Shown here: one piece after another, positions 1 through 64,000 of the stretch
Position numbering within the stretch: position 1 is the first letter of the stretch
Layout: each line of letters begins with the position of its first letter
From: Nilaparvata lugens
Lineage: Eukaryota; Arthropoda; Insecta; Hemiptera; Delphacidae
Reading direction: 5' to 3'
Assembly (NCBI RefSeq): GCF_014356525.2
Contig: NC_052507.1
Location: forward strand, 41,848,097-41,912,096
DNA: 64,000 nucleotides
Notes under the pieces: generated by a model
Told to the model about the DNA's origin: nothing
Databases searched by the model: none
What the model saw: only the letters and a program-made list of their open reading frames with translations
Made by a program: the position numbers and the translations under genes

Positions 1-2
1 TA

Positions 3-2549
3 TTAATCTCATCAGAGCAGAAGTATTCTGCCAGACCTGAATTATCTTTATCTAGCTCTAATAAACTACTTGTTGGTATCTGCTATCGCCCACCAAAATT
101 TGGCCACTTCAGTGACTTCGAAAATGCCTTACATTCTTTCATGCCTCATTATAATCGAATACTAGTTGTGGGAGATATGAACACTGACCTAAATATGACA
201 AATCGTAACTTTGACTACTTTCAACTGACCACAATATTCCAATGCCTCAATATGACTATCTTACCACTCGACCCAACTCATCATACTAATGACTCTGACA
301 CATTCATTGACTTACTAATAGTTAGTGATCCAAATGAGGTTGTTGAAACTGGTCAAATCTCTGTGCCAGCTATTTCAGGACATGACTTGATTTACTGTGT
401 ACTCTCTCATAGGACACCTAAACCAACTCAGAAATTTATTACTTACAGAGACTTCAAACACATTGACGAAGATGCTTTTTTGACTGACGTAGCTCAAACC
501 CCCTGGCATCAGATTGAAATCTCACCCACTGTTAATGCAATGGTTGAAACTTTTGAAAATTGGACACTCCATCTGTATGATAAACATGCACCCTATGTGA
601 CAAGGAGGATAAACAGAAAACGACGTGTACCATGGATGACTCCTGAAATACTCAAAATGATGGGACAAAGATACAAAACTCACAGAAAATTTAAAAAGAC
701 ATTTGACTTAGACAGTTTAATTGAGTATTGCAGTTTGAGAAATAAAGTAAAACAACAGCTACGGAATTCGAAGACTAGGTACTTGAACTCATTCATGACA
801 GACAATAGACAAGACTCTAGATCACTATGGCGCGGAATAAAAGAATTTGGCCTTGGTAAACAGAAATCCCAAACTGAAATTGACTTAACTTTGGACGATA
901 TTAACAAACATTTCGTTTCTCATTTGACACAACGTGACGATACAGTCATCAATAATCATATTAATAATCTCAAACATCAGGTAACCAATCTAAATGTACC
1001 ACTTCAAAACAAATTCAACTTCCAACTAATATCGGAACTGGAAGTTTTCAAAGCAATACAACGTAGTCACAGCAATGCAATGGGGGTGGATAACATACAA
1101 ATTGAATTTATTAAAAAAATATTGTTTGCAGTGTTGCCCACCATAACATTCATTTTTAGCAAGTCCCTTGAAAACAACGAATTTCCTGAAACAAAGTCAC
1201 CTCTCCCAATAAAGTTGAAGATTTCAGACCAATTTGTATTTTACCTGCTCTGTCCAAAATACTTGAGAGAATTGTTCATTCACAAGTTGTAGAGTTTCTC
1301 GAAGCCAATAGGAAACTACATAATTTCCAATCTGGATTCAGAAAATCTTTTTCTACTGAAACCTCTCTCTTGCATGTCACCGATGATATTAGGTTAGCTA
1401 TGGATCAAAGAAAGTGTACTGTCCTCAGTCTGTTCGACTTTTCAAAAGCATTTGACACTGTAGATCATGAAATTCTCTTAAACAAACTAGCTATTCTTGG
1501 GTTTAGTTATCAAACCCTCGCATGGTTCAAATCCTATCTCTCAGGTAGAAAGCAATGTGTCTCTGTTAAAAACAATAGGTCTAATTGGTTAAATGTTAAC
1601 CATGGCGTCCCTCAAGGTTCTATCTTAGGCCCCCTACTCTTCACTCTTTATGCGAATGACCTACTCTCTGTCATAAAATTTTCTAGTTTCCATACTTATG
1701 CTGATGACCTTCAAATTTATGCAAGCTGCCCAATCACTAAAATTAATGGAACAGTAAATAACGATATAATTTCAATAGTAGAATGGACAAAGAAAAACGG
1801 ACTAAAACCCAACCCTATAAAAACTCAGCCCATAATAATTGGATATTCAAGACTAGTAAACAACATCGATTTAAACTCACTTAACAAAATTAATGTTGAT
1901 GGTGTCGAAGTAGCTTACTGTGATTCAGTTAAAAACCTTGGAATTATTATGAACAAAAATCTTGACTGGTTTGATCAAATTAATAAGACTTGTAAATTTT
2001 TATTCTCTGCCATGCATTCATTGAAGAAGGTGCAAGATATTCTTCCCAGAAAAATTAGATTGTTACTAGTCAAATCGCTCATATTCCCACATCTTATGTA
2101 TTGTAATTCTGTGCTCAATGATATGCAAGTAACCTTAAACGATAAACTTCAGCGATGTCAAAACTATTGCCTCAGGTATGTTTACTCTCTCCAACGCCAT
2201 GAACGAATCACTCCAGCACATATTGATAGTTCAACTTTAAAGTTACCTGATCAGAGAATGCTTCGATTGTATAATCAAGCTTGTTAGGGACATTTTAAAA
2301 TATGGTGAACCAATCTATTTCAAAAACGATTTTAAATTTGTATCTGAAGGTAGGAGAATTGATGCTTCCCACACTAGAACAGGTGAAAATACTCTAAGAA
2401 TTCCAAATCATCGAACAACTATTCATACAAAATCCTGCCTTGTTAGTGGTTGTCGTGCATGGAATGCACTCCCAAATCAAATTAGGTCCATAGAGTCGAG
2501 CGGGCTTCACCTGTATATTGAGACATTATCTTTTAGAAAAAATGGCTGA
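3..2549 (+). pseudogene. LINE-A ORF2: endonuclease (C-terminal half) plus reverse transcriptase, frameshifted
   Basis: This is the second ORF of a LINE, which nicks target DNA and copies RNA into it. Frame 3 carries the endonuclease part: a YRPP motif before base 110, VGDMN at 169-183 (the GDxN catalytic block) and the SGHD block near 372-385. A linker and the first RT region follow up to about 1200. Near 1190-1215 bases are missing and the frame shifts. The RT then continues in frame 2, with FSKAFDTVDHE near 1440, GVPQGSILGP near 1606 and the catalytic YADD at 1697-1708. A second shift near 2280 puts the last about 88 codons back in frame 3, ending at TGA 2547-2549. The start lies outside the window. 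With two frame breaks this copy is most likely dead. Jockey/CR1-like by general look only. Confidence 0.85.
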
Positions 2550-3437
2550 AACTGTCCAACCCTAGAGCAGCATGACATTCAATTAAACCTTCCTTAATAC
2601 CTATTCTTATCCTTTATAATCATTTCCCTCCACTTCAAAGTAAAAATTATGGATTTTCTCTTTTTTCATGTAAATTTAGCATAAAAATGTGTATAGGCTA
2701 CATTTAAGATTGTTTCTTATTCTAACTCTTCCTCGAGTGGATTTTAGCAACCTTATTCTATATCCCTTGCCCTCTTTTTTGTATTATAATTTCCCCTTCA
2801 TAATTCCCCAATTAGAATTATTATTATTCCTCCATGAACTTTCATAATCATATTATCTTACATGAACTAATCTCTTTTGTACAATAATTTCCCTTTGTCA
2901 TCAACATTATTTTTGGATTTAAATCAACAAATCTTTTTTTCTAATAATAAATTTCACGCCCTCATTATTCCAATTATTATATCATATTGATTTTCTAATT
3001 ATTGGGAATTAACTTTTTCTTTAATTTTTTCCCTTATTATTATTTACTCTTTTCTGTTAATTGATTTAACTAAATGATTTATCGTTTCTATGATTTGGTT
3101 TTCACTCATTGATATTTTTTTCTTAATTTTTTTCGCTTTGACATGATATTTCGTTTGAATTTTCAACTTTCTTTTTTTACGGTTAAAAGCTGAAGGGGAG
3201 GGTATCCTTAATACCGTCTCTGAGAATGGACTTCTCAAGGTCCAAACTTCACCGTTTCATGTGAAAAGAATACAGTAGTATCTTAACTTTTGCATTTTTC
3301 ATCATTATTCTTGCTCAATATTATTGTAGAACTTATCAGTTTAATATGATTCACCACGTCATTTTACCGCTACTGGTATTTATTTTTAACGCTAGAACGT
3401 AAGTTGAATTATGTTTTGTTAAACACATGAATAAAGG

Positions 3438-3460
3438 AATCTGAATCTGAATCTGAATTC
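3438..3460 (+). repeat. GAATCT tandem tail at LINE-A 3' end
   Basis: Three to four tandem copies of a GAATCT unit close the 3' UTR of LINE-A directly after ATAAAG. I read this as the element's 3' terminus. Confidence 0.6.
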
Positions 3461-6230
3461 TTCATTCTTTCCTCTCTTCCTTAATTTTATAAAATTGCAG
3501 GCGTCTTCACCAAACAGTTAATACTTGTTCATCAAGTGCCTACTTGAGTTACGGTACTTTAACTTAAATGATTGAATAACAGAATATTTTAACAATAAAA
3601 TATACTTTATTCAGTATTTCTTCATTACTCTCCTCTGTTAATCTGCTACGAGTGTAATCCCTAATTACATACATCATAATAAACATTAACAATGCGGGTT
3701 ACCAGACATCTTCCAGTAAATATTCACGTCTGAAAACTAAATAAAATATGAATATATTATAATGTTTAATTATTGCTACTTCAAACTACCAACAAATAAG
3801 GAATAGCAATGAACTAGAATATTGGTTTGAAGACGTAAGTCTACATAGTAGGACGCTATGACAAGATAATAAATAGATAGGCTACACATTACATCTGATT
3901 TAATTCTAAAATACATGATATGCTTTATGCATGGATTGATGTTGTCTCACTCACTACTTGCTGAAACAATGATAGAACAGTTTCGGTTGATATACCATTA
4001 CAATCATAGAATAACCAATCGTTATCGTTCCTCCATTCCAATATCAAGAACTTGTATAGTCTAAACTTCTCACTGTTTCAAATATGTTGAAGACATCTAA
4101 TATATCTTTTTCTTTATCATAGACTAGCTGGAGGTCCTTTCTTTTTGTTAGCTCAACCTGTAAACCCCAACGTGTGTGCGAAAAAGCTAGGAAAGGAGAA
4201 CGCAACAGGAAAATTGGAAATCGAAAATTTTAAACGTGAATATTTTCAAAACCTTTTCAACACTCGATCCTTCGTTAGTCCTCAGCTGAACCCGCGTGAG
4301 CCATATTTGAACAATTTTGTTCAGTTTTAAAAAAATCTGGGGAAACTAAAAAGTATCGATTTTGGGTAAGTATTCACGAAATCTATAGCGAAACCGTTAT
4401 TATCACACGTCTTGAGATTCAACATTAGATAAGAACCAAATTCCAATGTATTTAGCAAAATTTCAGATTTGGTGACGAATGAATAATTCCATCACTGCAA
4501 TGGAGATATAGATATTAACCATTAACATCTATATAATGTAAGTGTTTGAGTAATGATACTGTTTCAAAATGATGTATCATGTTATGCATTTAAAACTTGA
4601 AAAAAAACATGTGTACATGTTTGAGACAATATCTAGACGCTTTATGGATAGTCACCAACACAAAATTTATCGATGAGATAGATAATCGATGTCTAGAAGT
4701 GCAATGATTCAAGTTTCTAACATTATAATTTACGGTTAAACTTTCAGGCAAAAGCTAAGTTAAAATACGCGCCAAAGTAGGCTACATTTCTTGAATATTG
4801 CATAACACCGAATAAAGGTGCTTGAAATTAATTTATTATTGAAGCTTGCTGATATAAAATATCCCGCAGTGGATTCTATAACAGTTCCAGTGAGTCGTGT
4901 TATTGATCTTGCGAAATTGGAGAGTCCACAATTCTTGGCTCTTGTTTCTTCTTTCGTGATGTGGAAAGCGAAGGAAGGACGCACGCGAAGCAACTTATCT
5001 GCCCGCTTTCGTGAACGACCTTTTTACTAAGAAAAGTGCACTTTCGTTGGGATTGTCATCCAGTCCGTCCGCATCAATGAGTTATATCACTTCCCATTCA
5101 CGTTTGTGAAGCTGAGGCTCCTATTATTTGCTCGATGATTTGGATGAACCATCCGACCGATTCATCGTTTGTATACTGTATAATTCTGGTCGCAAAATTA
5201 TAATGGAGGCTTAAACGTAATCCATGTTGTAGAGACGAAATTGATTGCCGATTGTTGGGGAAATGTCACAGGAAAATCTGCAACGCACTTGATCACGAAA
5301 TTTGTAGATATTGTGTAATACTGTATCACTAAATCTATTTATGATCCATACAGAGTGTACCGTGATAATTTTTTATTAAGTTACAAAGCAGTAGAGTTAG
5401 AGTTATGTACCAATATTCAAGTAGCCTGATGAATATGTTGATATTAAATAGGCCTACGTAGATCTTTATTGACGTATTATTGATAAAGGCCCATAAGGAT
5501 GAGTTCGAAAACTAGCATAAAACATCATCCACAATGTTCGACATACTATGTCTAGATGACGAGGATGAATACCGTACATATTGGAACCTCATCATCAATA
5601 AGAGCAACTGAAGTGTTATCCATAAGATAGTGACAGGCTCGCTCTGCTCCCTTTTACTTTAAAGATTATCCAATTGTTCAATTCTAGACAATAGTTCTAT
5701 GGTCTTCCATGGAAGTTATCAATGAACTTGTTTGGCTTTGATAAAACCAAATATAAAATACAAATAAAATGCTTCAGATGTTCTCTAAAGAACTGAAAAA
5801 ATGTAAAAAAGCACTGGAATATTTCTGGGACATTTACGAAAATTTCGATAACGAACTAAACCTTTCTAACTTAATCCTTAGCTGAAGAAATGAGCCGAAA
5901 TTGAACACTTTTAGCCCATTCATTCGCTAGAAAGCTGGAAAGACTAGCCTATTTTTGAAATCACAAAAACCACTGGAAATTAATTTTTGTCAATTTTGGT
6001 GAATCGATAACACTTGCCTCACACTTGCCATGCAATTGACACGTGCATCAAATTGAGTTTTATTGAACTAGACACTCTCAAAGACACAGAAATAAATCTT
6101 TCAAAAAACGTTGATTTCGGACGACGTGTGTGAGAGTAAATTTACAACCCTATATTCTAGAATACTTTTCCAAGAATTAAACTGACGATGCTATCTAATA
6201 AATCAGTTCCAAAAAATATTTGTTCATGGA
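3461..6230. other. Gene-free AT-rich stretch
   Basis: I see no conserved coding signal. Short open frames (4145-4330 and 4818-5030 on plus, 4760-4993 on minus) have no motif, no clear splice sites and overlap each other on opposite strands. A somewhat GC-richer patch at about 4850-5110 is the only place a host exon might hide. Confidence 0.4.
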
Positions 6231-6300
6231 TTGATTGATTGATTGTTTGCCTTTATCAGGGCGGAGTTAGGACTGCAGGTCGTCTCTGCCACACAAACTT
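6231..6300 (-). mobile_element. Probable LINE 3'-end remnant with ATTG tail
   Basis: A run of GATT/ATTG units (about 6232-6248) is followed by a compact GC-richer block ending near 6295. Read on the minus strand this looks like the last bases of a LINE followed by a CAAT-type simple tail. No coding part is present. Confidence 0.35.
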
Positions 6301-7445
6301 AAATAATTGTTTGAACCCTAATGATTGATTAATGATTCGTTCTCGATAATTATTCAGAATGAAACACATAGAGAATAGTAAATTTTCAAACCCCTGTGAA
6401 CATAATACTCTCTCTAGCTAGTCCTCAATCGTAGCTGTATCTTGTGAATACAATTATTTATTAATTATAAATTTTTGCAGAGTAATTTAGCGAATCAGCT
6501 GGTTAAACGCACTCAAAAAACAAAACAAAAATCAATGTATAATCTTGGACGCAACTAAAAAAATCTGGTGTGGCGCACTCACACAACTTTCCCTGCCGTT
6601 ATGAAAATTGATCAACTGACGCTTGTGTTCACGCGCATCTCAAGTCTACTATTCCAAGATCTGAGCCAGATGGTGACAGGACAATAACGCTGGAGACACA
6701 CGAGGTCTGCTATCTCTTCATAGTGAATGATTCAAGAGAATCAACAGTTGACAACCGTTTGCAATATTATTGAATAATCACATTATCTCGAATTCCGAGC
6801 TTATTTTCAATTTTAGGTGAAAATGTTACTGAACATTAATTGTAGAGATTTTCATGCTCAATCTCTTCCACTTGAAATTCTGTTTAAATTGTATCTGAAG
6901 CTAAAATCAAACTTTGCATGGATGGGGCGGAGCTCCTGAAATTTTTACAGATATGGGACTTGTGGCAGTTGATAGAGCTTATCAATGACTATTATTAGGT
7001 ATGAATTTGATCAAAATCTTTGGAGTCGTTTTTGAGAAAATCGCGAAAAACCCTGTTTTTGACAACATTTTCGTCATTTTAGCCGCCATCTTGAATCGCA
7101 TTTCATCGAAATTGTTCGTGTCGGATCCTTATATTGTAAGAGTCTTACGTTCCAAATTTCAAGTCATTCCGTTAATTGGGTGATGAGATATCGTGTACAC
7201 AGACGCACATACACTCGAAGGCTACTTTCACACGATAGGAGACGTGCAACTTGAACACTGAACAGTGTTCACGTTTTTTTTTTTGTCGAAGTACATTGAG
7301 TCAAATCGTGTCTTTCACATGGTGACTCCTAGCCAAGAACCTCCTTTTGTCACGTCTTTTCCCCCCGAGGCAAGCAGAAACCGGCTTGGATCGAGATACT
7401 AGCGGACAAATCGTCGCTTTCACATGGTGATCTACGTCTCTCCGG

Positions 7446-8975
7446 TCACCACTTTTTCTCAAAAACTATCTTTCTTGAAAATGAAGATAGAAAGATTCTG
7501 ACTCCGGATTTGGATTCAGCGACCCCAAATTTTTCAAAGCGTAAGTCCCGTTTTCGAAAATATCCGAAAACAAGGAAGTTATGGCTGTTTTTAATAAAGC
7601 TTTCTATTATCATATAATTATACGATAAAAACGAACAGGTACTGTACAATACAGTACGTAAGTACTGTAGCTATTATAATACAACTTACACTGTATTCGT
7701 GTAGGAAATTTGGTAGGATATCTATCTTGATTTCTGAAAATACCCCAAAATAAGGGAGTAAGATAACTTTGAAAAACCAAAGTTTCCCTGCCGATTGAAG
7801 AAACATTGAAAAAAACGTTTAACAAAAATATCAGATCACTATTCAAGCTATCAAGCTTTTCATAAATTTATTTGTCTCCTCATGGCAGAAGGTTTGCGCC
7901 CAACGTTTTCACTTGAACATTTCTGTGATTAAATTGTGATAGAACACATTATAGTATAGGTTCTTCTAAATCAAGTTACATGTACATCGATTTTCGTAAA
8001 ATTGATTTTTTACCGTTCCTATGAATTCTAAGATTTCTATGAATTCTCTATATAGGTTCAGCACAACTTCTTAAATAACATTATGTTTGATTCAACAGAA
8101 TTCATAAGGACGACAAAACATCGAACAACCAAAAAATGCTTTCTGAGTAACTGGCTCAGTAACTGGCTTACTCATGATACAAAGTATCGAACTGCTTTGT
8201 ACTATGATACATGGTTTTTATTCCGTATCATTCTTTAATAAAAATAAAACAAGATTCCGGTTTCAAAAGCATCAAAGTCGCCAGGCTGGTCTGAACTATT
8301 CATGACTTTTTCAGTATGCATTATCCACTCAGCAGTTCTAATACACAGACATCAGTTTCACTTGGAATGGCATGACATTTTCTATTATTTCAATTCCTAT
8401 TATTGTAATAGATCGATTCAGATCAGCACAATGTTCATACTGTATGTTCATAATAGATTTTTCTGATTGTTAAAAAGAAATAGTCAATAATTGCTGGGAA
8501 TTTAAAGTGATATTCAACGATTTGAACCTGATAAATTGGATTGTTGATTGACAATTGAAATTCAGTGAATTTTACTGTGCAACATTCCTTTTCCTCCTAT
8601 TTTATTGGATGATGAATGGAGATGATTTATGATTTCATATTTGGATTCATATTTTCATAGTTCAATATTTTTTTGGAAAACTAAACTTTTAAAAAATAGA
8701 AATGTTTATGTTTAAACTTCTCAGGTGTTCAAAAACTTCTTGAAACCTTTGCCTGTCCCTTTGTGAGGCAGGAGTATTATTATCTTAGTACGTACTATAT
8801 AATCATATGATAATGGAAATATATATTAAAAACAGCTATAACTCCCTTGTTTTCAGGTATTTTTGAAAATGGGACTTACGCTTAAAAGAATTTGGGGTCA
8901 CTGAATCCAAATCCGAAATCTTCTATCTATATTTTTAAGGAAGTTGGACTTTGAGAAAAAGTGATGAGTCATACT
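7446..8975. repeat. Inverted repeat pair (about 175-bp arms 7446-7625 and 8800-8975)
   Basis: The left arm read forward and the right arm read in reverse align over about 175 bp, for example the blocks with ATTTGGATTCAG and GTAAGTCCC. Divergence is moderate. Either two copies of one interspersed repeat landed in opposite orientation, or these are the ends of an old element. The 1.2 kb between them has no recognisable gene. Confidence 0.6.
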
Positions 8976-9214
8976 CTGAGCAAACGTCGGCGTAGTTGTT
9001 AGATCTGTCAGCTTATTCGTAAGATCCCCATGTGAAAGCACAGGAGAGCTGCAAAATATGAAATATGATCTTCAGTAATATGATCTTCCAGGAGTGGGGA
9101 CTCTGCCGTGTGAAACTGGCCATACACACACACATACAGACCAATACCCGAAAACCACTTTTTTGGACTGATCGAAATTGTTCGTGTTGGATCCTTAAGT
9201 GTAAGGACCTTAAG

Positions 9215-9215
<1 letters not shown>

Positions 9216-9254
<39 letters not shown>

Positions 9255-9285
9255 ACACACACACCACACACACACACACACACAC
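9216..9285 (+). repeat. CA/TG microsatellite
   Basis: A nearly pure CA dinucleotide run, interrupted twice by CCA. Flanking sequence (GAAATTGTTCGTGT before it, an ATAGGGCAAGGAAAG block near 9348) appears to be one end of an interspersed repeat. A related piece lies at 7110-7215, so the microsatellite probably sits inside that repeat. Confidence 0.95.
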
Positions 9286-9599
9286 GAAATTTGGAAATTG
9301 GGGAACCTTAATTTTTTCCGGAAAGCAATACTTTTCTTACCTATGGTAATAGGGCAAGGAAAGTGGAAAATGAAAGAGAAAACTCATCTCAACACACTCC
9401 TCCTATCCCGTGAATCAATCATCAGAGGACACTTCTGATAGCACAAATGAGACTGGAGTTTGATTACTTCTGACTAAGAAATTCTGAATAAAGCTGGAAA
9501 AGTTCACGAAAAGACACTGGATAACGTAAGGTCAACAGAAAATGTAAGATATTAGGAAATTGAAAATGTCTCTGAGCATACTCTCCTGAAACGTTAAGG

Positions 9600-9850
9600 T
9601 GCATTTCGTAAACTTCCGCAGTCGACGACGACAAGCATTGTTGACATTCAAATTGTCCAAATTGCAAGTGTGCTAAAACAGCTGATCAAATAACTTATTA
9701 TTATTATTTGTGTTTATTATTCAAAAATCAAAACATTTCTAATAAATAAAATATATTGCCATTTGAAAGTATAAAAAAGTATAAACTCAAGATCCCCATT
9801 AGAATATGATTGAGTATAATCTTTCAGGTTATTTAGACAAATTAAAATGG
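9600..9850 (-). repeat. R-family interspersed repeat, partial copy
   Basis: Reverse-strand similarity to the copies at about 41152-41655 and 43655-44195, including the blocks CAGCTGATCAAA and GGTTATTTAGACAAAT. It has no coding capacity. Confidence 0.6.
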
Positions 9851-10924
9851 AGGATCTCCATGCAAGAGGGGCGTAAGGTCACAGACGCCCTTTTTGCGGA
9901 GAACAGTCCAATGGATAGAGTTATACTTGAAGCATATGCCACCTAAATTTCATATTGATATCTTGAACAATTACGATTTTACAGCAATTAATGTAAGGTT
10001 ATGTCATGCCTCATTTTCCAGTACCATATGAGTCAATCTGTATTCTTCTGCCAACGGATGATTGAAGGCTAGTGTAGGCCTATTTGGAGAAACAATATCA
10101 AAACTTAAAGATATTTATGATTAGTTTTTTATAATATATTTTTGATAATAGTTTGATAAATATAACCAAGTTTTATGAGATGGAAGAGTTCTCAAGTGAC
10201 AGCATGGATAGTGATACATCTGAGCTCAAGGAAATCATCTGAACAAGAAAAACTGTTTGATGATGTTCACGGATATTTACAATACTCATTCCTTAAATAT
10301 AGTGGAAAACTTTTGTTTTCTATGCAATCTATGCAATAAGGACTTCAATGATGTGGATCTATGCAAGAAGGGTGGCATTTCAAGCCTTTCTAGTTCTGAT
10401 TGTCATTGAGTATTCACATGAACAAGAACAGTACAATTATAATGATTAAAAAGTTAATATCTCAATTAAATTCAGGGTGAAACCCAAAATAAGAAGTTTT
10501 GTATAGGAAAAAAGTTCTAATGATTTGAAAACCTTGTAACTTGTTTTCTCAAAATAAAGGTTTGCTTCCCGACGTCCTTCTTGCATAGAGCTCCTCTACT
10601 CAATGCGGGATCCTCATCCTGTCGTGGTCGATGACGGCATTTAAGCACAAACGAAACCCCAGCTTCAGATGAACATATAGGTATGCAGCAAATTTTAAAA
10701 TTATAGAATATTTTTTCTTGATTAAGGTACAGTAGGGTTGATTAGCCATTTCATAAAAAGTAGCCAGTTCACTTATTTGGGATACTTTATTCAAATTAAT
10801 AAAAACATTATAAAACTTGTAGAAAGTAGGATAAAACTGTAGATCGAAACTAGTCGTTAAAATGTTTTAATAAAAGGGTACTACAAGTTTTATATTGTTT
10901 TTATTAATTTCAAAAATTACTTAT

Positions 10925-11068
10925 TGTGATGATATTGAATCATCATATGACTAGTGTTTTCTTCTTATGTTTCTGTTATCAGATGTTGAACTATTTATTC
11001 TAATTTTGAATCTGTTATGAATTCATTACTGATCAATAAAGCCTAGAATGCAGAGGTTTTTCATTACA
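10925..11068 (+). repeat. Extra copy of the gypsy LTR inside the duplication
   Basis: Sequence matches the LTRs at 11918-12061 and 15786-15929. It is preceded by CTTAT at 10920-10924, like the true 5' LTR. It exists because of the 993-bp duplication and is not a separate insertion. Confidence 0.9.
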
Positions 11069-11917
11069 ATTTATTGATCAGTAATCTAAATCATCAAATC
11101 AATTCATCTTATCAAATACGAGTCAATCAATTTCTATTCTCTATTTCACAATTTCTATTCAACAACAAATGCATAATCTTCAAATCTTTTCTGGAAACGA
11201 AAACTGAAAATTCGCGTTACGATGGACAAATTTTTGAAACCAGACAAGTTTGATGGTGATCACGGATATTTACAATACTCATTCCTTAAATATAGTGGAA
11301 AACTTTTGTTTTCTATGCAATCTATGCAATAAGGACTTCAATGATGTGGATCTATGCAAGAAGGGTGGCATTTCAAGCCTTTCTAGTTCTGATTGTCATT
11401 GAGTATTCACATGAACAAGAACAGTACAATTATAATGATTAAAAAGTTAATATCTCAATTAAATTCAGGGTGAAACCCAAAATAAGAAGTTTTGTATAGG
11501 AAAAAAGTTCTAATGATTTGAAAACCTTGTAACTTGTTTTCTCAAAATAAAGGTTTGCTTCCCGACGTCCTTCTTGCATAGAGCTCCTCTACTCAATGCG
11601 GGATCCTCATCCTGTCGTGGTCGATGACGGCATTTAAGCACAAACGAAACCCCAGCTTCAGATGAACATATAGGTATGCAGCAAATTTTAAAATTATAGA
11701 ATATTTTTTCTTGATTAAGGTACAGTAGGGTTGATTAGCCATTTCATAAAAAGTAGCCAGTTCACTTATTTGGGATACTTTATTCAAATTAATAAAAACA
11801 TTATAAAACTTGTAGAAAGTAGGATAAAACTGTAGATCGAAACTAGTCGTTAAAATGTTTTAATAAAAGGGTACTACAAGTTTTATATTGTTTTTATTAA
11901 TTTCAAAAATTACTTAT

Positions 11918-12061
11918 TGTGATGATATTGAATCATCATATGACTAGTGTTTTCTTCTTATGTTTCTGTTATCAGATGTTGAACTATTTATTCTAATTTT
12001 GAATCTGTTATGAATTCATTACTGATCAATAAAGCCTAGAATGCAGAGGTTTTTCATTACA
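11918..12061 (+). repeat. 5' LTR of gypsy element
   Basis: 144 bp, TG...CA. It contains a TATA-like TATTTAT (11985-11991) and AATAAA at 12028-12033. The first 23 bases include a GATGATATTGAATCATC imperfect palindrome. Confidence 0.93.
11985..12033 (+). promoter_or_regulatory. Predicted promoter/start and poly(A) signal in the LTR
   Basis: TATTTAT at 11985 lies about 30 bp upstream of ATTACTGATC at 12018, a reasonable place for transcription to start. AATAAA follows at 12028-12033. The positions are predictions from spacing only. Confidence 0.45.
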
Positions 12062-12062
12062 A

Positions 12063-12078
12063 TTTATTGATCAGTAAT
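12063..12078 (+). promoter_or_regulatory. Candidate self-priming primer-binding site
   Basis: Directly after the 5' LTR there is no TGG-type tRNA primer site. Instead TTTATTGATCAGTAAT (12063-12078) is the perfect 16-base reverse complement of ATTACTGATCAATAAA (12018-12033) at the predicted transcript start. Tf1/sushi-type elements prime DNA synthesis from the folded-back 5' end of their own RNA. This arrangement fits that mechanism, which remains an inference here. Confidence 0.55.
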
Positions 12079-12214
12079 CTAAATCATCAAATCAATTCAT
12101 CTTATCAAATACGAGTCAATCAATTTCTATTCTCTATTTCACAATTTCTATTCAACAACAAATGCATAATCTTCAAATCTTTTCTGGAAACGAAAACTGA
12201 AAATTCGCGTTACG

Positions 12215-13459
12215 ATGGACAAATTTTTGAAACCAGACAAGTTTGATGGTGATCCGAATTCTCCAACAGCTCTACAAGAATGGAACTTCTGGCTAAAGAC
12301 TTTTGAGAATTTCATCGCATCTTTTGACGAAGAAGACATCGATGATGAAAGTAAGTTGCGGTTGCTTACCAACTTTCTATCTCATTCTGTTTATCAAACA
12401 ATTGCCGACAAAAATTCATATACTTCGGCTATTGACGCACTAAAATCTGCATATGTAAAACCAATAAATGAAATATTCGCTAGACATAAATTGGCAACTA
12501 GAAAACAGTCTTCAGATGAGACAATTGACCAATATAACCAAGCTTTACAACAACTGAGTAAGAATTGTGGGTTTGCAGATGTTGATTCTGAAACTCATAG
12601 GAAAACATACATTCGTGATTCATTTATCCGGGGCCTCAGCTCTCATCAGATAAGACTGAGACTTTTGGAGTTTGACAAGCTAACTCTTGATGAAGCTATT
12701 GAAAAAGCACGTGCCTTGGAATCTGCCAGAAATCAATCAGCTTCTTACTCTTCTGAAATAACTCTTAATGCCACTTCAAATAATTCTTCAGAAAATTCAT
12801 GTAAAGAAACAAATTTGTCAGCTGTAAAAACTGGAAGCTCAAGTTTTCAAAAATGTTATTTTTGTGGTCGTCAGCGACATAAAACACGTCAGCAGTGCCC
12901 TGCACTAAATGACTCATGCGAAAAATGCCAGAAAATAGGTCATTGGAAAAATGTCTGCAAATCTACTAAAACTTCTTCATCTTCGGCGCTTATTGCAGCC
13001 TCTACTGTTCTTGAAAATGCTACAGTACAAGCTCAGGTAAACAACATTCCTACTTCTGCTTTGATAGATACAGGAAGCTCTGAGACATTTATTTCACACT
13101 GTTTTGCTAAAAAATGTGGACTTGAAATGTACCCTACAACTGGTGCAGTGTCCATGGCTTCAACATCACTAAGAAAGAACATTTTCTTTTATTGTGTAGC
13201 TCATTTAGAATTTTCAGGTCAACATTACCCCAAAACAAAATTCAGTGTATTGCCTGATTTGTGTGCTAATGTTATTGTAGGACATGACTTACTTAATCAA
13301 CACTCTGAACTTAGAGTTTTATTTGGAGGAACTAAACCCCCATTGACTATCAATTATCTGGCTCCAGCAAAGATAGAACCTCCACCACTTTTTGAGTTTT
13401 TAACTAAAGACATTAAACCTATAATTACTAAATCCCGAAAGCATTCTCTTGAAGACTAG
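12215..13459 (+). CDS. gag: Gag with protease domain of gypsy element
   Basis: The 414-aa protein makes the particle shell and binds the RNA. The N-terminal about 180 residues are a capsid-like helical region. Residues 214-248 carry two zinc knuckles, one of form CX2CX4HX5C and one canonical CX2CX4HX4C (12853-12957). A retroviral-type aspartic protease follows, with the DTGS active site at 13067-13078. The ATG at 12215 is the first in frame after the leader, and the same bases start the truncated duplicate at 11222. The frame ends at TAG 13457-13459 in the middle of a segment that normally runs on into pol, so pol must be reached by a +1 shift or this copy has a frame break. No other damage is visible. 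Confidence 0.9.
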   Translation: MDKFLKPDKFDGDPNSPTALQEWNFWLKTFENFIASFDEEDIDDESKLRLLTNFLSHSVYQTIADKNSYTSAIDALKSAYVKPINEIFARHKLATRKQSSDETIDQYNQALQQLSKNCGFADVDSETHRKTYIRDSFIRGLSSHQIRLRLLEFDKLTLDEAIEKARALESARNQSASYSSEITLNATSNNSSENSCKETNLSAVKTGSSSFQKCYFCGRQRHKTRQQCPALNDSCEKCQKIGHWKNVCKSTKTSSSSALIAASTVLENATVQAQVNNIPTSALIDTGSSETFISHCFAKKCGLEMYPTTGAVSMASTSLRKNIFFYCVAHLEFSGQHYPKTKFSVLPDLCANVIVGHDLLNQHSELRVLFGGTKPPLTINYLAPAKIEPPPLFEFLTKDIKPIITKSRKHSLED

Positions 13460-15773
13460 TTTCATGGAGAAAGAAATTGAGAAACTGCTAGCTGATGGAA
13501 TTATTGAAGAAAGCAGGTCTCCCTGGAGAGCTCAAGCATTTGTAGTGAAGAACGAAAATCATAAAAAGCGAATGGTAATAGACTATTCTCAAACTATTAA
13601 CCGATACACACATCTTGACGCATATCCCCTCCCTAGTCTTGAAGATATTGTTTCTAAGGTCTCAAAAAACTCTGTATTCACCACTATTGACTTGAAAAGC
13701 GCTTACCACCAGGTACCCCTACGAGAAAAAGATCGACCTTTCACTGCATTTGAGGCATGTGGCCGTTTGTATCAATTTCGAAGGCTTGCTTTTGGTCTGA
13801 CAGATGGTGTACCCACTTTTCAGCGAGTCATTGATAATGTTATTAATAATGAAAAACTTGAAAAAACGTATGCATACCTGGATGATGTGACAATATGTGG
13901 TAAGAATCAGAAGGAACATGATTTGAATCTCAAAAAATTCTTAGATGCAGTACAAAAATATAATTTTACAATCAATACAGAAAAAAGCAAATATTCACTT
14001 ACTTCAATAAGCTTGCTTGGCTATAAAATTGAAAATGGGACAATTTCTCCTGACCCTGAACGTCTGAAACCATTGCTCAATCTTCCACCCCCAGATAATA
14101 GAAAGGCTCTTGAGCGAACAATTGGAATGTTTGCACACTATTCCAAATGGATATCCAATTATTCAGATAAAGCTAAACGGCTTCTTACAGCAAAGACCTT
14201 TCCTTTGACTTCTGAAGCTATAGCTGACTTCAATCAACTCAAAACTGAGATTTCTAAGGCAGTAGTTAGTACAATTGACGACTTTGAACCTTTTGTGGTT
14301 GAAACAGATGCATCTGATTTTTCAATTTCAGCTGTCCTATCACAGTGTGGACGTCCAGTAGCATTCTTTTCTCAGAAGCTGAATGATAGTGAGCGTAAAC
14401 ATTCATCCATTGAAAAAGAGGCTTTTGCTATTGTGTGTGCTCTTAAAAAGTGGAGACATTTCTTACTTGGAAGATTCTTCAAAATTATCACTGACCAGCG
14501 CTCTGTATCATTCATGTTTGATATGACTCATCAAAATAAAATAAAAAATGAAAAAATACAACGATGGCGATTGGAGATGTCATGCTACAATTACGAAATA
14601 ATTTACAGACCAGGAAAGGACAACCAAGTAGCAGATGCACTTTCCAGAGTGTGTAATGCAACTCAAACCGATAAATTACACTCCCTACACTGTGACTTGT
14701 GTCACCCTGGAGTGACCAGAATGATTCATTGGGTAAGAACTCATAATTTACCCTATTCAGATGAGGATGTCAGAAAAATGACTTCTTCATGTCAAACATG
14801 TAATGCCATGAAACCTCAATTTTTCAAGAAATTGAAATCTACTCTCATAAAGGCGACACATCCATTTGAAAGATTAAGCGTGGACTTCAAGGGTCCTCTT
14901 CCATCAAAAACTAAAAACAAATATTTGTTGACAATAATTGATGAGTACTCTAGGTTTCCGTTTGCATACCCTTGTCCGAATATGAATTCATCAACTGTAA
15001 TTCAGTGCCTTGTGAACTTGTTTACCGCATTTGGTTTACCTTCTTATGTACATACTGACAATGGAACCTCTTTCAAATCCAGAGAGCTGCAGGAATTCCT
15101 TCATAATCGAGAAGTAGCCACTTCCATGTCATCACCTTATAACGCACCAGGAAATGGCCAAATCGAACGAGAAAATGGTACAATTTGGCGCACAGTGTCT
15201 CTTACATTGAAGCATAGAAATTTGGATGTATCTGATTGGGAATCTGTGCTCCCAGATTCTCTACATTCTATTCGATCCCTATTGTGCACGGCTACTAATG
15301 AGACGCCACATGATAGGATGTTCCGACACTATAGACAATCATCTAATGGTATAGCACTTCCAACCTGGCTTGCCCCTTCAAACAAAGTCCTAATGAAAGT
15401 ACCTATACGAAGAAGTAAATTCGATCCATTGGTCGAGGAGGTGGATATTCTTCAAATCAACCCACAATATGCCAAGGTACGGCTTAGTGATGGAAGAGAG
15501 ACAACTGTATCATTGAAAAACCTTGCCCCTCGAGGAGAAGAGAGCATTCAAGAAGATAACGATAAAAATCAAGATGATACAAATGCAGGATCAAGCCTTA
15601 GTGATCACGCAGAGCCTGAGAACAATCAAGAAAATTATCATGAAAATCAAAATGAAACAAATACAGGATTCCCCCTCAGTGATGAAGAAGAGCCTCCTGA
15701 TGGCACCCTGCGAAGATCTTATAGAGAGCGCAAAATGCCTTCTTATTTGAAAGACTATTCATTGAATTCCTAA
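13422..15773 (+). CDS. pol: Pol: reverse transcriptase, RNase H, integrase
   Basis: The open frame begins after a TAA about 13419 and overlaps the gag frame by about 38 bases. No clear ATG is near the start (first Met at 13464), so it is probably made as a Gag-Pol fusion. RT: VIDYSQTINRYT, TTIDLKSAYHQVPL and the catalytic YLDD at 13875-13886. RNase H: VETDASDFSISAVLSQ near 14300, then EKEAFAIV. Integrase: an H/C zinc-binding segment near 14680-14810, then VDFKGP near 14881, HTDNG near 15052 and GQIEREN near 15160, giving the expected D-x35-E spacing. The acidic tail carries two imperfect copies of an NQxxTNxGxxLSD unit (about 15560-15700). All catalytic residues are present, so the copy may be competent if the gag-pol shift works. 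Confidence 0.93.
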
Positions 15774-15785
15774 AGACGGGAAGAA
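15774..15785 (+). promoter_or_regulatory. Polypurine tract of gypsy element
   Basis: AGACGGGAAGAA lies directly between the pol stop and the 3' LTR, where plus-strand priming is expected. Confidence 0.7.
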
Positions 15786-15929
15786 TGTGATGATATTGAA
15801 TCATCATATGACTAGTGTTTTCTTCTTATGTTTCTGTTATCAGATGTTGAACTATTTATTCTAATTTTGAATCTGTTATGAATTCATTACTGATCAATAA
15901 AGCCTAGAATGCAGAGGTTTTTCATTACA
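15786..15929 (+). repeat. 3' LTR of gypsy element
   Basis: 144 bp, identical by eye to the 5' LTR. Followed by CTTAT (15930-15934), the second half of the target-site duplication. Confidence 0.93.
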
Positions 15930-16382
15930 CTTATAAAAATTTAAATTATCTGATTATCATAATTCTGTAAATCAATAATTGTTGCATCAATATAATTTGG
16001 ACTAACACGAAGTTTATAAGAAGATTGTTGTGATCAAAGTTTAAAAGCTACTTTTTTATCCCAAAAAACCAATTTTCATAAAAATAAGCAGCCTATTTTA
16101 AGTTTTGCATGAGTACGGCTAGTTTATTCTAATAAATGACAAGCTATATTGTGATAATCAAGAAACATTTATAATTTGAAAACAATATTGACGATTAATC
16201 GTTTCAATTTTATTATTCACATTCTGCAAAGCTGTTAGAACAAGAAGCTAAACGTGGACGTTCAGCACATTATCTTACAAACCAGAGTTCCAATAAGCAT
16301 CTACAGTCTTAGAGTAAATTGCTACCACCAGTCAAAGAATGCAGTAGAGAGACGAAAACAATGAACAGTGTTATTTACATAC

Positions 16383-16552
16383 CATTCCTCAATGTGTGTG
16401 ATGAGATTGTAAGCACCGCTGTTCAGCATGTGATCGCAAGAGAACCGAGAGCCCGAGAATGCAACACAAGGATCAAGTGACAAGCTTTCAACTAGGATGC
16501 TGTTCTGAAGGAGAGGGGAGAAGACGACAAAGAAGAAGAGAAGGTGTACCAT
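16383..16552 (-). CDS. Possible first coding exon of a secreted protein
   Basis: Read on the minus strand, ATG at 16552-16550 sits in a good start context (CTAACCATGG). The exon encodes about 56 residues beginning MVHLLFFFVVFSPLL, a hydrophobic stretch like a signal peptide, followed by a region with two cysteines. The frame ends at a strong splice donor, AATG|GTATGT, with GT at 16382-16381, splitting a codon. Upstream (16553-16760) is GC-richer than the surroundings, as a promoter or 5' UTR might be, and holds another donor-like GTAAAA. No downstream exon could be recognised and I do not know the protein family. It could be a chance ORF. Confidence 0.4.
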
Positions 16553-19479
16553 GGTTAGCGGCTGCAGGGAATAATAACTGGTAAGAAAGAATTGATGATT
16601 GCAGAAGTGAAAAGGAGAGAAGATGCTCTGAAGAGGGGAGAGGTTGTTTTACCTATAGCGATATTTAGCGTGTGGGTGGTATAACATATGATGAAGAAGA
16701 CGGAGGAGATGAAGAAGCGTGAGCACGATTAGTGAGAGTGAATGTTTCGGTCTCTTGACTTTACTGGAGGAGCCAGCCTTTCAAGTACAGTACCGGTACC
16801 TACACTTCATTATAATTCTTTTGTTTTTGTTTCTACTTCTGAATAAATCCATGTTGTCTCACCTATACCACTTAAGAACTTAGAAATCTCAAGTCACAAA
16901 CAAGGTTATCCGTGTATTTAATTTTTCTTAGCGATTATATAGATTTTTCTATATGAATTGTTGTTGTAATGTGTAACTTTTGAACATCATCAACATGTGG
17001 ACCAATAATATTGTATTGATGTAAAATTAATGTGGATATTTTATTGATTGTGTTATCTATAAATTCTTGAAAATCAGAAAACTAAATCAGGATATTTTTC
17101 TTCTAGCCATAATGACCTTGAGCAGTTTGAATAGATTTTCATCACAAGTTTCAGTAAAAATTGTAACATTCAACATTGTATCAAAATTTAAATATTGTAT
17201 ACATTCAATTGTATCAAAATTATTGTAAAAATATTTTCCAATCCTTTCATAATATGAGACTCAAATTCAAATTCATAATGTCAATCTGTCATTTCTAGTC
17301 TCAAGATTATTAGAATCAGATAATCGACGACCAAATCGACTTTGAGAACTAAAAGTAGGCTACATATAGATTGATGTAATCATAATCATCATCTATCATG
17401 GACTAGGCTTGTAAAGCATGTTCCGGTGTCTACCGCTTCCTCGGTCTGATGTCTCTTTTTCCATCCAACTCCAATTTCCAAGCTTGTAATGGAAAAGGCG
17501 TTGGTGGAATACGTCACAGGTAATTTGTCCACTTCATTCCAAGTTTTATAATTCCTGCTAGGGGTTGCACATTGCACTCACTTCGGATTGTTTCATTTAT
17601 AGTCCACTCAAATGGTCGTTTTTCAGGAAACAGCCCCGAAAAATTTTTCTCGACGATTCTATAATTATGTATTTTGGGGCGCTGAATTCGAATCTGAAAT
17701 TTTCTGATACGCCAAAGACCGGCTTCACCCCCAAAATCCCCTAAAATTTCAGACTTTTTGAAATTTGTCCATTTAATTTCAAAAACTTTGGGTTTTTGGA
17801 GAAATATCAATCTCTACAAGATTAAAGATAATAAAATTTCCAATAATATGAGTGGTCGCGCAGAATTCTACCATTTTTGGTTCTGGAGCTACGAATTTTC
17901 AAAAAAGTGGTATTTTTCAAAGGGTTTTCAAAATTATGGAAACCTACCACTTATACCCTATACAACTTGGATATTTTTCTAGTATAGATAGAAAACCACA
18001 CATCACGTGATAGAAAAATTAATTCTGAACATGCTTTCTGAGGAATTTTCGAATTTAGTAGTGGGGGGAGGGGAATACATCCAAAAATAGAAAATCATGA
18101 CCTACTGCCAAAATACAAATTTTTCATTATAATACCCTTTTCAAAGCCTTCCCAACAAAAAATACATACTTCGGCTGAAATCATCTCACAAGTGTCATTT
18201 TCTATGAGAATTACTCGTTAGAAACTTTTAATTTCAGTATTTCCTATTGTGGGGGGGGGGGTTATGTCATAAGGATATGTCAAGGATCAAAACTTTAAAC
18301 ACTTATAACATTAGACAGAATCTCAGATCTCCTCGCACTACAGCTCATTCTTCTAAACTCGTCAAGGCGGTTCAGATCATGTAGCCTATTATTACTGAAA
18401 TTTGATCAAAAAATAAAAAATTCCTCCTTTAGTGCATTTTTGCCCATATATATATTTGAATACACAGAAAAAAGGCCAATTTCTATATTCAAAACTGTGT
18501 ATCTCGGTTGCACGAAATGATAAAAATTGTACTTGGTCTTGATTTGAAGAACAAAATCTCCTCTTTCATGTAAGGTAAATGAATTTTTAAAAAGTTCAAT
18601 CGTGAGGTAAGATACGTTTGTTTCAAAAAATTAACAAATTTGCGATATTTTCCTCGTTTTCACAGTCTCAACAGTTTTTCGATAATGAACAGTCATGAAA
18701 GATGGATTTAAGGCAACGTAGCTTATAGAGAATGCAATTCTCTTTCATTTGAGACCAATCGTAAGTTTTTATCATGTATCTTATTCGTTTTAACAGTAAT
18801 TTTGACTCCTGAATAACAGTTAAATCTCAGAAAAAAATGAGAAAATGGAAATAATCATTTTTCCAATTGGCTGTAACTTTTGAACGGTATTAAAATCAAA
18901 AAAACGATTTATGGGAGTGTAAAAACGTATTAAGAGTGTAAAACGTGACTTCATCATAAGTCAAAACAGTTACCACACAAAAATGCATAGGGAGCATGGA
19001 AATTTTGACAAGAGCAATAAAGAAGCTTACATACACATTTTTTTCTTCATCTGCAGTATTGGATTCCAATACAATAAACAGTTTTTTTAAAAATAATTTA
19101 TCTATTTATTCTGATAAATAAATGTAATAATAATAAAATGATACAATTTAAATATTCTATCTAATCATAATAATTTATTTTATGATGAATCATCATTAGA
19201 ATAAGATAAAACAATCATTATCATCTGCAAAAAAATTTGGTTGGACCATGATTTGTGCCTGGGTCCTTCAGCATGAGAGTCAATGCTCCAGCTGCCTTTG
19301 CCACCACGACTGATGGAAATGGGGCGAAAAAGTAGGAACATGAAATTATTGGAATTGAATTTTTCTAAAATGTAGCCTACTGCACATGCGCTCCGTTTTG
19401 CGAGCGTAAAGAAAACGCAGTGGCTACACAAACCAAAAGACCTTAAAGAGATATGCATCTTTAAGGTCTTTGCACAAAC
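16553..19479. other. Gene-free stretch with repeat-like AT-rich DNA
   Basis: No supported gene. 17400-17570 is GC-richer than its surroundings, and its minus-strand frame (17389-17577) has no recognised motif. A G12 run lies at about 18251-18262. Much of 17600-18950 has the look of an old interspersed repeat, with no ends I could define. Confidence 0.4.
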
Positions 19480-19690
19480 CACTCTCGGTCTCAGTCAGCA
19501 CCCTATCGCGCATGTGTTAGTAACGGTTCTTTCCCGTTCCATTCAGTCAGTTCTTTGAAAGTAACGTTCTTTGTGATGATGGTTACCGAGCACTGTAACT
19601 GGAGCTAATCGTCATTCTATTTGATGATGATATTAATATCCAATGATGATTTATCATTGAATTAAATATAATAATCAATATATTATTATT
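19480..19690 (-). repeat. Interspersed repeat, copy inverted relative to 40905-41130
   Basis: The reverse complement aligns with 40905-41130, including GGTAACCATCATCACAAAGA and GTTAGTAACGG-type blocks. Non-coding. Confidence 0.65.
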
Positions 19691-19859
19691 TTATTTAATA
19701 AAAGGGTTGCCAGAACTCAGCCTTGCAACCAAAACAGCTGATACTGGTATATCTGATGAATTCAACTGTTCATTATTTTTGAAAATAGTTATTCATATTT
19801 TATTTGTCAAATATATTTCTTTAAGATGTGATAATAAATTTTCATAATTGAGATGAAAT

Positions 19860-20470
19860 ATTTTGTCAATTAGTTGAATTTCTACATTGTTGATAAACAA
19901 TGTGGCAACATCGCGATGTGTGAAAGAGATAGCGCCATCTGCTTTATTGAATGATAGACAAGGATAGCAATACCATTGCAAATCATACACTACCATTATA
20001 ACGTGGACCTCACTATAGATACTCAAAGAATACTTTTCAATAACTATGTGTTAACTGTGACTGTTTCTTGTACCGAAATATTCTTAGTAAGTCTTAGTAC
20101 GTTACGTCACAGGGCAACGTACGCACGCGCATACACATGCAGTGATATTCTTAGTCACTATGACGTCACCAGAATATTCTTAGGAGCTATGATGTCGCAC
20201 AGAATGCCAAGTATCCATAACCAAAGCAGCTTTTCTTTGTCTCAGATACAGAGTAACGGCCAGCAACGGTCACAGTTATCACATAGTTATTCAAAAGTAT
20301 TCTTTGAGTATCTATAGTGAGGTCCACGTTATAATGGCAGTGTGTGATTTGCAATGGTGTTGCTATCCTTGTGTATCATTCAACAAAGGAGATGGCGCTA
20401 TCTCTTTCATGCATTGCAAGGTTGCCACATCGTTTATCAACAATGTAGAAATTCAACTAATTGACAAAAT
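19860..20470. mobile_element. Fold-back element made of two inverted MITE copies
   Basis: Left arm 19860-20063 and right arm 20268-20470 are inverted copies with few mismatches around a loop of about 204 bp. Each arm contains the MITE terminus TATAGTGAGGTCCACGTTAT (20313 rightward; reverse complement ending 20017), facing inward. The arms extend beyond the MITE ends with ATACTCAAAGAATACTTTT. The loop has a repeated AATATTCTTAG block. Compare the complete MITEs at 41837-42055 and 53111-53329. Confidence 0.75.
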
Positions 20471-20473
20471 TGG

Positions 20474-20945
20474 GTTGAGGGTTAGGTTTTATTTAGGTTA
20501 TATTCAATAATGTTTCATAAGGATAGGTTAGGTTTTTGCTTTAGATTTGCAATATGCTAAAAGGGGCTACGGTCCAGTTAGAGTTATGTTTTTTGTTGTT
20601 TCAAAGGTGAAAGGATAGGTTAGGGGGTTGGGAGTTTGCTTTGAAATCCAAAGTATTGAATGTGAAAGGGTTAGGGGTTAGGTTTTTTAAGTTATAGGTA
20701 TTTAATAATGTTTCATGAGGTTAGGTTTTTGCTTTAAAATTGCAATATGCTAGTAAGGGCCAGGGTCCATGTTTTTTGTAGTTTCAAAGGTGAAAGGGTG
20801 GGTTAGGGGGTTAGGATTTTGCTTTGAAATTGCAATATGCTGGGAGGGATTACAGGTTTTTACCAAGATATGTTTATCAATGTTTTAAATATAAAAGGGG
20901 AGGTTAGGTGGTTAAGTTTTTGCTTTGAAATGACAATAAGCTGAC
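20474..20945 (+). repeat. Degenerate GGTTAGG-rich tandem repeat
   Basis: A period of about 195 bp is visible: TTTGCTTTxxxxTTGCAATATGC blocks at about 20535, 20730, 20820 and 20920, each preceded by GGTTAGG-like strings. GGTTAGG resembles the insect telomere unit TTAGG, but here it is only part of a longer degenerate unit. Confidence 0.65.
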
Positions 20946-21045
20946 TTAGTTGTAGTGTTTTTCAACATTAGTTAAAAAACAACTGTTATATTCTATTAAT
21001 TATATTATTGAAAAGTACTCTTACTTTTCTTTAATGGAATGATAG

Positions 21046-22745
21046 TGTCACGATGTATATCGTAACTAGAGAAAGGAATTGAGTTTAGGGCTCATTTATT
21101 TGACGCTCGGCTATCTTTGATAGAATCTAAGGGGTCAACGTTCAAGCCAGCCACTGGCCTACCGCTCAGCGGTGCTGCGCATCCTCTCTCCCCTCCCTCT
21201 CGGTCACTGAGGGAGGCTCGAGAAAGGCTAGCAGGAGGCAGTCGAGTTCGGAGAGCCAGGGCGAGCGGTCGAGTGAGGTGAGAAGGAAGCAGCGAGCAGC
21301 TAGCAACGTCACAGTACGTCTTGTACTAAAGTGAACTCCGATTTCTTCAGCGACCGGGGGTTGTGTTGAGGCTAAAGACGATTAGCCTCAAACACGGTGG
21401 ACTCCATTGCTCAACACCCGTTTGGGCGAGTGCTGAATGACATTTAACCCGTTTAGACGACGGGCTACCAGTTTCGACCAACGGCGACACGTCAGGTTTG
21501 GTCGAAACCTGACTCCCCATTGGTAGACCACCAGTGGGACATCGAGGCGCAAGAGGACCTCTGGGAAGGTGTGGAAAAACCTTTCCCGCGACTCCGCGAC
21601 CGATCCGGACCCCAGGAGGACAGCTGGTGCCCGGGTGCCCGGCAAGTAGGACTTAGGAAAGTCCAGAGTGCGAGCCGCCGCAGCGCACTAATCCAGTGCG
21701 GAACCGAAAAAGGACCTCTGGGAAGGCCAGGGAAGGCCTTTACCAGAGCTCCACGACCAACCCGGACCCCGGGAAGACATCCGGTGCCCAAGGACTAAGA
21801 CTTAGTCCCGACACGAAGCCCTTTCTCGCAACTGGCACCGCAAGGTTCCTATTCCCTTCATTCCCCGACCAACCCTGTTTGGCAGTGCGAAAGCACGGCC
21901 CCTCTTTCCTAAAAGAGGGAAACATTTCTCCAAAACACTCAAAACCCTGTTCCAACCCCCAACTCGAACGAGGGTGGTTGGCGGACGCCCCACCAAGACT
22001 CCCGTCCCCTGCTGCGGCCCACCCCAGCGCACTAGTCCAGTGCGGAATTGAGAAAGGACCTCTGGGAAGGTGTGGAAAAACCTTTCCCGCGACTCCGCTA
22101 CCGACCCGGACCCCAGGAGGACAGCTGGTGCCCGGCAAGTAGGACTTAGGAAAGTCCAGAGTGCGAGCCGCCGCAGCGCACTAATCCAGTGCGGAACCGA
22201 AAAAGGACCTCTGGGAAGGTGTGGAAAAACCTTTCCCGCGACTCCGCGACCGATCCGGACCCCAGGAGGACAGCTGGTGTCCGGCAAGTAGGACTTAGGA
22301 AAGTCCAGAGTGCGAGCCGCCGCAGCGTACTAATCCAGTGCGTAACCGAAAGAGGACCTCTGGGAAGGCCAGGGAAGGCCTTTACCAGAGCTCCGCGACC
22401 AACCCGGACCCCGGGAAGACATCCGGTGCCCAAGGACTAAGACTTAGTCCCGACACGAAGCCCTTTCTCGCAACTGGCACCGCAAGGTTCCTATTCCCTT
22501 CATTCCCCGACCAACCCTGTTTGGCAGTGCGAAAGCACGGCCCCTCTTTCCTAAAAGAGGGAAACATTTCTCCAAAACACTCAAAACCCTGTTCCAACCC
22601 CCAACTCGAACGAGGGTGGTTGGCGGACGCCCCACCAAGACTCCCGTCCCCTGCTGCGGCCCACCCCAGTCGCCGACTGAGTTTAGCCGGCCCAGAGCGA
22701 CACTGGGAACTCTGATAGAGACAGGTGTGGGCAAAAATCAACTCA
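21046..22745 (+). repeat. 5' LTR of element P
   Basis: About 1.7 kb. The first about 480 bp match 30864 onward and 38855 onward almost base for base. Then come partly degenerate 149-bp units, and a terminal block (about 21690-22030) that is repeated once more at 22340-22745. One GCAGTGCGAAAGCACGGC hairpin unit, the motif of the internal array, occurs near 21882 and again near 22524. Confidence 0.75.
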
Positions 22746-22751
22746 GAAGAT

Positions 22752-22770
22752 TGGCACACGAACGTGGGGC
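22752..22770 (+). promoter_or_regulatory. Primer-binding site, tRNA-Lys-like
   Basis: TGGCACACGAACGTGGGGC closely resembles the TGGCGCCC...ACGTGGGGC type of site complementary to the 3' end of a tRNA-Lys. It lies 4-6 bases after the 5' LTR, in the expected place. Confidence 0.6.
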
Positions 22771-22795
22771 CCAAGGCAGGAGGAGTAAAGCAGCA

Positions 22796-24127
22796 ATGAG
22801 TGCAGAAGAGAAATGTAATCGCGCCGGAGAAGACCAGGAGGCGCGAGAGGATAACAGCGATCCAGGAGTGTCCTGGATTTACAAACTCCACCGGAATGAA
22901 GCAGTGGATCTAGCAGCATCAGCAGGGCTACCTACAACAGGTACCATGGCAGAGCTCAGGAGAGCTCTTGTCGAAAACCACCGGAGGACAAGGGTGGAGG
23001 CCGCCGGTCTAAACAGGATCGGTGGCGGAGCTGGCACATGTCAGGAAGAGGAAGGAGCTGCAGCTCTATGGCCACCAATCGCGGAGGCCACTGCATGTTC
23101 CAGACCGGAAGAAATACCCAAGGAGACGTCTCCAGAGTTCGATGGAGACTCCAGCAACTCCTGGGTGTACAGAGTGCACGATCAGGGCTTGATTGATCTA
23201 ATACTCGACTCAGTGCTGACAGATGGCACAAGTACGAGCCTGAGGAGGGCTCTACTGGAGCAACGACAGCGGATTGTTGCGATGCTCCCCGTTCTGGATA
23301 ATGAGGAGGAGGCGCTTCGTCGAGGAGTGCGAAGGCCAGCACCAGTTAGCGAGGAGGCAGAGCCTGCGCTGGTGAGGCCGGAGATGCCGGAGGGGCATTA
23401 TAACATGCCTAGGCATGTGTTGAGGTCACCTACCAGGTCAGCGGTGCCTGCTACATCCTGTATGGACCCGGGTGCCGTGTGTGACAAGGTTCGAGGGTGG
23501 CGGCTCTCATATGATGGGAGTGGAGATGCTCCAAGTTTTATGGAGCGGCTCGAGGAGCTGCAACAAGCATATGGCTTGTCTGGCAGACAGTTATTTCCAG
23601 CGTTACCTGAAATGTTAGCGGGGAAATGTTCCTTATGGATGAGGAATAGGAGAGAACAGTGGAGATACTGGGACGATTTCCTGAGAGACTTTCGGTCTCG
23701 TTACTATCCACCTACTTATGAGGAGGATCTTGAGAATGAAATTCTCGACAGGCGGCAGAAAGAAGGCGAGCTCATAGACGACTATGTTGAGGAGCTGCTA
23801 ACGCTGATGAGGAGAAGAGGTGGTTTTTCAGAGAGTAGCCAGGTACAGAGATTGTACAAAAATCTTTTACCACGCTACAAGCTCTACATCAGGGAGGCTG
23901 AAGTATACACCACCGACGACTTGCTACACTTAGCGAGGCAATATGAACGAATTAAATTCGAGGAGAAGAGTGCTCAACAGAGACAACGAGCTGTGAAGCA
24001 GGAGGAGGTGAGGAAGCAGACCAAGCCTCGACAGGAGACGACTACTACACAGCGCCTGGAGATCAGAGTGTCCGGAGGTTTCACTCTGCTCAAAGTGCGG
24101 GAAGCCACGACCCAATTGTTCCTGTGA
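22796..24127 (+). CDS. gag: Gag-like capsid protein of element P
   Basis: The ATG at 22796 is the first in-frame Met after the primer site; the open frame upstream is LTR sequence. About 443 residues. The N-terminal part has two similar SAP-like helical motifs, near SWIYKLHRNEAVDLAAS and SWVYRVHDQGLIDLIL, each ending in an LRRAL block. The second half is a retrotransposon-gag capsid domain with WRLSYDGSGDAPSFMERL near 23500, KCSLWMRNR near 23630 and an LMRRRGGFSES block near 23810. The frame ends at TGA 24125-24127, where the protease continues in the +1 frame. No zinc knuckle precedes the stop. This is the Arc/gypsy type of gag common in insect elements. Confidence 0.85.
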   Translation: MSAEEKCNRAGEDQEAREDNSDPGVSWIYKLHRNEAVDLAASAGLPTTGTMAELRRALVENHRRTRVEAAGLNRIGGGAGTCQEEEGAAALWPPIAEATACSRPEEIPKETSPEFDGDSSNSWVYRVHDQGLIDLILDSVLTDGTSTSLRRALLEQRQRIVAMLPVLDNEEEALRRGVRRPAPVSEEAEPALVRPEMPEGHYNMPRHVLRSPTRSAVPATSCMDPGAVCDKVRGWRLSYDGSGDAPSFMERLEELQQAYGLSGRQLFPALPEMLAGKCSLWMRNRREQWRYWDDFLRDFRSRYYPPTYEEDLENEILDRRQKEGELIDDYVEELLTLMRRRGGFSESSQVQRLYKNLLPRYKLYIREAEVYTTDDLLHLARQYERIKFEEKSAQQRQRAVKQEEVRKQTKPRQETTTTQRLEIRVSGGFTLLKVREATTQLFL

Positions 24128-24131
24128 GAGA

Positions 24132-25355
24132 GAGCAGAAGAAGACTTCTGATAAAACAGCTGTGGTTAAAACGAGGCTTCAAATCCAGCTAGAGCCAGAG
24201 CTCCAGGATGACAACCGTCTTTTCACTACAGTGGAAATAGGAGACAGACAGTATAGAGCTCTTCTCGACACCGGAGCAGAGTCCAACTATATTAGCTCTA
24301 AAGCTTTTAATAGTTTGGAAGCAGTGGAACGAGAGCCTGTGCAGCGCGGCGCTGCTATGGCTAATGGAGCGGCTGCACGTCTGCGAGGTGGTGTTATAAT
24401 CAACCTGAAAATCGGCAGAATATCCCTATCAACAACACTCACAATAATGGATGGGCTTTCTCCAGATATTCTGCTTGGTATGTAGTTTCTACGTGAGCAC
24501 CGGGTGAAAATAGACCCCTATTCCCGGTCAGTGGAATGGGATCCTCATCTCGTCAAAAAGCACATTGGAGACGATATTTCCACTCCAAAAGTGGGAGAAG
24601 GAGCTGTCAACTCCAGGCTGGCTACTGTTAAAACCGAGCCTAACATATGGAGGTCAAGGAAGCCACCTGTAATTATTCCTGTCAAGAAGCAGGAGAAGGA
24701 GAAATTTCCTCAAGTCCAGAAACACGTAGGAGCCGTGTGGAAGACTGGAAAAGAGGAATTTATTTCTCAGAAAATTTCTCCAGCGCGTGGAAAGTTCATT
24801 TGCTGGCACTGTAAACGAGCTGGGCACTGGAGGTACAACTGTCCGGAAAAGCGGTACCGGAGGCGGAAGAAGGAGGATAATTTTCAGCGAGGAGCTGGAG
24901 ATAATCGTCAAGCAGTGCAGTCTAGAAGACTGCCGGTGCTGGAAACTACACTCAAAGTAGTTTCAGATATTGGAGACAAGAACTATAATGCCAACCGGTA
25001 TTATAATTGGAAAAGGAGGACAAGGAAGGTGAACTCTGGACAGCTAGTCTACAGGAAGGAGTGTCACCTGTCCTCGGGTGCTAATCAGCTTGCCGCGAAG
25101 TTAGCGCCGGAATTTTCTGGCCCATATGAGGTCGAGGAAATGTTGAGCGACGGTAAGAGGTTTACTGTGCACGAGAAGGGCACCAAGCTCCAGCCACACC
25201 TGCCCGAAGATGAGGAAGAGGATGGTGATGGAGCAGTTGCGAAAAAGGTGGACGGAATTCGAGCGGATGGACAGCAGGAGGCCGAGCGAGTCTATAGAGG
25301 GTCGCTGCCTATCCGGAGGATGGAATACCAGAGAGGTGTCACGCGCCGCCAATAA
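24132..25355 (+). pseudogene. Protease, zinc knuckle and integrase C-terminus; RT/RNaseH/IN core missing
   Basis: One frame (interrupted) encodes, in order, an aspartic protease with LLDTGAESNYISS (DTGA near 24268) and ILLGM near 24470; an in-frame TAG at 24483-24485 where the family normally continues; a CCHC zinc knuckle CWHCKRAGHWRYNC near 24802-24843; and a segment like the C-terminal domain of gypsy integrases (KLAPEFSGPYEVEEM near 25100). The about 800 residues of RT, RNase H and integrase core that belong between protease and integrase tail are gone without a large frame break. The product would be a short Gag-Pro-derived protein, not a polymerase. This may be a non-autonomous lineage or a single internal deletion. 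Confidence 0.75.
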
Positions 25356-27400
25356 GGAGGTAAGAGGCGAGAAGGGGTGAATAACATAGAAGTTCAATCA
25401 TATCACAGCTTTAGAGCTATTGTTGATTCATAAATTATCCCATTTAAAATGAGGAAATTAAATTTTGTTGTCAAAGACAAAATTGCATAGATATTGAAGA
25501 AAATTAATTCAGAATTATTAGCACGAATTTATTAGCCGAATTTTGAAGAGCATTAGCACGATTCCGAAAATGATGAAAATATTAAAAGACTGACAATATT
25601 ATTGTTATTGAAAGAAATTGGTAAATAGTTTATTAAAAGGAAACAGCATATTCCGTTTAATTTTTCTCATAAAATAGAGTTCTACTTAAACTAAATGGCA
25701 ACTCAACCATTACAGTTTAATTAATATAATCAGTCATAAAGCACTGGCTGGATTAAATGGAAAAAAATTATTATTAACAAATCAATACGTTTCTTTTGAT
25801 CTGAAGGCAATCCCAATAATTTCAGATTGAAATTTTTTTACAATATTAAGATGTGACCAAGCAAGGATAATCAAGAAAATTTTCTACAGTCTATGACTAG
25901 TTAATAACAGCTAAAATCGATTCCAACTAGACTAAATTTTCTTGATCGGTATATTACCGATATTGTTGTAACCAAGTACGGGTTAACAAACAAAACTTGC
26001 AGTAGCTTGTTTTCTACTTGCCATAAATAGTTGATGGCGAAATGAGTGGATAGAGAATATTAGAAAATATTATAGATCAGTATGATCCGAATAATATTTT
26101 AACCATGAGGTAATGGTTATAATAATAATTGAAATCATTTAATGAAGCTGGTGGTAATTGCTTTAATCCGTGTAAAGTGTTACGGTGCAGTTAATTAACA
26201 GACGTTATTATACTGTGGGATAGAAGTGAATTACGTTGCAATTAATTATTCATGTGGAATGAATAAATTGCGTTTGATTGTGAGTCGAGATGTACTACAA
26301 TCGGGGGTTATTAGCTTCAGATTATGATTCAAATTTTCTAATATTTCACTTGGAAATAAAGTCGGAGGACTTACTATAAATTGGAATAAAATAATTATTA
26401 TTTCAATTCGAATTAATTCTATGTTGGATCGAGAAGTTACTTGTGCTGTGGAGATAAGATAAACATTATCTCAACTGGCTAACTGCTATCGCCAAGCTTC
26501 TAGTCTGTAGAAGAGAATTACTTCTCCTTTTCAATAACAATTTATAAAATAGAATTCATGTGAATTCTAGTTTTTCCAGATATTCCACTGTTATTGAGTC
26601 AGTCTGTGTTAGATCGTGCTATTGTTAGTTTGGAATTAGATCACGTCTCGAGAGTGAATCTGATTTTTACTCAGCCTACCATCATGAGTTTATTGACGGT
26701 GCATTAGCTCATTCAATTATTACTATTTTTGTGCTGATTGTTGTGATTATTTTTCGGAAAATCAATATTTCCAGAGTATGAATTAATTAACAGCTGTTGT
26801 GTCATTATACACGCCTTGTGTGAATAATTACTTTGAAAAAAAGTAAATTAAGATTTATTTCGGGGTGAAATAAGTCTTGAAGTGAGAAAGAGAGATTGAG
26901 CAATAAATGTTCACTGATTGTGAATTAATTAGCAGATGTTATCTGTTATAATAAACACACTGTCATTTATATCCAATGGATGGTTACTTTGCATAAGTAA
27001 ATCATGTGATTGATTTCATTATTGAAATGAACAGTGAGAAGTAGAATATTGAGTTGAAATTTATAGTTCCGATTTTATTATTGTGATATAGTGAGAAGGC
27101 TGAGATCCTCATAACAGATCGAAAATGAATTATTATTTCGACCACATTTAATTGTGATATAAAATCGAAATATGTGGTGTAACATCACAACTAGTGGCTT
27201 CATGTCAACCATATAATTCAGTATTCTACATCATATTGTCATCTCTCATCTTTTATTGTGAACAATAAGTTGCTGATACACTGAACTAACTGAGAGTATC
27301 CATCACTCTGACACTTGGTAATTTTCCTCGACTCCAATTCACCTCTATCAACTTCTGCCTCCTGTGAAGTGTTACATTGTTGTGTATCACGTTTCTTCTT
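25356..27400. other. AT-rich internal region of element P, no gene seen
   Basis: Two kilobases without a conserved frame on either strand. Stop codons are frequent. It could be a decayed env or a spacer, but nothing in it supports either. Confidence 0.5.
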
Positions 27401-27411
27401 GAGGAGGGGGA
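27401..27411 (+). promoter_or_regulatory. Purine tract (possible PPT)
   Basis: GAGGAGGGGGA followed by CTGCAACTCGAG. It looks like a polypurine tract next to an LTR start, but no matching LTR begins here on the 5' side. Its role is unresolved. Confidence 0.35.
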
Positions 27412-27546
27412 CTGCAACTCGAGTCTACCTCCTCGACGAGCTCCTGGTATTATTGGAGCTGTATCTCAGCTGACTATTGCTGAGACCACGACGAGTTCCT
27501 GGTCGTGTTGGAAATTCATCCCAGCTGTCTGATGCTGGGAAGCTAG

Positions 27547-28470
27547 GCAGTGCGAGAGCACGGCCATGCAGTGCGCAAGCACGGCGAAGCTAGGCAGTGC
27601 GAGAGCACGGCCATGCAGGGCGCAAGCCCGGCACATGCAGTGCGCAAGCACGGCATCCTTTTTGCAGTGCGAAAGCACCGCGTCCTTATTTTTGCAGTGC
27701 GACAGCACGGCGTCTCATTGCAGTGTGGAAGCACGGCGTTCCCTTGCAATGCTACTCAGGTTCTCAGAACCGGTCTGAGGTGTGGTTCACCTCGTTTTCT
27801 TTTTATATTTTGTGTTACCCTCCCCTCCTGGCAGTGCGAGAGCACCGCGACTCTCATCTGCAGTGCGGAAGCACGGCGTCCTCGGCAGTGTGGAAACACG
27901 GCAACTCTGCAGTGCGGGAGCACGGCGTCCTTTTTGCGATGCGAAAGCATGGCGTTCCTGGCAGTGCGGAAGCACGGCGCCCCGGGCAGTGTGGAAGCAC
28001 GGCGCCCCGGGCAGTGCGAAAGCACGGCGTCTCATTGCAGTGCGGAAGCACGGCGTTTCCTTGCAATGCTACTCAGGTTCTCAGAACCGGTCTGAGGTGT
28101 GGTTCACCTCGTTTTTTTTTCTATTTTGTGTTACCCTCCCCTCCTGGCAGTGCGAGAGCACCGCGACTCTCATCTGCAGTGCGGAAGCACGGCGTCCTCG
28201 GCAGTGTGGAAACATGGCAACTCTGCAGTGCAGGAGCACGGCGTCCTTTTTGCGATGCGAAAGCATGGCGTTCCTGGCAGTGCGGAAGCACGGCGCCCCG
28301 GGCAGTGCGAAAGCACGGCATCCTTTTTGCAGTGCGAAAGCACCGCGTCCTTATTTTTGCAGTGCGACAGCACGGCGTCTCATTGCAGTGCGGAAGCACG
28401 GCGTTTCCTTGCAATGCTACTCAGGTTCTCAGAACCGGTCTGAGGTGTGGTTCACCTCGTTTTCTTTTTA
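27547..28470 (+). repeat. GNRA-hairpin array, segment A (about 27 units)
   Basis: Tandem units around GCAGTGCGAAAGCACGGC separated by 2-20 bases of mostly T/C-rich spacer. Each unit is a 4-bp stem with a 4-base loop, usually GNRA (GAAA, GGAA, GAGA, GCAA, GGGA), and flanks that add two more pairs. Higher-order repeats of about 320-350 bp end with a conserved spacer containing GGTTCTCAGAACC and AGGTG...CACCT hairpins (27741, 28060, 28409). H1 is inserted in the last such spacer. Confidence 0.9.
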
Positions 28471-29555
28471 ATCCAGTCGTAATCAGACCTCCGTAGAGTG
28501 CAGATCGTAGCGAATAATTAGTGTAGAGTAGTATTAGTAGTGAAAGTGGAACAAGTTGTGTCAACACCAACTGTCAACAACCAGCAGTCCAGTCAGCAGT
28601 TTTTCACAGTGAAAACTACTCAACGTTTTTTTTTTCTGAGTGAAAAGTGTGTCACCAAATTTTTCGTTTGAACATTGCTCTCTTTAAAAATTAGGTTCTG
28701 TTTCTTTAAAAAAACAATTATCAAACCATCAATAAATTATGGTGTTTTGGATCTATCAGCCTTAAGATGATCCATTCGCCAATAAATACGCCAACAAAAC
28801 TACCACCATCCGCGCAGCTAGAATACGAGGAAGAGGAGGAAAAGGATGAAATGAATATGCCTCCCGAATTGCCACCGAAAAGTAAAAACGATAGCGGAAT
28901 ACGTTTCGAGGTACGTTCTCTTAAAAATATACAAGAGAAATTTCTGAAATGGGGGAGTGAAATAACTCTGGAGCAGAGTGTGAATAAACTAGCAAGTGAA
29001 GTTGCAAAAAGCCATAATAAGCCGATCTCATTTGCTGAGGCCGTGCAACTGCCAAAGAAGAGGACCGCACCTTCTACATTATCGAGTGCCGCCTCCACTG
29101 CTGCAGCCAGGGAGTCTCCGCCCCGGACCAAGAAGCTGTCGCCCAAGGAGAATGTGATCATCCTGAAGCCAGCAAAAATAAATGGAACGGAAAAGGAACA
29201 AAGCGGAAAAATTCGAGAAACAATAAAGAAGAACATCACCCGTGAACAAAATTTGAACATTAAAAAGCTGTTGATGTCCGTGGTGGGGGTGTGCTGTTGG
29301 TGCTTCACCCAAGGGCCAATAAGGAAAATGTTTTGGGTGATAAGGTCCTGCAACATCCAAACATAAAGGTAAGCGAGCCACAATCCAAATTGCCAAGAAT
29401 AATTCTGTATCACGTCGCTGCAGATATAACTGCTGCTGAATTGGCAAACGATGTGTATGAGAGAAATCTCGAGTCATCGTCACTGAGTAGGGAAAATTTC
29501 TTGAAAAACTTTAGGCCGATTTTAAAATAGGACCGAAAAACAAAAACACCTTTTT

Positions 29556-30598
29556 GCAGTGCGACAGCACGGCGTCTCATTGCAGTGCGGAAGCACGGCG
29601 TTTCCTTGCAATGCTACTCAGGTTCTCAGAACCGGTCTGAGGTGTGGTTCACCTCGTTTTCTTTTTATTTTTTGTGTTACCCTCCCCTCCTGGCAGTGCG
29701 AGAGCACCGCGACTCTCATGTGCAGTGCGGAAGCACGGCGTCCTCGGCAGTGTGGAAACATGGCAACTCTGCAGTGCGGGAGCACGGCGTCCTTTTTGCG
29801 ATGTGAAAGCATGGCGTTTCCTGGCAGTGCGGAAGCACGGCGCCCCGGGCAGTGCGGAAGCACGGCATCCTTTTTGCAGTGCGAAAGCACCGCGTCCTTA
29901 TTTTTGCAGTGCGACAGCATGGCGACTCATTGCAGTGCGAATGCACCGCGTCTTTTTTTTTGCAGTGCGAAAGCACGGTGCTTCTTGCAGTGCAAAAGCA
30001 CAGCATTTCTTTTTGCAGTGCAAAAGCACTGCGTTCCCTGGCAGTGCGAAAGCACTGCGACTCTCATCTGCAGTGCAGAAGCACGGCGTCCTTGGCAGTG
30101 TGGAAACATGGCGATTCTGCAGTGCGAAAGCACGGCGTCCTTCTTGCAGTGTGACAGCACGGCGTTTCCTTGCAGTGCGGAAGCACGGCGTCCCCCCCTT
30201 GCAGTGCGGAAGCACGGCGTCCCAGCAGTGTGAAAGCACCGCGTCTTTTTTTTTGCAGTGCGAAAGCACGGCGCTTCTTTGCAGTGCGATAGCACAGCAT
30301 TTTTTTTTTGCAGTGCAAAAGCACGGCGTCCCACATCGCAGTGCGAAAGCACGGCCACCCCCATTGCAGTGCGGAAGCACGGCGGTCTCTTGCAGTGTGC
30401 AAACACGGCGTCCCCCATTGCAGTGCGGAAGCACGGCGGTCTCTTGCAGTGTGCAAACACGGCGTCCCCCATTGCAGTGCGGAAGCACGGCGGTCTCTTG
30501 CAGTGTGCAAACACGGCGTCCCCCATTGCAGTGCGGAAGCACGGCGGTCTCTTGCAGTGTGTAAACACGGCGTCTCAACGCAGTGCGAAAGCACGGCA
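29556..30598 (+). repeat. GNRA-hairpin array, segment B (about 36 units)
   Basis: Same unit as segment A, with a regular sub-block at about 30365-30570 in which GTGC-GGAA-GCAC units alternate with GTGT-GCAA-ACAC units. Closely similar to segment C (37682-38589). Confidence 0.9.
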
Positions 30599-30863
30599 CA
30601 GATCTTCAAGATCTTCTCTGAAGCTAGGCCTATGATCTGGCCAGATAGCTTGCTCATTTTCTTCGGATGGTGCCGACGCACCACCACCAGTTGGCAAGGA
30701 GTCAACCTGGCGCCCAGTTTGTGTTCGGTCTATGATGACCGGCGGAGAGGCGGCAGAATGTACTCAGGCATTTGGGACATTCTGTCTGCCGTTTACCCCT
30801 TCCATCCTCACCCCCCCCTCCCCTCCCCCTCTCTTTTCCCCCCTTTCCTTAGTAGGAACAGTG

Positions 30864-31952
30864 TGTCACGATGTATATCGTAACTAGAGAAAGGAATTGA
30901 GTTTAGGGCTCATTTATTTGACGCTCGGCTATCTTTGATAGAATCTAAGGGGTCAATGTTCAAGCCAGCCACTGGCCTACCGCTTAGCGGTGCTGCGCAT
31001 CCTCTCTCCCCTCCCTCTCGGTCACTGAGGGAGGCTCGAGAAAGGCTAGCAGGAGGCAGTCGAGTTTGGAGAGCCAGGGCGAGCGGTCGAGTGAGGTGAG
31101 AAGGAAGCAGCGAGCAGCTAGCAACGTCACAGTACGTCTTGTACTAAAGTGAACTCCGATTTCTTCAGCGACCGGGAGTTGTGTTGAGGCTAAAGACGAT
31201 TAGCCTCAAACACGGTGGACTCCATTGCTCAACACCCGTTTGGGCGAGTGCTGAATGACATTTAACCCGTTTAGACAACGGGCTACCAGTTTCGACCAAC
31301 GGCGACACGTCAGGTTTGGTCGAAACCTGACTCCCCATTGGTAGACCACCAGTGGGACATCGAGGCGCAAGAGGACCTCTGGGAAGGTGTGAAAAACCTT
31401 TCTCGCAACTCCGCGACCGATCCGGACCCCAGGAGGACAGCTGGTGCCCGGCAAGTAGGACCTAGGAAAGTCCAGAGTGCGGGCCGCCGCAGCGCACTAG
31501 TCCAGTGCGGAATCGAGAGAGGACATCTGGGAAGGTGTGGAAAAACCTTTCCCTCGACTCCGCGACCGATTCGGACCCCAGGAGGACAGCTGGTGTCTGG
31601 TAAGTAGGACTTAGGAAAGTCCAGAGCGCGAGCCGCCGCAGCGCACTAATCCAGTGCGGGATCGAGAAAGGACCTCTGGGAAGGTGTGGAAAAACCTTTC
31701 CCGCGACTCCGCGACCGATCCGGACCCCAGGAGGACAGCTGGTGCCCGGCAAGTAGGACTTGGGAAAGTCCAGAGTGCGGGCCGCCGCAGCGCACTAGTC
31801 CAGTGCGGAATCGAGAAAGGACCTCTGGGAAGGTGTGGAAAAACCTTTCCCGCGACTCCGCGACCGACCCGGACCCCAGGAGGACAGCTGGTGCCCGGCA
31901 AGTAGGACTTAGGAAAGTCCAGAGCGCGGGCCGCCGCAGCGCACTAGTCCAG
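30864..31952 (+). repeat. Truncated P-element LTR copy
   Basis: Starts TGTCACGATG like the other two copies and ends inside a 149-bp tandem unit where ORF1 of H1 resumes. It holds about four 149-bp units. Confidence 0.85.
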
Positions 31953-32422
31953 TAACTGCTGCTGAATTGGCAAACGATGTGTATGAGAGAAATCTCGAGT
32001 CATCGTCACTGAGTAGGGAAAATTTCTTGAAAAACTTTAGGCCGATTTTTAAAATAGGACCGAAAAACAAAAACACCGTGCACTGGGTAGTGGAGTGCAC
32101 TGGTGAATTAAGAAAAGAATTTATTAACAAATCGCGGATTGGTATTGATTGGAGGGTGTGCCGAGTTGGAGACTATGTTGCCGTCTCTCGTTGCTTCAAG
32201 TGCCAAAAATTGGACATATCAGTAAGCATTGCACTCAAGCACAAAACACCTGTGCTCACTGTTCCACTACAGGACATGATGTTAAAGAGTGCCCTAATAG
32301 AGACAAAAAGCCCTCATGTTTAAATTGCCGCAATGATAAAAAAGCTTTCGATCACAAAGTAGGTGACAGAGAGTGCCCTTCCTATCAAAAAGCGTTACAA
32401 CAAATAATTGATAGAACTGATT

Positions 32423-34356
32423 ATGGAATCTGAAAGAAAAATATTCAATATACTGAGGATAGATAAAAATAATAGTGATAGTAAAATCAAGCAATCAACC
32501 CAACACAAAATGATTACTTTAAATTCCATCCTTAACAAAATTGTTAGTTTCTGCGTAACAACTAATACTGATAAAAGTAAGATAAGTCTGGTTTATAATT
32601 TTGGTGAGAGGGTTGATGTTATGATATCTTTTACAAAAATAGGAAATAGTATTAAAACATCCAAAGGACTCTCTCTGCTTAGAAATAAAAATATTTCTCT
32701 CTTGAAGAGTGGAATCGCCTGAATGTGTTACGAGATTCTAATTGTATAAGAGTTTTGTTTTCTGATAAAAACATTCCTATTTTCATATTAAATGATGGTG
32801 AAAATGGGGTACTTATTGATCTTTTGAATAGAATAAATGATTGGAGTAAATTCAATTACCCTTTGATTATAGGAATTGATTCTTTTAACAATCTTGGTGA
32901 AACTTATTTTGATATTCCTGCCACTGAACTCTTGAGTACTGTCATAGGAGCTAGAGATTTGAAGTTTATTTTTTATTATCGAGGTTATTGTGAAATTAAT
33001 TTTCTTAATATACCTAAGCTATCTGATAGTCCGGGAGTTGAGTACCCTGTAGGATTCTTTGAAGGTAATAATAAACGTGAAGCATTCATAAACTCTATGA
33101 TTGAATTACGGACCCTACTTCAAAACACTGATAACGAAAATGCTAAAATATATAAAAATATTCTTCTTAGGATCACGCATAGAAACATGTCAATATCAGG
33201 TGATGAACTAATAAGCGTCCTGAATAACAATATGAACATCTATGATAATAATTTGAAAAGATTCCTATTCAAAACAAACTCTAAATACCGAATGGGATAT
33301 TGCTTGGAGCAGGGTGGAAGTTACGTAGAATTTCAAGAGGATACTTTAAAATTCTCTACTAAAGAACGATATGTTTTAGTCACACGTAATACTACACTTA
33401 TGCTGAATAGCGAATTAATAAAAACTATAAATAGAATAACTCTTCATGAGTGTAAACTTCCTAAAATAAAGTGGTGTGACGGTGTTCCCGGCTGTGGTAA
33501 ATCTTACTTTATAGTCTCGCATCATGAGCCTGGCAAGGATCTAGTACTCACTCAAACACGGGCAGGTATTAAAGCAATCCGTGAAACTGTCATTGAAAGG
33601 TATGGTCGAAAACATTGTAATCGTCTTAAGCTTGATTACAGGACAGTTGGCTCATATATAATAAATCATAATCAGAATAAAACATACAATAGAGTTTTTA
33701 TTGATGAAGCTCTACTTATGCATGCGGGTTACATCGGTTTTATTGCTAACTTGAGTAGGGCCTCAGAAATAATTGTAGTTGGTGACGCAAACCAAATACC
33801 CTACATTGAGAGAAGTAATTATGCCACAAGATGGCATAAAATTTCAGAATTCTGCGAACCTTTTACAAAACAAACGGTAACTCGTAGATGTCCTATCGAT
33901 GTTTGTTTTGTCCTTTCCACTGTCTATGAAAATATTACGACGCTTAATGAAAGAGCTATCTCAATTCTGCCTACTTACAGAAATGGGGAATACCATCTGA
34001 TACAACCCGACACTTTGATATTAACATTCACCCAAGAAGAAAAACTTATGGTGGGTGATACTATAAAGTGGAGAGAGGATGTTGCACTTCACACAATCCA
34101 CGAAGCACAAGGGCTAACTCATAAAAATGTTATTCTAATCAGAATTAAGTACAAGGAGAATGAAATCTATAACAGCATGCCCCATGCGATTGTTGCCTTG
34201 TCTAGACACACTGAAACTTTCAGGTATTTAACAACCAGTCTGGTAGATGATGCTGTGGACAAACTAATTAAAAAACTTAAATTCATAGATAGTGAGGGGC
34301 TTGTTGAATGGAACAAGGAAAAGAGAAGTGGACCTGATGATATAAGTTATGAGTGA
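32423..34356 (+). CDS. H1 ORF2: superfamily-1 RNA helicase, tobamo/virga-like
   Basis: A stand-alone ORF of about 644 codons between ORF1 and the endonuclease-RT ORF. All SF1 motifs are present: GVPGCGKS (I, 33481-33504), DEA (II, 33703-33711), GDANQIPY (III, 33781-33804), TRRCPIDV (IV), HEAQG (V, 34099-34113) and VALSRH (VI, 34192-34209). The wording is that of the alphavirus-like replicase helicases, closest to tobamovirus/virga-like proteins. About 350 residues precede motif I, with a conserved NFGExVDVMISF block shared with H2; their function is unknown. The ATG at 32423 overlaps ORF1's end by 11 bases, and the TGA (34354-34356) overlaps the ORF3 ATG by 8. The only break is one base near 32703, after which the frame is open to the end. 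The expected activity is NTP-driven RNA unwinding; its use in retrotransposition is inference. Confidence 0.92.
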
Positions 34357-37298
34357 CACTGAAGAGTTCTTAATATTTTAGAAACAGAAAATGAAACAGA
34401 TGTAATCGACGATTATTTGAACTATCACTTTCACGAGGACAGAAATAAAGATGCTGAGTGTTTCAATATTATGTCTATGAATATACGTAGTTTGAATGCT
34501 AATTTCGATCAGTTTATTTGCTGCCTCAATGAATTGAAAACTGATATTCACATTATAATATTAACTGAGACCTGGTTGACTGCAGATATGCCGTTCATTT
34601 TCAACATTCCTGGATATACGGCAATAAATAAGTACACTAAACAGAATAAATGTGATGGATTATGCATGTACATAAAAGATTGCATAGGATTCAATGAAGT
34701 TTCACTCGATATCTCTGATGCCAATGTAGTTAGTGCTGACTTAAGAATTGATGATTTTATTGTGAAGGTGATTGGGGTTTATAGATCACCAAGTAATCAA
34801 AATATTGATAATTTTCTTAATAGTCTGAGTAATGAAATCAGTAAAATTCCTAATGGAATAAATGTATGTGTGGCGGGAGACATGAATATAAATACACATT
34901 CAACTAGTGTTCCTGTTCAAGATTATCTGCATATTTTCAATAGTAATGGCTATAAGTCTTACATAAATGGTGATACCCGAGTAACAACCACAACAAATTC
35001 TTGCATTGACCACATTTTTTATAAAAATTCAGGCAACCATTCTATGTTCACTAAAGGAGTTATATTTAGGACAACCATAACTGACCACTACGCGGTTGTA
35101 CTGAACTTGGTGAAGGTCCCTATCAATAAGGATAATAGAAACGTATTGATAAACACATTAACTAGAACCAACTATCATGCACTATTGGAACGCATAAGGA
35201 ATGAAGATTGGGGAGAAATCTATACCGTGAATGGAAGCATTGACACTATTATGGATAAATTTGTCGATCGTTTGACCAGTCTCATCAATCAATGCAAGAA
35301 GGTAAAAGTGATACCTAACAGACTTCGTCCCCTGAAGCCCTGGATATCTGAAGGCATCATAAGATCAATAATCACGCGGGACAAAATGCATTCTAGACTC
35401 AGAAGAGATCCTAATAACAATATCTTAAAGAATGAATATAAGGCTTATCGTAATGGTTTGAATAAGATCATAAATCATGCAAAGGAAGTCTACTATAAAG
35501 GGAAAATTGAAAATTGTAATAACAACAGCATGAAGTTGTGGAAGTGCATAAACGAGGTTATAGGTGAGGCCAGTATCAAGGAAAAGAGTACTGAACTTGA
35601 TGCTCACTCCCTCAACAATTATTCACAAATGTGGGTAAATTACAAGCTCAAACTATCAATATCCCTGATAATACTGGTGATCGATTTCCTGCAATACAGA
35701 TCGATAATACGTTTTTTATGAGACCAACGTGCCCAGTTGAAGTTGAGGCAACTATTAAAAATCTAAAGAACAACTGCAGTCCTGGTATTGATGGTCTAGG
35801 TAATATTACGCTGAAGAAAATAGCCAATTTTATATCTCAACCTCTCGCTTTCATTTTTAATAGATGCTTTGAGGAGGGATATTTTCCCGAGCACCTCAAA
35901 TCAGCCAAAATAAAACCTCTATTCAAACAAGGTGACCCGACTAATCCCTGTAATTATAGACCGATTAGTCTTATCAGCAACCTTGCTAAAATAATGGAGA
36001 AACTAATAAAGTCAAGAGTTGTTTCTTTCTTGAATCTTAACAAAATAATCAACAAGAACCAATTCGGTTTCCAAAATAGTAAAAGTACATCTGACGCTCT
36101 AATAAAATTCATCAATACTTTATCTGATAAAATAAACTCCAATAAGAAAACTATTGCGGTCTTCCTAGATATACGCAAAGCTTTTGATACAATACCTCAT
36201 AATACTTTGTTCAATAAACTAGAGTCCTATGGTTTCAGAGGAGTCTCGCTTAAATTGTTCAAAAGCTATCTGAGTAATAGAACCCAGTCCCTAACCATAA
36301 ATGATCAATCTAGTGTAACTAACTTAACTTCTTATGGTCTTCCTCAAGGTACTGTACTTTCTCCCATCCTTTTCATACTCTATGTAAATGACTTTTTAAA
36401 TTTAAGACTTCTAAACTCAACTGTGATATCCTTTGCAGATGATACTGCAGCTATTTTTCACGGAAATTCATGGAATGAAGTTCATACTATAGCTGAAAAT
36501 AATATGCTTTTAATTAAGAAGTGGTTAGATAAGAATACCTTAAGTTTAAATATTGAAAAAACTAATTACATTACTTTCTCTGCAAATAGAGTAGGGCAGC
36601 CTAACGAGAATCAAGATTTGAGACTCCATTCTCAGTGCAATTTAAACTTGGGTAATTGTGATTGTCCCACCATTAAAAAAGTCAATAATACTAAGTATTT
36701 GGGAATTATAATTGATGAAAACCTTAAATGGGATGTTCATATTAAATACATATGTAGAAAAATTAGATATTTATCCTTTAAATTTTACCAAGTTAACAGA
36801 ATTCTTAATAAGAACCACCTGAAAATGATGTATCATGCTCTTGTCAAGTCAATTCTGCAGTATGGCATAGTTGTTTGGGGAGGCTGTTTCAACTGTCATA
36901 TTGCTGAATTATTTGTAGCACAAAAACTGATAATTAAAACTATATTAAACAAACCCAGGCTCTATCCAACGGATATGGTTTTTAGTGATTTTGAGGTCAT
37001 GACTATACGTCAATTATACATAAAAACCGTAATTGAGTACTTAATAAAATATAGATCCGATTTTCCTCTCACAATAAACTCTACTCTTAATTATTATAAT
37101 CTAAGGGCCACTGCTAACAAATATGTAACCTATAACACTAATATTGAATGTATAAGGAGGCAATTAATTTACATAGGTACTAAAATAATAAACCTCATTC
37201 CGAATCACTTTCTCATGGACAATAAGGTCAGCGGAAAAATTAAACTGGATATAAAAAACTGGACATACAGTAATTTCTTCTTCCATTTAGATATATGA
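34349..37298 (+). CDS. H1 ORF3: APE endonuclease plus reverse transcriptase
   Basis: The ATG at 34349 lies inside the end of ORF2 (ATGAGTGA). The endonuclease has MNIRSLNANF near 34474, LTETWL near 34561, GDMN near 34880, DHIF near 35008 and TDHY near 35083. The RT has NYRPISLI near 35950, FLDIRKAFDTIPH near 36160, GLPQGTVLSP near 36335, catalytic FADD at 36432-36443, a thumb region and an LGIIIDENLKW block. It ends at TGA 37296-37298. Two single-base losses, at a T run near 34375 and near 35621, split the frame; the remaining sequence is open throughout. The clade is undetermined (jockey-superfamily-like RT). Catalytic residues are all present. Confidence 0.92.
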
Positions 37299-37658
37299 CT
37301 CGAGATTTCTGCTCCAGCATTTTTATTTTTTTTTTCATTAGTTTTTTCATTTTTCAGTGGACTCGCTTACCTTTATTTTGAGTACCTATTCCTCTGTTTT
37401 CTTCCTTCCCCCCATTTCTCCCTTCCTTTTTTCCTCATTACTTCTCTTCTCTTCTTTGCCTGCCTATTACATGGGAAACCATAGTTGGCTAGGTATCTTC
37501 CTCTCTTTTTTCTCTTCTCCAACACACCCAAACACTAAGCCCATGGTTTTTTATATTTGTAACATTTTATTGTGTTTTATTTGTTTCGTAAATCTTTGTA
37601 ATTTTGTTTTGTCTTGTTTTGTGTGTTTTTAATAAATTGAAAAATAAAATAATTGAAA
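37299..37658 (+). other. 3' UTR of H1
   Basis: T-rich, with AATAAA motifs at about 37630 and 37643. It ends in AATAATTGAAA with no long poly(A). The element boundary is defined by the empty site at 29656-29690. Confidence 0.75.
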
Positions 37659-37681
37659 TTTTTTGTGTTACCCTTCCCTCC

Positions 37682-38589
37682 TGGCAGTGCGAGAGCACCA
37701 CGACTCTCATGTGCAGTGCGGAAGCACGGCGTCCTCGGCAGTGTGGAAACATGGCAACTCTGCAGTGCGGGAGCACGGCGTCCTTTTTGCGATGTGAAAG
37801 CATGGCGTTTCCTGGCAGTGCGGAAGCACGGCGCCCCGGGCAGTGCGGAAGCACGGCATCCTTTTTGCAGTGCGAAAGCACCGCGTCCTTATTTTTGCAG
37901 TGCGACAGCACGGCGACTCATTGCAGTGCGAAAGCACCGCGTCTTTTTTTTTGCAGTGCGAAAGCACGGCGCTTCTTGCAGTGCGAAAGCACAGCGTTTC
38001 TTTTTGCAGTGCGAAAGCACTGCGTTCCCTGGCAGTGCGAAAGCACTGCGACTCTCATCTGCAGTGCAGAAGCACGGCGTCCTTGGCAGTGTGGAAACAT
38101 GGCGATTCTGCAGTGCGAAAGCACGGCGTCCTTCTTGCAGTGTGACAGCACGGCGTTTCCTTGCAGTGCGGAAGCACGGCGTCCCCCCCTTGCAGTGCGG
38201 AAGCACGGCGTCCCAGCAGTGTGAAAGCACCGCGTCTTTTTTTTTGCAGTGCGAAAGCACGGCGCTTCTTTGCAGTGCGATAGCACAGCGTTTTTTTTTG
38301 CAGTGCAAAAGCACGGCGTCCCACATCGCAGTGCGAAAGCACGGCCACCCCCATTGCAGTGCGGAAGCACGGCAGTCTCTTGCAGTGTGCAAACACGGCG
38401 TCCCCCATTGCAGTGCGGAAGCACGGCGGTCTCTTGCAGTGTGCAAACACGGCGTCCCCCATTGCAGTGCGGAAGCACGGCGGTCTCTTGCAGTGTGCAA
38501 ACACGGCGTCCCCCATTGCAGTGCGGAAGCACGGCGTTTCCTTGCAGTGCGGAAGCACGGCGTCCCACATCGCAGTGCGAAAGCACGGC
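37682..38589 (+). repeat. GNRA-hairpin array, segment C (about 33 units)
   Basis: Continuation of array A on the far side of H1. Near-identical to segment B over most of its length. The same hairpin rule applies. Confidence 0.9.
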
Positions 38590-38854
38590 ACAGATCTTCA
38601 AGATCTTCTCTGAAGCTAGGCATATGATCTGGCCAGATAGCTTGCTCATTTTCTTCGGATGGTGCCGACGCACCACCACCAGTTGGCAAGGAGTCAACCT
38701 GGCGCCCAGTTTGTGTTCGGTCTATGATGACCGGCGGAGAGGCGGCAGAATGTACTCAGGCATTTGGGACATTCTGTCTGCCGTTTACCCCTTCCATCCT
38801 CACCCCCCCTCCCCTCCCCCTCTCTTTTCCCCCCTTCCCTTAGTAGGAACAGTG
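38590..38854 (+). other. Unique block between array and 3' LTR of P
   Basis: Also present at 30599-30863. It contains CAGATCTTCAAGATCTTCTC (a small palindrome), TGGCGCCCAG (like a tRNA-primer site) about 38701, a stem GGCGGCAGAATGT/ACATTCTGTCTGCC and a C/T-rich tract before TGTCACG. Its function is unknown. No purine tract precedes the LTR. Confidence 0.5.
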
Positions 38855-40899
38855 TGTCACGATGTATATCGTAACTAGAGAAAGGAATTGAGTTTAGGGC
38901 TCATTTATTTGACGCTCGGCTATCTTTGATAGAATCTAAGGGGTCAATGTTCAAGCCAGCCACTGGCCTACCGCTCAGCGGTGCTGCGCATCCTCTCTCC
39001 CCTCCCTCTCGGTCACTGAGGGAGGCTCGAGAAAGGCTAGCAGGAGGCAGTCGAGTTTGGAGAGCCAGGGCGAGCGGTCGAGTGAGGTGAGAAGGAAGCA
39101 GCGAGCAGCTAGCAACGTCACAGTACGTCTTGTACTAAAGTGAACTCCGATTTCTTCAGCGACCGGGAGTTGTGTTGAGGCTAAAGACGATTAGCCTCAA
39201 ACACGGTGGACTCCATTGCTCAACACCCGTTTGGGCGAGTGCTGAATGACATTTAACCCGTTTAGACAACGGGCTACCAGTTTCGACCAACGGCGACACG
39301 TCAGGTTTGGTCGAAACCTGACTCCCCATTGGTAGACCACCAGTGGGACATCGAGGCGCAAGAGGACCTCTGGGAAGGTGTGGAAAAACCTTTCCCGCGA
39401 CTCCGCGACCGATCCGGACCCCAGGAGGACGGCTGGTGCCCGGCAAGTAGGACTTAGGAAAGTCCAGAGCGCGAGCCGCCGCAGCGCACTAATCCAGTGC
39501 GGGATCGAGAAAGGACCTCTGGGGAGGTGTGGAAAAAACTTTTCCTGCGACTCCGCGACCGATCCGGACCCCAGGAGGACAGCTGGTGCCCGGCAAGTAG
39601 GACTTAGGAAAGTCCAGAGTGCGGGCCTCCGCAGCGCACTAGTCCAGTGCAGAATCGAGAGAGGACATCTGGGAAGGTGTGGAAAAACCTTTCCCGCAAC
39701 TCCGCGACCGATCCGGACCCCAGGAGGACAGCTGGTGCCCGGCAAGTAGGACCTAGGAAAGTCCAGAGTGCGGGCCGCCGCAGCGCACTAGTCCAGTGCG
39801 GAATCGAGAGAGGACATCTGGGAAGGTGTGGAAAAACCTTTCCCTCGACTCCGCGACCGATCCGGACCCCAGGAGGACAGCTGGTGCCCGGCAAGTAGGA
39901 CTTAGGAAAGTCCAGAGCACGGGCCGCCGCAGCGCACTAATCCAGTGCGGGATCGAGAAAGGACCTCTGGGAAGGTGTGGAAAAACCTTTCCCGCGACTC
40001 CGCGACCGATCCGGACCCCAGGAGGACAGCTGGTGCCCGGCAAGTAGGACTTGGGAAAGTCCAGAGTGCGGGCCGCCGCAGCGCACTAGTCCTGTGCGGA
40101 ATCGAGAAAGGACCTCTGGGAAGGTGTGGAAAAACCTTTCCCGCGACTCCGCGACCGACCCGGACCCCAGGAGGACAGCTGGTGCCCGGCAAGTAGGACT
40201 TAGGAAAGTCCAGAGCGCGGGCCGCCGCAGCGCACTAGTCCAGTGCGACTCCGCGACCGACCCGGACCCCAGGAGGACAGCTGGTGCCGGCAAGTAGGAC
40301 TTAGGAAAGTCCAGAGTGCGAGCCGCGGCAGCGCACTAATCCAGTGCGGAACCGAAAAAGGACCTCTGGGAAGGTGTGGAAAAACCTTTCCCGCGACTCC
40401 GCGACCGATCCGGACCCCAGGAGGACAGCTGGTTCCGGCAAGTAGGACTTAGGAAAGTCCAGAGCGCGAGCCGCCGCAGCATACTAATCCAGTGCGAAAC
40501 CGAAAGAGGACCTCTGGGAAGGCCAGGGAAGGCCTTTACCAGAGCTCCGCGACCAACCCGGACCCCGGGAAGACATCCGGTGCCCAAGGACTAAGACTTA
40601 GTCCCGACACGAAGCCCTTTCTCGCGACTGGCACCGCAAGGTTCCTATTCCCTTCATTCCGCGACCAACCCTGTTTGGCAGTGCGAAAGCACGGCCCCTC
40701 TTTCCTAAAAGAGGGAAACATTTCTCCAAAACACTCAAAACCCTGTTCCAACCCCCAACTCGAACGAGGGTGGTTGGCGGACGCCCCACCAAGACTCCCG
40801 TCCCCTGCTGCGGCCCACCCCAGTCGCCGACTGAGTTTAGCCGGCCCAGAGCGACACTGGGAACTCTGATAGAGACAGGTGTGGGCAAAAATCTACTCA
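38855..40899 (+). repeat. 3' LTR of element P with 149-bp tandem units
   Basis: About 2.05 kb, longer than the 5' LTR because it carries seven to eight 149-bp units (39360-40500), one internally shortened near 40245. Units contain inverted repeats such as CGCACTAGTCCAGTGCG and GGACTTAGGAAAGTCC. Confidence 0.75.
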
Positions 40900-40904
40900 G
40901 AATA

Positions 40905-41130
40905 GTAATATGTTGAATATTTAATTGAATTTAATGATACATCATCATTGGATAATAATATCATCATTAAAATGGAATGATGGCTTCAGTAACGGTGCTC
41001 GGTAACCATCATCACAAAGAACGTTACAAACGTTACAGAACTGACTGAATGGAACAGGAAATACCGTTACTAACGCATGCGCGATACGGTGCTGTCTGAG
41101 AACGAGAGTGGTTTGTGTAGCCACAGCGTA
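40905..41130 (+). repeat. Interspersed repeat paired with 19480-19690
   Basis: Inverted relative to the copy near 19.5 kb. Starts directly at the right end of element P. Non-coding. Confidence 0.6.
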
Positions 41131-41151
41131 AAGGAAAGAGCTGGTTAGTGT

Positions 41152-41655
41152 AATAGTATATTTCGCACCTAGGGCCGAAAATGAGAATTTTCCGGCTTAA
41201 ATCGGTTTAAATCAGTTTTCAAGTCCGAGGCCGTAGGCCGAGGAGTCGAGGACTAGAAAAGATTGAGAGCCAGAAAAACATTTTTGCCCTTGGTGTGAAC
41301 ACTATTTTTTGCCACACAGAAAAATAAACAATATATTATATGAGAATAATTGTTTATTAAGCACTTCCGAAAGCAGAAGTGGAAGCTCATAGCTCTAGCA
41401 AATCTGGATATCAGGAAATTGTCCAAGTATTTTTATTTTTTATTCTGATTTGTCTAAATAACCTAAAAGATTATGTTCAATTATGTGGGAGGTTGAGTTT
41501 ATACTCTTCTATTCTTTTAAATGACAATAAGATGATATTATTATAAATGTTCTAATTATTGAATAATAACACAAATAATGAAAAGTTTTTGATCAGCTGT
41601 TTTAGCACACTTGAAATTTGGCCAATCTGAATGTCAATGGAAGTTTGGGTTAGAA
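41152..41655 (+). repeat. R-family interspersed repeat, copy 1
   Basis: Begins near ATATTTCGCACCTAGGGCC and shares CCACACAGAAAAATAAACAA and ACCTAAAAGATTATG with the copies at 43655 and, inverted, 52350. No coding capacity seen. Confidence 0.7.
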
Positions 41656-41836
41656 GTTCCACAGAATAGGTACAGAATGGAATCTTGTAATCTAACCAAT
41701 GCTTTTTACATGACACAAATACTAGACACGTCACGTGACCTTGGGAAGTTCAATCCTGGCCTTCTGATTGGCTCGTGGCAGTGAATGAGATCAATTGATC
41801 CGGATCATTAAAGTGATCCGAACCTACCATCAATAC

Positions 41837-42055
41837 TATAGTGAGGTCCACGTTATAATGGCAGTGGATAAAGATAGAAAAACAATGTTGCCGATTCTCT
41901 GTTTCAATTTATTTTATTTCTACACTGTCAAAAATAAATTTGGCATCGTTGCAGAGCTAGAAAAGTACAGTACTACCTGCTTTGTGGAATGATAGACAAA
42001 TATACCAACATCAAAGTTAATCAACTACTGTCATTTTAACGTGGACCTCACTATA
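41837..42055. mobile_element. MITE, about 215 bp, complete
   Basis: Terminal inverted repeats of about 25 bp, starting TATAGTGAGGTCCACGTTAT and ending in the reverse complement GTGGACCTCACTATA. TA dinucleotides at both ends suggest a TA target site. Too short to encode a transposase. Confidence 0.8.
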
Positions 42056-42459
42056 TTACAATGCGGCGCTTCCTAACAAGATGGCGGATTTTGGCATCAG
42101 GGTCAGGGTACTAGCCAAGTTTCCATACTGTATGTATACTGTGGCTCTATCCTACTCTGAAAATCGAATTTGAATAGTTCATCTATATAATAAGAGAGAG
42201 TAGGGTTGTGTTTGTTGTGTGTTTGTTTGTTCGCATCAAAACATGTCAACTTGTGGATTGCATACTGGAGAAACGGGAATGATTTAGATCTCCAAATTTT
42301 GAACATAGATTCTAAAAATATCAATCTCGTGCACCTGGAAGCCCAAATTTCAATTTTCCTTCTAGTTTTTTCAGAATTAATGTTCAAATTCATCTATGCT
42401 ACCGTAGGCTACATGAAGTTCCATAGCCCAAAGTGTGTCTTTTTATGAGCAGGTTATAA

Positions 42460-42545
42460 GACTATGTAGCGCAGCGGTAAAAGGCCTGCTTACGGAGTGA
42501 TGGTTCCTCGGTTCGAATCCCCGAGGCTTTCCCATTTTTTTGTTC
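42460..42545 (+). ncRNA. tRNA-like unit (SINE head or tRNA pseudogene)
   Basis: An A-box-like TAGCGCAGCGGTAAAAGG and a B-box GGTTCGAATCC (42510-42520) at tRNA spacing, a TTACGGA loop that would place ACG as anticodon, and a T7 run just after. The acceptor and anticodon stems do not pair well, so it is unlikely to be a working tRNA. Confidence 0.45.
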
Positions 42546-42840
42546 TTAATTTTTTCCCTCGAAACGTATTATTATCAATTACTTTTTGAAGGAATTTTTT
42601 TTCATTACTATTGAACTTGGATTTTATCAAATAATTATTTTTAATGTGAAATTTTGCCACCAGTACAAATTGGACATAGTCCTCATGCTGTAGGCCTATA
42701 ATTGAATTTCATAAGAAAAACATGAATAGATCACAATAAAATAAGAAATAAATTTATATTCTTCAGTTATAATGTACTATCAAATTTAAATTACGGTAAC
42801 TAATATAAAAAATAGCTAATAAAAGTCGAAATTCATCGAC

Positions 42841-42935
42841 AAAAAAAAAAATGTCACTGACCGAGGTTCGAACCTAGATCATGATTGTAATTCACTGAGA
42901 TTTGAGGTGTTACGCCTTTACGCTCTCGGCCATTG
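42841..42935 (-). ncRNA. Second tRNA-like unit, opposite strand
   Basis: On the minus strand, TGGCCGAGAGCGTAAAGGCG (a Leu/Ser-type A box) is followed by a long variable region, GGTTCGAACC as B box and a run of 11 T. Stems are degenerate, so this is a SINE-like or pseudogene copy. Confidence 0.4.
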
Positions 42936-43654
42936 CATTATTTTTGATCAAAGAGGCCTGTGAGTCAGGTAACGTATGTAGGCTACGATAATATAGTGTA
43001 GCATATAGCGGCAAACTTGAAGCCGGTTTGCCGGCATTTTCACAACAAAATATTGCTCTGGAAATAGTTAAATCATAGAGAAAACATTCGAAGATTCAAT
43101 CTTGAGTGGGCCTAATGTTTTCTCTATATGGTTTGATATTGAAGAAAAATTATCTAAAAGTTTTAATAATGAATTACGGAAAAATTACTAGGAATTTTTC
43201 AGTCAAGGCTGAGTTTCACCAGTAGGCTTACCTTAAACTTTAGATCCCTGCTGTATTTTCCTATTATTATTGTTGATTGTATTGCATTAAGAAGTGGAAT
43301 TCGATAATAAAAAGAAACAATTATTACTCTACCTCACTTTTAAATATTGATACAATTATTGTACTTTGATTTCAAATTCGATTCTTCACTTTTAAAGACT
43401 TGCGATACTTACCTTTCTGACAATGGACAATGCAGCCAACATTATATTGTTGAGGCTATGGAGATATCATCGTATTCTATTGTTTGATATCAAAAACACA
43501 ATAATAAATATTAAATTATGAAACAGTAATTCATAAAATATATTATAGACATGATACCGCGATTCACGATAAATAATTATATAGATTATTACAGTCGTTA
43601 TGAGATTATCTCTATGATTTTTGTGAGATCGGACACGATCAGCTGTTATTCAAG
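42936..43654. other. Gene-free AT-rich stretch
   Basis: Nothing supported: no open frame with motifs and no repeat ends that I could define. Confidence 0.4.
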
Positions 43655-44195
43655 GTCATTTTACAGCCCTAGGGCCGAAAAGTTTTACCGGCCTGGTCGG
43701 AAAACAATCACTTTCGGCCTCCATATGACGCACGTAAACCAGCTCATTACATCCAAGTGTGGCGAAAAACATTTTTTCCCATGGTGAGAACGTTATTTTT
43801 CGCCACACAGAAAAATAAACAATATAAACATGAGAATAATTGTTTATTAGGCACTTCCAAAAGCAAATCAGGAAGGTCATAGCTCTAGCAAACCTGAGGT
43901 AATCTGAATATCAGGAAATTGTCCAAGTATTTTTATTTTTTATTCTGATTTGTCCAAATAACCTAAAAGATTATGTTTAATTATGTAAGAGGTTGAATTT
44001 ATACCTTTTATTCTTCCAAATGACAATAAGATGATATTATTATAAATGTTTTGATTCTTGAATAATAAACACAAATAATGAAAAGTTTTTTGATCAGCTG
44101 TTTTAGCACACTTGAAATTTGGCCAATCTGAATGTCAACATCAACAATGCTTGTTGTCATTGACTTCGGAAGTTTAGGTTAGAAGTTCTAATAGT
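43655..44195 (+). repeat. R-family interspersed repeat, copy 2
   Basis: Starts at ACAGCCCTAGGGCCGAAAA. The right 350 bp align closely with copy 1. It abuts the left end of LINE H2, with an inverted partial copy at its right end (52350-52690). Confidence 0.7.
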
Positions 44196-44267
44196 TAATT
44201 AATAGTTTATAATATATATTAATATATTATTATTATTATAAAATAATAATAACAATATATTTAAATA

Positions 44268-44959
44268 TCCGAAAAAAATTGAAAAAGAACATTAGTAGAG
44301 AACAGAATCCCAAGATAAAAAAAGCAGTCAACTTCAGAGGAGGTGGATTACTGCTGGTGCTAGACCCTAAGACTGAAAAAGATAAGTTTTTGAGTAATAA
44401 AATATTGCAGGAAAACGAAATAAAGGTGAGTGAGCCACTAATCAGGAAGCCAAAAGTAATAATTTACAATGTTTGTAGTGTTATGGAAATCAATGAATTA
44501 ACTGAGGAAATTCATGAGCGTAACTTTTCCTTAATGGATAAAAATAAATTTTGCACAAACTTCAAGCCAAAATATAAGTTAGGGCCAAAAAATGAGAAAA
44601 CTGTCCACTGGGTCATTGAATGTTTGGGTGAAATTAGGAAGGAAATGATAAACAAACAGAGAATTCTTATAGACTGGAATTCCTGTAGAGTTCGTGACTA
44701 TACAGCAGTTTCAAGGTGTTTTAAATGCCAGAAACTGAACCATGTAAGTAAGCATTGTCCTAATAGCCAAAGTACTTGCGCATACTGTGCCGTTAAGGGT
44801 CATGACATCAAGGAATGCCCAAACAAAGAAAAAAGTCCATGCTGCATAAACTGCTCGAACAATGAAAAAAATCACAACCATAAAGCAAATGATAAAGATT
44901 GCCCCACCTACCGAAAAGCGTTTCAACAAATCATAGATAAAACTGATTATGGTATTTAA
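44268..44959 (+). pseudogene. H2 ORF1: CCHC gag-like protein, 5'-truncated
   Basis: About 226 codons open from near 44279, matching H1 ORF1 from about residue 155. Three zinc-knuckle-like groups: CFKCQKLNHVSKHC near 44720, CAYCAVKGHDIKEC near 44779, and CINC...H...C. It ends KTDYGI, TAA 44957-44959, overlapping ORF2 by 11 bases as in H1. No start codon remains, because the first about 150 residues are missing at the junction with the R repeat. Confidence 0.85.
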
Positions 44960-46897
44960 AAAAATAATTAATAAATTGATAAACAAAAAAATTAGCAATA
45001 GCTCCATGAGTTATGAGCCCCGAAATGTAGATCTCGCCCAAGTTCTAAATTGTATAGAAATATTCAACTCAACCTGTAAAACTCCTAAAAGTAGAGTAAA
45101 TCTTGTATATAATTTTGGTGAACATGTAGATGTAATGATAAGTTTTGTTAATTTAAGTAAGGGTAACTTTAAAACATCCAAGGGTTTCGCAGCTCTGACA
45201 AGAAAAACTAAATTTACACATGAAGAATGTATACAACTTGACCAATTAAAAAATACTAATATAAAACTCTTTCAAAATCTTGTAAATAATGATCCATTAT
45301 TATTGATAGAATGTACCAAAGAAATTGAGCTCAACTTTTTTTCAATTTTCAAAACCTTAAACAAATGGGCTGAAACAAATTATCCATGTTGGTGTTGATT
45401 GTTGGTGTTGATTGTTTCAATGATTTTCTTGAGATGACTGCCACTAGTCTATTGAGTAATGTGCTGGAGGCGGATAGTCTTAGATTTGTATTCGCGTACC
45501 GTGGCTATTGTGAACTTAAATTCCTCAACATCCCTGATGCTTCTGATAGTTCAAAATGTCCACCTGAAACCCCATTAGGATTTTTCCCGGGCTATACAAA
45601 ACTCGAAGTTTACTTAAACTCTATGATAGAACTTTGTCACATTATTCAAAAGACTGATACAGAAAATGCGAAGATATACAAACAACTTCTCTCAACAATA
45701 ACACAATCCAACATTGCAAGCTCGAACGGAGAAATTATGAATGTTTTGAAAGGGAGTATGAATATTTACGATAATACAATAAAGCGTTTTCTTTTCAGAA
45801 CAAACTTAGTTTACACAACGGGGTTTTGCTTGGAAGAGGGAGGGAAGTACGTAAAATTCCAGCCCCACCAATCAAGATTTGAAACTATGGAAAGATACGT
45901 CCTGGTGACCAAAGATACAATACTTATGCTTAATGGCAAATTATTAGCGAATATAAATAAATTAAACTTTAAGGATTGTAAGTTACCCAATATTAAATGA
46001 TATGACGGAGTACCTGGTTGTGGGAAATCCTACTTCATAGTTTCTAAGCATGATCCTGGAAGAGACCTTGTCTTTAGTCAAACACGAGCTGGCATGAAAT
46101 CTATTTGTGAAGAAGTGGTTAGGATGCATGATATCGATGATGAAAGGAGCATATACTTAGATTATAGAACTGTGGGATCTTACATTATAAATAGCTCGGG
46201 TGAAAAAACGTATGAAAGAGTTTTCATTGATAAAGTATTATTAATGCATGCTGGTTACATAGCTGAATTGAGTAAAGCACAAGAAATAATTGTAGTTGGT
46301 GACTCACAACAGTTACCTTACATTGAGAGAAGCTCCTTGGAAACGAAATGGCATGAAATGTGTGGCTTGTGTGAGCCGTATGCATACCTTTCAAAAACCC
46401 GCAGATGCCCACTAGATGTTTGCTATGCACTTTCCCCCCCCCCCACTATAACATCATCGCTATGCTAAATAGTAAAATCTCATCCATACTTCCGACACAC
46501 AGATTAGGTGAACATCATTTTATATTCTCGGAGACCCTTTTTTTGACCTTCACACAGGAGGAGAAACAAAGAGTAGCTGAAGCACTAAATTGGGGAGAAA
46601 ATACTTGGAAAGGATGGAAACTTCATACTATTCACGAAGCGCAAGGACTAACATCTAAAAACGTAGTATTAATTAGAGTAGATTACCGGAACAGAGACAT
46701 TTTTATAACAGTATCCAACATGCAATAGTTGCTCTTTCACGCCACACCAATACTTTCAGATATTTAACTACGAGTGTAGAAAAAGATATGCAATAGACAA
46801 ACTCATTGATAAATTAAGAACAACAAATGAAACTGATCTTGAAAAGTGGAACAGGGATAGATTATGCATGCTTGATAACAGACTTGATCATGGCTGA
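44949..46897 (+). pseudogene. H2 ORF2: SF1 helicase, inactivated
   Basis: Begins at ATG 44949 inside ORF1 and ends at TGA 46895-46897 inside the ORF3 start, as in H1. It shares the NFGEHVDVMISF block. Breaks: a slippage duplication of GTTGGTGTTGATT near 45387-45412 shifts the frame; an in-frame TGA at 45998-46000 sits just before GVPGCGKS (46007-46030); an 11-C run (46434-46444) shifts the frame after motif IV; another shift lies near 46710. The motif II acid pair has become D-K (lysine codon 46232-46234), which should abolish NTP hydrolysis. Motif III (GDSQQLPY) and motif V (HEAQG) remain readable. Confidence 0.9.
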
Positions 46898-48063
46898 TAT
46901 TGATGAAATTCTTACTTTGCTGGAAATTGATAACATCACTCCTGAAATCGATGAATATATCAATTATTATGTTCCTTCAATAAATGGAAAAAATATTGAA
47001 TTCTTAAATATCTTCTCGACTAATATCCGCAGCCTTCATGCAAATTTCAATCAGTTAATCTGTTGTATAAACAGCTTAAAAACAGATATCCATGTAATAG
47101 TTCTTACTGAAACTTGGCTAACCGAGAACATTCCATTTACTTACAAGATCCCAGGTTACACCGAAGTAAATAAATATTTGAAAATTAACAAATGCGACGG
47201 TCTGTGCATTTATATTAGAGATAATATTGATGTCAGTGTGATCGCTTGTGACATTGTTGATGCAAACTCGTTGTGCTTTGACTTGAAAACACCAAATGAT
47301 AAAATGTTCAGAGTTATAGGAATTTATAGATCACCCATTAATCATAACACCGAGAATTTTGTCAACAGCCTAAACCATTTCCTTGACAATATACCCAATT
47401 CAATGAGTGTTTGTATGGTTGGTGATATTAATATAAATATTCAATCAACTAGGTCTAGTATACAGGTTCAGGAATACATGCATATTTTAATGAGCAAAGG
47501 CTTTAAATCTCATATAAATAGAAGTACTAGAGTATCAACCACATCTGAATCGTGCATAGATCATATCTTTTTCAAAAACACAAATAGCAATTTCAGCTTT
47601 ATATTTGGGAACATCTTCAAGAAAACAATAAAGGATCATTATTCGGTTCTATCACATTTAGGTAATGAACGGAATCCCGAAACCACTTCAAATAGAAATA
47701 TGCCTGCAAACAGCATAAAAATATCTTACAACTACAGACTTCTTGCTGAAAAATTGGAAAAAGAAAACTGGAATACAATTTTTGGAAATGAAGATATAGA
47801 TATACTTGTTGAAAAGTTTGTGGAACGGTTAAATGGCATTATTAATTCAGTCAAAACTGGGATAAACATTCCTCGTCAAAATCGCCCTTTGAAGCCTTGG
47901 ATAACGCAAGGAATAATAAGATCAATTACTATACGGGATAGAATGCATGGTAGAATAAGGAAAGGTCCTGCAAATGCTGATTCAATAAATGAATACAGAA
48001 TTTATCGGAACACATTGAATAGGCTCATAAGTGAAGCGAAGGAGAAATATTATAAAGTTAAAA
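46890..48063 (+). pseudogene. H2 ORF3, endonuclease part
   Basis: ATG at 46890 in ATGGCTGA. The endonuclease reads through without a stop: NIRSLHANFNQ near 47020, LTETWL near 47104, GDIN near 47421, DHIF near 47560 and KDHYSVLSHL near 47630. The GDMN of H1 is GDIN here, the usual variation. The homology stops near 48063, where a foreign LTR-element segment interrupts the ORF before the RT, so the ORF-level product is truncated. Confidence 0.88.
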
Positions 48064-50261
48064 AGGTTAGTTCCTGTTGGAAGAAACAGTGATTTGTCTT
48101 CTGGGATATCACGGCCTGTCTACAAGAGGCTACTGTGTGCAAGAGTGATGGGGCCATTCCATCTATGCCCCACTCCCGATGACATCATTGCTACTGCTGA
48201 TGTGATGTCCACTGTTCCGGGAGGATGCTGACTTCCTGATGTCGCTGAGGCCAGTGAACAGCTGACTGGCTTCCGACTGCCAGAACAGACCTACAGCTGT
48301 ATTGCAGTTTGTGCTGATGTCAACCACCTACCACAGGCTGAGATGTCTGGGTACTACCGTCGGGTGCATAGGTGCATCTCTTCGACCACCCCCATCCATA
48401 TTGAAAGGCTGTTCCAGGTCCCAGCTCCAGGCTTGATGTCGACCAGATAATAGTGTCAAGTGTTAGTGTGAAAGCAAATTAAGAGTGAATGAAATTTTGG
48501 TGAAATCGTCTTTTTTAGGGGAGGGGGTAATGTAATAGTGTGATATTGAGAGGGTATTATTGTAGTTGTTTTTGTGTTTCTTATATTGTTTTTCAGGTTT
48601 TTGAACTGAAATGAACTTTGATTCTAACTGTTTGTTGAACCCTGCGTTTTTAGTGTGAGAATTGACTCTGTCTTGTTTGAATTTGCTAACTTGTTGCTTA
48701 GTTGTCGAAATTAAAGCAACTTTCGTGCATTTTTCAAATGCAGTTTCAATTTCTTGTCGAAAAAGCCACTGTATTTGAAAATTGTACGAGCATTGACCTT
48801 TTTGCAGCTTTGGCTTTTCCACTGGAAGTTATGCTCAACGCTCGTGGAGGGGGAATAATTTTCAGTGAAAAGGCCACAGTTGGAATTGAGACATAACTGG
48901 GAAAACATGTAACTGTAACGGTGTGCGAGCCTTGGTCCTCTGATTGGGCCCATTTCCCATTCAGAGGGACAATTTGTTAAGTTTTCTGTTATCAGTAATT
49001 TTTATGTAGTTAAATAGGCAACCAAATTTTATATAGTTAGTAGGAGTAGAATCAGAAAATTATTTGTGCGTGTGAGTTCAAGTTTAGTGAGTTTTATTAA
49101 AGAGTATGTGAGTCCAAGTTTGAATATTGTTAAAATGGTGAGTGCCGAACTTTGGTTGTTTTTCTTATTAAGCTCATAATTTAATTTCATAGAATGACCG
49201 AGGCCCTAATTTAAATGCAGAAAGTTAGCAGGTTCCCAAAATGTATAGAAAAAAAATTGAGTATGTCTTCTTGACCTGAATCGATTGCTGAATAACTTTG
49301 TTCTCTTTGAAAATTTGACATGATTTCTATTGATACGTTAATGAGTTCAATTAAACTGAGGTTGAATTTTGAAAAGTATTTTTCATTGAAGTTCCTGGCT
49401 CGTAGTTTATGTTTGCTAGAATATGTGACAATGATGATAATCTGTGCATTTGAATGAACGAATCCACTAAAAGCTCCCAACCAATCAAGGATTCAAATAG
49501 AGATTTGATAGCATAATTTTGGTAAATATTATAGAAGAGAATAAACAACCCCCTCCGTATACATTGGTGCGCAGCGGTGGTATAGACTGCAAAAATGTCT
49601 ATCAAACCACATGTATTTTTATATATTTCATATTTGGAAGATTAATAAATAGAGACTAATATATGTCACCGGTTACAGAAATGATTTCAGGTGTGGTGTA
49701 GGGTTTAAAAATACCTCCACCGGTTCTAGAGTACTTAGAATTGTTGTAAACACAAAATCATCATAAAAAATCAGTTGAACGTCCATTCTATTGCTGAGTC
49801 TTCTACTTTGATTGAGGGAATTTTCCTGTATTCTGTCCTTGTTAGTTCTATTCCTTTCTCGTTCTATTGAGGGAAATTATTGTCGTCCCCACCACGTCCT
49901 TTGTAATTTGGTAATTTTTATTGCATAATATTACCAGCCCTGATACCTTTTTTGATCCTGATTCGGTCAACTTGGAGACCTGAACAGGAGACCGATTTTA
50001 GATTCTTAGAGTACAGACATGTTTTCTGAGCTTAATTATTTATTGACCTGATTCAATAATGTCTTTTCCAGACAGTTTTTTATTCTCTCCTGGAGACTAA
50101 AATTATATTATTGGGAATCATTCATCCCATCAGTTTGAAATCGCTAATCCGTTTATTAAATTATTAATGACCTAGTTAATTCCCATTCAGAGCGGTTGAC
50201 TGCTGCACTTTATTATTATTGTAGGCTATGGATTAGTGACAGTTGAAAACCCATTTGAGGG

Positions 50262-50393
<132 letters not shown>

Positions 50394-50684
50394 TCTTGAA
50401 TACTCATTCGAGGATCATGCTGTAAATATGCCTTGCTGTCGAACGAGGGCTTACGAATTTGCCGACCGAGATGGCCGGTGATATCAGACATCTGTCCTTG
50501 CCGTGCAGGGCTGAAAGACGATCTTCGATCTGACGCCACTAGCCCGATGCCTGGAGGCCATCACCCTTCATCCTCATCCATCACCCTTTGGACACTCACC
50601 CTTTGGACACCGGACTCGAGGACGACAGATCTTAGATAAGTACTTGATACCCCCACTACAATATCAGATGTGCCCCGTAAATTT

Positions 50685-50800
50685 GGTCTCTTAAAGACAT
50701 GTGTATTCGGTCTCTTAAAGACATATTGTATTTGGTCTCTTAAAGTCATATTGTATTTGGTCTCTTAAAGACATGTGTATTCGGTCTCTTAAAGACAGAT
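50685..50800 (+). repeat. Five-copy 24-25-bp tandem repeat
   Basis: Unit GGTCTCTTAAAGACAT followed by 8-9 variable bases, five times in a row. It lies in the putative LTR inserted in H2. GTCTCTTAAAGAC is itself a short inverted repeat. Confidence 0.85.
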
Positions 50801-51019
50801 TGATTATTAGATTATCCATGTAAAGATGTATTTTGTAATATTCTCATTATTATAAGAGCAGTCAGTCAACCGCATATCCATGTTTTAATTCCAAGACCCT
50901 CAAACCACTAGAATGAGGATCACATTATTGATCAGATCAAAATCCGCAGATCTCAGGGTCTAGCACAATTTCAACAACTAAGCCTTCTCCGACAAAATCA
51001 TTTGTCACCAGGAGTTCGG

Positions 51020-52349
51020 TTTCAGAGGCTGAATGACTTTTTTACCAATGTTGGTGGAAGACAGGCTATAGCTTTGAACAATGAACTAGGGAATTCTTCC
51101 AACTTTGATCACAACAACGATATAACTGAAACACCTCTACTGAATTCTTTCTTCATGAGACCAACAGATTCTAAAGAAATTAAAGAGACAATAAAAGAGC
51201 TGAAGAATAATTGCGCCCCAGGAATGGATAATCTCAATAACACAGTACTCAAGCAAATAGGCCACACTATTTCACAACCACTAGCCACGATTTTCAATAA
51301 ATGTTTCGAGCAAGGCTACTTCCCCAAACACTTCAAAAAAGCCAAAATAAAACCTCTCTTCAAGCAAGGAGATCCATCAAATCCTGGCAATTACAGGCCA
51401 ATCAGTCTTATCAGTAATCTGGCAAAAAATTATGGAAAAGATTATAAAGAAGAGATTAGTCCTGTTTTTGAGCAAACATAAATTAATAAATGAAAATCGA
51501 TTTGGATTTCAGGCTGAGAAGAGTATGGAAGATGCATTAATTAAATTTGCTAATACTGTTTCACAAAACCTGAATTCCAATTACAAATCTATAGCGGTTT
51601 TCTTGGATATCAAAAAAGCTTTTGATACTATTCTACATTACTCCCTTTACAATAAACTCGAGAAATATGGCTTCAGGGGAATTCTTCTAGAATTAATTAA
51701 AAGCTATTTGAGAGATAGAACACAGTCTTTTACAATAAATGGATGTACTGATACCTCTAAAATGACCTCTTATGGGTTGCCTCAGGGAACTGTACTTTCA
51801 CCAATCCTTTTTATTATATATGTGAATGATTTACTGAGCCTGAAACTAAAAAACTCAACAACTATATCATTCGCAGATGACACTGCAGCTGTTTTCTATG
51901 GAAAATTGTGGATCGCAGCTCTTGAAATTGCAGAACAGAATTGTTTTCTCTCATTAAAAAATGGTTGGACAAAAACACTTTGAGCTTGAACATTGATAAA
52001 ACCAATTACATCACCTTTGCACTCAATACAACTGGTAAACCCGACGAAAATATGAATCTGAGACTACATTCAAACTGCAACATGAACTTCAATAACTGCA
52101 CTTGTCCCATAATAAAAAGAGTAACAAGCACAAAATTTATCTAGGCGTCATAATAGATGAATATTTGAAGTGGGACATCCATAACAAATTTTTATGCAAA
52201 AGAATCAGATATCTTTCTTATAAATTCTACGAAGAAAAAAAAATTCTAAACTCAAGTCATCTTAAAATGGTATACTTTGCACTGGTACAGTCCATAATTC
52301 AGTATGGTATTGCACTGGTACAGTCCATAATTCAGTATGGTATTTCAGT
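51020..52349 (+). pseudogene. H2 ORF3, reverse transcriptase part
   Basis: Matches the H1 RT from LNDFFTNVG onward: NYRPISLI near 51390, AVFLDIKKAFDTI near 51594, GLPQGTVLSP near 51776 and FADDTA near 51868. Frame shifts near 51428 (A run) and about 51940 and 52130. A 33-bp in-frame tandem duplication lies at 52279-52311 and 52312-52344. Homology ends at about 52349, where the inverted R-family repeat begins, so the C-terminus and 3' UTR are missing. Confidence 0.88.
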
Positions 52350-52690
52350 ACGTCATAATCTTTTAGGTTATTTAGACAAAAAAGAATTAAAATAAAAAAT
52401 ACTTGGATAATTTCTTGATATTCAGATAACCTAAGATTTGCTAGAGCTATGACCTTCCAGTTTTGCTTTCGGAAGTGCCTAATAAACAATTATTCTCAAA
52501 TATATTATATATTGTTTTATTTTTCTGTGTGGCGAAAAATAGTGTTCGCACCACGGGCAAAAATGTTTCTCCAGCTCTCAATCTTTTCTAGTCCTCGGCC
52601 TACGGCCTCGGACTTGAAAACCGATTTCGAGCCGGAAAAGTCTCATTTTCGGCCCTAGATGCGAAATATACCATTACAGCCCTAGGGCAA
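52350..52690 (-). repeat. R-family interspersed repeat, copy 3 (inverted)
   Basis: The reverse complement matches copy 1 closely, including the GTCCGAGGCCGTAGGCCGAG palindromic block and GGCCCTAG. Forms the right flank of H2. Confidence 0.7.
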
Positions 52691-53110
52691 AGACGTTAAA
52701 GAGGTATAGACCCACAATGCCCATGCCTTCTCTTACTTGAAATAGAAGGCTGCCATTGAGGTATTTCAGCGTGAGAAATTAAAACTTCATAGGGGAGAGA
52801 ATGCTGTTTTGGCGCTGCAATACAGTTTAATATTAGGCTGTTTAACTCATTTCTTCGAAATGAGATTACATTATTCGTATTATTGTATAAAAATGAATTT
52901 TTAATAACCTGGGTTAGTAGACTTACCTAGGCTACCAGGCCTAGGTAACAACTAACCTGGGCCTTATTACAATCAATTTATTTGAACTCAACCTGCAAAA
53001 ATTAAATATGAGTGGTTGCAGAGTTTCAAACTATCATAAATGAATAACAAGTTGACAATTAAAATTAGTCTCAAGTATTATTAAACGAATGGCTGAATGT
53101 ATTTGTTTTG

Positions 53111-53329
53111 TATAGTGAGGTCCACGTTATAATGACAGTATTTGATCAATTCTGGTTTTGCTATCCTTGTCTATCATTCGACAAAGCCGGTGGTACTATA
53201 TTTTTCTAGGTCCACAACGATGACAATTATGTTTTTGACAGTGTAGAAATATAATTAATTAATTCAGAGAATCGGCATCGCTTTTCTTCTATCTTTATCC
53301 CCTGCCATTATATCGTGGACCACACTCTA
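53111..53329. mobile_element. MITE, about 217 bp, complete
   Basis: Same family as 41837-42055: TATAGTGAGGTCCACGTTAT at the left, inverted GTGGACCACACTCTA at the right. Internal sequence matches the arms of the fold-back at 19860-20470 (TGCTATCCTTGT, GTGTAGAAAT). Confidence 0.75.
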
Positions 53330-53635
53330 GTTACCTGTGATACGAAATTTAGACAGTTCTATTTGATCTATTGCTATAATTTATAGCTGAACAAAACTTT
53401 GTGATTGTTGGTAATCTAACCAGCTATGTCTCCAGCGTTTCTATGTAACCAGAATTTATGAAAATTTCAAATAATTTAATAATTATAATATTGATTAATC
53501 CAGCATCCACGAACAAATCACCACTTATGGGATTGTAATAATCTTCCAGGTTGACCCCTCAATGGCTGATTTCCACATGTTCAATTCCAAGTAAGACACT
53601 AGCGCTGCATGTGAGTCTATACATCTTTAAGGTCT

Positions 53636-53755
53636 TTGCCCTAGGGCCGTTAAAATTTTACCGACCTGGTCAGAAAACAATCACTTTCGGCCTCCATATG
53701 ACGCACGAAAACCAGCTCATTACATCCAAGTGGGGCGAAAAATAGATTATCGCCT
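53636..53755 (+). repeat. R-family repeat, 5' fragment
   Basis: GCCCTAGGGCCG followed by CAATCACTTTCGGCCTCCAT, matching the first about 115 bp of copy 2. Confidence 0.65.
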
Positions 53756-53951
53756 GCTCCTCACAAAACAACTGTTTCATGTTGAGTTTTCAGTTTGTAA
53801 AGAAGAACTTTAAAAGCGGTTGTAGAAAGAAAATATTTTCTAGTAAGAAAGTTGGAGAAAATGCGTTCCTACCCAATACACTTGGATTTAGTACTTTTAT
53901 TTGAAGTGAAAAGTAAGTGGAAGTAGCTTGTATGTAAATGATAAGTACCTA

Positions 53952-54883
53952 TTAAGCTGCGTTTACACCGGAGTTGATAACATGAGTTTTATTAATAAAA
54001 AGTTGTCAACTTGACTGAATCGACAAAAAATTCTCTTGAAAAAAGTTGATAGCTCGTGTTTTCAACAGGAAATTCCTTGTTATTAACAAAATTTATGCTA
54101 TCCATCGAGAGTCGGTAAGTTTATTTGTTAATAACAGGTTACTATCTTCCCCGCAACACCCTCGTCAAGCATCCCTACCCTACAACTACAGCTGTTCCCT
54201 ACTAACTACAGCTGCAGACAAAACACGTGACAAAGTTATTAACATTTTGTTGATAACAAAACTAGCAGTGAAAAGAAAATGTTATTAACTTATGATGAAA
54301 ACTTTTGTTCTAAACGCATTATAATTTAGTTACATTAGCTCAAATGAAGATCATTATTTTAATGATCACACACATGTTTCAATTCAAATTTGAAGACAAT
54401 AATCTCTTTTCTGTATAGGGCTACTTGTAATATAAATATAAAGAAAATAAAAATCTCAGTACCCTTTTTTTGAAATATTTTATCACAACATGTTTCGGAC
54501 ATTTATGCCATTTTCAAGTGATATGAAGTGAAGTAGTATTTATTTATTTACTTCATATCACTTGAAAATGGCATAAATGGCCGAAACATGTTGTGATAAA
54601 ATATTTCAAAAAAAGGGTACTGAGATTTTTATTCTCTTTATATTTTTATTGAAGACAATTTTTTGCTTTTTATTCCGGCTGTTATATCATATGAATAGTC
54701 TCGTTAAATAAAATCATATGGAAGTCAATTATATTGATTACAAGATCTTGGTAATAACAAGTAATTTTCTGTTAGAAACATGAGTTATTAACTTTTGTAA
54801 AGAGCAATTTTTGACGATTCAGTCAAGTTAATAACTTTTTGTTAATAACTCGTGTTATTAACTCCGGTGTAAACGCAGCTTAA
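53952..54883. mobile_element. TTAA-bounded TIR element with nested palindrome
   Basis: Ends TTAAGCTGCGTTTACACCGG and the reverse complement, with TIRs of about 120 bp. Flanking TTAA at both ends could be the target site. Internal DNA encodes nothing recognisable. A second, tighter palindrome (54431-54648) sits inside, perhaps a later insertion. Confidence 0.75.
54431..54648. repeat. Near-perfect palindrome, about 100-bp arms, about 20-bp loop
   Basis: Left arm 54431-54529 and right arm 54549-54648 are inverted copies with very few mismatches (for example CATTTATGCCATTTTCAAGT and its complement). A transcript across it would form a long hairpin. Confidence 0.85.
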
Positions 54884-54996
54884 AACTTCTATTGGCACAA
54901 TAGAATAAAAAAAACAATGACTTCTGCTTAGCAATCACGAGAATGCTTTAAATACATAACACTTGCATTCAAGTAGGTATATCAGCACATGACCTC

Positions 54997-55782
54997 TGCC
55001 GTGCTACCAATTTTTCCTTAAACGGTTGGAATAGCATTTAACACCTATCAACCTAAGGATAGTTGTCGGCTCCAATGAAATAGATTCTTGATAAATTGTG
55101 AATGGATCTATTGCCTATGAATGAGAAATCCAGTTTTCAGAGCAAATTAACTTATAATCTTCAGATGAATTTATACAAATACACAAAGAACTATATCTTA
55201 AGCCTAATTATTTTTAGAGTAACTACGAACTAAAATACTTATCTAGTTTACAGTTGAAAAACAGTGGCTATTGGCTTGAAGACACAAATTAACTAAATCT
55301 TAACAAAATAGAACACAAAAATTTGTATAAAACTCAATTTAAAACATTAATAAACGAAAATGATTCAGAGCAAAATTTTACAACAACACTCCTAGCCAGC
55401 CATTTTTCTAGAGAGGGCCTAACAGGAGAAAACCTAAGTTACAAGTCAGAGAGCCAACGCCTCCAACATTACAGACACGTCACCAAAATATTATAACTTA
55501 CAAGTTTAGAATTCACATTCTACATCTGTTCTCAATAAAACTTTATTTTGAAACTATTATTTTAAATTTTTATATATATCTCGATTTAAATAAACCATTT
55601 ATCTAGTAATTTTGTTAACCCTGCCTCGGTGACACCATGGAACAATGCAACAAACATTTACGATAATAAATTCTCCGTCAAAAAGTTTGTCCGTCTATTG
55701 ATGACTCTGATATTTACTATAAAGTTCCATAGATCTCGAATTGAAGATTCGATTCAAATGTGAGAAAAAATGTAATATTACA
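54997..55782 (-). repeat. 3' LTR (element orientation)
   Basis: 786 bp. Compared with 59850-60635 I see one A/G difference near 55430 and one C/T difference near 55675. Confidence 0.88.
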
Positions 55783-56395
55783 AATACCCCCCTCTTGACA
55801 TAAAAAAATTTTACTGTTTGAAAATTTAAAGAAAAAATTTACATTGACCCTAATGAAAATTGTTGAAATTTAAATTTGAGAACAGTAACAATTTTTTCTA
55901 GAAAAACATTACATGTCATCCTATAATTGAAAATTATTATAAAAATTCATCAATAGCATTTGTTATATGTTTCCAAACAATATTTCAAAGTATAGAATAT
56001 CAAAATTACTTTTGATTTAGCTTTATAATTTAAAGGAAAATATCTCAACAGAAAGTTTAATATGTAAAGAATAGTTTTTTGAAATTGCACATAAATTTAA
56101 TAGATAGAAAAATTCAATTTTTTATTGCAAAAAAAAAAAAATTAGTATGTTGAATGAAAAATTTATTATTTTTATTATTATTTTTTTTTTAAATGAATTG
56201 ATGAATTGTTACATTTAATTTTCACATAAAATTTCAATAAATCAAAAAATGTTCATTTCTTTCACTATTGACGCGGTTGATTTTATTGATGCACATTTTG
56301 GAAAACAGTCCGTTAAGGCACTCAGTATGATTTTCAGTTAAGTGTGACTCCAATGTGATGACGTTAGTGTTGGGCTGATCTGGATGCACGTAGTG

Positions 56396-56555
56396 TTGGG
56401 CTGATACTTGTAGTCGACTGATGCATATCAAACTCGATACAGGTGACATCTCAGTTAGCATTGCCTCATGCTTGTAGTAGACGGCTGCATACCAAACTCG
56501 ATACAGGTGACATCTCAGTTAGCATTGCCTCATGTTTGTAGTAGACGGCTGCATA
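56396..56555 (+). repeat. About 65-bp tandem repeat, two and a half copies
   Basis: Unit contains AACTCGATACAGGTGACATC and GCATTGCCTCATG. Directly adjoins the GGCATT minisatellite. Confidence 0.75.
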
Positions 56556-56559
56556 CTGC

Positions 56560-57080
56560 TTTGGCATCGGCGTTGATACTGGCATTGGCGCAGGCATTGG
56601 CATTGGCGCAGGCATTGGCATTGGCATTGGCGCAGGCATCGGCGTTGATTTTTGTTGTTGGCATCAGCATTGGCGCAGGCATTGGCGTAGCTATTGGTAT
56701 TGGCATCAGCATTGGCGCGGATTTTGGCATTGGCGCAGGCATTGGCGTAGCTATTGGCATTGGCGCAGGCATTGACATCAGCACAGGCATCGGCGTAGAT
56801 TTTGGCATTTTGGCGTAGTTATTAGTGTTGATATTGGCGTAGTTATTAGTGTAGGCATCAGCATTGGCGCAGATTTTGGCATTGGCGCAGGCATTGGCGT
56901 AGCTATTGGCATTGGCGTATATTTTTGTTGTTGGCATCAGCGTTGGCGCAGGCATTGGCGTAGCTATTGGCATCAGCATTGGCGCAGATTTTGGCATTGG
57001 CGCAGGCATTGGCGTAGTTATTAGTGTAGGCATCAGCGTAGATTTTGGCGTAGTTATTGGTGTAGATATTGGCGTAGATA
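56560..57080 (+). repeat. GGCATTGGCGCA/GGCGTAGCTATT minisatellite
   Basis: A 6-bp-based array (GGCATT, GGCGCA, GGCGTA, GCTATT) with 18-36-bp higher-order units. It keeps frames open on both strands, giving Gly-Ile/Ala-rich or Pro-Met/Asn-Ala-rich strings that I do not treat as proteins. Confidence 0.85.
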
Positions 57081-58944
57081 TGTCACACTAGTTCGAAAAT
57101 CACCCAAATGTTCTTAACACTCTTCATGGCGTTCACTTGTTGCTGATTTCGAGATTCACATGATAACTATTTCAATGTTAATGTCTGTGCTGTACCTGTT
57201 ATCTTAAAATGCTTATAAACTAAAAAGAAAAACTTGATTAGGCTATCAATACAATCTAATACACATGAAAATTATTTTTAAATATATATGACATTGAAAT
57301 TTGTTAACATCTTATTATACAGTCAGCAATACATAAATTGTGAAATATGGACATATCAATGATAAATTTAAAAAAATTCATTTTCATCTATTCACTGTTC
57401 AAATATCTAAATTTAATCCATTCTTCAAAATAGAAATAGAATTTCATAACACCCTGTATCATTATCAAAATTGTAAAAAACATCAGATCATCACAACAAA
57501 AATTAATTTCAATACATATTTCAATAATTTCAGACAATTGGTCTTCTATTCACAATCATTTCATAATATATCTGCATTTCATTATCATTTAATATAACAT
57601 TTCATTTATAGCATTTATAGCAAGTTCATTTCACATTTATGATTTATCATTCAGGGTTTCAAAATTATTTAGTTTTAATTTTGTTCAAAAATTGTATAAA
57701 AAGCAAATTATTTAATATTGTTAATCATCGTTTGTTGGATACTATAGTTTATTTCGACTTTTCAATGTTCTGAACACAAGCTACATTTCATGACAAAACT
57801 TTACTATCAATCATTAAACAAGAAATCATTCAAAACATCAATAATATTTTGCTTCAAAGGCAAACAATATTCATAAGTAATCTGCATCTATGGCAATCAA
57901 CATTATTAATCATTATTTTTGCATCTATGGCAATCAACATTATCATTATTTTGCATCTATGGCAATCAACATTATTAATCAACACAAAAAATATTATCTC
58001 ATTACTGCCTCTCTAAGTCATAACCTCTGTTATTCCTTCTTTAGGCAATAATGGGTTTCCATCTCAAAAAACAATCACATACCAGCAAAATTCTAATCAA
58101 CAAACCCCACTAAAAATTCTACATACACTCCAGCATCCATTTCAAACGATAATCAATCATATCAAAATTTATAGAACAAACAGTTTTAAAAATTTTGAAA
58201 AAGATATCAATCACAAAAAACTTATTTCAATTAATAATATAACAAAACGTTTTTATTCAATAAAAACATTATTATTCAAGCTAACTTTCATTAATACATC
58301 ACATATATATGGCTACAGAATTCATTAATACTTTCAAATTTTTAAGTTTATTTATTATAATAACATAATTTATAATTTAAAGACTGTATAATAAGTACAA
58401 ACATTTCAAGATTATAATACAAAGATGATCAAGATGAATAATGGGTAAATAAGTTCCCTAAAAATACAAAAAAGAGAAAAAGAAAACTGGGTAAATAAAT
58501 TCCCTAAAACAATACAAAGAAGAGAAAGATTAATAATGGGTAATAAGTTCCCTAAAACAATACACACAAAATTGATACACTTCACATAAGTGATACATGA
58601 TGAAAAAATATATCACAAGCAAACAATTCTTTACACTACAGTGGATAGATTTTAGAAAAGTTAAGTTTTATCAACAATTTAAAGATTAGGAAAATAAGCT
58701 ATTTTAACTTCTAATATTATTTCAGAAGAATACAAATTTAAATGACTATGGACAAGATTGGTTAAGATATGCATCATAGAAGAAATTTACTGAATATTAC
58801 ACAAAGACAGGAAAGAATCGAAAATTGAAAAGATTAAGGGCCAAGAAAATAGGCTACAGGAAAGAAAAAAGACACAATTATGGACTCTTACCATACACTG
58901 TGTAGCGATTATGCTATTCTGAATCCCGGCATAACACAGGATTC

Positions 58945-59658
58945 CTAATCATTGTGTGTTGGGGAATACCCTTTCATCATGTGATTCACTGTCATCATTT
59001 TGTAAGTAAGCAACTTGAAACAACCTTTGAATACTAACACATCAATGGAGACTTTATGCTTTGTTTTCTTCAAGAACATGATTTTATTCATGGGTTCATT
59101 TGTTTCAACAAAGCCATTTTGCTCACAAAAGTTAGTCATGTTCACTTGAGAATGCATTGCATACACCTTTTCAATTCTCAGTTGAAAGTTGAACTCATCA
59201 ACTTGACTCAAAGCAACATTCATTTTGTTTACATTATTCCTAACCTCCATAGAAACCTGTCTCATGTAATCATTCACTTTGTTTATAGTTTTCCTAACCT
59301 TCAATGTAGCAATATTACTTTCATGATAGTTGACTTTCAGTGAAGACAACTCCCTACCTACTTCTTTATTCAATTGTACTATCTCACTAAGGTTGACTTT
59401 TTCAACAACAGTAACTAGGCCTACAGTGTCAGAAACTTGAATGAGTTGATCCTGTATCTTAACATTACTATCTTCATGATTATCTTTCAATGTTTCATGT
59501 GCATTTTTCAATAGAAGGTTTATACTAACCTGCTCTAGTCTAATGCTAGCAAATTCTTGCTTCATCTCATCAAACCTAGCACTTTGATCTTGTTTCAAAT
59601 CATCAAACTTTTGTGTTAAGAATGCTATAAGATTCAGATCATCTTTAATGTTTGCCAT
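58945..59658 (-). CDS. Coiled-coil ORF of the non-autonomous LTR element
   Basis: 237 codons, ATG at 59658, the only sizeable frame of the element. It lies about 190 bases after the 5' LTR, where gag normally starts. The first about 160 residues are rich in charged and heptad-spaced hydrophobic residues (FDDLKQDQSARFDEMKQEF and similar), consistent with a coiled coil. The C-terminal part is basic and has no zinc knuckle or protease motif. It could be a structural gag-like protein or a captured host fragment; I do not recognise a family. The ORF is intact although the rest of the element is non-coding, which hints at selection or youth. Confidence 0.6.
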   Translation of the reverse strand: MANIKDDLNLIAFLTQKFDDLKQDQSARFDEMKQEFASIRLEQVSINLLLKNAHETLKDNHEDSNVKIQDQLIQVSDTVGLVTVVEKVNLSEIVQLNKEVGRELSSLKVNYHESNIATLKVRKTINKVNDYMRQVSMEVRNNVNKMNVALSQVDEFNFQLRIEKVYAMHSQVNMTNFCEQNGFVETNEPMNKIMFLKKTKHKVSIDVLVFKGCFKLLTYKMMTVNHMMKGYSPTHND

Positions 59659-59849
59659 TTTGTAATATGCAATGATATCTATTCATTAAAACTTGATCTC
59701 TCTTGAACCGATTTCCCATTCAGCAGTACACCACTCATAACCTATCAAGATATCTATCCTACCAATAATTTTTCATAACCAGGGATTTCATGGTGTACCA
59801 TTTGGGACATATTTATTTTGTAATTCGGTCCCACCACAGGGGTAACATT

Positions 59850-60635
59850 TGCCGTGCTACCAATTTTTCCTTAAACGGTTGGAATAGCATTTAACACCTA
59901 TCAACCTAAGGATAGTTGTCGGCTCCAATGAAATAGATTCTTGATAAATTGTGAATGGATCTATTGCCTATGAATGAGAAATCCAGTTTTCAGAGCAAAT
60001 TAACTTATAATCTTCAGATGAATTTATACAAATACACAAAGAACTATATCTTAAGCCTAATTATTTTTAGAGTAACTACGAACTAAAATACTTATCTAGT
60101 TTACAGTTGAAAAACAGTGGCTATTGGCTTGAAGACACAAATTAACTAAATCTTAACAAAATAGAACACAAAAATTTGTATAAAACTCAATTTAAAACAT
60201 TAATAAACGAAAATGATTCAGAGCAAAATTTTACAACAACACTCCTAGCCAGCCATTTTTCTAGAGAGGGCCTAACAGGAAAAAACCTAAGTTACAAGTC
60301 AGAGAGCCAACGCCTCCAACATTACAGACACGTCACCAAAATATTATAACTTACAAGTTTAGAATTCACATTCTACATCTGTTCTCAATAAAACTTTATT
60401 TTGAAACTATTATTTTAAATTTTTATATATATCTCGATTTAAATAAACCATTTATCTAGTAATTTTGTTAACCCTGCCTCGGTGACACCATGGAACAATG
60501 CAACAAACATTTACGATAATAAATTCTCTGTCAAAAAGTTTGTCCGTCTATTGATGACTCTGATATTTACTATAAAGTTCCATAGATCTCGAATTGAAGA
60601 TTCGATTCAAATGTGAGAAAAAATGTAATATTACA
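59850..60635 (-). repeat. 5' LTR (element orientation)
   Basis: 786 bp. Downstream in element orientation (59849 to 59820) is TGTGGTGGGACCGAATT, a possible tRNA primer site starting TGGTGGGACC, offset by about 12 bases. Confidence 0.88.
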
Positions 60636-60639
60636 CCTC

Positions 60640-61514
60640 TAATGAGAAAATGCTTGGATTAAGAGTCGGTTTCGATAACAACTGAAGAATCCCTTCCATT
60701 AAAAGAATATACTGAATATACGTGAGGTAAGCTACCAGTGATGAGTAGTGAAACCATTATTATACTATAATACTCAAGAAATTTTTTCTGAATAAACTGT
60801 GAAAAGTGGAGTGGAACTTAGAAGACCAATTTTTGCTCTTAAATTATCTCAAAGATGAGACTTAGCTCAAATTTTTATATTACAAACCTGCTGTTAGCAT
60901 TTTATCTAGATGCTTTACTGGTATCAAATGAATAAATTAGACCACAACTTGTAAATTATCAGCATGTAAATTATAGGGTCAAATCATTGAATAATTGAAG
61001 TGTTGAAAGTGATCTGTAGAATAGTAGCCTAATTGCAACGAAATTTTGTGGATTATTGGGTGGGGCTTGAGAGTCGACCTCGACTTTATTCATTGGCAAC
61101 TAATATTTCCCATTGACATTATCAAATTACCGGTGATCATGTTATTTTTGCTCTTACTTGCTGCAATTAAAGATAAAATTCCAAATTAAGTTGATTCAGA
61201 ATTTTCTGAATCTGGCATCCATGGATCTGTTGCCTATTCTGGAATCCTTGGCATAGCCTATCACTTATCGTACATTTCTATTTACTTGTTCAAAAGTTTA
61301 AAAGCAGCCAATCCACTGATTCTTTCTTCCATGGAAATCCATTCATACATAAGAGTACATTGATAATACTTTGTATAACATTCATTGTAGCTGATTCATC
61401 ATGTTTTCAACTTTAGTATCATGAATATTAAAGTGGGATCATTCTAATGTGAATTTGCATGAATCTTAAGTGAGTTGACTCAATCACTTCAACAGTTGAC
61501 TTTCATGATATGGT
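60640..61514. other. Gene-free AT-rich stretch
   Basis: No supported feature. Confidence 0.4.
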
Positions 61515-62213
61515 CTCATTTTATTTATTTATTTATTTGAAAATTTACATATTTGAGGGCACCAGGAACTGAATCCCATTATTGCCCTCATAACACACAT
61601 TGAGCATACAATTTGAAAATACAATACATTGAAATGAAAATAGAATAACTTAACTAATATACTATTGAGTTTTAGAAAAAACAAAATACAAAAAAAATAA
61701 ATAGAAAACCTTTCAAATATGAAACTTATAGTATAGCAGATAAAAGAAGAAGAACTAAGTATGTAACTAATACTGAAGAATTCAAGAAGAAAAGAAAAAA
61801 GAAACAAAGAAAAGAGAATTATGGAAACTTTGCAAATATGAAACTTATAAATAAAAACACTAATATATTATGTAATACATAGGAAAGAAAAAAAAAAAGA
61901 CAAAACTCAACAAACATAAATCTTATTCAAGTCCCCCTGAACACACTGTCTGAATCAAAAAAATCTAATGCATTATTAAGCCTATTGTATAATCGAAGAG
62001 ACCTAAACAGGGGAGCATTGTAACCACTGACCGTTCTACATCTAATATCAAAGGTGGGATGATCTCTGGAATTAGCCCAGTCAATGAAGGTCCAAAAAAG
62101 CAGTTTCGATCTGGAAATTAAATAAAAGCTGGATTTCCCACCATCGATAGAACCCTCCCAGAGGGTCATTCTCCCAAAAAATCCCCTTGGAGCTTTCCGC
62201 CCCAACCCCCTAA
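61515..62213 (-). mobile_element. LINE 3' end with RT C-terminal remnant
   Basis: On the minus strand, a frame of 92 codons (62205-61927) ends in GYNAPLFRSLRLYNRLNNAL, the type of C-terminal tail seen after the RT of CR1/R1-like LINEs. A 3' UTR follows, closing with a GGGCAATAATGGGATTCAG block and an AAAT simple tail (about 61515-61540). It is 5'-truncated. Confidence 0.65.
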
Positions 62214-62374
62214 AACATGAAAAATGCAGGTAAACACGGGAAATAAATTATCTCTGTAACCATTGATCGGAAACAGTTCTTTTATATGCCATTCGATTCG
62301 TTACATTACGGACTACAATATTAGTTATGTTCATTTTTTCAATAAAATTAACAGTTTTCTTGATAAAATAATAT

Positions 62375-62906
62375 ATATGAAAACAATGGCTATAGGCTTG
62401 TAAACACACACAAATCAAAATTTACAAACTTAGAACACCATACAACTGTTCAAAACTCAATTTAAAACATTAAAATTTCAATTAAACAGAAAAATATTCA
62501 GAGAGCACAAAATTAGAACACATAGCCAGCCATCATTTTTAGAGAAGACCAAACAAGTCAGAGCAAAAACCACACCTCAAAATCAGTGATGACTTCATGA
62601 ACACGTCACCAATATTAAATTCCAAAAAATTATAAATTACAAGTTTAGAATTTACATTTTACATTTGTTCTCAATAAAACTTTATTTCGAAACTGTTATT
62701 TTAAATTTATATATCCTCTATATTTATAATTTTTTATTAATTCTGTTTCTCTGTTTCGGTGATACCATGGAATGCAACACAATTATTTACGATAAATTCT
62801 CAGTCAAAAAGTTGTCCGCATATCGATTACTCTGATATTTACTATCAAGTTTTATAGATCTTGAATTGAAGATTTGATTTTAATCGAGAAAAAATGTAAT
62901 ATCACA
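62375..62906 (-). repeat. Diverged relative of the 786-bp LTR, partial
   Basis: Aligns over about 530 bp with the 54997/59850 LTRs (shared blocks ATAGCCAGCCAT, TCTCAATAAAACTTTATTT, AAAAAATGTAATATNACA), with many substitutions. It is probably an old, truncated solo LTR. Confidence 0.75.
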
Positions 62907-63168
62907 GTGTATTGGTGAAGTACAACACTTTTAAGAGTTGATTTCTGTTTCTTAATGCTCTTAAAATAGATTGTAAAAGTTTAGTTTTTGTAGAAATAAA
63001 CCTACTTATTTTTTAACATATTTAATTACTGTATACCTACTTTTGCACCCCTCTGTATAACATAGCTTTATACCACACATGTAAACATAGCTTTCATAGT
63101 TTTCAGCCAAACTTCTGAATAAACTAATATTTTAGAGATACATTTGCTTACACAGACTTTGTTTCAAC

Positions 63169-63302
63169 TCAATTAGCTTTACTCTTATGTCTCTCCTCCC
63201 GTCCTCCATCACGATCTTTGGCAAATCGAAACCAACTTTTGGCCTTTTCAATTATGTTGTACTCACTTCCTTATTCGGTCTGCTTATTATTGCAAACAAC
63301 GC
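63169..63302 (-). pseudogene. DUF4806-like gene, terminal coding exon, with in-frame stop
   Basis: Minus-strand exon after acceptor TTCTATTACAG (63313-63303). With one base from the preceding exon it reads 45 codons to TGA 63171-63169. The residues after the interruption, near AKSWFRFAKDRDGGREERHK, match the basic C-terminal tail expected of DUF4806-type proteins, so the frame is right. Codon 11 is TAA (63273-63271), which would remove that tail. It is either a pseudogene, an allele or a base error. DUF4806 proteins have no known biochemical role. The upstream exon is intact. Confidence 0.55.
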
Positions 63303-63782
63303 CTGTAATAGAATAATAAGATGACTCACTGATATTTTTGTTAATTCTTAACACTAGAGGATTAAAGTAAGTTAAACATAGAACAACTGGTATCTATTGT
63401 ATTACTGTAAATGGAAGAATGTGCCAGACCAATATTGAGCATAAAGCCTGCCACACATAGCAGCTAGTCCGCAGACACAGCCTTTTATGGTGTCATTTCT
63501 TGTGGTGTAATGAAACATCAAAATCCTATCAATCTACTGTGCAACATGCTCATGATCCTCACCATGTATTCTCTAGTATCCATGATACATTCTGTTGAAA
63601 TGTGAAGGAAATATTAAATTAATACTTAACTAGTATTTAAGTGAGTTCAAATTCAAGAGAACTAACACGATAATGTTGGTGGAACCTTTTATTATTATTA
63701 TGTTGGTGGAACCCAGCAATAGTGCCGTTATTTATAGAGAGAAATTCAAGTTCTATGTGTCATTGGGAAAAATCATACTTAC

Positions 63783-63942
63783 GGAAAATTATGTCTTTAA
63801 TTCTCAACTGAAGCAAAGCATTCTTGCCATTTTTTCCCGTCCAATTATAAGATTGTGCCATTTTGTTTGAGAATAATGGAGCTAGTGTTTTTCTGACAAC
63901 ATAATCTACTGTTTTGCCCCCTACCCGACCAAGATATTGAAC
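63783..63942 (-). CDS. DUF4806-like gene, penultimate coding exon
   Basis: The 160-bp exon lies between acceptor CATTTTCAG (63951-63943) and donor TCC|GTAAGTATG (GT at 63782-63781). It is open in one frame with 53 codons, including GRVGGKTVDYVVRK, SYNWTGKNGKNA and LRIKDIIF. The NWxGKxGK pattern followed by LxxxDxI is what I associate with the DUF4806 domain found in many insect proteins of unknown function. Earlier exons must lie to the right of the window. The family name is from memory of the pattern, not from a search. Confidence 0.6.
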
Positions 63943-64000
63943 CTGAAAATGAACACACTGATTAATTCACATTAATAACAAAATTAGAAAAGGTGAACTC

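What the first reader, a model, noticed from the sequence alone, without database searches (positions are those of the whole stretch)
28471..37658. LINE with a separate ORF for a plant-virus-type SF1 helicase between gag and endonuclease-RT
H1 encodes a complete helicase with motifs I-VI (GVPGCGKS, DEA, GDANQIPY, TRRCPIDV, HEAQG, VALSRH) whose wording is that of tobamo/virga-like replicases. It sits as its own ORF2 between a CCHC ORF1 and an APE-RT ORF3. From memory, a 2015 report (Lazareva and co-workers) described R1-type insect LINEs with a tobamovirus-like helicase fused at the C-terminus of ORF2. Here the helicase is upstream of the endonuclease, unfused, and the RT has FADD, so this looks like a different architecture and possibly an independent capture. 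An RNA helicase could help template unwinding during target-primed reverse transcription or counter small-RNA defence; both are inference.
Basis: partly seen in the sequence, partly recalled or inferred. Interest (0 to 1): 0.96.

Follow-up and report, generated by a model that had tools for sequence, protein, structure and literature searches.

The report
Jumping gene carrying viral RNA helicase
A large family of insect jumping genes (LINEs), probably from the brown planthopper, carries between its two usual genes a third gene that matches the RNA helicase of tobamovirus-like viruses and would likely help the element copy its RNA; such captures were reported in 2017, but the three-gene layout and a predicted macro-domain-like front part of the helicase protein appear to be new.

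Summary
28471-37657 is one copy of a LINE with three genes: CCHC gag, virus-type SF1 helicase, endonuclease-RT. The window copy is broken by frameshifts and a 2.4-kb satellite insert in gag. The genome holds at least 78 places matching this helicase. In 20 of 20 fetched copies, chosen among the best matches, the helicase lies directly before the endonuclease-RT; 3 of 20 keep all three frames open. Three further families (43-50% helicase identity) have the same gene order and overlapping start/stop junctions, so the helicase belongs to the element. In this family it is under purifying selection.

The helicase and its accessory domain fold like tomato mosaic virus helicase; the nearest named viral models are mostly arthropod virga-like replicases. 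The first ~200 residues are predicted to fold like a macro domain, by fold only; sequence tests were negative. Morozov et al. 2017 already reported Jockey-like LINEs with a virus-like helicase ORF beside the EN-RT ORF, including in Nilaparvata lugens, so the headline is known. A separate gag, tricistronic coupling and a macro-like domain seem additional. Best mechanism (inferred): duplex unwinding within the LINE ribonucleoprotein; anti-silencing is the main rival.

The parts
28471..37657 (+). one copy of the helicase-bearing LINE (broken), inserted in a satellite/minisatellite array
   Evidence: 5' terminus shared with 11 of 20 genomic copies and a common 3' end with A/TTGAA-rich tail; flanks join as an unoccupied site
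28471..28766 (+). 5' untranslated region
   Evidence: common 5' end up to the gag ATG
28767..29550 (+). ORF1 (gag) N-terminal part, with internal deletion and frameshift relative to open copies
29551..31952 (.). 2.4-kb satellite insert inside ORF1, 97.4% identical to the satellite right of the LINE and spanning its unoccupied insertion site; rearrangement or assembly artefact
   Evidence: flanked by a 124/125-bp duplication (29427-29550 and 31953-32077)
31953..32433 (+). ORF1 (gag) C-terminal part with the CCHC knuckles (frameshifted here), stop 32431-32433
32423..34356 (+). ORF2: virus-type helicase gene (644 codons in open copies; one-base frameshift near 32690 here)
32504..33033 (+). predicted macro-domain-like N-terminal domain (residues about 28-204)
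   Evidence: fold prediction, structural matches; no sequence support
33034..33459 (+). accessory domain matching the N-terminal domain of tobamovirus helicase (residues about 205-346)
33460..34353 (+). SF1 helicase core, motifs I-VI (residues 347-644)
34349..37298 (+). ORF3: APE-type endonuclease and reverse transcriptase (983 codons in open copies; frameshifted here); start overlaps the ORF2 stop (ATGAGTGA)
37299..37657 (+). 3' untranslated region and A/TTGAA-rich tail

Best explanation
This is a LINE, of the Jockey-like kind by published comparison, whose middle gene encodes a virus-type SF1 helicase, likely taken from a virga-like RNA virus, and the protein would likely unwind RNA or RNA-DNA duplexes in the element's own ribonucleoprotein while it is copied into the genome. 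Shown by sequence: three genes in one order with overlapping stop/start codons; the helicase next to the EN-RT in every fetched copy; intact motifs; purifying selection in this family; near-identical copies; the same order in four families. Predicted: a macro-like domain at the N-terminus, so that the captured piece would be macro-like + accessory + helicase from one viral replicase. Inferred: translation of genes 2 and 3 by termination-reinitiation; RNA-stimulated ATPase and unwinding in cis. Such unwinding would clear structured template during target-primed reverse transcription, or peel RNA off the first cDNA strand, because the EN-RT protein has no detected RNase H. Not shown: any activity.
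Against: No biochemical or expression data. RNA silencing suppression is the only function with a published experiment in what I read, on a lepidopteran TRAS helicase: a moderate effect in a plant assay, later called weak. Morozov et al. 2019 judge the helicase non-essential for transposition (PMC6338049). Most Jockey-type LINEs move without a helicase (recalled). Some helicase pairs show no constraint (family B pair ratio 0.98, p=0.56; L037 against L009 0.62, p=0.08), as expected for dead copies. The PF01443 profile also rings over its cut-off in 9 of 14 control prokaryote genomes, so the profile alone does not prove viral origin. EN-RT identities do not single out family A as gag and helicase do. 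Capture from a virga-like virus rests on structural ranking and one paper's searches, not on a tree made here.
Confidence: 0.5

Rival explanations
1. The helicase protein mainly protects the LINE from small-RNA silencing, by binding or unwinding double-stranded RNA that would feed siRNA or piRNA pathways, as tobamovirus replicase helicase does in plants.
For: Published complementation of a suppressor-deficient plant virus by a TRAS-LINE helicase, which the authors call not unequivocal, and their proposal for these LINEs. A separate ORF could act in trans. A macro-like domain could add RNA or ADP-ribose binding (inference).
Against: Invariance of the NTPase residues in 29 of 29 is more than pure RNA binding would need (inference). 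The predicted macro-like domain lacks the usual ADP-ribose motifs by eye. No test in insect cells in the sections I read.
Confidence: 0.3
2. The captured viral gene is kept because it serves the insect host, for example by antiviral chimeric cDNA formation (Morozov et al. 2019), and rides on the LINE.
For: Hypothesis in PMC6338049.
Against: Kept in the same place in mobile three-gene units of four families, with selection in family A similar to gag and RT, as expected for a gene selected through transposition.
Confidence: 0.05
3. Genes 2 and 3 are expressed by +1 frameshifting as gag-helicase-EN-RT fusions rather than by termination-reinitiation.
For: At both junctions in four families the downstream frame is +1 to the upstream one (worked out from the coordinates; family C gag junction by eye).
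Against: An ATG sits 5, 8 or 11 nt before each of the eight upstream stop codons, which fusion would not need.
Confidence: 0.15
4. The macro-like call is wrong and the N-terminal domain is an unrelated alpha/beta fold.
Against: 26 of 50 listed rows name a macro domain or macroH2A and 3 more are YmdB; the other 21 I recall as macro-fold or related. Model pLDDT 87.5, pTM 0.84. Some virga-like replicases match the same stretch, only one viral match with E below 0.001.
Confidence: 0.25

Closest known systems
Jockey-like LINEs with SF1H in Hemiptera and Orthoptera (Morozov, Lazareva and Solovyev 2017, PMC5563155)
   Same: Same kind, reported in Nilaparvata lugens among others: an ORF with a virus-type SF1 helicase close to or overlapping the EN-RT ORF.
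   Different: There the helicase ORF is called ORF1 and said to hold a single domain, overlapping ORF2 by 2 nt. Here a separate CCHC gag ORF precedes it, the EN-RT overlap is 8 nt, and ~200 residues before the tobamovirus-like region are predicted macro-like. 'macro' occurs 0 times in that main text. Its figure 4 could not be seen.
TRAS/R1 LINEs with C-terminal SF1H (Lazareva et al. 2015, PMC4686597)
   Same: Virus-type helicase captured by an insect LINE.
   Different: Helicase fused to the C-terminus of ORF2 in Lepidoptera; here an own ORF upstream of EN-RT.
Replicase helicases of tobamoviruses and arthropod virga-like viruses
   Different: No methyltransferase or RdRp domain found by Pfam in the LINE proteins scanned; carried in DNA by a LINE.
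Helicase fused to Ty1/Copia proteins in Aedes and Leptopilina (Morozov et al. 2017)
   Same: Viral SF1H in a retroelement.
   Different: LTR element, fused ORF.

Membership tests
LINE (non-LTR retrotransposon), Jockey-like | APE endonuclease and RT in one ORF, A-rich or simple-repeat tail | tested here: met
LINE (non-LTR retrotransposon), Jockey-like | gag-like ORF1 with CCHC knuckles | tested here: met
   knuckle-like motifs by eye; zf-CCHC E=8.9e-4, 19.7 bits against cut-off 20.8, in family A; no Pfam hit in family B gag
LINE (non-LTR retrotransposon), Jockey-like | RT phylogeny within the Jockey clade | not tested
LINE (non-LTR retrotransposon), Jockey-like | target-site duplications | tested here: inconclusive
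   an 11-nt duplication with one mismatch in 1 copy; 6-8 nt or no matches in 7 other copies and none in the window; one further copy gave a spurious 3' end
SF1H-bearing Jockey-like LINE (Morozov 2017) | virus-type SF1 helicase ORF next to EN-RT ORF | tested here: met
   20 of 20 family A copies, 6 of 6 loci of families B-D (in one of these only the endonuclease part of EN-RT was found)
TRAS/R1 LINE with fused SF1H | helicase at the C-terminus of ORF2 | tested here: not met
   helicase is upstream and unfused
alphavirus-like (virga/tobamo) replicase helicase | PF01443 core plus N-terminal accessory domain | tested here: met
   PF01443 alone also rings in 9 of 14 control prokaryotes
alphavirus-like (virga/tobamo) replicase helicase | position in a tree with viral helicases | not tested
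   no viral replicase sequences were obtained; two scans of viral contigs gave none
macro domain (PF01661) | macro fold | tested here: inconclusive
macro domain (PF01661) | sequence profile match and ADP-ribose motifs | tested here: not met
   no PF01661 among the families listed for 29 members (25 of 35 shown); PDB profile search and hhalign to the YmdB family negative; NAAN and GGG motifs absent by eye (motifs recalled)

The most novel reading that the evidence does not exclude
These LINEs are tricistronic chimeras in which a whole replicase segment of a virga-like RNA virus (macro-like domain, accessory domain and SF1 helicase) has become a core gene between gag and EN-RT, inherited with both across several families, and supplies RNA or RNA-DNA unwinding that takes the place of an RNase H during cDNA synthesis.
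Probability: 0.25. Interest if true: 0.85.

Novelty: new variant of a known kind. Interest (0 to 1): 0.6.

Why it matters
Capture of RNA-virus helicases by LINEs was known as an added domain or as an ORF1. Here the captured gene is the middle gene of a three-gene LINE in four families of one genome, with at least 78 places of this family's helicase and selection on it, in family A, similar to that on gag and RT. That makes a question testable: what an RNA helicase does for target-primed reverse transcription in elements without a detected RNase H. If the macro-like fold is right, a larger piece of viral replicase was domesticated than described.

Tried and rejected
Separate-insertion hypothesis: rejected. 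Ordinary cellular SF1 helicase: disfavoured; viral helicases lead the sequence and fold searches, with UPF1-type helicases lower. Viral contigs: the first scan found none; the second gave two loci that I judged phage-like from their gene layout alone and set aside. Sequence support for the macro domain: none; in the hhalign controls the reversed profile and the accessory-domain profile scored as high or higher than the N-terminal one; the YmdB profile was narrow (16 sequences, the others 68-84% identical to the first). Target-site duplications: weak. Searches of the own genome with EN-RT, with PF01661 and with P0009 or P0028 did not complete, so helicase-free RT relatives were not looked for. 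Profile search of the protein database added one new homologue, P0044. Paper searches. 'macro domain' with 'non-LTR retrotransposon' gave one unrelated listing; a passage search in PMC7154061 showed a macro domain only in flavi-like viruses. That a macro-like domain in such LINEs is not in print rests only.
Full report
Observation. The helicase is real and virus-type: PF01443 E=2.7e-37 on 32689-34356, best solved relatives the ToMV replicase helicase (E about 2e-32) and then two alphavirus-type chains (E 1.6e-12 and 4.7e-12). It lies in a LINE copy at 28471-37657 that shares its 5' terminus with 11 of 20 other copies and ends in an A/TTGAA-rich tail. The window copy is broken in all three genes.

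Other copies. The window maps to G000:C4:41848097-41912096 of an assembly of 1.085 Gb in 6870 contigs. Its size (recalled for the species) and the reported presence of such LINEs fit the brown planthopper Nilaparvata lugens; the species is inferred, not tested. The helicase query gives 83 matches at 78 places, with 78 of 1278 candidates scored, many 97-100% identical with a 649-codon frame. I fetched 20 of the best 22 rows, leaving out the window itself and one on a short contig: helicase directly before EN-RT in 20 of 20, gag recognised in 13 of 20, all three frames full length in 3 of 20 (recognition by short motifs in frames of 150 codons or more). Copies with zero or few differences in their genes point to recent movement.

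Families. PF01443 gives 150 of 150 scored hits over the cut-off, weakest E=2.4e-33, from 807 candidates; as a control the same profile rings over its cut-off in 9 of 14 prokaryote genomes, so it is not specific to viruses by itself. Six loci represent three further families B-D. Gag, helicase and endonuclease follow in that order in 6 of 6, the RT part is found in 5 of 6, and most of these copies are frameshifted somewhere. Amino-acid identity between families is 43-50% for the helicase, 38-54% for gag (C gag partial) and 28-56% for EN-RT (B and D partial). Gag and helicase both put family A furthest from the rest; EN-RT pairs B with C (56%) and leaves A and D both distant. This is consistent with inheritance as one unit but four families do not prove it. 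In the protein database 34 homologues were found, one of them a named Laodelphax striatellus protein.

Junctions. In all four families the helicase ATG lies 11 nt (A) or 14 nt (B-D) before the end of the gag stop codon, and the EN-RT ATG lies 8 nt before the end of the helicase stop codon (the family C gag junction was read by eye from L031, whose helicase frame is shifted there). In family A the first junction is kept in 19 of 20 copies and the second in 20 of 20. Termination-reinitiation is the likely mode; Morozov et al. cite it for LINEs.

Selection. Nonsynonymous to synonymous ratio in family A, pooled over all pairs (which are not independent): helicase 0.22 (13 copies), gag 0.17 (6, very few changes), EN-RT 0.16 (7), copies chosen for open frames. 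Pairs between subfamilies: L009/L019 0.22, p=5e-4; L019/L022 0.13, p=7.5e-8. Against: L009/L037 0.62, p=0.08; family B pair 0.98, p=0.56; family D pair 0.43, p=0.045; family C pair 2 nonsynonymous and 0 synonymous. By segment, over four pooled pairs: 0.27 for residues 28-204, 0.57 for 205-346, 0.21 for the core.

Prior art. Lazareva et al. 2015 (PMC4686597; abstract and one section read) described TRAS LINEs with a fused helicase and a moderate effect of one of them in a plant silencing-suppressor assay. Morozov et al. 2017 (PMC5563155; abstract, sections 6, 7, 10 and a term search) described Jockey-like LINEs with an SF1H ORF near or overlapping the EN-RT ORF, including dozens of N. lugens sequences, as ORF1 with a single domain and an independent capture. 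Morozov et al. 2019 (PMC6338049; first of four parts) discusses antiviral roles and calls the helicase accessory. The finding's headline is thus known; gag as a third gene, conserved coupling, four families, selection and the macro-like domain are additions as far as searches show.

Mechanism. The catalytic residues are kept in 29 of 29 homologues and the two EN-RT proteins scanned have no detected RNase H, so an unwinding role in the LINE ribonucleoprotein during target-primed reverse transcription is preferred; silencing suppression is the main rival. Neither was tested.

Noticed in passing
29427-32077: A 2.4-kb satellite block sits inside the LINE's ORF1, flanked by a 124/125-bp duplication of LINE sequence; the block is 97.4% identical to the satellite right of the LINE and spans its unoccupied insertion site. 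Rearrangement or mixing of haplotypes in assembly.
   Followed up: partly
21026-22579, 27547-28470, 29551-31952, 37658-40733: Repeated blocks of GC-rich minisatellite (units of about 54 and 149 bp); two of the blocks lie 7991-7992 bp apart in register.
   Followed up: partly
L033 (reverse strand of the locus), 5028 onwards in element orientation: The family D locus L033 has its EN-RT frame interrupted after the endonuclease part; no RT frame was recognised.
   Followed up: no
G000:C2:94816143-94817531: A 96% identical helicase copy lies in an unusually long open frame of 777 codons, possibly a fusion.
   Followed up: no
54429-54650 and 41247-44140 / 52354-53331: Long inverted repeats, possibly DNA transposon or MITE remnants.
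   Followed up: no
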